Origin: Malania oleifera
Lineage: Eukaryota; Streptophyta; Magnoliopsida; Santalales; Ximeniaceae
Length of the DNA: 64,000 nucleotides
Reading direction: 5' to 3'
NCBI RefSeq assembly: GCF_029873635.1
Contig: NC_080422.1
Location: 5,312,001-5,376,000, forward strand
The notes beneath the pieces were generated by a model that ran no database searches, was not told where the DNA came from, and saw only the letters and a program-made list of their open reading frames with translations. The position numbers were made by a program, and so were the translations under genes. Shown here piece by piece: positions 1 to 64,000 of the stretch. How positions within the stretch are numbered: the first letter of the stretch is position 1; each line of letters opens with the position of its first letter.

Positions 1-1006
1 GGTTTGTATGCCGACATATCATGTGAGAACATCCTCAGCCCGTATGTCAGTATATTATATAAAATTCTCGGCCCGTACGCCGATATACCATATAAAAACT
101 TTCAACCTGTACACTAGTATATCATAGTAAAACTTTGTATCATTTAACATTTTCTCAGAAACAGTAATCCATAATAAATTCTACTCATGCCACACAAAAT
201 GGGTATTACACATATTTAAAACATATCGTCATTTACTACAGTATTTCCCCAAACATAATGCTAATATATATTTATTTTCTTGAAATTAAATGTTGAAAGA
301 TTATACATATATTTTCATAAAAACAACTAGCTTAGTTTATCCCCTAACTTGATTCCTGAAAAGCCCCTAAAATATACCAATCCTGCACCTGCAAGGTTCC
401 TCGTTCAACACCCTGAAAACAACATCTCCCACAACAGAAATTCAGTATTTTTTCGACTATAACATTTTCTACAATAGCGGAAAAGTCAAATATTGAATAG
501 AAAGCCTTACCCCGAATCTGGGATGGAATTCAAGCTAGCCTCACCAAAAATCCACTCTAGTAGATTGAAGAGAACTTTTCTAGGAGTGTCGTGGTGGCCT
601 CAGAACATCGAACCGATGAGAATCCGGCCAAGAAACTTAGAGAGAAGGGGTGGAGGATGAAAATGTAGTAAAAGAAAGTGAGGTTTGCAAGTTTCTGCAC
701 TGAAATATGAGTTTAGGGCTATTTATACACTGACATTTGTCGACTAGCCACATCACCTCGTCGACGAGGTTATGAAGGAAGTTCGTCGACGAACATTTGT
801 TTCTCATCGACAAAATTCAGAGAAGGGAAAATAGCCTCTTAGTATTTTCTTGTCGACGAGACACATCCCCGTTGACGAGACCCACATATGTGCTCGTCGA
901 CAAATCCCTTGTGTTCGTCGACAAGACCCTGTTTAATTCCCCAATTTTAATTCTTTTTCTCTCCTTCCCCTATTATTAAATTATGAAAATTATCTAGGTC
1001 TCTACA
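1..1006 (-). mobile_element. Gypsy LTR (family A), reverse orientation, cut by window edge
   Basis: Read on the minus strand, the LTR starts with TGTAGAGACC at position 1006, almost the same start as the plus-strand LTR at 3,014. It then shows a cluster of CGTCGACGA-type palindromes (about 735-930), including a perfect 16-nt palindrome ACCTCGTCGACGAGGT at 755-770 and a 14-nt one, GTTCGTCGACGAAC, at 781-794. A tATTTATAc TATA-like box lies beyond them near 720-728. Positions 1-130 hold about three degenerate ~48-bp repeats around CGGCCCGTACGCCGATAT. The other LTR end is outside the window. It abuts a plus-strand pol remnant, so it probably inserted into that older element; its target duplication would be AGTTA (1,007-1,011). 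Confidence 0.7.
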
Positions 1007-3013
1007 AGTTATGCCAGTATCGATATCCATAAGAGAGAGGTGGTATTTAGACCGCCAGGGGAGCAGGAATTCAAGTTCTTAGGGTTGTGTGTGCATTTAA
1101 CACCACGGATCCTTTCAACTATGCAAGTTAGGAGGCTCTTAGAGGGATGCCAAGGGTACCTAGCGGAAGTCCGTTGATGTGTCAGTATCAGCAGTGGGAG
1201 TTCAACATTAGATCTGTATGGACCTGGAAAGGTTAAGCTTAGAGGTTGTGGAGGGAAATCACCAGGCTCTTCTTGCTAGCTTGGTGGTACAGTCGACCTT
1301 ACAAGAAAGGATCTAAAAGTTCAGAAGGAAGATGAAGAGCTGGTATAGGTTATGGAAGGGGTATAGAGTGGTTTAAAGCCGGATTTCAATATCTCTAATG
1401 ATGGGATATTGAGATTCTTTAGTAGAGTCTGTGTACCAAATGATGCCAAGATTAAATGAGTCATTCTAGAGGAGGCACATCATTCGTTGTACACTATACA
1501 TCCTGAAAGTACGCAGATGTACCGAAACCTTAGGGAATCTTTTTGGTGGTCGAACATGAAAAGAGAGATTGCCCATTTTGTAAAGCAGTGCCTAACTTAT
1601 CAGCAGTTCAAGGCAGAGCACTAGAGGCCAGCAAGACCCCTTCAGCCACTTGACATTCCCAAGTGGAAATGGAATATATCTCAATGGATTTCATATCAGG
1701 GTTACCTACGGTGGTGCATGGGCAGAATGTTGTATAGGTTGTGGTAGATCGACTGACAAAGACTGCACATTTCATTCTAATCAGAGTCAGCTATTCTCTG
1801 AATAGGCTGGCAGAGCTATATGTGCAAGAGATTATATGACTCCATGGTATCCCGATTTTTATCGTTTCAGATTGAGACCCACGCTTTACTTCTCGATTCT
1901 GGAAGAGTCTATAGGATGCCTTGGGATCGCAACTCACATTCAGTACGTCCTTTCACCCGAAAACAGATGGACAATCTGAGACGACTATTCAGACGTTAGA
2001 AAATATGCTGCGGGCATGCGTACTAGATTTTGGGGACAGTTGGATACGGTATCTACCGCTTGTGGAATTTGCGTATAATAACAGTTACCAGGATAGTATA
2101 GAGATGGTACCATATGAGGCATTGTATGGTTGTTGGTGTCGATCTCTGTTATACTGGGATTAAGTAGGCGAGCGATAGATACTAGGATCAGAATTGATTT
2201 AGCGGACCTCTACAAAGGTCGAGTTGATTAGAGAGAGAATCAGGGTAGCTCAAAGTCGGCAAAAGAGTTATGCAGATGCTTGTTGATGAGAACTAGAGTT
2301 CAAAGTAAGAGATATGGTATTCTTGAAGATTGCTCCGATGAAAAGAGTAATGAGGTTTGGGAATAAAGGGAAACTAAGCCCTCGGTACATTGGACCATTT
2401 GAGATCCTATAAGGATAGGTCTGATTGCTTATCAAGTGACATTACCCCCAGCACTATCTAGAGTTCATGACGTATTTCACGTGTCACTGTTAAGGAAGTA
2501 CGTGCAAGATCCTTCGCACGTGTTGAGTTATGAGCCTCTAGAGATCAATGATGCATTAGCATACAAAGAAGTTCTGGTATATATATTAGATCAAAAGGTG
2601 CAGTAGTTATGGACTAAGGAGATACTGTTAGTGAAGATATTATGACGTAATCACGCAGTTGAGGAAGTTTTATGGGAATTAGAGTCAGAGATAAGCCAGA
2701 GGTACACTCAGTTATTCGGAGATAGTTAGAGTTAGACAAGTAAGTAAGAAGGTATGTATATATGGTAGAATAGGTGGTTCAAATTATTTTAGATATGGTC
2801 TTCGAGAGAGTTTTGTATGTATTGTAATCTCCCGAAGCATCACATTGTAACCACGGTATTCCTCTGCCATATGTGAGGGTGTGTAATAAACTTGGGCCGG
2901 AGCCACTATGTGGGTGACTCCCGACTCTTCTGTAGAACTGAGTTGTGAGGTAAGGTTAAACTTAGAAACAGTTAATAAATTTCGAGGACGAAATTTTTAT
3001 AAGGATGAGAGAT
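1007..3013 (+). pseudogene. Tekay/Del-like chromovirus pol remnant (RT linker, integrase, chromodomain)
   Basis: This is the decayed 3' half of a Ty3/gypsy polyprotein. In shifting frames it shows the protease-RT linker (about 1,030-1,160), an integrase zinc-binding and core region (about 1,440-2,160) and chromodomain-like sequence ending in an 'ELESEISQRY' type stretch (about 2,560-2,730). The longest open piece, 1,921-2,163, holds the integrase DGQSE block with the third catalytic acidic residue, followed by the FAYNNS motif. RT and RNase H are mostly missing and many stops and frameshifts are present, so it cannot encode an active enzyme. A polypurine tract and an LTR follow directly, which fixes the orientation and identifies it as the internal part of the element whose 3' LTR is 3,014-5,163. 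Confidence 0.8.
2977..3013 (+). promoter_or_regulatory. Polypurine tract with conserved upstream stem-loop
   Basis: AAATTTCGAGGACGAAATTT (2,977-2,996) has perfect 8-bp arms around AGGA and is followed by the purine-rich tract AAGGATGAGAGA just before the LTR start. In LTR retrotransposons the purine tract primes plus-strand DNA synthesis. The same stem recurs before the LTRs at 55,675 (minus strand) and 62,328. Confidence 0.8.
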
Positions 3014-3370
3014 TGTAGAGATCCGAACCAATAAAATAAGGAAATAAATTAAAAAAGGGTAAAAAGGTAATTTTGGCAGGGTTTGTCGACGAAGCCAAGG
3101 TTCTTGTCGATGAAGGCCCTTTTGTGCTTCGTCGCCAAAATTTAGAGCCTCGGCGATGAAGAGATCCTGACTGACAGGAAAAATATCAGATAAGGGTTCG
3201 TCGACGAAGGAAGAGGCCTTCTGTGGCTCGTCAACGAAGGCACCATTCGTCGACGAGTTTGACTGAGTCAAGGGGTTTATTAATATCATTTTTAGGTGCT
3301 TCATGGTTAAGAAACTCAAAACTCTCTCTCTCTCTCTAGAACTGGCGAACTCTCTCTCTCTAGAACCAAC

Positions 3371-3409
<39 letters not shown>

Positions 3410-5163
3410 CTCTTCGATCCTTCGTTGTTCGTCACCCGAATCCATGATCCAACATTACTACATGCATCAGGGGGAAAATCTCTACGATTATATAGCGGAT
3501 TGGATCTTCGTTTTGAGGAATTCCGGGTTTTATCCCAAAATTGAGGTAAGGGTCTAAGTTTGTTTTTGGTTCGGTAGATCTGTAGTAAATAAGATTGTAA
3601 TAAAGTATTGTTCTTTGGTTTTTAGGATTTGAGAACTCGGTTTGTTATTTTGGAGCCAGGTAGCTCGTGTTTCAGTAGTCAGAAAAATAGGTAAGAGGAT
3701 TTGTTTACATCAGTCCTTATAGAAAACTAAACTGCTAAAAAGTTAGCTTATGTTTATATGCACATATTGACTGCATATTTGCAAAGTTTTATCGAGTAAA
3801 AATGTCAGTTTTTTGATTTTACGGTTTTGGTAAAAATGAGGGTTTTGGCGTATGATCTCCAAACTTTTCAAAACTTCTTTACTTGCACTAAACTTACGTA
3901 GGAGATGCTTGGACCCCTTTTTGTTTTCCGTTTGAATGCTATTTGTTGAGTTATGTACTATAGCGCGGATTTTGTCCAAACGAGTGTGACATATGATATA
4001 AAATGGAATATGTGAATCTGTTTAAATACGTATATGAACTATAGGAACTGGAGTTCTATTCTGCTATCTGAAAATATGGAAAATAAGTGTCAGTTATATA
4101 CTGAGCATTGTATGTTAAAAGGGTTAAATCGAGAATGTGTGCACCAGTTTATACTATAGTATGAATGAATGAGTTTATGAAAATACTGAAATTGTACAAG
4201 TGATTTATTAATTGGAAACAAGTTAATTTTGTTTTATCATAAATTGTATATATGATATTGGGACTACAGCTTATTACCATGAGAGCCTTAAAAAGCTCAA
4301 TGTTATATGAGAGCCTTAAAAAGCTTATGCACGGTTCCATTGCTATATTCTGGATACAGTGCAGCCACACATCTAATTTTCAGTGTGGGTATCGAGATAG
4401 TTGGTTGGGTTGGAATGTGCCACTAGTGGATTAATGGACCAGGTGGATTCCGTCGGACTATAGTAAATCGCACAACCCGCGCCATGGGGTAGTACTGGCA
4501 TAATTATTATTGTTTCTAAGTTGGACGATGTTCTAAATATGTATATACATGATTTAAAAACTAAAATGGGCAATGTCACAGGTTTGAGTACTAGGCGGAG
4601 GGATTGTACAATGTATGGGCCTGTACCCTACCCTAACCTCGGGAACTCTCGTTTGTTATGATGCTAAACCATCTATTGTAGGAATTATGTCTATATATCT
4701 CCTATATTACAGTGTTGAGAATATGCTATATATATGTAATTGCTTTCTACTAGTTTGAATATGTATGGTCACACACTGATGTAATATCTTCCACCTTACT
4801 GAGAAGTGTCTCACCCCAACATACAACCTTTCTTTCAAGTCTTGTAGGACGTGAGTCCTAGTTGATAGAGGGACTTGGAGGGTCGTATTGTGTTTAGCTT
4901 ACGTAAGTGTTTTGTATATGTAATAGACTTAGTTCAGAACGTCTTTTTGGGAATTGTAAGAACAGGTTATGTTTTAAGTATGGTTTGTCTTATAGATTCC
5001 ATATGAATGTTAATGTTTTCTGCTGTGCATGAGATTACAATTCAGAATGAAACTTTTATATGTCCCTATTTAAGGCGGGTTGTATATGTATGTTTATTAG
5101 AGGCAAGTGTATTATATAGGTGTAGTAGCACTCTGGGGCCGTATATCTGGCCAGGGTGTTACA
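3014..5163 (+). mobile_element. 3' LTR of the first Tekay-like element (family A)
   Basis: The LTR begins TGTAGAGATCC after a polypurine tract and ends GTGTTACA. Within it, in order, are the CGTCGACGAA palindrome cluster (3,081-3,262; perfect TTCGTCGACGAA at 3,197-3,208), a CT microsatellite (3,321-3,405) near the presumed start of transcription, a short direct repeat around GAGCCTTAAAAAGCT (4,280-4,326), and the conserved TGAGAAGTGTCTCACCCC block (4,799-4,817). About 2,150 bp is typical of Tekay LTRs. It abuts a family-B LTR fragment at 5,164. Small open frames inside it, including one over the CT repeat, are not genes. Confidence 0.85.
3081..3262 (+). repeat. Array of CGTCGACGAA-type palindromes in LTR U3
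   Basis: Within about 180 bp there are six or more copies of a 10-12-nt palindrome with GTCGAC at its centre. Two cores are perfect (3,197-3,208 and 3,247-3,256); the others differ mostly by C-to-T or G-to-A changes at CpG, as expected from decay of methylated DNA. The array lies upstream of the CT-rich leader. Its function is unknown; a protein-binding site array in the LTR promoter is an inference. Confidence 0.75.
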
Positions 5164-5645
5164 TCAGGTCAGTCCGCTGACTGGTCAAAGGTTCGGTCGC
5201 CCGAGGTGTTCTGAACACCACAGTTTGGTCGCTTGAAGCCTCACAGAATAATCCCTCTATTAATTCCCCTGATAATATATGTGATATTGGGGACTTCTTA
5301 CGTGTAACTATATGACCTAAGATTTTTTCTAAGGTTTTTAGGCTTTTTTAACTTAACCCGAAAAACCTGGCGTCGGTCGACCGAAGTCTTGTCTAAGGCC
5401 TTTGAGTTTGTAGTTCGTAAATGCATGATATACAGATTATTACAGACCTTTCCTATATTACTATTACAGACCCGAATTAATCATAATATAAATTACAATA
5501 ATTGAATCTTCTGGGTCTTTATTCTTCAAGTCTTCGCATGCCAACAAATGATCTTACTAGTATGAACCTGTACATAGATTTGATAAACATTAAATACCTC
5601 GTATTTGTCATTATAAAAAACGAGATAGGACTCAAAAAGTCAAGA
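5164..5645 (-). mobile_element. Fragment of a family-B LTR
   Basis: This piece matches the outer part of the solo LTR at 35,796-37,968: TTCGGTCG motifs, a perfect TCGGTCGACCGA palindrome (5,373-5,384), the 'ACTATTACAGACC' stretch and the segment ending near 'GTATTTGTCATTAT'. By comparison with that LTR its promoter would read leftwards. It is cut at its left edge by the LTR ending at 5,163. Confidence 0.6.
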
Positions 5646-5811
5646 GGGGGGCTATGAGGAAAACTTGGGGAAAAACTAAAAAACAAAATGTGTGGATTAT
5701 ATATGTATATATATATATATTATATAAATTTTTATTATTTTATTATTTTCTTAAAATGGTGCGTGAAAAATTGGAAACGAGAATGAGCTTTTAATAAAAA
5801 TATCATTTTTA

Positions 5812-5871
<60 letters not shown>

Positions 5872-7680
5872 CCTGCTCCTATACATATTATATTACTATA
5901 TTAAGTATACATATTTTTGGGGTCATCACATTTGGTTATCAAGGAAAGTAAGAAATAAAACAAAAAATATACCAAATCAATGAATAAAAATATGTTTATA
6001 TGAATCATTTATATTTGATTTAATTTTTAACCATTTAAAAATAAATTTTCATTTTTAGTAGTATTTGGTATAATAGAAAAATATAGTAGAAAATGAGTTT
6101 TTTTCTTGTTCATTTCCTTTCCTTTTCCTAACCACAATCTTTGATCCAAATAAGCCCTTATTTTTTCAGGTGAAGGGACTTTGGAGATGGGGAATGTTTG
6201 TTTCTATGGACTTAAATTTTTAATTCAAGGAATTGGTCATGTGTAAAATTAGAATTATATTGTTGTTTGAAGACATGTTTGTATGAAATAAATAAACAAT
6301 AATAAACTCATCATTTGCTTATGAAATAATTTTATTTTTTATTTTTTAGTTTTTTTTTAAATTGCAAAAATGTCAACTTATTTTAAAATTTTTTAAATTT
6401 AAATAGAAAAATTTAAAAAATATTTTTTTTATTATTTTTCTAAATTTCTAACTCTTACTTTATGTACACGAGCTTGAAATTCACATTGGAATTTAATTTG
6501 TGTGGATTATTTATGTAGTTTCTTTCAAATCCACACCAATCAAAATTCAAGTTCCAAAATTTCAAGAACTTTATATAAATTTTAAAAAATTAAAAAACAT
6601 ATTATCTTTTTTTATTTATTTTGAAATCTAAAAACAAAAAATGAAAATTTATTTTTCTCATACAAACAATTATTTATTTTCTACCTTTTTAATAAAAATC
6701 TTGTTTAAAAATATATTAAAATTTTTATAATTCTTTGAAAAACTAAAAAATAGAAATATATATATATATATATATATATATTCACAATTTATTTTTTAGA
6801 TAATTGAGTTCCAAGGATTCTAAATAGAAACCAAGGGGTGGACTCAAGTTCACTTTGGTGGGGGAATTTTAAAAAACAATAGGATTTATACTAAATTACA
6901 AAATTCCCCAAGTTAAAAATATGGCCATGCCCTCATAGTAACACTACGAAGTGAGGGTGGTTAAGTAAATTCCTTAATGCGATAAAAAATTTCCAAATAG
7001 AAGATTTCACCTAATAAGAAAATTTATTCTTACTAAAGTAAAATTATTTATTCCATGTAAATTATGTTTTCCATATTTTTCTATTTTTTATTTTTATTTT
7101 TCTTGCACATATACATAAATTTTTCCCTTTTTGATTAAAATTTCTAAATTCGCCACTAATAGAAATTGAACTGTCAAATTGATCTTCACATGTACAATGG
7201 CAAAAAATATTGGGTATAAACTACGATAAACGTTGAAGGAGTTCCCAAGTGGCCAAAACTTTCGAACAACCATATTTTTTTGGTTATTTTGTTTGTATTT
7301 TGTCTTCAATTTTTTTAAAATATAACAATAATTAAGTTCTAACACTAGAGAAAAGAATTTCACAATGTGACCTTAAAATTTTTATTCACTGCCAAAAATG
7401 TTCCACGTCAATATAATTTTTGGGGGCTTACAGGATTCCAAAATTTCTTCTATTTTCTTAAGGTTCGGTTTGGAGCTCAAAAAATATTAAGAAAATTAAA
7501 GGAAAGAAAATTTTCAAGAAATTCACATTTTTGTATTTGGTTATCAGGAAAGGTAAAAAAAAAAAAAATGAATAAAAAGTACGCCAAATCTATGAACAAA
7601 ATTTTGATTACCTATATCATTAATATTTGATTTTTTCATATTTTTAATCATATTAAGACAAATTTTTATTTTCAATAGTA
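5646..7680. other. AT-rich spacer with simple repeats and MITE-like fragments
   Basis: No gene is seen. There is an (ATT)n run at 5,813-5,871 and an (AT)n run near 6,758-6,781. Segments at 5,935-6,150 and 7,460-7,680 resemble each other (TTTGGTTATCAGGAAAGG-type start, then an AT-rich body), suggesting decayed non-autonomous DNA transposons of the kind better seen at 7,681-8,466. Open frames in this stretch are short and AT-driven. Confidence 0.5.
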
Positions 7681-8466
7681 TTTAGGGTGTGTTTGAATCA
7701 AAAATTTTACTTGGAAAAGGAAAGGAAAAGAAAAAGAGGAGGAAATTCATTTTTCATTATATCTTTCTTCTATTTTAAGCACTATTGAAAATAAAAAACT
7801 ATTTTAATATGATTAAAAATTTGAAAAATTCAATTATTAATACTGAATAGAATTAATATATATATATTTGATTACATAGGAACTCCAGTCACCAACGAGC
7901 CCTTCGGACCCCCTGGTGTGGCACCAAACCTACAGATCAACGTCCTCTGCCCTCAGGTCTCGCTAATCAGAGTAAAGTTCAGATGCGGACACGACTTCCA
8001 TGCATCAATTGGACGCTTAGCCAACCTGACCCCCGGGTCACATCTCCATTACCATCCACGGTCCCCGTTGGCTTACAGAGAACTTTCACCATCCACGGTT
8101 CCCGCTGGCTCACAGAGCGAATTCTTACCATCCACGGTTCCTGTTGGCTCATAGAGTAAACTCTCATCATCGAGAGGTACCACTGACTCCGTGAGTATAT
8201 CTATCTGGAATTAAACCCCAAATACTTTTTCTTACGTGCCGATGCCTTTCCATTGCGCTCGTAGTGGTATATAATCAAAATATTGTTCATATATTTGGTA
8301 TATTTCTTATTTTCTTTTTGATTTTCCTTAGTAACTAAACGTAAAATCATTAGTATTTTCCAAACTCAAAACAAAACCTTAATATAGAAGGAAAATATAA
8401 TGAAAAATGAGTTTCCTCATCTTTTTTCTTTCCCTAAATGAAATCATTGATTCAAACCAAACCTAA
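7681..8466. mobile_element. MITE-like inverted-repeat element interrupted by GC-rich minisatellite
   Basis: The left end reads AGGGTGTGTTTGAATCA and the right end, reverse complemented, reads AGGTTTGGTTTGAATCA. Similarity of the two arms continues inward for about 150 bp (AAATTCATTTTTCATTATAT against AAACTCATTTTTCATTATAT). The centre (about 7,880-8,220) is GC-richer, begins with a piece resembling the SINE at 10,511, and holds a 37-39-bp minisatellite. The terminal motif recalls PIF/Harbinger-type MITEs, but I cannot define a clean target duplication, so the class is uncertain. Confidence 0.45.
8051..8165. repeat. Minisatellite, three 37-39-bp units
   Basis: Units start ACCATCCACGG at 8,051, 8,088 and 8,127 and continue with a GTTGGCT(C/T)A(C/T)AGAG stretch. 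A fourth, degraded unit may follow. The overlapping open frames on both strands are just repeats of this unit. Confidence 0.8.
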
Positions 8467-9880
8467 ATCTCTGAACCAATGGAGAACAATAGTCACTCAT
8501 TCACGGCTTCGGGATCCCTAGATTGTGTGAAAGTTTCCCTCTTCTTATTTTTTTAGACCTGGAATTTTAACCTGGGTAAGCAGTTCACCCAAATGGCAAT
8601 AAACTAGAGGATAAAAACATTGCCACCTACCCATTATAAAATTTTCATTTTTTATATCAATTGATTCAACAATTAATAAATAAGTTAGCATATAAAGTTT
8701 CTTTCTTCTTAAAAATTTAATTTCTCCATCTTGAATTACCTTTTTAATTGCCTATATACATAATTAATGAAATGGTCAAGTTTTTCAAGGGATCCTTGAC
8801 CTTAAACATCAATTTCACATCTTCGATACAATTGAGTGAATTTGGACAAGTCACGACTCAAGCTTATATTGATTTTTGTTAAAAAATTTCACGTTAATCT
8901 ATTTTCTCAATCTTGAATTACTTTCTTAGAAGATATTTTTATAAAAAAAAGTAAAGGAAAAAAAATAAAATATGTAGCATCTAATAAAAATTTTAAGTTT
9001 ATTTGCTATTTAATATTTTATTTTTCTTAGTTCTTAGTTGAACAATCTCTTTTTTTTTTTTTTTTTGTAATTTTCAATATTGAATACAAACACAATAAAA
9101 ATGTATTTCTTTCTTTCTTTCATTTAAAAAAAAAAAAAGATTGAAAGATCTACCGACCCAAGCATTTACTGACCACCCATTTAACTTATAAATGTGATAC
9201 TAAGATGTCTTAATTAATCTATTTAATTATAAAATACCACTTTTATTAACATAATTGTTAAGTCTAACATATTAAATCATTTATCATATACATGGGGATT
9301 CATATTTTTTAAATCATTCCCTTGCATTTAAAAAAGTATAATTAATAAAACTTATTCTATGAATAAGGTAAAGTCTTTTTGTGACACATGTTATACCTAA
9401 TTATCTTTTTTTTGTTGTATGAAATAAAAATTAATGCTCATACACTAATAAAATTTAAAATGGAATAGAATAAGATAATTCTATTCCGTTCCTATGTACT
9501 ACATGTTGGGATTGTTTAATGTTACTTTTAAAAATTATGAAAATAAAAAAATAAAAAAAAAGAAAAGAGAATTTTTTTAAGCAACTTATATATTTTGAAA
9601 ATTAAAACAAAATAAAATATTAGTTGAACAAAAATTCTCATCTTTGTCCTTAATCAAATAAAAATTAAAGAATATGATTAAAAAAATATAAAAAATTTAA
9701 ATTTAAAATATTATAAGAAATAATAAAATATAATTATTTTATTTAATTATTATATTTTAGAAACTTTATAAAAAATAGTGTACATGACAATTAAAAATGA
9801 CAAAATCATTTTTAAAAATAAATTATTAGTTTTAAATTTTTTTTAGGGATACTACGGATATTTAATTTTAATTATGAATT
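8467..9880. other. AT-rich spacer, nothing recognised
   Basis: The stretch is AT-rich with long T and A runs near 9,051-9,066 and 9,125-9,139. No coding potential, structured repeat or known element is apparent. Confidence 0.5.
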
Positions 9881-10330
9881 ATGGACAAAACGAATGAGAA
9901 ATGAGCCTTGATTGGTTTGCAGGCTCTTCTTGACTGGCTTGCAGAGTGAACAGAAACCTGCTGTGCTGCGAGCCCGCCGAGCATGCTATGTTATGATTCT
10001 GAATTCACGAGTTCTGACTGTTCATAGCTCTCAATTGCGTTATGGATGAGATTTTGAGGAATTGGTTCGTGTCGGTTTGATTCAGCATTTAGCAGATCGG
10101 TTGCCCTAAATTCCCTAACTTTGTCTCAGGTAAACTGAGTTTGGGACTTGAATCCGTCATCATCTTCTTCTTCGTTCTCCACTTTTTTTTTCGGAAAAAG
10201 AGCCTTCAAATTCTTTATCACTTATGGAGCAGTTGTGGCCCTACTTTGTCTGAGCTGAAAGTCTAGTCGGGCACTCTACTAAAGTCTGAATTTGTGAACT
10301 GAGAGGATAGGCAGAAGGAGGTAAAAACTG
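9881..10330 (+). other. GC-balanced unique stretch, possible orphan 5' exon
   Basis: Base composition changes from the AT-rich surroundings. The stretch has no long ORF but has a pyrimidine-rich tract (CTTCTTCTTCG) and two good splice-donor-like sites, CAG|GTAAAC near 10,129 and GGAG|GTAAAA near 10,320. It could be an untranslated first exon of a gene on the plus strand; the nearest plus-strand gene is MED7, 33 kb away across transposons. It could equally be a unique non-genic remnant. Confidence 0.25.
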
Positions 10331-10510
10331 ATATTTATGCATAAATTTTATTAAAGAGCAGGATTGAATTTTGGACCAACTGATCATATTTATTCCTTTT
10401 TATATTATATTTTGATAAGACGGTTTTATGTTTTCTATTCTGACTATTTCTGAAAATGTTCATTGTATGATTTTTTTTGCTATATAAAATGATAATCTAT
10501 CATATGATGT

Positions 10511-10728
10511 CTTTTTTTTTTTTTGATGACCCGGGAACTCCAGACCACCACGATGCCACATTGGACCTCATGGTGGGCACCAAACCCAGGGATGTTTAGT
10601 GGACCCCATCACCCCACCACTAACATCCTAGTAAATTCTTGAGTATGATCTCAGGGGCAGCAGGCTCAAACCCTCGACCATGTGTTAGACAAGGTCCTAA
10701 CCTTACCACCTAGGAACCCCGAGGGGGT
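10511..10728 (-). mobile_element. tRNA-derived SINE with 15-bp target site duplication
   Basis: On the minus strand it has an A-box-like CCTAGGTGGTAAGG near its start and a B-box-like GGGTTTGAGCC about 40 bp on, and it ends in a poly(A) tail (T run on the plus strand from 10,512). It is bounded by a perfect 15-bp duplication, TCTATCATATGATGT, at 10,496-10,510 and 10,729-10,743. These are the marks of insertion by LINE machinery. Confidence 0.85.
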
Positions 10729-10959
10729 TCTATCATATGATGTTGTTTTTGATGTGTAGGATGAATTATTGGTGCGTTACATAATTTATGTTGTTCACAA
10801 TAGATTTGTTCTTAAAAACATAGTTGCTGCGATTTTGTTAACACTAACCACATTTTCTATTACTATAAGTGTGATTTTCTTTTAAACATTACATATATAT
10901 ATATATATATATATTATTTAGTACTATTGGGAATAGAACTCATCAAAGCCTTTGGCAAG

Positions 10960-11056
10960 TGTGTGCAGTCATGAGGAGTGCAGACCTATTCTAAGTAGGT
11001 TGGCTATGTGTAGGTCACATGAGATGTCCCTTTGGTAGGGCGGCCACGTGCACGTC
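10960..11056. repeat. Minisatellite (~39-bp unit), first segment
   Basis: Degenerate units of the form 'GTAGACCTGCTCTGGGCAGG' + 'TCGGCCACGTGCAGGTCACATG' begin here. The same array resumes at 11,623-11,818 and at 21,621-21,852, so it was one array before a TRIM and a gypsy element inserted. Confidence 0.7.
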
Positions 11057-11622
11057 TGTCATGGTCTCGTATCAGATGTGTACTAGGGAGATCTTAGGCT
11101 TATAAGGAGGGTTTGGGTTCTAACTAAGTGTGAGACGCCTTTTATAATACAAACATGCGAGACCAGTGGTTCAAAGCGGACAATACCTCACTGGAGTTGG
11201 GCTCAGGACCGTTACATTTGGTATCAGAGCCACCTAGGGGTACTATCATGTGAGTGGATCCTATAAAGAGGCGTAAATCACTTTGACGAGGACGTCAGAG
11301 ATCAGATGTGAGAGCCTGTCATGGTCTCAAATCGGATGCATACTAGGGAAATCACATTGACGAGGACGTCAGAAATCAGAAGGTAGAGCTTGTCATGGTC
11401 TCACATCGGATATGTATTAGGAAAATCACGCTTACGAGGATGTCAAAGATTGGATGGGTGAGCTTGGCACGATCCCACATCGGATGTGTACTAGGGAGAT
11501 CTTGGGTTTGTAAGGAGGGTTTGGGTTCCAACTAAGTGAAACACCTTTTATAGGACAAACTTGCGAGACCAGTGAGCCAAAGCCGACAATACCTTATTAG
11601 AATTGGGCCTAGGACCATTACA
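11057..11622 (+). mobile_element. TRIM (miniature LTR retrotransposon)
   Basis: Two short LTRs, 11,057-11,216 (160 bp) and 11,465-11,622 (158 bp), share nearly the whole sequence (GTGTACTAGGGAGATCTTGG, AAGGAGGGTTTGGGTTC and so on) and end in GTTACA/ATTACA. A primer binding site TGGTATCAGAGC (11,219-11,230), complementary to initiator Met-tRNA, follows the left LTR. There is no coding capacity. The flanks ACGTC (11,052-11,056) and AGGTC (11,623-11,627) match 4 of 5 bases as a target duplication. The internal 250 bp contains two extra partial copies of the LTR start (about 11,318-11,355 and 11,393-11,430), each followed by a GACGAGGACGTCAGA-like unit. Confidence 0.85.
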
Positions 11623-11818
11623 AGGTCACATGGGGTGTGGACCTGCTCCAAGCAGGTCATGTAGGTCACATAGGGTGTAGACCGACTCCGGGCAAGTCGT
11701 GTAGGTGATTGGGGTGTAAATTTGCTCTAGGCAGGTCGCCCACATGGGTGTGGACTTGCTTTAGGCGGGTCACCACGTGGAATACGAACTTGCTCTGGAC
11801 AGGTTAGCCATGTGCAGG
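11623..11818. repeat. Minisatellite (~39-bp unit), second segment
   Basis: Units start at about 11,625, 11,665, 11,705 and 11,744, each with a GTGTGGACTTGCTCTAGGCAGG-like core. The array breaks at 11,819 where the gypsy LTR begins and continues at 21,621. Confidence 0.8.
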
Positions 11819-11945
11819 TGTCATGAGATGAATATTTCACACCTTTGTGAGAGGACCGTGCGACACTAGCTAAAGCCCCTATTGTTTAACTAGCCAGCCT
11901 AGCTTGTTGAGGATTAACCCAAGGCAGTGGATTCACTACAAACGG
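11819..11945 (-). mobile_element. Left LTR (3' LTR) of minus-strand gypsy element, first part
   Basis: TGTCATGAGATGAATATTTCACACC matches the start of the right LTR at 21,104 (TGTCACGGGCTGAATATTTCACACC in sense) up to 'AGCCTAG'. The match then fades and a LINE follows; the right edge is approximate. The rest of this LTR is at 17,686-18,040. Confidence 0.75.
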
Positions 11946-12183
11946 TTAGTGCAGATTTGCTATACTCGAGAAAGTGGAACGAGAATGTCCCTTCGTGAAG
12001 CTTCAAGATTCAGGAATCTGCTGGTTCTTGAGGTTTAATCTGGTCATTGTTGCAATTTTTGAAGTCTCTTGACTAATTAAAGAAGGATTTTAACGCCTAA
12101 ATCGATTCGGGAGTCTTGAGGATTTACTTCCCTCATTTTCCCGCCCATGTGTTATTTTGAATTTTGAATGGTTCTGTGAAACT

Positions 12184-14151
12184 ATGGGTCATCGCAATAA
12201 CTCTAGGGTTGCAGCTAAGGCTTCCCGAGAAGATGAGAGGAAGGAAGAGAGGGACCTAGCATTGAAATTTATAGTAATCAAAGGTGGAAACTGGAATGAG
12301 TGGAATAAAAAGAATCATGGGGAAATTGTGTCAGAATTCGAAAGGCTTTCGAAAATGGCTTCGCAGAGGGCCAAGACTCCTTCGAGTGAGTTGGAATCAT
12401 CTGGGATGATGCTTGAGCCTCTGCGAGAACTGAGGGGCATGCGGGTTAATCAGACTCATGGAACAGGTGTAGAGGTTACACAAGAGGGAAGGACTGGGAG
12501 TTCACTCATGGTAAACAGAGTCCTGATGGAGGTAATGGGTTCATCAGATACAGACTCCTTTTGATGTGTTGAAGAGAAGAGTCGTGGGGAGGGGAATGGA
12601 AAGAGGATTTAGTTGGCTGATGACGTAGCTTCTGAGTCAGATGAAGTGGATTCAATGGGTACTAGTAATGCTGTGGCCATGGCTCGAGCATGTGCTCAGA
12701 TTCCTGTATCTAGCAAAGATCTTGATCAAAACCCCCCTGTTTCTGAGGTGAGTGGTCTGAAGAAGCCTGATAACCATGAAGGTGAAATGATTATAAGAAA
12801 TAATAAAAAGGTCCCTTGGTCAGAATTGTTTGCAAACAATAGGGATCCTGCCCACTGTGGACCTCTAACCAGTGTTCAATGCCTGTGAAGATAAAGTTAG
12901 AATTTCAGAAGCTGAAATGTATAGCTTTGATGGAATTGTAAACAAGCATTTAGTGGGGTACTTAACTGGAAAATTTCCTGGTAAGGTGGCGCTTAAAAAT
13001 TTGATGAGTTCATGGAATGTCAAAGTAGTTTCTGCACAACATGATAAGGGCTGGATAGTTTTCAAATTCCTCAGAGAAGAAGATCTTAACGAGGTCCTCA
13101 TGAATGGGCCTTATAATGTGTATGGAAGAATTCTTATTCTTAAGAGAATGCCCAGATTTTTTCAATTTGGAATAGAGCAGAGAACTGTAGTGCCAGTTTG
13201 GGTCGAATTGAAAGACCTTCCTTTTGAGCTGTGGCACCCACATGCAATAGGAAGAATTTGTTCTCAGATTGGAAGGCCCCTATGTATGGATAAACTCACA
13301 ACTAACAGGGCTAGAATATCTTATGCTAGGGCAATGGTGGAAGTGGATATTGCTAAAGAAATTAAATACAGTGTAAGAGTTATGCTTCCAGATGAAACTG
13401 AAACAGACAATGAGGTGATGAAGGATTACCAAGGTTTTGTTCCAAATGCATGGCTATTGGTCACTCTGATGCCTTTTGTGAGCTAAAAAAATTTGCAGGG
13501 CCTCAGTATAAACCCAAAAAGCATGTGCAGATGGAAAGGGAGAGTAAGGAAGTAAGGGTTGATAACAATATGATGGATGAGGGTAACTGCAGCAGCAAAG
13601 GGCTCCAAACTGGAGATACTAAGTGTCGTAATGGAAGGCCTGATACAGATGTTGGCATTTCAGATTCTGTTGAAGAGGATCCCTCTGAAGATATTGAGGA
13701 GGCTAGGGTTGGGGATGTTGCCTCTAAGGGTGATCTGATGGTGTCTGAAAAAATCACTAATAGTGGTGAAAACCCTATCATGTTTAATATTTCTGATGAT
13801 CAGCTGAGATCTAAAGCTAATATTGAAGGTAACCCCAAAAATGAGGAGGTGCAGTGAGGCAGGGTAGATAAGAAAAAAGGGAATGGGGAAGCAGAGAGTA
13901 CTGAAAGAGGAGGAAGTGATGTGAGGATCCCGGATGATGGTTCTGATGAGGTGAATGAACAGGGCAAAAGAGCTGAAATGAAAGATCACAATCAGATGGC
14001 ACAACAGAAACGGAAACAGAAACAGATCACAATGGGGAAAGAAAAGACTGATGGCTTCATCCCAGTCACAAAGAAGAAAAAAGGGAAAGGTGCACAATAC
14101 AATCCTTTGGTGTTTGGTAAGGGGTTAAAGGCCCTTACTAAATCCAAATGA
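12184..14151 (+). pseudogene. LINE ORF1 (DUF4283 / zinc knuckle), broken
   Basis: ORF1 of plant L1 elements encodes an RNA-binding nucleocapsid-like protein. Here it is broken into frames. The N-terminal piece begins at ATG 12,184 (an upstream TTG at 12,157 is not a likely start) and stops at 12,564. A second piece covers 12,613-12,888. The DUF4283-like domain is at 12,872-13,440 with the typical 'GPYNVYGRILILKRM' and 'VWVELKDLPFELW' stretches. A CCHC-type knuckle (C-x2-C-x4-H-x4-C, around GHSDAFC) lies at about 13,440-13,483 but straddles a frameshift. A charged Lys-rich tail ends at TGA 14,149-14,151, overlapping the ORF2 start. Confidence 0.75.
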
Positions 14152-17100
14152 AGATTGCCAGTTGGAACATCAGGGGTCTGAACAAACCCCTGAAGCAAAA
14201 TGGGGTTGCTAACCTCATTAGGAAAAACAATTTGGATTTGGTTGGTTTACTGGAGACTAAACTATCAACAGAAAACATGGAAGAACTGATGAGGAAGAAG
14301 TTTAAAAACTGGAAGTAGGTTAACAATTTTGAGTATCACCAGGGGGGCAGAATATTGGTGGTTTGGAACCCTCTCAAAGTCTTGTTGCAGGTCATTGGAA
14401 TGAATGCCCAGGTGCTGCATTGTTCTATTGTGTGTTTGATTTCTGCTAACTGTTTTAATGTGAGGTTTGTATATGGCTTCAATTCTATCCAGGCTAGAAA
14501 ACCACTGTGGCAGGACATTGTACAGACTGAGGGGAGTTATCCAAGACCTTGGCTTCTCTTGGGGAACTTTAAATGTGTAATGTCCCTCTGATGAGAAGGA
14601 GAATGGCCTGCCAGTTTCTATATATGAAACAAAAAACGCAAATGCTTTTTAACCGCAGGGCTCACTGATCTGAATTCCTCAGGTTGTTGTTCAACCTGGA
14701 TGAATGGAAGAGTGTGGTGTAAACTTGATCGAGCGGTTGTCAATCAAAGATGGCATCAGAATGGGTTAATGCTCACACTGACTTCCAGTTTCCTGATAGT
14801 GTATCTGACCATTCTGTCTGCATTGTATCACTGTTTATGGTGGAACCTTTGGGAAGGAAGCCTTTTAAGTTCTTTAATATGTGGAGTACCCATTATAGAT
14901 TTCAGGAAGTAATTAAGGAGGGTTGGGATGTGCAGATATGGGGCTGTGCTCTGTTCAGATTTGTGAAGAAACTGAAATTATTAAAGAGGCCATTAAAGAC
15001 TATGAATGCTACTCACTTCTCGCATATATCCTCCAGAGCTGAGAGAGCTGAATCTGATTTGTTGGAGTTACAGAAGAAATTTCATGACTCTCCATCAGAT
15101 AATGATCTTCAAATGGAGCTAAAGGAGAAGAAACTGGAAACTCTTAGGCTTGTTGAGGCGAATCAAATGTTTTGCTCTCAGTTGGCAAAGTTTAAATTCC
15201 TAAGGGAGAGTGATAGAGGTACTTCCTACTTCCATGGTTTACTGAGAAGGAACTTATGCAGGAACCATATTTCATCTGTTACTAAAGGCTATGGGGAACA
15301 GACAAATTCCATATCACAGGTAGTTGATGAATTCTTGGAATTTTATACTCAGCTTCTGGGAACTGATTCTATGAGGTCTGATATTAAAGATGATGTCATT
15401 ACTTGTGATGCCATACTGAAGGACACCCATAAGCAGACTATGATATCTCCCATATCTGATGAAGAGGTGAAGAGGGCTCTTTTTGATATTGGAGATGATA
15501 AATCACCAGGGCCGGATGGTTATACTGCACGTTTCCTTAAGAAGTCATGGAATATTGTTAGCAAAGATTTCATTAATGCAATGAAGGAATTTTTTGCTAC
15601 TGGCAAATTACTGAAACAACTAAACCTCACAGCGATTGCATTAATCCCAAAATCCAGCCATGCATCATCTGTGGGGGACTATAGATCCATATCCTGCTGT
15701 AATGTTATGTATAAAGTAATTGCCATGATTATTGCTTCGAGAATCAAGCCTGGCCTTAATGAGATTATCAGCCCAGCTCAATCAGCATTTGTGGAGAATA
15801 GAAGTATGGTTGAAAATATATATTTGGTACAAGAGTTAGTGAGGAAATATGCAAGAAAGTGGATATCCCCGAGATGTATGTTGAAGGTTGACCTAAAAAA
15901 AGCTTATGATTCTATTTCTTGGAGCTTTTTGAGACAAATGCTGGTAAAGTTAAATTTTCCAGTTTTAATGATTAATTGGATCATGGAATATGTCACCACG
16001 ACCTCATTTTCCATTTCATTAAATGGAAGGTTTCATGGGTTCTTTAAAGGTAGAAAGGGTTTGCGACAAGGTGATCCTCTCTCTCCAATGCTGTTTGTGA
16101 TTTGCCTAGAATACTTATCAAGGTTGTTAAGGAGGCTGGAGGCTAACTCAGATTTTAAGTTTCACCCTAAATGTGAAGCCCTCAAAATTACCCACTTGGT
16201 CTTTGCTGATGATCTTATCCTTTTCTCATGAGGGGATTGTAAATTAGTGGGCTTTAAAGGAATTCTTGAATTGCTCTGGACTGGCTGCTAATTGCCTCAA
16301 GTCAAATCTATACCATGCTGGAGTAAAGGAGTTGGAGCTGGAAGGAATATTGCAGATCACAGGGTTCAGAGTTGGGGACTTTCCATTTCGATATCTGGGA
16401 ATACCGTTAGCTGCCTCCAGATTGAATTCTAGCCACTACTCCCCTCTGATCAATAGAATTGCAAATCTGTTTAAGAGTTGGCCTGGGCATACATTATCTT
16501 ATGCAGGTAAGCTGTAGATCATTAATTCCATTATCTAGGGTATTGAATGTTTTTGGCTGGCGATATTCCCCATACCTAATAATGTCGTGGAGCACATAGT
16601 TAAGATATGTAGAGCATTCCTTTGGGGTGGTTGAAGAAAACCATTAGTGGCTTGGAAGGAGGTATGCTTACCAAAAGAGGAAGGTGGCCTAGGGGTCCTT
16701 GGCTTGATCTAAAAGCTTGGAACATGACACTTCTTACTAAAGCTATGTGGAATGTTCAAGCTAAAAAAGATTCCCTTTGGTCGAGATGGATCCACCATGT
16801 GTATTTGAGAGGTGCTAACTTGTGGGACTCTTCTTCTAAACATGATGACTCCCCACTATTTAAGAAAATGATAGTTATAAAGGATCAGATCTTGATGAAA
16901 TGGGGTAACCAGGTTGGTATGGCAGAAAGGATGATAGAAGGATGGGAATTGGAATGCAAAGGCTTGGCACAATGTTACAATTTCTGGAGAACTAAAGCTG
17001 ATAGGGTGTCGTGGTATAATGTGGTGTGGAAAGCTAGAAGTACCACTAAACACGCTTTCACTTTGTGGCTTGTATTAAAGGAAAGCTTCCCACTTGTGAC

Positions 17101-17415
17101 AACTTAGTGGGGTTTGTTGATGATTCCAAATGTGTATTATGTAATGATATGAATGAGACAATTGACCATATTTATTTTAAATGTGAGTTCTTTGCTAGTG
17201 TATGGAATTGTATAAGGAGCTGGTTAGGATTAGCAAGGGCTATGTCTTCCTTGGAAGCAGCGACAAAATGGCTACATAAGGAGGCGAAGGGTAAGGGAAT
17301 TAAATCGGTTGCAAAGAAAATTGGATTGGCCTCAACGGTTTACTTCATTTGGCATTTCAGGAATAGGAAGAGGTTTGAAGACAAAGTCATTATCCAAAGG
17401 AGTTGGTTGGGGTAA
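14148..17415 (+). pseudogene. LINE ORF2 (endonuclease / reverse transcriptase), broken
   Basis: The start ATG (14,148-14,150) overlaps the ORF1 stop as ATGA. An AP-endonuclease-like N-terminus follows: SWNIRG at 14,163, the ETK motif near 14,253, and 'LLLGNFK' near 14,550 where the family has GDFN, so the catalytic Asp is changed. The SDHS motif is in another frame near 14,800. The reverse transcriptase lies in the long open stretch 14,750-16,231, with the SPGPDG block near 15,505, the DLKKAYD block near 15,890, the GLRQGDPLSP block near 16,060 and the FADD catalytic motif at about 16,201. A C-terminal zinc-ribbon-like region (C-x2-C ... H-x3-C) is at 17,120-17,190. Stops at about 14,316, 14,589 and 16,231 and later frameshifts inactivate it. 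Confidence 0.85.
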
Positions 17416-17685
17416 TCCAGATACATACCTATAGAGTGGTCTATGATAGATTTGGATTGTACTCTTTGTAGTTCCTTTTGTATTATGAATTTTTTTGTAT
17501 CTATAATATGTGGCTATGGAGATAGTGTTATGATGTAAGCTTTCTAGCTTGATGAAACCTTAGTATTTGAGATGTTTTTGTGAGGGGGTTGTTATATTGC
17601 CCCTATGCCTGGGTATGCCCAGTGTACTTGTAAATATTCAATTTGATTAATATATTTACCTTTTCGATAAAAAAAAAAAAAAAAA

Positions 17686-18040
17686 TCAACTTATAAAAGC
17701 AATGACACTTAAGCAGTAAACATTGAAGTAATGTAATTCATTATTAACACCTCCATTAACAATGTGTGTCTAGCGAGATGAGGCAAGTAGGCTAAACATG
17801 TTTACAATAGCTAGTGAGTTTTATAATTTGATGAACACTCATCCTCCCCTAAAGAGCTTTCTACGCTATTCTCACTCTAGCACTAGGAAACATCAAAATG
17901 GCCGAGGATTCATACTCCCCTTTTTTGCCTAGGGGAAAATTATTTCCGAAAAATAACCCTACACTAGTATTTACATGATGGAGCATGAGACAAGCGATCA
18001 CAGGAAAGCATAATGCCTTGAACAAGCTTGGCTCGTGATG
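17686..18040 (-). mobile_element. Left LTR of minus-strand gypsy element, second part
   Basis: Directly after the LINE poly(A) the sequence picks up the LTR again (ACTTAAGCAGTAAACATTGAAG and onward), matching 21,249-21,620. It ends GCTTGGCTCGTGATG, against GCTTGGCTCGTGACG in the right LTR. On the minus strand a purine-rich AAGTAGGAGAG lies just before it, as expected for a polypurine tract. Confidence 0.8.
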
Positions 18041-20518
18041 CTCTCCTACTTATGCGATCGACGTCCTCATAGATTTTGACACTAGGTACACTTGAACTTT
18101 GTCCATGAATGGTTGCATATCTTCTGCAGAAGCCCCACTGATTTTTTGGTCACCAACGCCTTTCCACTTCACTAACAACTCCTGCTGCTTCTTCCTTGGG
18201 GATGTGAACTCTTTGTCTGCAAGGATGTCTTCAACCTCTCGTTTGTTGGGTTGCATTGTCTTCAATTTTGTTCTAGTTGACTGACTTTTGCTTGGATCTT
18301 CGATGTTGGCGTTGAACAACTTGAGGCAGCTGACGTGAAACACAGAATGCACTTTCATTCAAGCCGAAGGGCTAATTTTGTAAGAGCCCCTTACCAATTC
18401 TGCCAATATGGGGACTGGTCCTTCATATTTATGAACTAGTCTCCTATCTCGTCCCCGTAGTGACCTAATATGTTTAGGATTGAGCTTAACAAGCATCAAG
18501 TCATCTATGTTGAAGTGCTGCGGTTTTTCCCTTGATTTGTCCACTTCTTCATCCACTTAGAAGCTTTCTCCAGGTTGTCTTGGGCAATCTCTGCATTCTG
18601 TCTCCATTCTTTGGTGAAGATGTATGCTATGGGATTTTTTCCTTTGTACGACGTGTCCACCGTGTGAGATAACAGCAGCTGCAGGCCTATAACAAGTTCA
18701 AAAGGACTCTTATTTATTTTTGGGCTTTTTTGGCCATTGAAACAGAATTGAGCCACAGCAAGTAGTTGCACCCAATTCCTTCTAGTTGGCGTTGACGAAA
18801 TGGCGCAAGTATTCTTCTAGTAGCCCGTTGAATCTCTTCGTTTGTCCGTTTGTTTGTGGATGGTAGCTAGAAAAGATGTCAAGTTATGAATCGAGGATTT
18901 TGAAAAGTTCTATCCAGAAGTTGCCGATGAATCCTGAGTCTCAGTCACTAACAATATCTTGGGGAACACTCCAATACTTCACCATATTTTTGAAGGATAG
19001 TTGTGCCGTCTCTTTTGCCGAACAGTACTTTGGTGTGGGTATGAACGTACCATACTTTGTAAACCTGTGTATAACCATAAGTATAGACCCTGCATCTCCC
19101 ACTCTGGGCAGGTTGGTGATGAAGTCTAGTGAGACACTTTCCCATGGTCTGGAAGGTACTGGAAGGGGCTCTAGTAGCCTTGCAATCTTCTTCTGCTCCA
19201 CCTTGTCTTGTTGGCAGGTGAGACAAGTCGAGATATAATCAACCACATCATTACGCATGTGTGACCAATAATACCTCTGCTTTATTAATGCTAGAGTGCG
19301 CTATCATCCTGGATGTTCGACCCACATGATATCATGACACTCTCTCAGCAGCGTCTTCCTCATATCTCCAGCTCGTGGTACAAAGAGCTAGTTACCTTGA
19401 GTCATCAGCAATCCATATTCCTTCTAGAACTAACGTGCTTGCCCCTCTTCTGTCAGCTTTATGAGGTTCTGCGAAATTGGATGTTTGGATAAATTGTCCT
19501 TGATACTCTCCTGCATTGTCATGGTAACAAGTACTCACTGTCAAGTGTGTTAGCATTTGTAAGGTTGCTAGCTTGGCCTTCCTACTCAGTGCATCAGCAA
19601 CATGGTTCTGGCTCCCTGCCTTGTGCTCAAATGAGAAATCAAATTCTGCCAAAAATTCTTGCCACTGGCATTGCTTGGGCGTCAACTTCAGATGTGTGAA
19701 AGAAGTGGCTAACACCCGATTTATCCGTTTTCACCACAAACCTTGACCCAAGTAAGTAATGTCGCCACATGCAGAGACAATGTATCACCGCTAGCATTTC
19801 TTTCTATTGAGCTGTGTACTTTTGTTCCGCTTCACTAAGCTTACGTCTCTCATATGCCACAGGATGTCCTTGCTATAACAAGACTCCTATAAGGGCATAG
19901 TCCGATGCATCTGTTTGCACCTCGAAGGGTTTCATGATGTCTGGAAGAGTAAGAACTGGATCTCTCATCATGACATCCTTCAAGTCATCAAAGGCTCCCT
20001 GACACTTCTCTGTCTAGTTCCACCTCTGACCCTTCTTCAGTAGTTCTGTCAAAGGAGCAGTTCTCCTTGAGCACCCCTCTACGAACTTCTTGTAATAGTT
20101 GGCAAGACCAAGAAAGGAACGCAACTCCTTCACTGTCTGGGATCTTCCATTCTTGAATTGCTCTCACCTTCTTCATATCTATCCTGATATGACCTTATTC
20201 AATCACATGACCAAGGAATTTGATCCTCCGCTGAGCAAAAGAGCACTTATCTTTCTACACATCCAACACAATTTGGATGATCGTAGGTACCAACTCTTTG
20301 GCTACTTCTTCCTTCACCACCATCGTGGCGAGATACGTTTGTTCACCCCTTCTCAATCCCTTCTTGAGTTGCATGGCTGAAAGGAACTTCTCATCGTATC
20401 CTTTCCTTGCAACGACTTGCACCATGCGAGGGTGATCTCTCATTAGACGCAAGGAACCAACAAAAGGTATCGGCGTTGCCTTAGTCTCCCTCAGGAATGC
20501 CATTTCCTTTTTCTGCAT

Positions 20519-20857
20519 GGTTAACCTATCAGAGTGTGCAACGTTCATCCTGCCTACCTTTTGGCGCTTGGCATACCACCCTGCCTACCCCTCTTGGGCA
20601 CTTGGCATGGCACCATGCATACCCTCTTGGGTTCTTAGCGTAAACCATTACCCTTTCTCCTCAATATTAACTTACCAAAGCGTGCAGCATTCACCTTGCC
20701 TACCTTTTGGTGCTTGGCATGACACCTTGCATACTCTCCTAGGCGCTTGGCGTAAACCATTTCCCTTTCTCCGCAGTGTTAACTACCAGAGCATGCAACA
20801 TTCACCCTACCTACCTTTTGGTGCTTGGTGTGAACCATTACCCTTTCTCTATAGTGT
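20519..20857. repeat. Tandem repeat (75-150-bp units) in gypsy internal region
   Basis: Three units start at about 20,519, 20,669 and 20,781. Each has an AGCATGCAACATTCACC-like start, CTACCTTTTGGTGCTTGGC, and an AAACCATTACCCTTTCTC end. The first unit is longer because the 'CTTGGGCGCTTGGC' part is itself duplicated. An open frame on the plus strand here is repeat-driven. Confidence 0.75.
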
Positions 20858-21089
20858 GATGGAAGTCCTCCGACAACTCCACCATCGAACTTTACTGATC
20901 TCTTTAGGATCCCTCCAATTAATCAACATGTTCCCTCAGTTGGGCCCTTACTTCGGACACTTTGTTGGTTGACGACTCAGCCTGTGCTCCTAGCGCATTA
21001 ATTCTATGGGCATTGGTTGGCATGGTCACTTACCAAAACTTTACCAATCCCAAAACGAAGGCAAATGAATTCACATAGCAACAAGTCGA

Positions 21090-21101
21090 CCTCTGATACC
21101 A
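21090..21101 (-). promoter_or_regulatory. Primer binding site of minus-strand gypsy element
   Basis: The minus strand reads TGGTATCAGAGG two bases inside the right LTR, matching the initiator Met-tRNA primer site used by chromoviruses. It shows that the right LTR is the 5' LTR. Confidence 0.9.
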
Positions 21102-21103
21102 TG

Positions 21104-21620
21104 TGTCACGGGCTGAATATTTCACACCTTTGTGAAAGGGCCATGCGGCGCTAGCGAAGCCCTCTTGTTTAACTAGTTAGCCTAGTGTTTACTACAATTC
21201 ACCAACAAAACACTTTCATTGTCATTCAAGCAAATACAAGTGGAAACAATAAGCAACTTATGAAAACAATGGTACTTAAGCAGTAAACATTGAAGTAACG
21301 TTATTCATTATTAACACCTCTGTTAACAATGTGTGTCTAGTGAGGGAGGCAAGTAGCCTAAACATGTTTACAATAGTTAGTGAGTTTTACAAGTTGAAGA
21401 ACACTCACCCTTCCCTAAAGAGCTTTCTATGCTATTCTCACTCTAGCACTAGGAAACATCAATATGACCGAGGAGTCATACCCCTTTTTTTAGCCTAGGG
21501 AAAAACTATCTTTGAAAAATAACTGTACAATAGTATTTACATGATGAAAACTCATCACAAACGCACGAGACAAGTGGTCACAAGCAAGCATAATGCCCCG
21601 AATAAGCTTGGCTCGTGACG
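21104..21620 (-). mobile_element. Right LTR (5' LTR) of minus-strand gypsy element
   Basis: This is an intact 517-bp LTR from TGTCACGGGC to GCTCGTGACG with near-perfect inverted ends (TGTCACG / CGTGACg). It aligns with 11,819-11,945 plus 17,686-18,040. The divergence is clearly visible (many substitutions), so the insertion is old. Confidence 0.85.
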
Positions 21621-21852
21621 GCCATGTGGGGCTGAACTTGCTCTGGGTAAGTTAGCCATGCAGGTCCCCCACGTGCAAATCACATGAGTTGTAGACTTGC
21701 TTTGGTGTCCGCATGCATGTCATGTGAGGTACATACCCATTATGGGTAGGTTGGCTGCGTGCAGGTCATGTAAACTCCAAACCTGCTCTTGATAGGTTTG
21801 CCACGTGTAGGTCGCATAAGATTCAGAGCTGCTCTGGGCAGGTCGGCCGTGC
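21621..21852. repeat. Minisatellite (~39-bp unit), third segment
   Basis: Continues the array left at 11,818: 'GGCTGAACTTGCTCTGGGTAAG', 'GTAGACTTGCTTTGG', 'CAAACCTGCTCTTGATAGG', 'TCAGAGCTGCTCTGGGCAGG' cores joined by CACGTGCAGGTCACATGA-like linkers. Confidence 0.75.
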
Positions 21853-23654
21853 CCAAACCAAGGCAAGGAAAAACCATCCATTAGCCATATCCAAGGCAAT
21901 TGTGACCACATACGGGTCCATGTACTCGAAACTTCCAAATATGATCGGTTAAAGGCTCATGAATAAGCATTCGCATTTGGGGTGGGAGGCCAATGTTCAC
22001 ATGACAGGTGTGCGTCCCTATAGGAATAAAACACAAGGAAGAAACTAGGTTATGAGAGGAATATCCTCCCAAGAGTCCTTCCTTTCCTCAATTCTCTAGA
22101 ACAATAATCTTAGGCATTGGAGAGATCTCCCGGAGGCCACCAACACCTCCCAAGAGCTTTGTTTTGTTTTTCATCTCAAAAGTTACCACAATTCTTCATG
22201 GACCACTCAGATAAGCACCCTCCAGTTAATATTTGGAGTGACAATCCATTATTCGACATCACCAAGTACATAGGAGTGGAATGGAATCAAATTTATCACT
22301 TGATTTCATTGTATACTCCATTCAAATTTTCATTCCATTCCATTATGCAAGCTGAACACGACATAACAATGTTATTGTGGTTGACATATATTTGATTTGT
22401 ATAGAATGGGAACTATCGTTGTTGTATTTTATTAAAAAACATTGATTTTAATGTTGCATCGAATACTTTAAAATACAAGTGATTGCACCCTTTGAGGAGA
22501 GGTCCTTAATGCGCCGATTACCAAAATTCTAGCCAGTCTCGATCTTATTCTCCATGTCTTTGTGGATTCCTTGATCTTAGTTTCCAGCATTTCAGGAGAT
22601 ATTATGGATTAAAATTGTATTAATTATGAGCTTGAGATATAATTTCAATACTTCGGTTTTTATAATCTGTCTTTGTTTTCACTTTTCTCTAGAATTTGTT
22701 TTCACTTGAGATCATTGCTTGATTTTTGTAGCTGCAAGTTGAAAGTTGCGAATTGCAACAATTCATGTAGAGGGAGGTTGCTTCATGACTGATGATTGTT
22801 GGGTTTTGTGGTCAATTTTGATTGCTTTTTCTCTCTTGCTATCTCTCAAGTGTTCAAAATCAAGGAATAGCTTGAAGGGACATATGCTGAGCTCTTTCTG
22901 TCTTCCACAGCAGTCTCCTTGAGGGAATTTAGCTCTGCCATCAAATAAGTAAATAAATAAATAAATATGACTAGTCTCATGCTTGCACTTTGCATGTATT
23001 CTAAATGTAACATCCAATGCTCAAAGCTTGTGTGCAATATCATAGGTCTAAAGAAGGCATGTCCATGCTGTCATATTTTACTTTTGGAGAGGTGGTTTTG
23101 GTGAGTTAAAATTGTGACGTTTTGGTTTGAGCATCTTCTTCAGTTTTTTCCTCCTAATATATATATATGCATGTATGTGTGTGTGCGTGTGTTTATATAT
23201 ATATGGATTTTTTTGGGGGAAAAACTGTAAAAGCTTAAGAAAGTTTTCGAAATTAGGACTCAAGAGAAGGGAGGGTTGGACGTAATGGGAACTTAGAGAC
23301 TAGTAGATATTCAAAAAATATTCTTAGAAGGAAAAACATCAAAGATGATTTCAAGTATGACTTGGTCAAATGGGAGTTGCTCAACAATGTCAATTATTTA
23401 TTTATTTATTTATTTTTTTTTTGAAGGGGGGGGGGGGGGTGGGGAAGAGGTGATGGTGGGGGGGCATAGGCATTAAATATCATGTTAGTTTCAACAAGGC
23501 TCTCTTTGGAAGTGGAATTGGTGACTCATAGTCGAAGTTAAGGGATCTTGCAGGGATTTGGAGATGGATTAGAAATGGATGAAATAATTTTTGGCGACAT
23601 GTGGATTTTGTTGTTGGAAATGGAAATGTTAATTCTCTTTACAAGATCATTGAG
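21853..23654. other. Spacer; possible weak LINE-like remnant at its right end
   Basis: No gene is recognised. There are small simple repeats at 22,946-22,965 (TAAA), 23,159-23,203 (TA/TG) and 23,397-23,414 (TTTA), and a G run at 23,430-23,443. At about 23,490-23,640 one frame resembles LINE ORF2 C-terminal sequence ('RDLAGIWRWIRNGWNNFWR'), but this is too short and decayed to call firmly. Confidence 0.4.
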
Positions 23655-25552
23655 TGTAAGAACCCGAACCGTAATATGTGGATTAAGTATTCGAAAGAAG
23701 GGTAAAGTGGTAATTTGGGCAAGCTTCGTCTATGAAGTCAGAGTTCGTCGACGAAGTCCCTTTTGTTCTTGGCGACGAAATTCAGTGTCTCGTTGATGAG
23801 GAGATCTTGAGGGATTTTGGAAAATCTGGAACCTCGGACTCGTTGACGAGGCGGTGGTAATGGCGGACTCGTCGAAGAGGACGCCAATTCGTCGATGATG
23901 GCGGCCGAGTCAAAGGGCTATAAATATCCAAATGAGTTGCTTCCAAGCTAAGTTAGCTAAATATCCTCTTACTCTCTCTCTAGAACTCTAAGCTCTCTCT
24001 CTCTCTCTCGATTTCTTCGCCGTTTGTCGCCTGATTCATAAATTTGACGTTACTGCGGGGATCAAGGAATGATTCTCTACGTTTCTAGCGGATCGGAAAC
24101 TCGTTTCGAGTAGTTTCGGGTTTCGGGCCAAAATCGTAATAAGGCTCGGTTTTCTTTTCTGATTCGAATATGTATAGTAATATGAGTTGTAAGCATGTAT
24201 TGTACTGTGGTTTATAGGTTTTGGAGTCCCGATTTGTAGTTTTGGGGACCGTAGAGTTCGTAGTTGGAATTCGGGTTAAGGTAAGGAGATTCAATTTATA
24301 TCAGTTACTTTTTAAAATCGGGATCGGTAAATCTGTAGGTTACGATCGTATGTATGTTTTGGTAACTTATTTTGGGAAATCTATCGGGTAAAATACGGGA
24401 TTTTCGGGTTATAGATTTCGGAAAAATTTGGGGATTTTGGGTATCATCTCTGCTTTGTTTGGAAAACTGTTTGCTTTGTTTAAACTGTATTATTGAGATG
24501 ATTGTTATCCATATTTGTATAAAACTGTATGCTTGAATTGGAAAACGATATGATTTGCCGTAAACCAAATAAGTGTGGAATGTATGGTTGTATGTAATTG
24601 TTCCACGTATTTTGTAAAACAGCTATGTGACGGCTAATTATTGTACGCTGATATGTATAGGAGTGTGAGCTCCAAAATGATTCAAGGTTTTGTGAAATCG
24701 GTTAGTGGCGGCTAATTACCGTACGCTGAAATAGTTATGTGGCGGCTAATTACCGTACACTGTGCCATGTACCAGTGTCAAAACCGTGGGCGAGAGTGTC
24801 CTACTCTATATCCGAGGGTGTGAAATATCACCAGTATGTTCCGGCTGGTCACCGATGGGTGTGAGTTACACCGTATTGGTAACGTAACTGCTATGAAGCT
24901 TCGAGTTTCATAGAGTAGTTGTGTATTAGTGTGACTACACTAACCGTATGTTTGGGTATCATATGTACTGGAATGAATTTGTGAAAATACTGGAACTGTA
25001 TGGAGATGTTTTCGAATTGTATCGTATTGTATGGTGTTATGTTTTACGTAAAATAACACTGGTATGTCACATACTGATATAATCTGTTTTCTTCCTTACT
25101 GAGAGGTGTCTCACCCCGAATGTACGTACAAATGTTTTCAGGTTTTTCGGGTAGCCGAAACTAGTATCGTAGCATTCAGAAGTGGGGGTGTCGTTTAGCT
25201 ACATTTAGTGTTTGATTAGGTACGAGTTTTGTAACTGGGTTGTCGTGATAGATTTTGTAGACACCCGGAGTATGTATTGTAATTATGAGATTTTATATCG
25301 TAGTGTTGTATGGGTTTGTATATCCTAGTGTGGTGTAGACTCTGGTATGGTATGTTATATGGATAGATGAAACATTTTCCACTGCGTATTTGATGAGTAT
25401 GAATGTGTATGTGTATGTGTATAGGGCATCTGTATACCCCATGGGGTCGGACCCTCTTATTGTATTGTATCATGTATGTTTTAATTGATACAGAGACATG
25501 TTAGGTTACTATTTTCACACTTGGGACCCACCTGCGGGTTCGGGGCATGACA
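23655..25552 (+). mobile_element. 5' LTR of a Tekay-like element (family A)
   Basis: Starts TGTAAGAACCC and ends GGGGCATGACA. U3 contains the CGTCGACGAA cluster (about 23,723-23,900; perfect TTCGTCGACGAA at 23,744-23,755). A TATA box TATAAATA is at 23,919-23,926, followed by a CT-rich leader (23,971-24,009). Three copies of a GGCGGCTAATTACCGTACG-type repeat lie at 24,627, 24,705 and 24,739. The conserved TGAGAGGTGTCTCACCCC block is at 25,100-25,117, followed by TTTTCAGG. The element is sense on the plus strand, as shown by PBS and gag. Confidence 0.85.
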
Positions 25553-25555
25553 ACT

Positions 25556-25567
25556 TGGTCTTAGAGC
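25556..25567 (+). promoter_or_regulatory. Decayed primer binding site
   Basis: TGGTCTTAGAGC differs at two bases from TGGTATCAGAGC (initiator Met-tRNA) and lies three bases after the LTR. Confidence 0.75.
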
Positions 25568-25875
25568 TAACCAGGTTGTTAGGTCTTGTAGAGTTGGTTA
25601 GGTGTATTTATGTGTACATACCAGAGTATAGGATGTAGAAATGGGTAGAGTAAGTTGAGGTTTGTGTTGTTGCTAGACAGGAACTTGTTGGCGGTGTTCT
25701 ATGTTCTTCCTGGATTGACGATTTCAGAAAGATCACGGCAAACCATTTATGATTTTCGTGTCGGTGTGGTAGGACAGACCTAGGCCGTGAGAGTAGTAGT
25801 TGACATGATTAGTTCTAATGATTGTGTTAACTGTGTACAATATAGGAATTCTAACCGATTCCTATTGTTTTCAGA

Positions 25876-26810
25876 ATGAAGCCTAAGGATAATAACTTGG
25901 AAAGTGGCTTCGAGGAGACGGCGAGCGATGAGTCTCCTTCTGTGTCTCGTGGTTTGGTGAGGCAGGTTATCCGAGAGATCGGGCGGAGTGTTAGGAGACG
26001 CGAATGCTCTCCTACTGATACAGGGTGTACCATCGAGAGGTTCACATGCATGCACCCTCCGACATTTACAGGAGAACCCGATCCGATTGTGGCGAAGGAT
26101 TGGGTCAAGAAGACTGAGAGGATTTTGGAAGTCCTCCACTGCACTGAGAGGCAGAAGGTTTTGTACGCTACCTTCCAACTGACTAGGGAGGTAGGGCGTT
26201 GGTGGATTGTAGTGAGTTTGCTTGAGAAGCAGAGAGCTGGTCCATTTGGTATGACGTGGGGCCGCTTCAAGGTGGTATTTTTTGAGAGATACTTTTCGGT
26301 CTCCACTCGGGATGTGAAGGCCGATGAGTTCTCGGGCCTGACGCAGGGAACTCTGACGCTACAAAGGTATGCCGCGAGATTTATCGAGTTATCTCGGTTT
26401 GCGCTGTACTTGGTCCCGAATGAGTACAAGAAGGCTCGGAGGTTTTAGAGGGGTCTGAGGAAAGACATCCGCCGTCTTATGGGGATGCTGTAGATCTGTG
26501 AGTTCTCTGTTTTGGTGGATAAAGCCACCATAGTTGAGACCGACCTTTGGGGAGATGAGGTGGTGCAGGATCAGGGGAAGAGGCCGGTATCTTCTGGTTC
26601 TCAGATTGGTCCTCGACAGGGACAGTGGAAGAAGAAAATAAATTACAGTTCAGGTTATTGGCAGAACACCGAGCGGCAGAGTTATCAGGGGGATCCATCC
26701 TCCGCACCGTGCGCCAAGTGCCGTAAATGGCACGATGGCGAATGTCAGCCGTTCTAGGGTAACTGCTACAACTGTGGCAAGCTGGGCCACATGTCACGGA
26801 GCTGTTAGGC
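25876..26810 (+). pseudogene. Tekay-like gag (capsid and nucleocapsid), with stops
   Basis: The ATG at 25,876 opens a 190-codon frame with the capsid-type stretches 'HPPTFTGEPDPIVAKDWVKK' and 'YFSVSTRDVKADEF'. An in-frame TAG at 26,446 and another near 26,490 interrupt it. Downstream come C-x2-C-x3-H-x3-C (CAKCRKWHDGEC, about 26,708-26,745) and a CCHC knuckle (CYNCGKLGHMSRSC, about 26,764-26,805), which bind RNA in the virus-like particle. The order capsid then two knuckles is typical of Tekay. The stops show that it is no longer functional. Confidence 0.85.
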
Positions 26811-26943
26811 ATCGAGGAGAGATACGCTTGCACAGAGCCAGAACCATGGAAGTAATCAGATGCCTTAGGGGAACTACCAGGCAACCACGGCTCCTGCGAG
26901 GGTATATTCACTTATTCCAGCAAATGCGAAACACACTGGGAAT

Positions 26944-27088
26944 GTGGTGACAGGTACTATGTTACTGCTTTCGAATAGAGCTGTCGTTTTATTTGATTCA
27001 GGAGCAACCCATTCGTTTATATCTGCTAGTTTTGTGAAGTTATATGGGGTTGAAACCCGAGCTATGGATGAGAGATTGTCTGTGGCAG
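26944..27088 (+). pseudogene. Start of gypsy aspartic protease, truncated by LINE
   Basis: The active-site block 'VVLFDSGATHSFISASF' (DSG near 26,995) is intact. The frame is cut at about 27,088 where LINE-like sequence begins. The RT, integrase and 3' LTR of this element are not found downstream of the LINE within the window, so a deletion accompanied or followed the insertion. Confidence 0.75.
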
Positions 27089-28975
27089 GTTGGCTATCAT
27101 CATTGAAAGGAAGTCCTTCGAGCTTGCTCTGGATGGCAAGAAGGTCAACCTACTCAGGGTTATTGAAAATTGCAAATGTAGGCGGTTCTCTATTTTCTTG
27201 ACGTGGGTGAAACCAAATGGCTCGTGGCTGTCCTAGATGATTTCAAGAGTTCACTCGGTGTTAGGCCTTCCTCTTGGCTTCAACACTTGAGGTCGAGGAG
27301 GTCTTTGCTGCTCCAACTTAAAGAGAATTGTTTTGGAAAGTTCCTTTCCCTTACCGAAATTAATGGAGGAAGTTGGAGGGTCATCGCCATTTGGGATGAA
27401 AGGCCAGTTTTTAAGTTCTGCTTTGCTGGGGAGGAGTTAGGTCATAAAATGATCCCAAGCCATCCGGCCTATCGTAAGATATTCATGCTGTATTGTTTGA
27501 GCCACCCTGTTGTTCCCAGTAGAGCTGCATTTTTGTCTAACCCAGTAGGAGAGTGCGCGTGCCATCACTGCGCGGGATGCATCAAGGTTTCCGTCACCAA
27601 GTCACAGTCAAAGTTGGTGGACAAGATGTGTGGAGACACTCCATCCTTCGCGCCTGTACTCCATGAGGCTGCCCAGGCTCTTCCATCCGAATCTTTTGAG
27701 CTCAACTCTGTTTGTATCTTACTTTGCACAAGCATCAAGGAGTTGGGAGCTAGTCTTGCTGTGAGCCCCTCTTGTTCAAGCCCATGTGGTTTCTCATTCA
27801 GCCTCCCACTTTCCAAATCCCCCTCCCCTCCCCCGCTTCACTTGTTAAGTCTGCTTATTTCACCCTTTTCCCCTCCTGTGGTGGCCATTTTGTTTCTTTG
27901 GACTCGCAGCAGGTATTCTTTGGGTCTTCTTACTCTCAGCAGGTCCAGCAAGGCTCAATGGAGCAGGACTGCCCTGTCCTGGCTGATGACCACTCTTGTG
28001 TGCCTCTCAATCAAGTTTCTAAGGTGGATACTCTGGCTATCATCCTTGCAGCAGCCTTAGACCCTTTGGTTGCTGATTACAATCTCTACTCTCCCTCTTT
28101 GAAGGAGTTTGAAGGACTTGATAGCACCAATTTCAATCTGTAGGTGTCTAACTGGGTGCTTTGCAAAGTGAATTTGGTGAGTAGAACTATCAGGATATCT
28201 TTCAGTGGCTTTGAGGAAAGAGCGAGGCAATTATTTGTGGAAATAGAGAAGAAAAGAAGAGAGGAAAGCACTATTTCTAGGAAAAAAACAGCAAGGTAGC
28301 AGCTGCTTGAAAGGAACAAGTAGGGGATTGAAGAGATTGGAATGCTTGGTAAACTATGACTAGCTGGGACGACACTCTGATTCGGCAGAGGCTGGAAGCA
28401 GCCGGGTTGGTTGGCTAATCCCATGTTGAGGAAATTAATCTCATGGAATGTGAGGGGACCTAATGATAAAACAAGATCAGTGATCCGATCATTTCTCAAT
28501 GACTGGAAAGGGGATGTTATTTGTTTTTAGGAAACAAAGGTGAATTCCACGGATAGGGGCATTAAGAATTGTAAATGGGTTGTGCTGAGTGCGACGGATA
28601 ATGCGGGAGGTGTTCACATTATTTGGAATGATTTGGTTGTGGAATTGCTGGAACGATCCATCGATGCCTTCTTGGTCTCTTGTCTGTTTGAGAATTTGGA
28701 AGATAATTCCTTTTGGAACTTTATTGCTGTCTAGGGCCCAGCTGAAGGGCCTTCCAGACATCTTTCATGGAAAGAATTGGCAAAAATTAAAAACAAATGG
28801 GATAATCCGCAGGTCATTGGGGGTGATTTCAACTTGATCCGTTATCCTTATGAAAGGAATGAGACTTCTTCTGAATCTATTTGCATGCAGGATTTCCATA
28901 ATTTCATCAATGCTTACCCTCTCATTGACTCCCCACAAATTGGAGGTCCTTTCATGTGGTCAAACTTGATGTTTC
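27089..28975 (+). pseudogene. Second LINE, segment 1: ORF1-like region and endonuclease of ORF2
   Basis: From about 27,089 the frames resemble plant LINE ORF1 ('NGGSWRVIAIW', with a Cys/His-rich stretch near 27,555). ORF2 starts at ATG 28,423 with 'LISWNVRGP' and an ETK motif after an in-frame TAG at about 28,529. GGDFNLIR near 28,820 is the GDFN endonuclease motif. The endonuclease frame runs into a solo LTR at 28,976 and resumes at 30,732. Stops are present throughout. Confidence 0.75.
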
Positions 28976-29166
28976 TGTAGTAACCTGATCGGAAATATAT
29001 ATATATTTATATAATAAATAAATAAATAAAGAGATATTTTGGAGGAGATATTTTGGAGAAGATATTTTGAAAGGAGATATTTTGAGATATTTATATATAA
29101 ATATCTTGGAGGAGATATTTATTTTGATTACTTATAGGCTAAGTTAGGCTTTTCTTTATATACTCT

Positions 29167-29209
<43 letters not shown>

Positions 29210-30726
29210 AGATTTTCGGGCTGTGTGTTTCTGGAATCGACGATCCGACGTCGCTATGTAGATTTGGGAAGGAATCTCTACAGGTTCTACGGATCACAAT
29301 TTCATTTCGGAGATTTTCAAGTTTTTCCCAAAAATCGAGGTAAGGGTCGGTTTTTGCTTTTGGTCTAGTAGATCTGTAGTATACGAGATTATACTGAAGT
29401 GTTGTTCTTCGAGTATTAGGTTTCGGGGTTTTCGTGCTATTGTTTTGAACCGTTTAGGTTCGGGGTTCGGAAAGCTAGGGCTTGAGTTCTAGGTCATTTC
29501 AGACTCCGATTCTCACGCAAGTAAGGGGGTTATGTTAATATAGTGATTTATACTATATGAATCGATTGAAATGTTGAAATAACTTTTAGATATCAAGTTA
29601 TGACGGTTTTAGGGTTTCCGGGCCTCAGTTCGGTAAACTGGATTTTTTTTCAAAACCAACCGGTCAAATTCAAATGTTATATTTTTAGAATATTGTACTT
29701 GTCATTCTGGACCTTTTCACTAGTTGGAAATGTTGTTTTCGTTATTTAGAACTTGTATTGTGATATTAACTATTTATATTTACTTTTGGGTTGTTTTCGA
29801 ATGTGGAAAACTGTGTGGTAGGTGTTGATGTTGTGAAATACTAGAACTATTGTGAAAATGCAGGAAGTTTATTTGACGGCTACGAGCCGGATTTCACGTG
29901 ATGATGTGTTTTATGAAATGATTTCAAAAGAGTGTTTAAATTGCTTAAATTGCATGATATGCTTTAGGAACCCTGGGGACTGATGGTGTAGGCACGGATT
30001 CATTGCCAGTGAGGGCACCATATTTTTGATCTATATGAACCCAGGCTGTATTGAGACAGTAGGGGTGGTCTTAGTGTGAGTTTGCCCTTGATCGTGTACT
30101 CAGGCTGTATTGAGACAGTAGGGGCGGTCAACCCCGATTGTGGGGATTTATACATGGTATAGAGTTTGAGGGCGTGTTCTATCCTACATATCTGTACATT
30201 TAAGTAGTTGTTGTTATATACTATGGGGCTGTTCATATGATGAAAATGGGCTACGTATTTTACAATTACGGAAACGATGATTATATATGTTTATGTTTTT
30301 ATTAAACACTTAAAGCATGCTAGCCACGCACTATTATTAGCTTAATCGTCCCTTACTGAGAGGTGTCCCACCCTATCATACAAACTGTCTTTTCAGGTCC
30401 TTATCGAGGTTGAGATTAGCAAGGACTAGGGCAGGGCAGCGATCTGTTTTTGAGTGAGCGTCTCCACGAGCTCGATTTTGTAGGTTATGTTATAGGTTTT
30501 TAGAACTTGTAAAATGTTGTAAGACTCGAGGATGTGTCGAGTATCATGCAATATTGTATATGGATGTTGGAATAGCTGTATGTATCTATCAGGCATTTAG
30601 AACTCTGGTAATAGTTTGATGGGTGTTTATGTTTTCCATTGCATATATATCTGTTGAGAAGTAGATCAGGTACACAGACGTTACTACAGTAACACCCGGG
30701 CCGTAAGTTGGGACTGGGGCGTTACA
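28976..30726 (+). mobile_element. Solo gypsy LTR inside LINE ORF2, with 5-bp target duplication
   Basis: TGTAGTAACC ... GGGGCGTTACA, 1,751 bp, flanked by GTTTC (28,971-28,975) and GTCTC (30,727-30,731), a 4/5 match. Taking out the LTR and one duplicate restores the LINE endonuclease reading frame across the junction. The LTR lacks GTCGAC palindromes and instead has five or so GGAGATATTTT repeats (29,031-29,128) upstream of TTTATATAC and a CT run (29,171-29,208). It has a duplicated CAGGCTGTATTGAGACAGT (30,042 and 30,101) and a divergent TGAGAGGTGTCCCACCC block (30,357-30,373). No internal region is present, so it is a recombination product. Confidence 0.9.
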
Positions 30727-30731
30727 GTCTC

Positions 30732-32428
30732 ACTCAGGAATTGATCGATTCTTAATTTCCTATGATTAGGAGGAACACTTCCTGAAGATTACTCAATCCT
30801 TGCTTCCACTCCTTCTCGTATACCACTTTCCAACCCTCATTAACACGGGGGGAATCACATGGGAGCCAACCCCTTTCCATTTTGAGAACATATGGTTTAA
30901 ACATGATGGGTTTGATGAGCAAGTCAAAAAATGGTGGTTTGAGCTGCAAATTGAAGAGAAGTCCAGCTTTGTGGTTGCCTTAAAGCTGAAATTGCTCAAA
31001 TAAAAATTGAAATGGGGGAACAAAAAAGTTTTTGGCAACATCACTCTAAGGAAAAAGGAGTTTCTTGACAACAAGAACGAGTTGGATGACAAGGAAATCT
31101 GAGGTTCTCAATGCCAAAAACAGATTCAAAAGGATAGCCCTAAAAAAGATCTTGCCCATGTCATCACTTTAGAAGAAATGGCTTGGAGGCAAAAATCTAG
31201 AGGTGTTTGGTTGAGGGGAATAGAAATACCCAATTTCTTCCATCGTGCAGCTAATTTTCACCATAGATTTAATATGATTACCAAAGTAGAAGTGGAGGGA
31301 GATGTTGGTGGATGAGGTAGAAATCAAGAATGGCATTTACAGCTCTTTGAAAGCCTTGTACACCGAACCAGAGTCATGGAGACCAATAGTTGATGTTATT
31401 ATGTTTAGAAACCTAAGCCTCTCCATAGCACGATGGAGGAAATTGTTTGAGCCCTTAAGAGTTGCAATGGGGATAAAGCCCCAGATTTTGATGGCTTAAT
31501 ATGCTTTGAACCAGAGGAGCTGGGACTTTCTCAAGTAGGATATCTTTGGGGTTTTTGAAGATTGCCATAGAATTGGCAATTTTGTGTCTAAGATCAACTC
31601 AAATTTTATCTCCTTGATTCCTAAGAACCTAGGGGCTTGCAAAGTCAAAAAATTTTTCTCAGTTACCTTAATTGTTTGCCTTTATAATCCAAAGTCCCGA
31701 CCGTCTAGCTCAAACGTGCAATTTTGGAAGTTGTTGGAAAGCACTAGCAAGCCTTCATTGCAAGTAGGCAAATCATGGATGTTGCTTTGATTGCCCATGA
31801 AGTTGTTGATGCCCACATGAAGGGTGGGAAAGGAGTGGTGTGCAAGTTGGATATGGAGAAGGCTTTTGACCATGCTAATTGGAGCTTTCTTTTGTACATT
31901 CTTAGAAGAATGGGTTTTGGGGAATCTTGGCGTTGATGGACCTGTCAATGTATCTTAACCTCATCTTTTTTGGTTTTGGTGGATGGCTGCCCTCTGGTTT
32001 CTTCATATGATCTCATGGTCTAAGACAAGGTGACCCCTTTTCCCCCTTTTTATTTATCATGGTCATTGAAGTGTTGAATCTTATGATAACTAATGCAAAT
32101 GAAGGCAATCTTCTTAGGGGACCTAGCATTGGAAGGCCCAATGACTCTATTGAAATCACCCACCTCCTTTTTGCAGATGATAGTATCATCTTTTGTGAGG
32201 ATGAGTTAGAGCAAATTCTTAATTTAAGATGCATCCTCCTTGGTTTCGAAGTGGTTTCGGACTTAAAAGTGAATTTGGGCGAAAGTGAAATAATTCCAAT
32301 GGGGACTTGCGATCGTGGTCCTTTACTTGCAAGTATCCTTGGTTGTAAGCTTGGAGCCTTCCCTATTTCCTATCTTGGCCTCCCTTTAGGAGCCAAGTTT
32401 ATGGATAAGGGTATTGGGATCCCATTGT
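30732..32428 (+). pseudogene. Second LINE, segment 2: endonuclease end and reverse transcriptase
   Basis: Resumes with 'DRFLIS' (end of endonuclease), then 'PTPFHFENIWFKHDGF' and RT blocks: [13 protein letters not shown] near 31,845, a GLRQGDPFSP-like block near 32,015 and the catalytic FADD at 32,169-32,180, ending in 'SYLGLPLGAKF'. The domain order is that of plant L1 ORF2. Frameshifts and stops abound. The frame is broken at 32,428 by an 8.3-kb block and resumes at 40,735. Confidence 0.8.
32419..32428. repeat. 10-bp direct repeat at left edge of 8.3-kb block
   Basis: ATCCCATTGT here and at 40,735-40,744, with LINE ORF2 continuing outside both copies. It behaves as a target site duplication, longer than the 5 bp of Ty3/gypsy elements. 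Confidence 0.75.
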
Positions 32429-32893
32429 AATATTTCACATCAATCACTATTTTGCTCACTTGTAATTGATGAAATTAGGCTGTGAAGAGAAAAAACATGT
32501 TTAAATTTAGGTCTTAAGAAATAACTGTGATTTCCCTTTATTGTTGGTGTTTCTTAGAGTTTGAACTGGTTATAAAATGTTTGGCGCTTGTGTGATCTTA
32601 AAACACAGTTTAGTGCTTAATTTGCCCGTGTATTTTATTTTATTTCATTGTCCACAAATATAGTTTACCATTTTATTTTTTTCTCTTTACATTAAAATGG
32701 CAGCAAAATTGTGAAATTGGAAATTGGAGCCCCTTGCAACATTTCAGGAAATGGGGGCTTTTGCAACATTTCAGGAAATTGGAGGCTTCCCTGCGCATAT
32801 GCCCCAACAAATTGGGAGGAATCTTGGCTAATGGCAGCATGGAAAGGGGAAGCATGTGCAATCGGTTTTTTTGGGAAAAGAAGGGGGGGGGGG
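32429..32893. repeat. Left inverted-repeat arm (~460 bp) of 8.3-kb block
   Basis: Reverse-complement similarity to 40,256-40,710 is high and continuous (for example AAGAAATAACTGTGATTTCC and GGAATCTTGGCTAATGGCAG). It differs by a duplicated ~26-bp 'GGGGGCTTTTGCAACATTTC' stretch near 32,752-32,777 and by loss of about 20-30 bp at the outer tip. It ends inward at a G run (32,884-32,897). It corresponds to the 5' end of the LTR annotated at 38,904-40,730. Confidence 0.85.
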
Positions 32894-32906
32894 GGGGAGA
32901 AGGGAA

Positions 32907-34636
32907 TGTTGGAATTGGTGTATTCCTAAGAGGGGGGGTGAAATGGGTGTTTAAAAATTTATGCCTAGGTTAAACCATATGACGATAGTATTACGCAACC
33001 TAGGGTCTGTCTATCCAATCCCAATCATACTGGTAAATAATTGAGCAAATATTTAAACAATTAAAGCAATCTCAATATTTCTCAATCATTCACAATAATA
33101 AAAACATAAACATTCCAGTGCAGAAAATGAATTACGGAAATTAAAATCAGGCACAAGAAATGTTATCAGGGTTCAGCTAAATTTGCCTACGTCCCCGCGT
33201 CAAGCTAACAAGTAAGAGGATTCCACTAAGTTGCTCACTTGCGGGTGGAGCGACACCGTTTACAACCTCCCTCTCCTCACTAGGCAAGGGAATACCTCGG
33301 GTCAGATTAACAGGGCTAAGCCCAACCTTTACAACCTCTCCTTAAGGGGCGGAGAAGACCTGCCTTAGGCCACGCCTGAATTACAACCGATCCTTACAGG
33401 TTAGATCAACACCCCCTCAGGCCACGCTTGGAATATAATCAGATAATATAAAATTTGTGTACAATCAAGATGCTTCTTACACTAAGCAGATATGTACCAC
33501 AATAAGCACAATACAACCAATGCATTCAAGTATGATAGAGAATTAATGCTCAAGTGAGATTTGGTAACAATGTATCTACTCACAACAAGATATGTATATA
33601 TATCTATGTATATGTGTGAGTGAGTGAGGTCTTTGATTCTAGAAGATATATTCACAATGTAAGCAATCAAAGAATCTAAACAACCCAAATTAAATATCTC
33701 AAAGATATTTTTAAATGACAACCACAATAGATATCTTGGGTTAAAAAAACTTGCAAAGAAAATATCTGAGATAATATGCAAGCTTTCAAGTCTTGCAATT
33801 AGGATGTCAAGACTCAGAAGTAAAGAAATGATTTTTCCAATCAATATTTATATATGAAATACTATGGGAATAATCACACTAGCAGAACTCTCAAAGAAGA
33901 TTTTATCAAATATGTATTTGTTTGAGAGTATATGCCAAGGGAAATGATGTAAGATAACACACACAATTGTAATAATCAATTTCCCTACAACTTGCAATTA
34001 ATTTGCAAGTGAGGAGTTTAATAAAATGATACTCTCTATTTCAAAATGATTTTAGCAAAGAATATGAGAGAGAGTATGAAAAATTAGGCTTGAAAAAATG
34101 TTGTATTGGCAAATGGAAGTATAAGAATTTGAGAGGGTTTTTCCTTAATATATTTGTTAATCTCCTGCTAATTAGGGAAAATGAAGTGGTATATATAGGA
34201 ACTCCACAAAATATAACCGTTGGGGACTCATTTGGAATTTTGGAAAAGGTTTAATTAAGTTTTAACCCCAATTACTGTGGTTATTTTTTGGCAACCCGAG
34301 AGTTTCGGTCGCCCGGTCCTTAGGGCCAGTTGCTTGAATAGACAGAGCTGTTTTTGGGTTCGGGTGACTATGGGGAGAACCGGTTGGCTGAAGTCAAGGC
34401 GATTTCCCAATCATTCGTGCTTTCGGTCGCTTGGTGAGTGGTTTAGTTTGCCGAACCTTACAATTCGGTCGCCCGGGGTGATTTTGAAATATAAGTTCGG
34501 GTGGCCGGGGCTGGTAAAAAGTGTCAGCATTCAAGGTTCGGTCGACCTTGGAATTTTAGTTCAAATTTGGACCGGTCACCCAAGCCAAGTCAAAGTATTG
34601 ACTTTTTACCACTTCGGGCAACCGAACATAAGGCGT
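32907..34636 (-). mobile_element. Family-B LTR, truncated copy
   Basis: Begins TGTTGGAATTGG and CCTAAGAGGGGGGG as in the better copy at 35,796. It shares the 'GGCCACGC(C/T)TGGAAT' and 'CTCACTTGCGGGTGGAGCG' blocks, a minus-strand TATA box (TATATA near 34,191-34,196) and a TTCGGTCGCCCG cluster (34,290-34,620). The outer ~300 bp is missing; gag sequence in plus orientation starts at 34,640. Confidence 0.7.
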
Positions 34637-34639
34637 TAG

Positions 34640-35520
34640 TTAGCATATGTCCTCATCATGGGTTCGAGTCATGGCTATTAGTGAATTATTTTTACATTGC
34701 TTTGACTCCTGAATCGAAACAATTTGTTCATACAATGTGTACTGGAGATTTCTTTAATAAGGAGCCTGATGAAGCACTCGGTTTTCTTGATTATTTAGCT
34801 AAAAATGCTCAGCAGTGGACTATAAGGATTGATAGGAAACCAATTGTAGCTCAACCATTGAGAGCAATAATTGGTGGAGGGCAATATGAATTGTAAGATG
34901 ACATTGATTTTCAGGCACGTTTGGCTGCTATCACTAGAAAGGTTGGATCTTATGGAGTCAGAAAAAGTGTAGGTAGTAAATAAAGCTCAAGAAGTGTGTG
35001 CTAATACAAGTTATAAAATTTTGGAATGCCTTGCTTTGCTAATGTATCAGGAGAATGGTATAGAGCAACCTCAAAGTGTAAGTTGGGTGGGTCGACATCA
35101 GAATCCACCATTATCAAACACTTATACTCCCGCATGGTGGAATCACCCTAATTTTTCATGGAGAAATGATCAAGGACAATCAAGTCAGCCAACTGCACCT
35201 CCTCAGAGTCATTTTTAGCAGTTCCCCGTGGCTCAATATCATCAGCCTTTTCAAACTCCTAAGAAATCACTAGATGATACAGTTGCTTAGATGGCCGCCA
35301 CTTTTCAGCAATTTATGGCAAGCCAAAATGCAACCACAATTTAGAATTCTTAGGCCATCAGTGAAATCAGAGGCACGCTTAGCAAAATGACGACTACTCT
35401 GAACACTTTGGAGAAGGGTAAATTTCCAGCTCAAGCTTAACCCAACCCCGCAAGTGTACAAGAAGTCATAGAGGCATTCAGTTGAGAATGAAGACGTTAG
35501 ACAAGTGAAAGCTGTTATCA
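34640..35520 (+). pseudogene. Athila/Tat-like gag fragment, plus orientation
   Basis: The frame from about 34,640 covers 'CPHHGFESWLLVNYF' and 'FFNKEPDEALGFLDYLAKNAQQW', the conserved central gag region of Athila/Tat-type gypsy elements. After a stop near 34,893 it continues with 'YTPAWWNHPNFSWRNDQ' (about 35,125) and a C-terminal 'TLEKGKFPAQ' part. An inverted copy of 34,687-34,920 lies at 35,570-35,795. The N-terminal part of gag is missing. Confidence 0.75.
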
Positions 35521-35569
35521 TACTTAGGTGTGGTAAGCAAATTGATCAGGTTGTATCGAGGCCATCGGT

Positions 35570-35795
35570 TAAGACGTGCCTGAACATCAATGGCATCTTT
35601 CAATTCATATCGCCCTCCGCCAGTTTTTGCTCTCAATGGTTAAGTTGCAATTGGTTTCCTGTTGATCCTTATAGTCTACTGCTGAGCATTTTCAGCTAAA
35701 TAATCAAGAAAACCGAGTGCTTCGTCAGACTCCTTATTAAAGAAATCCCCAGTACACGTTGTATGAACGAATTGCTTCGATTCAAGGGTCAAAGC
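35570..35795 (-). pseudogene. Gag fragment, minus orientation, outer side of solo LTR
   Basis: This is the reverse complement of 34,687-34,920 with some substitutions. It continues the minus-strand gag that begins at 38,373 and is split by the solo LTR at 35,796-37,968. Confidence 0.8.
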
Positions 35796-37968
35796 TGTTA
35801 GCTTTACCGTGATCCCAAGAGAGGGGGGGGGGGGTGAATTGGTATTTTTTAAAATTTAATCCCTAGGTCAATCTCCTAACACCAGTATATTCACAACCCT
35901 ATGGTCAATCCAGTGCAAGTAAAGTAAATGTATACCAGAAATTAAATAAAGCAATTTAATCAATCACACAAGCACCAGGAAGCAGTAAAGAGAGGGTGAC
36001 ACGCAGATATGTTATCGAGGTTCGGCCAATTGCCTATGTCCTCGCCTTGGCTAACAAGCACAAGGATTACCACTATAACTTGCTCACTTAATCGGGTGGA
36101 GCGGCACCTATACAAATCAGGTCAATTAGCACACGGCTGACCTCAACCTTTACAACAATCCTTACCGGGTTGGATTACCGCCCCCTCAGGCCACGCCTGG
36201 AATCACTCAGATTTGCAATCAAATGGTATAATATAAAAGTGCTTTCACGTAAAGTAGATTTGTACCCAAATGCGTTCAATCACATACACCACAAATGATT
36301 TAATATGTAAGCTCAGTGTGGTCTAAATAGTTCAACTCTCAAATGTATTTTCTATCAGTGTAATGCGTACGTGAGAGCGTCAAGAACAATCTGTGTATTT
36401 CAAAATATTCAATCAAACGTATTCACACAGAATATCGAGCGAGATTCAAGTATGTCAATCAATAGGATGTCTCAATCACGAATATAATGTATATGCTTGG
36501 TTTGCAAAAGCTATGCAATCTTTGTATTCAGCAAATGATATATACTTGAATAAATATTGCCACAAAGATTAATATAACAAACACAAATATCTTTTCACAA
36601 AAATGTCAATATGAATACCACAAGATATTTGAGTAAGTTTGAAAATATTTTTGCAAGCCAAAAACAAATACAAACTTCCTAAGTTATTGCAATGAGAATG
36701 CAACACTCGGAAGTTCAACACAAGTCTTCTTAGGGTAGACTTATTAGCAAAGCCTCCTAAGAATACTTAGGTTATGCTCTCGTAAAAAATCGATTCAAAC
36801 ACTCAACAAATGAGAGAGCAAACCTTTAAATAATATCACTCAATACGCTTACATATGATATAGAGAAATGAAGGAGGTAAGCTTGAGTGGTTTTAGAAAG
36901 AGTATGAGTAGTAGGATATACTTTGCTTGAGAGAAAATTGTGGATGTTAGTTTGCTAATCAAGTTCCTAATTCTCCCAAATGAAGGGGTATATATAGACA
37001 CCCTATGATTTATGACCGTTGGGGACCTATTAGGAATTATTAGGAAAATTTAATGACATTTCAAATGTTTTAACCCTATTTAAAAAATGTTTAACCGCTG
37101 TAAAAATCAGGGCAACCCGAGAGATCTAGCCGACTAGAACCATTTCGGTCGACCATAGTTCATATGGTTCGGTCGATCGGGCAAGAAATGAACTGTATGG
37201 TCGGTCGACCGAAAGGCCTATCCAAAGGGCGATTTTTCATTTTACCAAGGTTCGATCAACCAGGTCATTTTGAACTGACTGGTTCGGTCGACCAGATAGT
37301 TGGGATTTCTCCCGAGGACCCTCGGTCGACCAGGTAGTTGGTATTCATTTTTGGCTCAGTCGGCCAGATGGTCAGTTTGTTGACCTCAGGGGGTTTCAGT
37401 CGACCGGGAGATTTGAACTTTACTGGTTCGGTCGACCAGGACTTTGGTCAACTGTTGACCAAGGCCTGTTTCGGTCGATTGGGGCAGAATGAACTGCCAA
37501 GGTCGGTTGACCGAAAGTGCATAATGTGTGCATTTCGGTCCTGTTTTGAATCACACAAACCCTAATCAAGTGTCTAACATACATAGGTGCAAAGGTGAGT
37601 GTCCTAGGGTCATTTATGTCCAATTAATAGACATCGAAAAAGTCCGGTGTCGGTCGAATTTCAGTCGACCGAAGGGTAAACCCTAAGGTCATTCTAAGGT
37701 CACTTTTAGTTTATGGTTTGTTTGAGCTTACGTATTATATCATGCATGTGATGTGTGTGAGCTATTTACAAACCAACTCCTATTTACTATTACAGACCCT
37801 TTGCATATAAATGAAATACAATATAATCGTAAAACGGGTCTTCATCTTCACTTTCTCTTTGTGCATTATGATTTGCCAATTTAAGTTCCTGCACATAACT
37901 TCAAATACCCATTAGATATTATGAGTATTTGTCATAATCAAAACCGGGTGTGACCAATAAGGTCAACA
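35796..37968 (-). mobile_element. Family-B solo LTR with perfect 5-bp target duplication
   Basis: It runs from TGTTAGC (35,796) to GTCAACA (37,968), 2,173 bp, and is flanked by AAAGC on both sides (35,791-35,795 and 37,969-37,973). Promoter features read leftwards: an array of GGTCGACC-type palindromes (37,130-37,680; perfect TCGGTCGACCGA at 37,201-37,212) comes before a TATATATA box near 36,991-36,998. A G run with GGGGGGGTGAATTGG lies near the far end (35,825). There is no internal region. Open frames inside are not genes. Confidence 0.9.
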
Positions 37969-37973
37969 AAAGC

Positions 37974-38373
37974 AATGTATTAAATAATTCACCAATCGCC
38001 ATGACTTAAACCCATGATGAGGACACATGCTGACTAACTCTTTAAATCTTTCCCAGCTTGCATGAAAGGTCTCATAAGTTCTCTGCATGAATTGGCTGAT
38101 TTGTTCCAGCAAAGATTGAGTTCTTTGTAAGGGAAAAAACTTATGCAGAAACTCTTTTCGCATGTCAGACCAGCTAGCAATAGAATTTGGCCTCAGAGAA
38201 TTAAACCACGCCTTATTCTTGTCTTTCAACGAAAAAGGAAAAAGACGCAATCTAATCATCTCATCAGTGACACCCCTATTCATGAATGTAGTGCAAGCAA
38301 GTTCCAAATCAATTAAGTGCTGATATGGATTTTCAGATTCCATTCCAAGAAACTGAGGTATCATAGACATCAT
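37974..38373 (-). pseudogene. Athila/Tat-like gag, N-terminal part
   Basis: From ATG 38,373 leftwards: 'FLGMESENPYQHLIDLELAC', then 'RLRLFPFSLKDKNKAWF', 'EFLHKFFPLQRTQSL' and 'WERFKELVSMCPHHGF', the classic order of the retrotransposon gag domain. The frame is interrupted by the solo LTR at 37,968 and its continuation is at 35,795-35,570. It follows a tRNA-Asp-like primer site at 38,880-38,897, so this is the 5' half of a minus-strand element. Confidence 0.85.
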
Positions 38374-38879
38374 ACCATGCTTAGTATTAAAATTCTATGC
38401 ATTCTTAGGAAATATGATGCAAGATGGTTGTGTGGTTCGTGTGGGTTGTAGGTAATCCTATAAGTGTCCTAGGAGCTTGTTCAACCATGACATCCACAAA
38501 AAAAAAAAAGGATTTTCTAAATCAGTCTCAGAACCAAAATTAAGGCTAGAATTCAATTCAACACTTGACACACTACTACTTGTACTATGATTCATGCGAT
38601 ACAACCTATTTGTGTCATCCCTAGCTCACGACATCAAACATGAGTGCCAAAAATAAAAAATGATTCAAAACAACTTAGGCAGAAAAAATTGGAATAATAG
38701 AAGAAAAATAAGAAAATACTAATAATAATGATGAAAACAAGCAAGTGAATAACACACGGAAGAGTCACAGGGCAAGAATATCATACCCACAATGAGTGCA
38801 ACACGAAATTTAAACAAGGAAGACTAAAGAAAGGAATCAAAAGAAAAGATAATAGGAAAATTTGAATTAAGCTAACCGT

Positions 38880-38897
38880 TCCTCGGCAATGGTGCTA
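38880..38897 (-). promoter_or_regulatory. Decayed tRNA-Asp-type primer binding site
   Basis: The minus strand reads TAGCACCATTGCCGAGGA, four G-to-A changes away from the TGGCGCCGTTGCCGGGGA site used by Athila/Tat elements. It lies just downstream (on the minus strand) of the LTR end near 38,904. Confidence 0.75.
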
Positions 38898-38903
38898 AAA
38901 ACT

Positions 38904-40730
38904 TGATTCACTTGAAAAACATTAGAGAATAATTCCCAAGTATAAGAGTGTCACCAAGTAGTATTAGGGGAGTCTCCAAGTCATTTCCTCAAGGAATGGG
39001 TTGCTTAAATCCCAAATTTAACTACTATAAAAAATAAAGGAGAATTATGTACTACTACTAATTACAATGTTATTTACAATGAAAATGGGTTTTTGGGCAT
39101 AACCAAAAATGGTTTGTTCTTCTTTTGTATGAATGGTAAAATGTATACTAAGTGAGCTAAAAGAAATTTAAATGCAGCGTGTTAATGAACTCAATGTAGA
39201 ATTGGAAAATAGCTATGTACCTAATTAAGATTTATGCTCCAATACACCTTGGCACTAACATTACTCTTTTCCATAAATTGGAGGAATTTGCGGACGTGTG
39301 TTGAATGAATTATGGCTATCTTTACTCAAGGATCTATACCATGATCACCAACATCATCTAATCCACCTATTCTCAACAATAAACAGCAAATTATAATGCT
39401 TATGCTCTGAGGAGCATTTTTTCAAACACCTTGTCTGTACTTTGAAACTAAGTTAGGTTCCATTCTCTTTGAGTTTCAAAACAGCCCACAAACACAACTT
39501 AAATCAGCAATTGCAACAAGAACAAAAACAATAAATCTTGAACTAATTCCAGCAGAATCCACAATCATGAGTCTTAAGTATAATCACCAAGGAATTGCAG
39601 AAAATGAAACTATCAAAGCAAGAATTGGAAAATTAAATGGGGTTCGGATTCAGCCAGGGGAGATGCAATAAAGAGGACTTGGTTTGTCGCTGTTTTTCTG
39701 GAAGCAAACTGCAACGAAGAGTGTCTCTCGGCAGCTGCTGTGCTGCGAACAGAAGGCCTTGGTGCTGCTGTATGCTGCTGCTGTGTTGTGAACAGCAGGG
39801 GCTTGGTGCTGCTGCTGTGTTGCTGTGCTGTATGTTTTCTGCGCAGAAAGGGAACTCTTGGGTGCAGCTGTTCTGCTGGAAGAAATCTGCAGAAAGGGCC
39901 TTCGGATTGCTGCTATTCTCTCAGGTTGCTGTTCGGCTGGAGGAGTCTATGAACAGCAAGGAGACTCTTGGCAGCTGCTGTATAGTGAATCCATGGCCAG
40001 ATTGAAACCAAATTAAACTCAAAAATAAAAGAATGAAGGAAGAAGAAGGGGTGAACGCTGCTGTTCGGCTGGAGGAGTCTGCGAACCAGCAAGGACCACC
40101 CAAAATGAAATAAAAAATGAAAGAATGAAGGAAGAAGATGGAGTGGGCACTGCTGTTCGGCTGGAGGAGTCTACAAACATAAAAAATCGAAATGAATCTG
40201 CTGCTCCCCTCTCCTTTTCTCCCCCTCCAGCTGAATCCACCCACGCCCACCCCCCGCCCCCCCCCCCCCCCCCCCCCCCCAAAAAAGAAACCGATTGCAC
40301 ATGCTTCCCCTTTCCATGCTGCCATTAGCCAAGATTCCTCCCAATTTGTTGGGGCATATGCGCAGGGGAAGCCTCCAATTTCCTGAAATGTTGCAAGGGG
40401 CTCCAATTTCCATTTTCACTATTTTGCTGCCATTTTAATGTGAAGAGAAGAAAATAAAATGGTAAACTGTATTTGTGGACAATGAAATAAAATAAAATAC
40501 ACTGGCAAATTAAGCATTAAACTGTGTTTCACGATCACACAAGTGCCAGACATTTTATAACCAGTTCAAACTCCAAGAAACACAAACAATAAAGGGAAAT
40601 CACAGTTATTTCTTAAGACCCAGATTTAAACATGCTTTTTCTCTTCACAGCCTAATTTCATCAATTACAAGTGAGCAAACCTGTAGTTGATGTGAATTAT
40701 CGTGCAAAATAATTGCAATATTATGGCTCA
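38904..40730 (-). mobile_element. Athila/Tat-like LTR; its outer end is the right inverted arm
   Basis: Bounded by TGATTC (38,904) and GGCTCA (40,730), which read TG...CA, with a tRNA-Asp-type primer site directly inside. The outer ~460 bp is the inverted partner of 32,429-32,893. It contains a C run (40,256-40,280) and, at 39,720-40,170, GCTGCTG-rich repeats including four copies of a GCTGTTCGGCTGGAGGAGTC-like unit. Open frames here rich in Cys, Leu or Gly are repeat artefacts. Confidence 0.6.
39720..40175. repeat. GCTGCTG-rich minisatellite in LTR
   Basis: CTGTTCGGCTGGAGGAGTCT recurs at about 39,933, 40,063 and 40,152, and a variant CTGTTCTGCTGGAAGAAATC is at about 39,869. They are separated by GAACAGCAAGGA-like and AGAATGAAGGAAGAAGA segments and preceded by GTGCTGCTG stutters (39,735-39,830). 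Confidence 0.7.
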
Positions 40731-40734
40731 AAAT

Positions 40735-42116
40735 ATCCCATTGTCAGTAGGTTTGAAAAGAAACTCACTGGTTGGAAAAGGAACTTTTTGTCAAAAGGTG
40801 GAAAACTCACTCTCATTAAAAGTGCTCTATCCAACTCCTGGTTCACTGATGTCTCTTTTCCCCATCCCTTGCACAGTTGCCAAGAGAATTGGAGGGCATC
40901 CAAAGAAGATTTTTTTGGTGAAACAGTTTTTCAAATATCATCTTGTTAAATGGGAGTGGTTAAACAACCTTTACAAAGGGCAGCCTTGACCTCATATCTC
41001 TTCTTGTCTTTAATAAGGCCCTTTTAAGGAAATGGCTTTGGAGATTCATGATAGAGAAAAATTACTTCTGGAGGGATGTTATTGCTGTCAAGTATGGCCT
41101 CCATCACAATGGTTGAACCCCAAAAGCCTCGAGGAAGCTCACCATACAGGTTTTTGGAGATATTTTAGGAAAGGACTGGAGATTTTCTTCCGTCTTATCT
41201 ACTTTCAGTGGGCAATGGAGAGGATTCTTCGGGCATGACATTTGATGTGGCAAGTTCCAACTCAGATCCTCTTTCCTTTCCATCCTCAGATTTGCACATG
41301 ACAAAGATGCCCTTATTTGCAAACACATGGAACTCACTAGTGAAGAGATTGTTTGGGATATTCCTATGAATAGGAATGCTTTCAATTGGGAATTTGATTT
41401 TCTTACAGATTTTTTTCAGCAGCCTTTATAAGACACATTGTCAGGCTAATTCAAATGAGTACAAATGGGCTTTGAGCAGCACTAACACCTTCACTGTCAG
41501 CTCTTTCTAAAACACCCTTGTTTCTCAGCTAAGAGGAGGATTTTGAAAATGGAAGCCCCTTCAAAGGTTGTCTTTTTCACTACTCTTGGAAGAATCCTTA
41601 CCATTGGCAATCTTCAGAAAAAAAGTCTCTCTCTTGACAATAGATGCTTTTTATGTTTCATGTAGGAGGAATCAGTTAGTCACGTCCTTCTGCATTTTTC
41701 ATGGACTAAGAAATTGTGGAACTTAGCCATCTCCTTCGTAAATCAGAAGTGGGTCACTGCAGCTATGGTGGAAGATTAGTTGTGGGCTTCGAAAGGGATC
41801 AGATCAAATGAGGAAGGAAGATCTCTCTCCCTCATCCCCCTTGCTATTTTTTGGGTGGTGCTGAGAGAAAGGAAAAGAAGAGGCTTCGAAGGAACTACTC
41901 TCCTATTCAGTCTGTCATGGACCAACGGATGGCTATGATCTGTAGCTGGCATTATTGGCCGGTTGGAAGGGATCCCTTTGTAATCCTTGATTTTCTTGAC
42001 AGCTTTCTGTAAGGGATGTTTCTCTCCTGTTGTTCTCCTTTGTACTTGGATGGCATCCTCTTGATGCCTATTTTTAATGTAATTTCTCTTTACTGATTAA
42101 AAAAAAAAAAAAAAAA
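40735..42116 (+). pseudogene. Second LINE, segment 3: RT C-terminus, zinc ribbon, poly(A)
   Basis: Continues ORF2 with 'YPIVSRFEKKLTGWKRNFLS' (about 40,730-40,790), then 'LLRKWLWRF'-type sequence (about 41,015) and the C-terminal zinc-ribbon-like region 'LSLDNRCFLC ... ESVSHVLLHF' (about 41,630-41,700). It ends after a 3' untranslated part in an A run at 42,099-42,116. The three segments together give about 5 kb of LINE. Confidence 0.85.
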
Positions 42117-42790
42117 CCTTGAGGTCTGGTTCTGAGGATTTGCCTCCATGTCCATGAGCTCTCTGTTGAAGCTTTTTCTTCCCATAGACTCCTCCCCTTA
42201 AGCTTATAAGCATGAATACAAATCACCCAAAGGAAATACTTTGAAAAGCATAAAACCCAGAAAAGTTTAATTGCTGAGACTGTTCTCCACTCTGATAACA
42301 ATTTGATACCAAGGTCTCCTTCTTTCGAAGGGTTACACACATTTTCCCAATTTTACTTTAGAACTCTGGGAATTTGAATCATTACCCATCCAGTATCCAT
42401 GTGTTTTGCAACATGGATTCAATTAATTGCAATCTACCAGCATATGAAATATACTTATGAGTCCATGTGTGGATTCTAGCTGAACCCTTTCCACTAACAC
42501 AATCTGCTCTTGATTTTCTCTTTGTTACCAAAGGGAGTCCCAAGTATTTTACAGGGAGTCCACCTTGAGAAAAATTCATTGTGCAATATATCTTTTTTCA
42601 CATCTTCAGAGATCCCAGAACAGAAAACTTCAGATTTTTCAGGGTTTACACTTCTGACCAGTTCGCTAATAGACTATATGTGGGGTACTCTTAATGCTGA
42701 TGGCAGAATTAAGGTCACCTTGAGCCAGGATTAATAGGTCATCAGCAAATAAATTGGTTAACCCTATCTTCCTATTATTATGATCTTGAT
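42117..42790 (-). pseudogene. Third LINE, RT fragment in reverse
   Basis: On the minus strand, starting near 42,790, are the RT catalytic FADD (plus-strand positions 42,738-42,749) followed by 'LAQGDLNS', 'NPEKSEVFCSG', 'GGLPVKYLGLPLVTKRKS' (42,579-42,500) and 'THKYISYAGRLQLIESML'. A later part is 'CNPSKEGDLGIKLLSEW' (42,340 and leftwards). It lies tail to tail with the second LINE, ending at that LINE's poly(A). Confidence 0.8.
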
Positions 42791-43413
42791 TTGGGGATAA
42801 CTAACTTAAATATGCTTTATTTTAACAGTTTTAATTTGGATAAAATACATTATGCTGCAAAATACTGCCTTCTAGTCAATTTATTGTCTTCTGGATTTGG
42901 CCTCTAAATTATTGTGAAAAAGCTTTTCTTGATGGAGTTTATTTTCAATTTCAATTACCCAAAAAGAAATCAATTTTCGCTTGCCAATTGCATCCCAAGA
43001 TAGCCCTGCTGCACCAGGGACACAAAAATGTCATAATGAAAATAGGATTAGTTTATAATAATCAGATGTAGCAAGGTTTGAGTGCCTAGTAGTAAAGATC
43101 ATACTTAAAGATATACCAACTTCAGGCATATTATATTTTACCATTATAATGAACTTTGCCATAGGGTCATTTAAATCTATAAAATAATTTCAAACCTGTG
43201 CAACACATGGGAACCTGACCAGTATACATGTCTCTGCATGTCTAGTTACATTTTTTACTTAGGAACCAAACAGGCCATTAGGGCTTTGTAGAATTTGTAA
43301 ACACTTGTTGAATGAAGAGCACTAGTATCAAATTGTTCTGTTACCTGAATTGTCTTGTTTTCTTGAAATTTGAGGTTTAGGTTTTGTTTTGTTGGTTGGA
43401 GAGGACTTTAGTA
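42791..43413 (+). other. Spacer and presumed promoter / 5' UTR of MED7
   Basis: No ORF of note. The segment just before the ATG (TTTGTTTTGTTGGTTGGAG at 43,382-43,400) looks like a leader. A TTGAGGTTTAG at about 43,370-43,380 could be an acceptor site of a 5' UTR intron, but no clear TATA box is seen. Confidence 0.35.
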
Positions 43414-46400
43414 ATGGCAGCAACGGCTACATACCCACCTCCCCCTCCGTACTATAAACTATACAAGGATTACATTGATAACCCCAAATCTGCACCAGAG
43501 CCACCACCTCCTATTGAAGGCACCTATGTCCTCTTTGGTGGCAGTTACACGGTGAGATTTCCCAATATTCCTTCTCTCTCTCTCTCTCTCTCCCTATGTT
43601 TGTTTTCTTATTTTTTGAATCTCTACTTGGCATGAAAAATAAGTTTGAAAATTCTGAATGTTAGTGAAAATATAGACAGGTTTATGTTGAATTGTGTTTT
43701 TAAACAATTTTTTCTTTTTGAGTAAAGATCACTTAAAATAAATTTAGCATTTTGAAATATGAGTGCTGAAATTTATTTTTAGTACATATACAAATAAGAT
43801 TTTTTTAAAATAATTGCATTTGTCCAATTTGTATTGTCTTCTTTGATCTATGATTATTACACCTTGTGGATCTTTAATTTAGACTGATGATGTGCTTCCA
43901 AGCTTGGAGGAGCAGGGAGTTCGTCAGCTCTACCCGAAAGGACCAAACATTGGTATGTTTTACTGTAACTTAGTTTTTATTATCAATTTCTCCTTATGAT
44001 AGGAGTTCGTTCTGAGTTGTAGTTCCCTTACAATTTTCGATTTTTCTAACATATAGGTTGGGTGATGAAATAGTTTTCTATGCAGGCTCACTTCGTTTTA
44101 GCAGAAACTATTTCTAGAGATAGCTTTCAGTACCTTCCTTTTGGGCCTGTCCTCTCTTCCTATTGGTGCATACCTCATGTGTACATTGACCTTTGCCCTT
44201 AATCAAGTTATCTTTTTTATCAATAAAAATCGTTTTTACTTTGTTCTTAGAAATTATTTCAATGTAGAACCTTTTCCTTAGAAATTTTTTTCAGACCTAA
44301 AACATTTCATGCTGGAACATTTACAGTTGTAGTCAAAATATATCATCAATTTGGCATACCATAAGATAGAAGACAAGATTTTTATGAATGTGGAACTGAA
44401 CGCCTGGTATAAGTGAATATTAGAATAAGTTTGTAATGGTGATATGTTTCATTCATTAGCTATTTTTATTATGTTCTTGTGGTAAAGAAAAGGATTACCT
44501 TGTTAGTTGGCATGTAGAACATTTTCCTTAGAAATCCTTTTCAGACCTAAAACATTTCATGCTGGAATATCTGCAGTCGTAGTTGAAAAATAGTTATCAG
44601 TTTGGCATACCATAAGATGGAAGATGAGATTTTTATGAATGTGGAACTGAACACTTGGTATTAGTAAATATTAGAACAAGTTTGTAAAGGTGGGTAGTGG
44701 TTTGAATGGCTTTACTATGTTAACTAGTGAATAAACAAGGAAAATATGATTGAGATTCTATACTTCCATGGATATGTTCTTTATGTGAGGTATGGGCCGT
44801 ATGGCTTCCTTTATCAGGGGCATCATAGCCATCAAAACCAAGATCTCTCTATCACTCTCTTCTACTCCCTCTACTTGTGGACCAATCTCATGTTAGGTAT
44901 TTATACTGAAAGACATGCTTTATGTAATCGGTTTTAGTATTTATTAATAACTTTAGTTATTCTATTTTAAAGAGAATCTTTGCGAGCAATATTTGCCTGA
45001 CATTATTTATTTAGTGATTATGCATGTGTGTCTTTTATTCTATATAGTAGGTGATCTAGTGTGTAGAGTATGACTTATACACAGAAGATTAGATCATCTG
45101 TTCTTATAGAATATAAGTTTATTGTTCACAGTCTTAAATGAAATTGGACACACCATTGGTAGGACTGTAGCACAAGATTTTAATAGGTTTGTCTTGACTA
45201 TTGAGAATGGTATAGTTCCAACTCCTTGTGCTAGTACACCTTGTGTGTATTGAGCAGGACCGTCTTGAGGTAATTGTTTTTATACTGATTATATAAAACA
45301 ATGAATACCTCTTGGTTATTATGAGTGCTTATGCTCTTAATCCTGATATGATTATTGGACACGTGCATATAGTGTTTATTACTTTGATTCATAGAAGAGT
45401 GAAATTCTTTATGGGTCAAAATACTCAGTGAGTTGGGTGATGACATTATGTGTATGGTGAACATTAATTATTGATGGAATCCACGTCTTGGTATTGGGAT
45501 TGATGATACCCCCTTGAGGAAACTTATAAGTTTTGATTGTGTCAAACCCTGCAGGTGGATTTTGAATCCACACATCAAATAAGTTAAGTGGAAAGTCTCA
45601 GGGAATTAATATGTCAATTAATTAAATTGTCAGTAATTCAATTTAATAGACGGGTATTTGTAATCTTTACGTGGAGAGATAAATAAGCATTTAATAATAT
45701 TAGTTCGAAATTTAATTTTGAATATAATAGGGAGTGCAATTATAATTATTTAGTGGTATGAATTATAATTAACGTAATTAAGGATAAATTTGAGTCGAAT
45801 TAGGAATTCTTAATTACATGGGGAGCCCTAGTCATATTTGCTCAGAGGTCCCTGCTGTAGCCTATATACACACATTCCATTCAGCAGCTAGGAGAGACGA
45901 AAAAAACTCTCACAAAGGCAGACGTTTTTGTGAGAGAAGAAAACCCTAGCAGCCGCTTATAAGCCAACTCTCTCAGGAGCAAGGTGTGTTCAAGGAATAC
46001 AGTAGAAGATTCCTGGTTGTCTTCAAGAGCTTGTTTTGGTACTTGCAGATTCGGGATCAAACCAGACATATCTCTTAGGTATAATCCTAATCACGTAAAT
46101 AGGGTTTGCATGATTAGATTAATTTTTTTTTTATTATCCGTATGCACTATAGCCAGATTTTAGGGCTATTCCGCGAGTCCCTTCATCTCAGGCCATCCTC
46201 TAGCGCCTTAAACCCATCCCAAGGTCAGGGGCATGGTTCTTTTTAAGGTTTTGGATCTTACATTGTGTCACAAGGGGATTCATGCCTCCTTCAATATCAT
46301 GGTGTCAACTGCCGCTGTTGCTCAGCCCGCAGCTGCATTTTCACATCTTTTTCAGGCCACCTGGCTTCTGTAACAATGGTAAATTAACAGCAGGAAACTA

Positions 46401-48305
46401 GTGGAGGTGTCCCTATCTCTGTAGTGGCTCCTGTGTTACTTGTATTTTTGGATTTTAGGAATGACGACTTCTGAGTCTTTTTCTATCTTCCTTTCAATTT
46501 GTGGTTTTTGACTCACTAATTTCAATCCAGTTATTACCCTTGTCTGGATTGAAATTGAATTGTGTGTAATGTCATCTAGTTGGCTATGTTGAAGGTAGAT
46601 CTATTGAGATCATTTGAATAGATAATGAGCTTCCGTGGCTAGACAGTTTAGGAGAGTGGCAGTTTTTTTTTTTTTTTTTAAGTTGTAACAGATGAATTAT
46701 ACAGAGAAAGAATAACTACAAGAAGATGAAAAAGAATCCAACAAAAAGGGGAAAAAAAAATTATGTTTGAATTACTATCCTGTCTCTTTACATATTACTC
46801 TAAGACATGCCCCAAAAAACCTACAGGCAGGGCCCAAAGTGAAGCTAGAAAATCAACTCTATGCCAAAAGCAAATGCCTGCCCATGAACTGGTACCAAAA
46901 AGTCCTTTCCTTTCATTACACCCAAATTTGTATGCAAAGAAAGCACACTACATTAAGATTTTCCTTTTTTTTTTCCCTCCAAAGAACACAAACAACACTT
47001 TCATGAAATTCCCACTCTGGCTGGACAAATTAATGGTTGAAGAATTATTTATCCTTCAAACTATATCAATGATAAACATGCGTCTGAGCCTTGACAGTTT
47101 GGATGCTCAAAAATATTTAATTTGATACAGAAGAACTGGAAAAGATAAAAAATAACTCCTCCATGCTTTTTGTGGGACAGTGGTAGTATGAAAAATGAAT
47201 GTGACAACTTAGCAAGGTTTATTTTTCTTAATTCTTTCGTTTCATTGTTGCATGTTAAATAATTACTTTATTTTCAAGTGTTCCATAAAATTGTAGAAAT
47301 AGGGCATTATACATTAAGAGTTTTGACACCAATTTTGAACTAGATATAGTATCTCCTACAGGAGTCCATACAAAGGGTTAACTGGTAGGGGAATTTGTGG
47401 TGATTGTAATGTTCTTTCCTTTTTGGGATACATCTATCAAATGAGATCTGTTAATGTTTATGCGTTAACAATTTAATAAAAGTGGTTGTTCAAACCAGAT
47501 GAATGGGAGGCGATGTAGTAATCCAATTTCTGAAGTTTGGCTACGATACTTTCCTAATGGGACTTCCATTGAATAAATCAGTCATTTGCATCTTGCATAT
47601 TGGTGCATAATAATTGTTACCATTTCTCATAGATTTCAAGAAGGAATTGAGGGCGCTTAATAGAGAACTGCAGCTGCATATTTTGGAGCTCGCCGATGTT
47701 TTTGTGGAAAGGCCATCGCAGTATGCAAGAAGAGTGGAGGACATATCTCTTATATTCAAGAATTTACATCACCTTCTCAATTCATTGCGACCTCACCAGG
47801 TCAATTTTCATTTGTATCTTCTTTACTATTGGTCTTTGTTTCCCCTAGAATCCAAAACTTATGCGATTTAACATCCCCCAGTGCTTTTCTTTTTTTAGGC
47901 TAGAGCAACACTCATTCACATCCTGGAACTTCAAATACAACGTCGCAAACAAGCTGTAGAAGATATTAAAAGGTATGATGTTTGAATTACTGGGTTTTTG
48001 AAGTCACCTGAATGCAGAGATTGTCTGCTCTCTTTCTTGCTCTTGGGCACCCAAATTTGTCCTTAATCTATATATACACACTTTTCTGGTTCAACCATTG
48101 AAATATTGTCATACAGCTTCAAGCTGTAGCTAGCTGGTGGTTATGAGGTTCCTGAATTCTGCAGTTTATGAACATTGAAGAGATTGCAATTGTCACCTAC
48201 CTGTTTGTAGTGTAAATGTAACTGTTGTTGGTTTTGCTCACTAGGAGGAGAGAAGAAGCGCAGAGACTTCTGAAAGAGGCACTGGGAACCCTAGATGGAC
48301 ATTAA
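43414..48305 (+). CDS. MED7: Mediator complex subunit 7 (five exons)
   Basis: MED7 is a core subunit of the middle module of Mediator, the nuclear complex that bridges transcription factors and RNA polymerase II. Coding exons are 43,414-43,551, 43,883-43,952, 47,633-47,799, 47,899-47,972 and 48,245-48,305, all with GT-AG introns and phases that join cleanly to a 169-residue protein, the length of plant MED7. The N-terminus is the Pro-rich 'ATYPPPPPYYKLYKDY' block with 'PPPIEGTYVLFGG'. The centre has 'LRALNRELQLHILELADV' and 'FKNLHHLLNSLRPHQ', and the C-terminus is the basic 'AVEDIKRRREEAQRLL' helix; these helices pair with MED21 in known structures. No stop or frameshift is seen. Intron 2 is 3.7 kb and holds repeats. 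The start is set by family alignment; an in-frame upstream extension has no family match. Confidence 0.97.
44090..44230 (+). mobile_element. Possible LINE 3' tail in MED7 intron 2
   Basis: The text 'GGGCCTGTCC ... GTGTACATTGACCTTTGCCC ... TTTTTTATCAATAAAAATC' resembles the 3' ends of plant LINEs. It is short and lacks a clear poly(A) run. Confidence 0.4.
44262..44691. repeat. Direct repeat (~180 bp, two copies) in MED7 intron 2
   Basis: Copies at about 44,262-44,440 and 44,511-44,691 share TTCAGACCTAAAACATTTC, TTTGGCATACCATAAGAT and TTTTTATGAATGTGGAACTG, with scattered differences. This is a local duplication of intron sequence. Confidence 0.8.
44990..46130 (+). mobile_element. Possible LTR-like insertion in MED7 intron 2
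   Basis: The composition and signals resemble an LTR or a short LTR element: a long non-coding body, a 'CCTATATACACACATTCC' TATA-like box (about 45,860) followed by a leader with 'GAGAGACG' and 'AAACCCTAGCAGCC', and 'GGGTTTGCATGATTAGATTA' near the end. I cannot define its ends or a target duplication, so this is a weak call. Confidence 0.35.
46518..46556. repeat. Perfect 13-bp inverted repeat in MED7 intron 2
   Basis: AATTTCAATCCAG and CTGGATTGAAATT flank a 13-nt spacer. It could form a hairpin in the intron RNA. No known function. Confidence 0.8.
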
Positions 48306-49703
48306 CCTAGACATGATCTTGTCTCAGAATGTAATGAATTCATTGTCCTACAGTACGTGGGCTCGTGTCAGCTTCTTGCTCTTAAAAGCTAGAAGTGTTG
48401 CCCCCGTAAAAATAATACTGTTATTTATTGTATTTCAGAGTATGGTCAGTGTAGCTTTCATCTTTTGACAATCAAAAGGAAATTAATTGATGTATACTTT
48501 AACTGGCGCATGTTCCTGCTAAAAGTTGAAAATTTTGATCACTTCTTGTTTGGAAGCTTGAACTTTAGATTTGAATTTATGTGTATTTAGATAAAATATT
48601 ATATTTGTATTATATTTTGTTCAAATCTATATATGTCTAAATTGAAGGATAGAAGTTGATGCTTCTAAACACAACCATATTTTATTTTTGGATGACTTAT
48701 AGCGATCTTCAAGTAAAATGATTAATTCACGCAGAAGCTTGCCATCGATAGTTGAAAGTCGAAAATGTCATTAAGAAGAGAAAGTGGGTTCATTGCTTAT
48801 TTTATATGCACGTGTTTTTTGTTTTTTTTCTTTGAAAAAAATGGTTGAGACAATTGAATTGGTGTCTTTTAATCGCTCTTGCCAATCCATGAACAAATTT
48901 GCTTTTCAAGGTTGCACCTTTGTTTACTGGGGCAAACCGGCAAAGGATGGTGACTAGTAGTTGAAAATGCTTGTATAAAATTGTTTATTATTAGTTGATT
49001 ACCACTAATAGTTAGAAGTTTGAATAAAATAAAAAGCATTTCTTCTTCTGTTCATAGGTACTGAATATCATTTCTTTTTTGTAACTAGGTTGACGAGTAA
49101 ATAGAAAATTTTTAGAAATTTTTTTGATTAATCTTTGTTTAGTAATTCATTATTTTAATATAATCACTGTTACTCAAATTATTCGTCAAGTCAAGTGCTC
49201 GTGTGAGGAAGTGCTCATAGGGCATTGATTACTTTTCCAATCAAGAAATGTACATTCAACGCATCACCTCATTCAATGCACACTGCGTGGAGGATTATGC
49301 GGCCAATCTAAAATTTTTACATTTAATATATTCTTCTACCCATGTATTGATTGGATAAAGAAGTTTAGGACATAAATAAATGAGTTTGTAAATTAACTAG
49401 TTTGCTTGTTTGTATCTGTAAGAATGAGTTTTCTCTTCTATTTTTATTCAGAGTTAATTATTTATCACAACTTAAGTTTAGAAACAATTGAGTTTCTTTA
49501 AAATTAATGTGATTTCAAGGATTGGTTTTCCCTTTTTTTTTTTTTGGGTTCTGCAAAATCTATTAATTTCTATAAAAATGTTTCAAATAAGTGCTAATAT
49601 AGGTAAGCATTTTTATTACTCACAATTATCATGTTAGGTGTTCGTATATGCATTGAAAATAAAGCATGCGTAGGAAGTTTTTATTCTTCACTTGTTTTTT
49701 GTA
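48306..49703. other. MED7 3' UTR and AT-rich spacer
   Basis: The first ~200 bp after the stop probably form the MED7 3' UTR; AATAATACTG (about 48,410) could serve as a polyadenylation signal. The remainder is AT-rich, with no gene or element recognised. Confidence 0.4.
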
Positions 49704-49912
49704 TTTTTTTTTTTTTTGATAACTCGGGGACTCCAACTATCATTGCACCACTTTGGATACTATGGTGCGGCACCAAATCCGGAGGGGTGAAAGTCATTTG
49801 TCCATTGATGCACCCCTAGTAATTCATCGGGGTAAATTCTCAAGGGGGAATCGAACTCGTAACCAAAGTCACAAGTTGCCCTTATCACTTGAGCCAAACC
49901 AACAGGGCCTTT
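49704..49912 (-). mobile_element. tRNA-derived SINE
   Basis: The minus strand has an A box (TTGGCTCAAGTG, plus positions 49,886-49,897) and a B box (GAGTTCGATTCCCC, plus positions 49,845-49,858) spaced as in tRNA genes, and a poly(A) tail (T run at 49,704-49,717). T-rich flanks ending TTTTTTGTA occur on both sides (to 49,703 and to about 49,930), a likely target duplication. Confidence 0.8.
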
Positions 49913-49930
49913 TTTTTTTTTTTTTTGTAG

Positions 49931-50319
49931 TTTTACAAAGAATGTCCATTGGTCATGGATCTTGCTTAACCTTTTCTCGCTTATATATAGATAGCTATTA
50001 ACTCTATGTTTGGAGAGGTGTTGGAGGTGGATTTGTATTATATTTGGATAAGATGAAATATAAAAATGTATAGAATTTGTCCAAATTCACCCAAATCCAA
50101 ATCTAAGATCTAATGCAGTCTTAATATATTTCCTAAATAAATAAAATCATTAGGTATCATGGAAATTAATTAATTGGTTGGAAAAAGAGAATTCACAAAA
50201 GGGAAGTAACTTCATATATAGGAAGAAGGAAAATACTTAATGTCACATATCCATGATGATGTGGGCCCACATAGCATCACCCAATTGAGCCCTGCCATGT
50301 GGGCCCATGTCATTACAAG
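49931..50319. other. Spacer, nothing recognised
   Basis: AT-rich sequence with no ORF of interest. A short GTGGGCCCA palindromic motif occurs twice (about 50,261 and 50,299). Confidence 0.4.
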
Positions 50320-50659
50320 TGTAGACACTCGAAAAATTAAAATTTAATAAAAAAAAAGAAAAGGAAGAGAGAGGGAAAGAATAAGGAAAAGGAAGGAAAT
50401 TTTAAAGGGAGAATAGTAGGGTTCGTCGACAAACCTTGGGTCTTCATTGACGAATGTCCCGTAGATTTCGGCGACGAGGTACACGTGTCCCGTCGACGAG
50501 AGAATACCTATAGTTTGGGAAATTTTAGGAAATTTCAGGTTCGTCAACGAAATAGCCTCCTTGTCGACTAAGTTCATTCATGGGTTCGTCGAAGAACCAC
50601 TGGAATTCATCGACGAATTTCGAGCTATTAAGGGTGAAACCCTCATTTTTTCAACGCCG

Positions 50660-50700
<41 letters not shown>

Positions 50701-52831
50701 GACCCATGACTCTCTCTCTCTCTCTCTCTCTTCTCTCTTCGTTTTCGGGTTTGTTACAGCTTGATTTGACGATCGGGAATCGCCACGAGGTTTCTGGGAA
50801 GATTCTCTGCAACATAGGTGAAATAGATTTTCAGTTTAGAGTTCCGGGGTATCATCCCAAAATAAGAGTAAGTAAGATGTTTTAGGGTGTTATGAGTTAT
50901 TTGGAGTGTTCAAAACCTAAGATGTATTTAATGGAAGTTGTTTTGGGGAAATAGTTGTTTAACTTGGGAAAAAAAAGAAGAAGTGATTTTTAGGGTTTTG
51001 AGCTACGAACACCAAGGAGTGTATGTTCTAGGATGTTAGAGGACCTCTCAGTAAGTCAGGTAAAGGGAATAAATTATAACAGTCTTTTCTGAAAGATTAT
51101 TGGTTGCAAAATATAAGAAATTGAAGTATAATATTTTACTTAAAATTATTATGATATGAATATGAGACGAAATTTGTGTGTCATATGATTTATATTGGGA
51201 TATGTTTAAAACTGTGTTAAATGATTTACCCTGAGAAATATGAGTTTATGAAATGTGTATTGTTATATGAGATTTGAAATGGGAAAAAATGATTAACAAG
51301 TGATTATGTACTGAAAAGTATATCCTCTGAGAAATGATGAAACATGAGATATGGAAATATTTTATTAAGAAATGTAAATTACGTGAAATGAGATATGTAT
51401 ATGTATTTATGAAATGAAATGAGTATTGAATTGATGAAATACCATTGAAATGATGAAATGAGTTATGATTACTGAAAATGTGAACATTGCAATGATAATG
51501 CTGCAATGAGAATAATGATATGTGAATACTGATATGTAAATATGAATATGAGAATATGAGAATGAGAAATATTGCAATGTAAAATTTTGCAATATGAATA
51601 TTGAATTATGAGAATTGAAATGTGAAATTTTGAAATGTGTACACTAAAATATAAATATTGAAATGTGATTGATGAAATGCCAATACCACATAATGATAGT
51701 GGGTATGTGGTAATGATAACCCTGATGGATGGATATGGAAACCCTAATGATGGGTTGTGATATTGAGCACGATACTGTTGCTATTGGAGACAGTGCAACC
51801 ACACGGACTTGTAGAGCGTGTGGCGTGACAGTTGGCTGAGCTATTTAGTAGAGTTGTTGTGCCCCCTGAGTCCGGATCAGTGCTATAGGCTGGCCAGACG
51901 TACTACAGACACAGGATATATGATATGATATTTTGATCTAACCGGGTCGGCCAACCACGATTAGGTCCAGCCTTCGGGCAGCACAACCTCGACCATGTGG
52001 GGAAGCATGGCGTAGAGTATGGAGTGAGACCTTGACCATGAGGTGAAACATGACATAGCTTATATCCTCAGGGCGGCCATGAGTTACAGACACGAATGTA
52101 TTGGTTATCAAGGATACTCATGAGTTAGACGTGAAAAGGAAATGGAAATGGAAATGAATTAGAAATGGAAATGAAATGGGAATGAAAATGGAAATATGAA
52201 TGTAATTGCGTGAGTTAATAATATAAATAATTAAAGCGAAGTAAAACACTCCGCCTGAGAGCTCACTGAGTAAGGTGAGTATTTTGATAAGTATCAGTTG
52301 TAGCTGAATCCAAGTTAATCAGGCTAGGATACAAATGATATCAGAGCAGAGGGAAACTACTTGTATGGGCGGGTAAGCTTCCCTATTCTTGGGAACTTCG
52401 CTAGTAGCTATGGGTTGCGTGTGTATGGTTTTGGAAATGAAAGTAAAAGCTTATGAAAGCTTATGTTTTATATTTATATGATTATGATTGGGGAAATGAT
52501 ATATTTTCTCAGAAGATATTATCACTAGAATGAATATATGTTATGATATAATGAATCTCATATTGCCACACACTGTAAATAATTTATTCTGTCTTACTGA
52601 AATGTGTCTCACCCAATCATTTAAATATTTCAGGAAACTGAGATAGAAAAGGTGATAGAGTTAGGAGATTGAGGGGAGCTGACACCCTGAGTAGATAGAG
52701 TGAGTATTTTGAGCTAAGGATGGAGGATTCCCCTAGAGTATTTTTGGGAATGTGTTAGTCATGTATATATGGATGGTTAGAACTCTGGTATGTGTATTCG
52801 TCGTGGTATGTATATATATATAAATGACTTC
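50320..52831 (+). mobile_element. Gypsy LTR (family A), 3' end cut by another insertion
   Basis: Starts TGTAGACACTC. U3 carries CGTCGACGA-type motifs (50,420-50,620), then CT runs (50,664-50,732) and an LTR body with degenerate ATGAAATGTGAA-type repeats (51,380-51,700). The conserved ACTGAAATGTGTCTCACCC block lies at 52,596-52,614, followed by TTTCAGG. The terminal ~200 bp expected from sister LTRs is missing because a minus-strand LTR begins at 52,832. Confidence 0.8.
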
Positions 52832-55675
52832 TGTGATACCCCAATTTTTGTACAATTTTTTTTATAAATAATAATAAATATTCACTCGTCATCAACAATG
52901 TTCTCTAATCGGCCACATCAACAACCCTTTTACCACTCATATGACCTGACCTGCGTTGGGTACCGGGTAAAAAATCATTTCAATTATACAACCTAACAGC
53001 GCAAGATAGTATATACTTAACAATCAGAATACAATACCCAGAGTATCAACATACATATATGTACATTACCATCACATACCCAAAAACAACACAACCCTAG
53101 GAGAATTACACCCCCCTAGTCTAAGAACTCACCCCGTGTGTCAGGATCTCAGCTCCCTATGGTCTCGGTGCTCTATCACCTGGCTTATCTCTATTCCCTA
53201 AAAGATTTAGATAATTTGTGTGAGACACATCTCAGTAAGAAGGAATAAATTATTTACAGTGTGTGGCAATATGAGTTCAGTTATAACACACTTTACTCCA
53301 AATCATCATTACATTTAAGAAAAATACACTGATAAACATATTCTCATAATCATATAGATATAGAACACAAGCTTTTATAAGTTTTAAAACCCTTTCTTAA
53401 GTTTAATCATTTCCAACAAAAATTTACCCGTGAAGTTCTTGAGAATAAGGAAGATTATCCGCTCATACAGGTAGCTTCCCTTTGCCCTAACATGTTATGC
53501 AGCCAGGTATGACCACATCTGGTACCTATCAAGACACTCACCTTACTCAGTAAGCTCTCAGGCGGAGAGTTTCACTTCGCCTCAATTATTTATATTATTA
53601 ACTCATACGGATCCATTTCTCAATTTTATCATTCTCTATTTCTCATTTTCCATTATATCTTTCATTTCTCATTTTAGCCCACTTTATCATTCTTTCACTC
53701 TCCATTTCCATTTCACTATCCAGCTCATGAGTATCCTTGGTACCTAGTACCAACATCGTGTGTGTAACTCATGGCTACTCGGCGGATCTTTCTTTCCACG
53801 CCATGCTTCCCCCCATGGTCAAGGTTGTGCGGCCCGAAGGTTAGATCTAACTGCGGTTGGCCAACCCGATTAGATCAAAATATCATATCACATATCTCGC
53901 ATTTGTAGTATGACTGGCCGACCTATAACCCTGATCTAGACTTAGGGGGCACAACAACTCTACTAAACATCTCAATCAATTGTCACGCCACTAGCTCCAC
54001 GAGTTCGTGTGGTTGCACTAGCACCACTAGCAACGGTACCGTGCTCAATATCACAACCCATCATTAGGGTTTCCATATCCGTCCATTAGGGTTAATCATT
54101 GTCACATACACGCAATCATTATGCGGTATTGACATTTCATTAATCACATTTCAATGATCCCATTGCAACTTTCACACTTTGCAATGCTCACGTTTCCCCT
54201 GTATTCACAATCAGTAGTCTCATTTCAATCATCGCATTTCAATTTCCATATTGCATTTCATATTTCTCATATTCACATTCCAGTATTCACGTTTTCATTT
54301 TCACGTTTCAATAATTTCATATCAATATACACAATTAATCTCATATCAGTATATCTCAATTCATCTCAATAAAAATGTTCTCATCATTTTCTGTGCACAT
54401 TTCATCTCCTCATTATAGTATATATCATGTTTCACGTATTTCAGCATTTCTCAAAATACCCATATCAGTAATTCATACATTCTCATTTTTATAGAAATCA
54501 TTTCTATTCACATATAAATACCATATTTCATTATTTTCCACCAACATATCAATAATTCTCATTCCATTATTTTCTCAGAAATTACTCATCACTATATTTC
54601 ACATTTTTCATTATGCGTCATATGCCACACAATTTTTACCTAATATTCATAATATATTAATTTCACAAGGAAAATACCGTAACTTTATTTTCCAAATATT
54701 CATTCAATCAATAGTATAAAAATACTGTTATGATTTATTTCCCTTGGCTTACTGAGAGTCTCGTTAAAACTCAGATCCTACACCGTTGGCGCCCGAAACT
54801 CAAATCATGCAATTCGCGTTTTCCCCAGATTAATTAACTCATTTCCCAAAATAATACCCATATAACTTTCCCTAGGCTCCATATACCTCAATTTAACATT
54901 TACACTAATATTTAACATCCTCACTTGGTTTTCTGAACTATGCCTATGGGGCCCCGAAATTACACCCGTGGCACTCACCCGGGCCCTGAATTCCAAAATC
55001 CCTATTTCAACCTCAAAATGCCCAATATTCTAGCATTTCTAAATTAACACTAATTAAATAATAATAAGCCCCTTAATAACCCCCTTATCCCAAATTTGGG
55101 GTTATGCTTACGACAATCTCATGAGAAATCCGCTCTGCTAGACTTGTAAAGAATTATCCCTAAATTCTTATGGTGGTGTCCGATCGTCAATTGGGCTTAA
55201 AATTCACAATAAATTGAAGTAAAAGTGGAAATTTAGCTTACCCCAAAAGATATGCCTACGCCGCTCCTATAACTAATCTGCTTCGATAGAAATGACAGCA
55301 GCGGAGAATGGAGTCCAACGGTATTTCCTGATTTTCGATCGAGCGAGTATCCATTGAGGAAATGAGGAGAGAGGGAGAGAGAGCGAGGAGAGAGACGAGA
55401 GACCAGGGGAGGGGCTCTGCGTAGCTCCTCTCTACATCTAAGCCTAAAGCTTCTTTTGAAGCTTCAGGAAGTGTTAATATATAAAATTATAAAATAATAA
55501 TATTAAAAATAATATAATAATTAATTAATAATATTAATTTATTTAATTAATAAAAATAAAAATAAAAATTAATTTATTTTTTATTTTATTTTATTTATTT
55601 TTATTTTTTATTTTTTTAAATTTTTTTTTTGAAATCACTCCCCTATCTTATGTAACCATTTTTAGGGTTATTACA
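52832..55675 (-). mobile_element. Gypsy LTR (3' LTR) in reverse, related to the adjacent LTR
   Basis: Bounded by TGTGATACCCC and GGTTATTACA, 2,844 bp, with a polypurine tract on its right side (minus strand AAGGCGAGGAGAA, 55,676-55,688). Long parts are inverted relatives of 50,320-52,831: the block around 53,220-53,275 mirrors 52,561-52,615, and 53,750-54,130 mirrors 51,690-52,090. It has the same degenerate short-repeat region (54,130-54,450) but no GTCGAC palindrome cluster. Confidence 0.85.
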
Positions 55676-56492
55676 TTCTCCTCGCCTTATAAAAATTTCG
55701 TCCTTGAAATTTGCTACTCGTTACCTTTTCATCCTTAAAGGAAAACACCCCAATTTTATTAATTATCCTCACTTATGGCGGAGGAACACCATGGTTACAA
55801 AGAGGGTTCTGGGAGATTACAACTATTCAAAATTCTCCTAAAGTCATTCACGTTACAAAACTAAAAACTTTATCTATCATACGTTACACTATACAAATCA
55901 AAAAACACAGTATTTTTCACTTTATTCTGACTAGCTCAACACTAAACTCCACTAAATAAGTGTGGGTATCTCGAACGCATCTGCTCCTCCAATTCCTAGG
56001 AAACCTCATCAATGACATGGTTGAGCCATAAAACTTTCACCAGTGGAATTTTCTTCGTGCGTAGCTTCTGTTCCTTCTAGTCTAAAATCTGCACTGGAAC
56101 TTCCTCATAAGTCAAGGTATCACCCAACTCCAGTGCTTCATAATTGATCACATGAGAGGGGTCTGAGACGTATTTTCTCAGCATAGAAATGTGAAATACG
56201 TCATGGATCCTAGATAGGACTGGTGGTAATGCCAATTAATAGGCAACTAGACCCACTCTTTCAAGAAACTCGAATGGCCCAATATACCTAGGGCCCAGCT
56301 TACCTTTCCTCTCAAATCTCATAACCCCTTTCAGCAGTGCCACCTTCAGGAACACGTGATCTCCTGCGTCAAACTCCAATTCTCGCTGATGAGTATCTGC
56401 ATAACTCTTCTGTCGGCTCTGTGTTGTTCTGATCCTGTCTCTGATGAGTTTAACTTTATCCTGAGTCTGCTGTATCAGCTCTAGCCCCAATA
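55676..56492 (-). pseudogene. Tekay-like integrase C-terminus and chromodomain remnant
   Basis: From 56,490 leftwards: 'IRTTQSRQKSYADTHQREL', 'GDHVFLKVALLKGVMRF', 'KLGPRYIGPFEFLERVG', then 'SRIHDVFHVSMLRKYV' and a chromodomain-like 'LRTKKIPLVKVLW ... PHLF' (about 56,110-55,985) with two in-frame stops. The AAATTTCAAGGACGAAATTT stem and a purine tract lead into the LTR at 55,675. RT and upstream parts would lie to the right, beyond the LTR inserted at 56,493. Confidence 0.85.
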
Positions 56493-56933
56493 TGTAACGA
56501 CCCGAAAAATATTGATATTTAAATATTAAAATGGAAACAGAAATGAAAGGAGGTAATAAGCGTTCGTCGATGACATTGCATTTTGGATGGAATAACTCGA
56601 AAGTATTACACAGGGCCTCGTCGGCGAAACAGGGAGTTCATCAACGAGAAAATACCGAGAGGGGTTTTTGGGATGGCCTGAAATTCATCGACGAGGGAGG
56701 AAGTTTTTCGATGAAATTATTGAAGGACTCGTCGATGAATCCAGCCCTATAAATAGCTGAAACCCAGATTTTTATGAAATTTCAGCTCAGGAAATTCCTT
56801 TCTCTCTCTCTACGTCCCTCCCTCCTTCTCTCTTTGATTCCGGGCCTGTTTCTCACCGGATCGAAGATTTGAGGCTACCACGAGCTTAGGAGTGTATGCA
56901 GTTTGGCCGGGCTGGAGTAGTGTAGAGTATATT
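56493..56933 (+). mobile_element. Start of another gypsy LTR (family A), split by the homeobox element
   Basis: TGTAACGACCCG start, CGTCGATGA-type motifs (56,562-56,740), TATA box TATAAATA at 56,749-56,756 and a CT-rich leader. It stops at 56,933 where the next LTR inserts; the remainder is outside the window. Confidence 0.8.
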
Positions 56934-56945
56934 TGTGATGACCCA

Positions 56946-56976
<31 letters not shown>

Positions 56977-59476
56977 TGATTAAAGTACAATAATAATAAA
57001 ATAATAAAAATGGTCATTTAGTTAATATCAATATATAAGTATTTTTCTGTAGGATCCTTGATTCCATATTTGATGCCTAAGAAAGACCTTGTCTTAGCGA
57101 GTGCTCAGAGACCATTGCGGCTCAGTCGCTCCCTGGAGGTCGGCCTGGTCAAAATGGAATTTCATAGGATAAACAGGATAGACACTATTTGTACACGTAA
57201 ATAAGTATATATACATAAAATAGTGTTTTGACAGACATAATTTGTCGAAATACATAATAAGATAATAATAATATAGGTATCATATGTGGGGCCCACAATA
57301 CTATGTGGGGTCCACATGAGTCCCGGAGCCACAAGACACTGTTTATATACGTAAATAAGTACATAAAATAATGTTTTAACTGATATAATTTGTAGAGATA
57401 TATGATAAAATAATAATAATATAGGTATCCTATGCGGGGCCCACAAGATTGTGTGGGGCCCACATAAGTCCCGAAGCCGTATGGAGGTTTTCACAAGTCT
57501 CAAAGCTATGTAGGATGCATAAAATCGTATAAGAGTTATTCGAGTTACGTAGGATCCATTCGGGTCTCGAAGTTGTGTGGGGCCCACAAGACCATGTGGG
57601 GCCCACATGAGTTTTTAAAATTTAAATTTAATTCTTGTTCAAAATAAATAATAAAATAAATAAATACTTAAAATAGTTTATAAGTAATAACAATGATAAT
57701 AATAATGACAATAATGATTAAGAAAAATAATAAAATAATAAAATAATTAATTAACTAATTGATTAATTAATTAGGTAAGTAGTTAATTAAAAATTTATTT
57801 AGTGGGAATGGTGGCAAGCACTCCCACATGGCCTCCATCCCCATCCCATACTCAACCCATACCTTGCCCATCCCTTGCCCATTCTTTAATTTTAAAAAAA
57901 AAATAATTTCACCCATCTCCCCACATTTTTATAAATTCTATTTCTTCCCCAAAATTTTCCTATAAATAGGGAGCTCTCAACCTTCATTTTTCACAACAAT
58001 TTTCCAAGGAAGAGAAGGATTAGTGAGTGAAAGAATTTGTGGTGGAGAGAGAATTTTTGAATAAATTCTCAATCACCCACTTTTTCCGATCTCATTTCTT
58101 AAAGATAACTATTGTGTTCGTAGCACACGGTAAAAGAAGAAGGTAAGTAAATTTTGATTATGTTAGTTTCTTTTTATTTTAAATTCATACCCGAGCTTAT
58201 TTTGTACGAAAATTTTAATTATGTTACTTAGTTCCACAAAATTTCCATGAGTTTATTTTTACGCATATTTAATTATACCAGTTCTATCTTTAATATACTT
58301 GCATCTATTTTTGGGTTAAGAAATGTTCCAATCCCCTCGGGTAAATTTTCAGCATTTCTTTCTATTCAAAAATAAAATTATATATATTTTTAACACAAAA
58401 ATTGTGTGGCATGAGTTTATTTCTACGTTACATTTTTTTTTATGTAAATATGAGTAAAGATGAGATTTTCACGATATTATTTTAAATTGCATAAATTATA
58501 ATAAGATGATTTTCAAACCCCTTATGGCAACGAAAGTTCAAAGTTACAGATGCTCGGTACCGCAGCTTAAAGTTTATACGGATCAGAGTGCACCCACACT
58601 GTTTACAGAGTGGTTATTTATGTTAGTGGATTTCTCCTGAGTGCACACCTGGTTTAAGTCCAGGACTTAATAAGGAAAATCTCACTTAAAGTTTACGTAC
58701 GTTGATTTAGTTTGGTCGGCCAGCCAGCTAAGTCCAGTCTTCGGACCGCACAACCCAGTCATGGGGGTAAACATGACTTACGGCAAACAGGCCTAAGGGT
58801 GGGTTTTTATAATATATGTTTATACACATTTAATTACGTGTACAAAGTTACTGATGATTTGAAGGAAAAGTGTAAGTTTACGTGAAAAGGATCATTTTGG
58901 TACTTAAATGACGATCTAAGGAACACGTATAAGGAAAAGTATATGTTTATCATTAAATATTTTTACAGTTTTAAAGTTAAAAGTTTAATTTAGCAGTTAT
59001 AGTATATGATTGTAAAAATTTACTGTTGAAATTGATGACAAAAGTTTTATGCAGAAATCTTTAAAGTTATGTTTATTCTAAAAGCAGTCTTGAAATTATA
59101 GTATTAAATATTATTTTACGAAATTCTTTAAAAGCTCATTTTGACCACACACTAATAATAATCTTATTTACTTACTGAGCGTCGTCTCACCCCAATCATA
59201 TTTTATTTCAGATAACTCTGAAGGACATGTCGGAAATCAGGCTTAGCAAGCAGGCTTAGCAAGCATGCGGGTGGGGATTAGAAAAAAATAAAGATTAATT
59301 AGAAATATAGTATGATTTCAGATATTTACGTTTGTGTAATTTTCTTCTTTTGAAATAAATGATTGTAACATGAATAATTAGCGCTCTGGTTTAATAAGAA
59401 TCGAGTTTATTTGCTTCCGCTGTAAATCAGTAGTAAAAAGTTAATATCCCAGGCCCCTCGGGGTCGGGGTGTTACA
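56934..59476 (+). repeat. 5' LTR of the homeobox-carrying element
   Basis: TGTGATGACCC ... GGTGTTACA, 2,543 bp. U3 has two tandem ~150-bp units (57,180-57,333 and 57,334-57,482) and six GTGGGGCCCAC-type sites. TATAAATA is at 57,961-57,968. The conserved ACTGAGCGTCGTCTCACCCC block is at 59,174-59,193, followed by TTTCAG. The open frames found in this LTR are repeated identically in the 3' LTR and look non-coding. Confidence 0.9.
57286..57606 (+). promoter_or_regulatory. Six GTGGGGCCCAC-type sites (TCP-site-like) in U3
   Basis: Sites at 57,286-57,296, 57,305-57,315 (GTGGGGTCCAC), 57,434-57,444 (GCGGGGCCCAC), 57,453-57,463, 57,577-57,587 and 57,596-57,606. Five contain GGGCCCAC, which fits the GGNCCCAC consensus of class I TCP transcription factors, known regulators of growth. 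That TCP proteins bind here is inference. Confidence 0.5.
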
Positions 59477-59478
59477 TT

Positions 59479-59490
59479 TGGTATCAGAGA
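59479..59490 (+). promoter_or_regulatory. Primer binding site
   Basis: TGGTATCAGAGA, one base off the initiator Met-tRNA site, two bases after the 5' LTR. Confidence 0.9.
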
Positions 59491-60563
59491 ATAGGTTATA
59501 GATTCTGTAGACTTTAAGAAATAATTTACCAGAGCATAGGATATAAGTTCTACATACTCTAATATATAAATTTTACTAAAGCTTAGATATAAAACATTAT
59601 TTGGGTAGGATTGGGTAGTTTAAAATATTTATTTTAGTTTGTTATATTATTATACGTTAATAATAGATTTATGATTTTAAAATAACATTTGATCATTATT
59701 TAAGAATAGATCCTAAAGATAGTAGCATTGGAGGAAATGAGATTTACGTGAAGGCTCCCAAGGACAGGTAATAATTATAAATTCTCTAAGAAAAATAGTA
59801 GTATTATTGAAGACACGTTAATTAATTTAAATATATTATTTATGTTTGTAGAAACATGTACCCATATTAATGATTTATAATTAATTGTCAAATGCATTAA
59901 TAATTTAAATTTTTATATATATAAATATAATAATAATATGTGAGATTTAATTATTTTCACTGTTGTTTTTTTCACTAAATATATAAGAAATAACCCATTA
60001 GACCCTACTGAATTTAGAAGTGCTACACATACAAATAGATATGAACAAACGGTCTATTATGAAATCTGAATTTACCCAAAATTTCTTTGCATGTATAAGT
60101 TGGATATGAATATGTATTTTTTTTTTACATCACATATTTAGTTATCAACAGAACATTCAAACTTAATTTAGGAAAATATATTTTGGCAAAATATTTAATT
60201 TTAATTTTGTATTAATTTATAATGAATTAAATATAATTTAAATATTATATATAGTTAAATTCAATATATATATATATAATCCCTTAGCATGTGTAAGTTA
60301 AATATATCTATTTTTTTTTTTTCATTACATATTCAATTTCCATCAAGTATCCAAGTTTAATTTAGGAGTACAAATTTTGATGAAACCTTTAATTTTGTAT
60401 AAATTTATAAAAGTTAATACAACTTAAAATTTTCTATATAAAAAAAAAAAATATACATGTATATTTTTTAATGAAAGCAATATAAAAATTTACTAATTTC
60501 TTTCAAATAACTAACCAATGTCAAATCATCAATTGGCAAAACATGCCCAACATATATTTGATC

Positions 60564-60615
<52 letters not shown>

Positions 60616-60660
60616 AATGTTAATGGAATATATATATAAAAGGGGTACTCTTGTAGTTAT
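59491..60660 (+). other. Leader and AT-rich internal region of the homeobox element
   Basis: The leader resembles the gypsy leader at 25,568-25,875 ('CCAGAGCATAGGATATAAG' against 'CCAGAGTATAGGATGTAG'). At 59,706-59,740 a stretch lines up with the gag start at 25,876 (CCTAAAGATAGTAGC against CCTAAGGATAATAAC), but the ATG is ATA. The rest is AT-rich, with a ~195-bp imperfect tandem duplication (about 60,085-60,280 and 60,285-60,460) and an (AAT)n run (60,566-60,613). No ORF. Confidence 0.6.
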
Positions 60661-60836
60661 AAAAAAAAAAAAAAAAAAAGGGGCCTCATGGGTGGAAATC
60701 ATCGGCTATAGCTCACTTACCCCCGAAGCAAGGTCAGGGCATGAGACCACTTGGGCGTAGTGGGGACTCGAACCCGCGATCACATGGATGCACGGCCGGT
60801 TCCTTACCACTAGGCCACCCACCCAAGTGGTGATCT
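60661..60836 (-). mobile_element. tRNA-derived SINE inside the homeobox element
   Basis: On the minus strand: GGGTGGGTGGCCTAGTGGTA head with A box (plus positions 60,807-60,817) and GGGTTCGAGTCCCC B box (plus positions 60,762-60,774), then a ~90-bp body ending in a T run (A run 60,661-60,679 on the plus strand). The T-rich end recalls SINE families that stop in oligo(T). It looks like a tRNA by its boxes only; the acceptor stem does not close, so it is not a tRNA gene. Confidence 0.75.
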
Positions 60837-60921
60837 AAGGATGAAATTAATTATAGTTAAAGCATTAATAAAGATGTAAAAACATAAAAAGAACCAAGAG
60901 TTTGCAAATTTTGCAATACGT

Positions 60922-61203
60922 GTCACTCGCTCAATTTCCGCGACACATGTCGCTATCCCTCGATTTGTGCAAAACGCGTTAATCGATATCTGTGACACGC
61001 GTCACCCCCTCTCGGTTCTCACGACACACATCGTTATCCCTTGATTTGTGCAAAATGCGTTGATTGATATCCATGACACGCGTCGCCCTCTCTTGATTCT
61101 CGTGACACTTATCATTCTCTCTCGATTTGTGCAAAATGCATTGCTCGATATCCGTGACACACATCACTCTCTCTCGATTTCCACAACACGCGGCCATTCC
61201 CTT
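60922..61203 (+). repeat. Tandem array, 3.5 units of 79-81 bp, upstream of TATA box
   Basis: Units start at 60,922, 61,001, 61,082 and (partial) 61,163. Each contains GATTTGTGCAAAA(C/T)GC, an ATCGATATC(C/T)GTGACAC-like stretch, and GTGACACGCGTC-type near-palindromes at the unit joint. The array ends directly at a TATA box. Its place upstream of the homeobox ORF suggests promoter or enhancer repeats. Confidence 0.85.
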
Positions 61204-61210
61204 ATAAAAA
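61203..61210 (+). promoter_or_regulatory. TATA box of the homeobox ORF (putative)
   Basis: TATAAAAA within CCTTATAAAAAGGG, 126 bp upstream of the ATG at 61,329, directly after the tandem array. Spacing fits a leader of roughly 90-100 nt. Confidence 0.65.
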
Positions 61211-61328
61211 GGGTACGCCCTCCTCAAACTCTAAGCATCACAGTTTTCTACCATCTTGAGCAACCACATTTCGGTTTGAAGAGATTAGTTCTTCCCAACT
61301 TTTCTCTTGGTTGTCTCATTACTCAAAA

Positions 61329-62021
61329 ATGTTGCCAAATCACCCAACTCCCGAAGTTGCTGAGAGCAGCACTAGATCGTCGAACCAAAGATGGAGACCC
61401 AGTAGGGCACAGCTGGAGATTCTAGAGGAGGCCTTCCACAGCAGTCAAGGGGAACTCCCTTCAGTGGAGCAGACTATCTTGCTTGTAGCACAACTCCGAC
61501 AGTATGGTCCAATCGAGCCGAAAAATATATGCTTTTGGTTTGAGAACCGTAGGCGTAGGCGGGGATCAGTTGGAGAAGCCACTATCTCAACAACTGCCCC
61601 ATCAATTCTCCATATTACCTCCTCCGCCACTACCGACCCGAGCAGTGCCCCTGCCATTCTTCCAACCCTCTTCCCTATCGAGAATATTCCGCCTGTGAAA
61701 CTTACAACTAATATCTCACCAATGAGCCATATCCCTTACAATGGCAATATCACAGTCACCACACTAAGGGTTTCGGATAATGCTGGCCTACTTCGACACT
61801 TCAAGGAAATCCGATTCGCAATGAGACTTATATACGGGCCACCAATAACTCGGGAAGAGAGCAGCTCTTCCTCCTTCGCCGAACAAATGGGCGTCCTCTC
61901 CCTTTTTCCGACCCAAGCCGGCGACATTATAAGAGGTCAATTCTACCAAGAAAGAACCCAGGCGGTTAGCAGTGACACCACTAGTACTGCGATAGATGTT
62001 GACGTTGATCTAAGGCTCTAA
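61329..62021 (+). CDS. WUSCHEL-related homeobox (WOX)-like protein carried by an LTR element
   Basis: This is an uninterrupted 230-residue ORF with no introns. The start is ATG 61,329; an in-frame TTG at 61,311 is not a likely start. A homeodomain of WOX type spans residues ~19-80: 'QRWRPSRAQLEILEEAF' (helix 1), 'QLRQYGPIEPKNICFWFENR' leading into the recognition helix, and a basic run RRRRR. WOX proteins normally have WFQN; here Gln50 of the homeodomain is Glu (residue 72) while Asn51 is kept. A Ser/Thr/Pro-rich linker follows. VLSLFPTQ (189-196) resembles the WUS box (T-L-x-L-F-P), and the C-terminus ends DVDLRL, an EAR-like repressor motif. WOX factors act in the nucleus to keep stem cells and shape organs. 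Position between PBS and polypurine tract, in sense, means that it moves with the element. Whether it is expressed is unknown. Confidence 0.85.
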   Translation: MLPNHPTPEVAESSTRSSNQRWRPSRAQLEILEEAFHSSQGELPSVEQTILLVAQLRQYGPIEPKNICFWFENRRRRRGSVGEATISTTAPSILHITSSATTDPSSAPAILPTLFPIENIPPVKLTTNISPMSHIPYNGNITVTTLRVSDNAGLLRHFKEIRFAMRLIYGPPITREESSSSSFAEQMGVLSLFPTQAGDIIRGQFYQERTQAVSSDTTSTAIDVDVDLRL

Positions 62022-62290
62022 AGGCCAGATCTCGTATATTATTATTATTTTTTTATTTATTTATAGGACATGTATGATATATATACATATATATAATTAT
62101 CTTTTTCCACATCTTCTGAATTTCTTTTCCATTTCAACCTCTATTAGACCAACGATTCACATTTCAATTCCCAAAATAAAATACTTCATTAAATTGACCC
62201 TCAATCTATTCTAAGATTTAGTTAAATCGTTAATCAATTTACTCTTTCTAATAGTGTAACCCAATTATACAGTACTCATTTTAAATTAGC
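62022..62290 (+). other. 3' region between homeobox ORF and polypurine tract
   Basis: AT-rich, no ORF. It may include the 3' UTR of the homeobox transcript (AAAATAAAATAC near 62,173 could act in polyadenylation). Confidence 0.4.
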
Positions 62291-62327
62291 AAATTTCGAG
62301 GACGAAATTTTTATAAGGAGGGAAGAT
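62291..62327 (+). promoter_or_regulatory. Stem-loop and polypurine tract of the homeobox element
   Basis: AAATTTCGAGGACGAAATTT (62,291-62,310), identical to 2,977-2,996, then AAGGAGGGAAGA directly before the 3' LTR. This proves that the internal region and 3' LTR are one element of plus orientation. Confidence 0.9.
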
Positions 62328-62340
62328 TGTGATGACCAAA

Positions 62341-62379
<39 letters not shown>

Positions 62380-64000
62380 TAAAGTACAATAATAATAAAA
62401 TAATAAAAATGGTCATTTAGTTAATATCAATATATAAGTATTTTTCTGTAGGATCCTTGATTCCATATTTGATGCCTAAGAAAGACCTTGTCTTAGCGAG
62501 TGCTCAGAGACCATTGCGGCTCAGTCGCTCCCTGGAGGTCGGCCTGGTCAAAATGGAATTTCATAGGATAAACAGGATAGACACTATTTGTACACGTAAA
62601 TAAGTATATATACATAAAATAGTGTTTTGACAGACATAATTTGTCGAAATACATAATAAGATAATAATAATATAGGTATCATATGTGGGGCCCACAATAC
62701 TATGTGGGGTCCACATGAGTCCCGGAGCCACAAGACACTGTTTATATACGTAAATAAGTACATAAAATAATGTTTTAACTGATATAATTTGTAGAGATAT
62801 ATGATAAAATAATAATAATATAGGTATCCTATGCGGGGCCCACAAGATTGTGTGGGGCCCACATAAGTCCCGAAGCCGTATGGAGGTTTTCACAAGTCTC
62901 AAAGCTATGTAGGATGCATAAAATCGTATAAGAGTTATTCGAGTTACGTAGGATCCATTCGGGTCTCGAAGTTGTGTGGGGCCCACAAGACCATGTGGGG
63001 CCCACATGAGTTTTTAAAATTTAAATTTAATTCTTGTTCAAAAATAAATAATAAAATAAATAAATACTTAAAATAGTTTATAAGTAATAACAATGATAAT
63101 AATAATGACAATAATGATTAAGAAAAATAATAAAATAATAAAATAATTAATTAACTAATTGATTAATTAATTAGGTAAGTAGTTAATTAAAAATTTATTT
63201 AGTGGGAATGGTGGCAAGCACTCCCACATGGCCTCCATCCCCATCCCATACTCAACCCATACCTTGCCCATCCCTTGCCCATTCTTTAATTTTAAAAAAA
63301 AAATAATTTCACCCATCTCCCCACATTTTTATAAATTCTATTTCTTCCCCAAAATTTTCCTATAAATAGGGAGCTCTCAACCTTCATTTTTCACAACAAT
63401 TTTCCAAGGAAGAGAAGGATTAGTGAGTGAAAGAATTTGTGGTGGAGAGAGAATTTTTGAATAAATTCTCAATCACCCACTTTTTCCGATCTCATTTCTT
63501 AAAGATAACTATTGTGTTCGTAGCACACGGTAAAAGAAGAAGGTAAGTAAATTTTGATTATGTTAGTTTCTTTTTATTTTAAATTCATACCCGAGCTTAT
63601 TTTGTACGAAAATTTTAATTATGTTACTTAGTTCCACAAAATTTCCATGAGTTTATTTTTACGCATATTTAATTATACCAGTTCTATCTTTAATATACTT
63701 GCATCTATTTTTGGGTTAAGAAATGTTCCAATCCCCTCGGGTAAATTTTCAGCATTTCTTTCTATTCAAAAATAAAATTATATATATTTTTAACACAAAA
63801 ATTGTGTGGCATGAGTTTATTTCTACGTTACATTTTTTTTTATGTAAATATGAGTAAAGATGAGATTTTCACGATATTATTTTAAATTGCATAAATTATA
63901 ATAAGATGATTTTCAAACCCCTTATGGCAACGAAAGTTCAAAGTTACAGATGCTCGGTACCGCAGCTTAAAGTTTATACGGATCAGAGTGCACCCACACT
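62328..64000 (+). repeat. 3' LTR of the homeobox-carrying element, cut by window end
   Basis: Aligns with 56,934-58,600 with a simple-repeat length difference of a few bases at its start, one extra A near 63,041, and otherwise line-by-line identity as far as I compared. It carries the same palindromic GTGGGGCCCAC sites and a TATA box at 63,361-63,368. Confidence 0.95.

Follow-up and report, generated by a model that had tools for sequence, protein, structure and literature searches.

A WUSCHEL/WOX-like homeobox gene carried by a multicopy, non-autonomous LTR retrotransposon family of Malania oleifera

The window, the whole stretch of 64,000 nucleotides of DNA from Malania oleifera (garlic-fruit tree) that was analysed, contains at its right end an LTR retrotransposon copy whose right LTR crosses the window's edge and ends at coordinate 64876 (C6:5376876). 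The element has the following features:

56929..56933, plus strand: left target-site duplication ATATT, with its partner just outside the window at 64877-64881
56934..59476, plus strand: left LTR, TG...CA, 2543 bp
59479..59489, plus strand: primer-binding site (PBS) TGGTATCAGAG
60680..60829, minus strand: tRNA-like or SINE-like stretch, antisense inside the element, read by eye
60941..61179, plus strand: three tandem 81-bp units, GC-richer, with TGACACGCGTCA-like dyads, immediately 5' of the gene
61203..61211, plus strand: TATA box TATAAAAAG, with the ATG 126 nt downstream
61329..62021, plus strand: WOX-like homeobox ORF, intronless, 230 amino acids plus stop
61380..61568, plus strand: homeodomain, residues 18-80
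61893..61916, plus strand: WUS-box-like motif VLSLFPTQ, residues 189-196
61995..62018, plus strand: C-terminal motif DVDVDLRL, which we take to be an EAR-like repression motif
62315..62327, plus strand: polypurine tract (PPT) AAGGAGGGAAGAT
62328..64000, plus strand: in-window part of the right LTR, which as a whole is 2549 bp long and extends to 64876

In their alignment, the two LTRs have 2542 identical positions, 1 mismatch and 6 gap positions, and the perfect 5-bp duplication flanks both ends of the element. The PBS, presumably of the initiator tRNA-Met type, follows the left LTR and the PPT precedes the right LTR, both in plus orientation as the preliminary description had it. Its further claim that no gag-pol lies between the LTRs also holds, since the ORF at 61329-62021 is the only long one among the internal frames of at least 45 codons, the absence of gag-pol being judged by length, and since only the ends of the internal region align to a gag-pol relative. 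With paired TG...CA LTRs bordered on their inner sides by PBS and PPT, many dispersed copies and no gag-pol of its own, the element is a non-autonomous LTR retrotransposon. The tRNA-like or SINE-like stretch was called neither by ARAGORN nor by Rfam, and the only matches in the Rfam scan were two below threshold, both inside the LTRs.

The ORF lies in sense, about 0.3 kb 5' of the right LTR. A stop-free run of at least 230 codons did not arise in any of 2000 dinucleotide shuffles of 61201-62100 (observed 253, shuffled maximum 201). That it is intact and encodes a WOX-type homeodomain, as had been claimed, is borne out by a match to Pfam PF00046 (E 1.1e-7) and by the top PDB matches by sequence, WUSCHEL (6ry3, E 5.6e-11) and STENOFOLIA (6wig, E 2.7e-10), whose homeodomains also occupy all of the ten best ranks in a fold comparison with the predicted structure. 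Three helices are predicted in the homeodomain (26-38, 46-59 and 64-77). As the model, with a mean pLDDT of 41.6, is confident in the homeodomain alone (blocks of 65-84), we make no claim on the fold outside of it. The pattern of the WUS-box is TLxLFPxx, and VLSLFPTQ retains the LxLFP core, with the first T replaced by V. W22, W70, F71, N73, L192 and F193 are invariant in all 84 distinct ORFs. Position 50 of the homeodomain is Glu (E72) in the window copy and in 83 of the 84 distinct ORFs, whereas every host WOX examined has Gln. This exchange predicts a changed DNA specificity and argues against the idea that the element merely provides extra doses of host WOX protein. As far as can be judged from the sequence, the ORF product is probably a DNA-binding, repressor-type homeodomain protein of altered specificity. 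A protein search of 5.8 billion sequences returned a single relative, from Malania, which leaves room for unannotated copies in other plants.

A genome search with the ORF gave 1023 candidates, and the best 150, which were scored, all have 83-100% protein identity and are spread over all 13 large contigs. The ORF is stop-free in 120 of these 150, a fraction that overestimates intactness because the best-scoring candidates were taken. Perfect target duplications were found in 11 of the 14 copies checked, the window copy included; they are 5 bp long, differ between copies and lie at the LTR ends. Of the exceptions, L011 and L022 have no match, and in L017 the left end was not found. In ten other copies, the LTR pairs diverge by 0.08-0.60% over the first 1190 bp, which were compared. 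These data establish past mobility of the WOX-carrying family, and the copies with intact ORF and 5-bp duplications for which the preliminary description had suggested a search do exist. The two outcomes that it had named as counting against it did not occur: the element is not a single copy without a matching duplication at its right LTR, given ATATT here and matching duplications in 10 of the 13 others, and the gene is no normal WOX locus with LTRs in its vicinity, since all 30 copies with 1.5-kb flanks, again including that of the window, have the same ORF-LTR architecture and thus lie inside the same element.

The one gag-pol relative that was examined carries no WOX gene, and an LTR stretch of it is 99% identical to the WOX element. 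Between the two elements, the internal region can be aligned at its ends alone, namely in the first 64 nt with PBS and leader (95% identical) and internal positions 2788-2842 at the PPT end (88% identical). Retrotrans_gag, RVP_2, RVT_1, RT_RNaseH and SH3_Tf2-1 (integrase C-terminal) exceed the cut-off in this relative, and Ty3_capsid and Integrase_H2C2 (zinc-binding) lie just under it; there is no match to an integrase core, some frames are broken, and the left end was not found. Going by the domains of this one LTR-sharing relative, the WOX-carrying family is probably of the Ty3/Gypsy type.

How does the element gene relate to the WOX genes of the host? Its homeodomain shares 25-43% identity with the WOX proteins of the host and of the PDB that were compared. 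None of the host WOX genes examined can therefore be its recent source, and it must have had a long separate history. The WUS gene of Malania has an intron between homeodomain and WUS-box which the element gene lacks, and this fits a passage through RNA. In the best homeodomain tree, calculated without Malania WOX1-4, the elements group with WUS, STF and WOX5 (support 68/80), and in the same data set groupings with WUS alone (p-AU 0.20), WOX9/11 (0.22) or WOX13 (0.30) were not rejected. The phylogeny proposed for finding the donor is thus compatible with several placements. The earlier idea of a captured host regulator that was spread by retrotransposition is supported by copies and duplications as to the spread; the capture would have to be old, there being no recent source among the host WOX genes examined. 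When the WUS homeodomain served as query and the best 150 of 641 matches were scored, host WOX loci reached 46-113 bits, with some entries unassigned by hand, and element loci, with 33-43% identity, reached 43-50 bits. Among these best 150, the likely Malania WOX1-4 loci are C13:71232430, C2:19796061 and C8:83926486. Six homeodomain loci first considered as WOX1-4 candidates resemble HD-ZIP genes on inspection by eye, and three others resemble DDT/RLT-type homeodomain genes.

Of the 33 copies with enough sequence upstream of the gene, 31 have an exact match to the TATA box at -125 to -127, the exceptions being L020 and L066. As the TGACACGCGTCA-like pattern was picked after viewing the sequence, its count in the 81-bp repeats is no test. 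The sequences that we took to be WUS motifs (TTAATGG, TCACGTGA, TGAATGAA and TGAATSA) showed no enrichment in the LTR or the internal region. The LTR does contain more TAATTA sites than expected (20 versus 9.2, reached in 0 of 200 shuffles), but most of these sites lie, by eye, within a low-complexity LTR run, and the enrichment was therefore set aside. A subfamily comparison of noncoding sequence, confounded by mosaic copies and indels, was likewise set aside.

The many unbroken gene copies suggest that a developmental regulator has become part of the element's own equipment. The window most likely holds a recent insertion of a large non-autonomous, probably Ty3-type family in which a WUSCHEL-clade-like homeobox gene is maintained as a regulatory gene of the element. 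The capture of this gene from a WOX gene would be ancient and may have involved a spliced RNA, and gag-pol relatives would act in trans to package the element RNA, reverse-transcribe it and integrate the product. The gene may be kept because the protein that it encodes helps the element itself; this protein might act in meristem or germ-line cells on promoters of the element or of the host, which is the least certain step.

Could the gene be useless to the element? A WOX gene captured once could in principle have been copied along passively, with ORFs that are intact only through the youth of the insertions, and the very young LTR pairs agree with this, as does a genome search that puts the best copies first. 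The variant analysis, comprising 91 ORFs (84 distinct), bears on both sides. Copy-specific changes look neutral, with a singleton N/S of 2.41 versus 2.43 expected in the smaller set of 51 ORFs, but among the 91 ORFs the N/S of variants present in at least 5 ORFs (46 N / 41 S) is half that of singletons (130 N / 58 S; p 0.010). With variants in at least 3, at least 2 and at least 8 ORFs, p was 0.027, 0.14 (0.027 with the first 51 ORFs) and 0.086, respectively, so that shared amino-acid changes are depleted at two of four thresholds and the signal is modest. When the contrast was split by region (51 ORFs), residues 81-173 reached significance (p 0.010), while the homeodomain (p 0.28) and the C-terminus (p 0.52) did not. 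Such modest p-values, which fail at two thresholds and in the homeodomain alone, are what a passively copied gene could produce. Pooled omega was 0.44, and 0.30 for the homeodomain, over 382 divergent, non-independent pairs from the 51 ORFs, and several pairwise omegas are near 1 (maximum 1.10). Against a useless gene stands the divergent copy L064, with an omega of 0.44-0.58 versus six others at dS 0.22-0.31, and so does the invariance of the homeodomain and WUS-box cores in a sequence that is otherwise far from the host WOX examined. We regard passive copying as rather unlikely.

It also appears quite improbable that the family is a deletion derivative of a former autonomous member that had gag-pol together with WOX as an accessory gene. 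The location of the gene in sense shortly before the right LTR resembles that of most accessory ORFs of plant elements (PMC7264820), but the single gag-pol relative examined has no WOX, and the two types have their ends in common without any gag-pol remnant. An ordinary host WOX family that came to lie between LTRs by chance, or an assembly artefact, has practically no probability left. A local WUS duplication cluster does exist in Malania, but 11 of 14 copies have 5-bp duplications that differ from copy to copy and directly abut the LTR ends, the copies occur on all 13 large contigs, host and element loci differ in the WUS homeodomain search described above (46-113 versus 43-50 bits among the best 150 of 641), and the Glu50 form occurs in none of the host WOX examined; duplications and flanks rule this explanation out.

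We tentatively consider, at somewhat below even chances, that the lineage domesticated a stem-cell homeobox gene whose Glu50 specificity evolved under element-level selection, and that the product governs element expression or escape from silencing, plausibly in meristem or germ-line precursors. If so, the element would parallel, in a plant, those retroviruses that carry cellular regulators. Plant LTR elements pick up pieces of host genes, usually in few copies, and the WUSCHEL/WOX family sets stem-cell identity. The Malania element carries a complete transcription-factor ORF of this family in at least 150 scored copies, on every large contig and with signs of selection. This raises the questions whether a retrotransposon can gain from carrying a developmental regulator and whether such copies give the genome raw material for new regulators.

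Among known systems, WUSCHEL/WOX proteins share with the element protein the loop lengths and the core W, F and N residues of the homeodomain as well as the expected order of VLSLFPTQ and a C-terminal EAR-like motif. The element protein differs at position 50, where Glu replaces Gln, in an arginine run after helix 3 and in a middle region without known match, and its gene has no intron and is retrotransposon-borne. The VANC anti-silencing proteins of Arabidopsis VANDAL DNA transposons and their transposon class are unrelated to the Malania element. There may nevertheless be a functional analogy, as VANC is described as a sequence-specific DNA-binding protein that serves its element (PMC5735166, PMC10398659). 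Accessory ORFs of plant elements lie mostly between pol and the 3' LTR (PMC7264820), and Grande, RIRE2 and Retand resemble the Malania element in an extra ORF near the 3' LTR that is kept in most copies; the region between pol and 3' LTR of Retand holds tandem repeats and ORFs for proteins that are often predicted to bind DNA (PMC11963269). In contrast to the Malania gene, these accessory ORFs are antisense, lie beside gag-pol and have, according to PMC7264820, no similar genes in the host. Bs1 of maize and similar elements share with the Malania element a host-derived coding sequence in sense within an LTR element. Transduced genes in plant LTR elements are described as occurring in one or few copies, and none of the transduced segments of Bs1 retains a full-length ORF (PMC13317346, PMC7264820), whereas the Malania element carries a complete transcription-factor ORF in at least 150 copies.

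The insertion has the architecture of a complete LTR retrotransposon with a primer-binding site (PBS) and a polypurine tract (PPT), organized as follows:

56934-59476, left LTR
59479-59489, PBS
62315-62327, PPT
62328-64876, right LTR, extending past the window end

The two LTRs agree at 2542 positions, apart from a single mismatch and 6 gapped positions, and a 5-bp target-site duplication (TSD), ATATT, is found on both flanks; the near-identity of the LTRs together with the TSD indicates a very recent insertion. The element that carries the WOX-like ORF in the preliminary description is complete, and the claim that its gene is a single intact, sense-oriented 230-codon ORF with a WOX-type homeodomain holds as well (PF00046, E 1.1e-7). 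A remnant of another Ty3-type element (55659-56490, minus strand) adjoins the insertion; its ORF at 56236-56490 (minus strand) resembles an integrase C-terminus by eye, and its end sequence is 84% complementary to the PPT region over 58 nt. By eye, the window ORFs 14750-16231 and 25876-26448 resemble a LINE reverse transcriptase and a retrotransposon gag, respectively.

The 230-aa ORF is the only long frame between the LTRs. Its stop-free run of 253 codons exceeds the longest run (201) in 2000 dinucleotide shuffles of the 900 bases around it, and its GC content is 0.50, as compared to 0.24 in 59477-60900 and 0.26 in the stretch 3' of the ORF. By sequence, the closest solved structures are WUSCHEL and STENOFOLIA, and in the structure model, which is confident in the homeodomain only, all top ten PDB ranks are WUS or STENOFOLIA homeodomains. 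Downstream of the homeodomain is VLSLFPTQ, which in an alignment falls opposite TLPLFPMH, the WUS-box of Malania WUS; the protein ends with DVDVDLRL. A TATA box lies 126 nt upstream of the ATG; of 33 copies whose upstream sequence is long enough, 31 have it at -125 to -127. Immediately upstream of the gene, three 81-bp tandem units (60941-61179) contain two matches to TGACACGCGTCA-like dyads, a pattern picked after viewing the sequence, and this block is possibly a binding array.

The proposed spread by retrotransposition was borne out in the genome assembly (1,494,336,490 bases, 510 contigs), in which the window occupies C6:5312001-5376000. A protein search gave 1023 candidates, and the best 150 that were scored all have 83-100% identity, nearly all at full length, and are spread over each of the 13 large contigs and one of the small ones. 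A stop is present in 30 and absent in 120 of them; as these are the best-scoring copies, the intact share is biased upward, and the family size of at least 150 is a lower bound. In all 30 copies compared with 1.5-kb flanks, window copy included, the ORF is followed by the same LTR. Among 14 copies checked for TSDs, again including the window copy and chosen by score rather than at random, 11 have perfect duplications that differ between copies (ATATT, GACCT, CATAT, TTTGC, ATGGT, ACTAC, AGTAT, TGAAA, CACCA, ATACT, ACTAT), two (L011, L022) have none, and in one (L017) the left end is absent at the expected place. In 10 of the 14, the LTR pair diverges by 0.08-0.60% over about 1190 bp. At five sites (C4:124.24 Mb, C6:84.61 Mb, C7:96.28 Mb, C1:68.24 Mb, C1:29.24 Mb), ORFs of the family occur in tandem 5.4-5.8 kb apart. 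This distance is close to the length of an LTR and the internal region combined and suggests that unequal recombination produced LTR-internal-LTR-internal-LTR arrays. The copy L010 (C1:123.64 Mb) is 99.6% identical to the window copy in its ORF protein and 98.8% in its internal region, while its left LTR differs by 4.7%, a mixture that suggests recombination between element lineages.

The element has no gag-pol. When a stretch of LTR served as DNA query, the best 40 of 3034 candidates included a pair of LTRs on contig C5, 7.06 kb apart and 99% identical over the query, at a locus without a WOX match among the best 150 of the 1023 protein-search candidates; tblastn of the WOX protein against this relative found nothing significant (best E 0.94). 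Its internal region begins with the PBS and leader of the WOX element (95% over 66 nt), ends with a PPT region that resembles the one in that element (88% over 58 nt), and encodes gag, protease, RT, RNaseH and integrase C-terminal SH3 domains above the curated cut-offs, as well as an integrase zinc-binding domain just below (25.3 bits, cut-off 25.5). An integrase-core match was not obtained in this relative, the second half of which is split over several frames; its right end was located, its left end was not found. We infer that intact relatives of this gag-pol type mobilize the WOX element. Another pair of LTRs 7.06 kb apart (C4:121983281-121991327), whose LTR sequence is 96% identical to that in the window, is possibly a further gag-pol relative.

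Where does the gene come from? Its homeodomain is 25-43% identical to those of 10 host WOX proteins and two PDB proteins. In the best tree, the element group stands beside WUS, STENOFOLIA and WOX5 (support 68/80), and placements with WUS alone, WOX9/11 or WOX13 are not rejected; the WUS-box-like and terminal motifs favour the WUS clade. Homeodomain position 50 sets DNA specificity. This residue (E72 of the ORF) is Glu in 83 and Lys in 1 of 84 distinct ORFs, Asp in an excluded broken copy (L063), and Gln in every host WOX examined. Low identity and the non-Gln residue point to a long separate history, which passed either before capture, as a host gene, or afterwards, within the element. In Malania WUS, an intron (GCAG|GTAAGT ... 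TAG|GACTG, read from the sequence, possibly with an extra exon between) separates the homeodomain from the WUS-box, and the element ORF lacks it; capture may have proceeded through spliced RNA. Besides an intact-looking WUSCHEL gene (C1:43737669), Malania has seven or more WUS-like homeodomain copies (C1:44656760, 44660152, 44663546, 44682649, 44686027; C13:48345872; C435:36145), three with in-frame stops; the five on C1 lie within 30 kb and are a local WUS duplication cluster. In the Malania gene model LOC131144967 from NCBI, an unrelated N-terminus is followed by a diverged version of the element protein (70% identity over 159 aligned columns); the model could be a fused or exonised element copy or a mere prediction artefact.

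Singleton changes in 51 ORFs (48 distinct) are close to the neutral expectation for the same mutation spectrum (111 nonsynonymous, 46 synonymous, 3 nonsense; expected 0.677/0.278/0.044). Shared changes differ (95 nonsynonymous, 67 synonymous, p 0.027; common to three or more, 53 and 45, p 0.010). By region, this contrast reaches significance in residues 81-173 (p 0.010), whereas the homeodomain (p 0.28) and residues 174-230 (p 0.52) fall short of it. An enlarged set of 91 ORFs (84 distinct, 15 with stops) has 130, 58 and 9 singletons; changes common to at least two ORFs (135 and 83) give p 0.14, to three (79 and 60) 0.027, to five (46 and 41) 0.010, and to eight (34 and 26) 0.086. Not counted here are L063 and L064, which have a broken frame or are incomplete. 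When pairs are pooled, omega is 0.44, with 0.30 for the homeodomain (382 divergent of 1275 non-independent pairs, 51 ORFs); it ranges from 0.34 to 1.10 for window-copy pairs with >15 changes and from 0.44 to 0.58 for the incomplete, divergent L064 against six other copies. W22, W70, F71, N73, L192 and F193 are invariant in all 84 distinct ORFs. We read this modest signal as moderate purifying selection acting on those lineages that spread, combined with neutral decay after insertion, and regard a passenger as the less likely reading. The encoded homeodomain protein would bind DNA, may repress via its WUS-box-like and EAR-like motifs, and may benefit the element, for which VANC proteins, in the portions of that literature available, may offer an analogy.

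According to excerpts of the literature, transduced genes in plant elements occur in one or a few copies each (PMC7264820; PMC11963269), and high-copy antisense accessory ORFs are without similar host genes (PMC7264820). The same review puts the number of captured genes at 672 for rice and 1343 for sorghum, where many LTR-captured genes are still functional (PMC7264820), so the capture of an intact gene has precedents. In the available text of a 2026 review on how plant transposons capture genes, words with 'homeo' or 'wus' are absent (PMC13317346), and the titles and abstract openings of open-licence literature, among the matches listed, contain no report of a WOX or homeobox gene in an LTR element. 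In the present family, a full-length developmental transcription factor is the resident gene of a retrotransposon.
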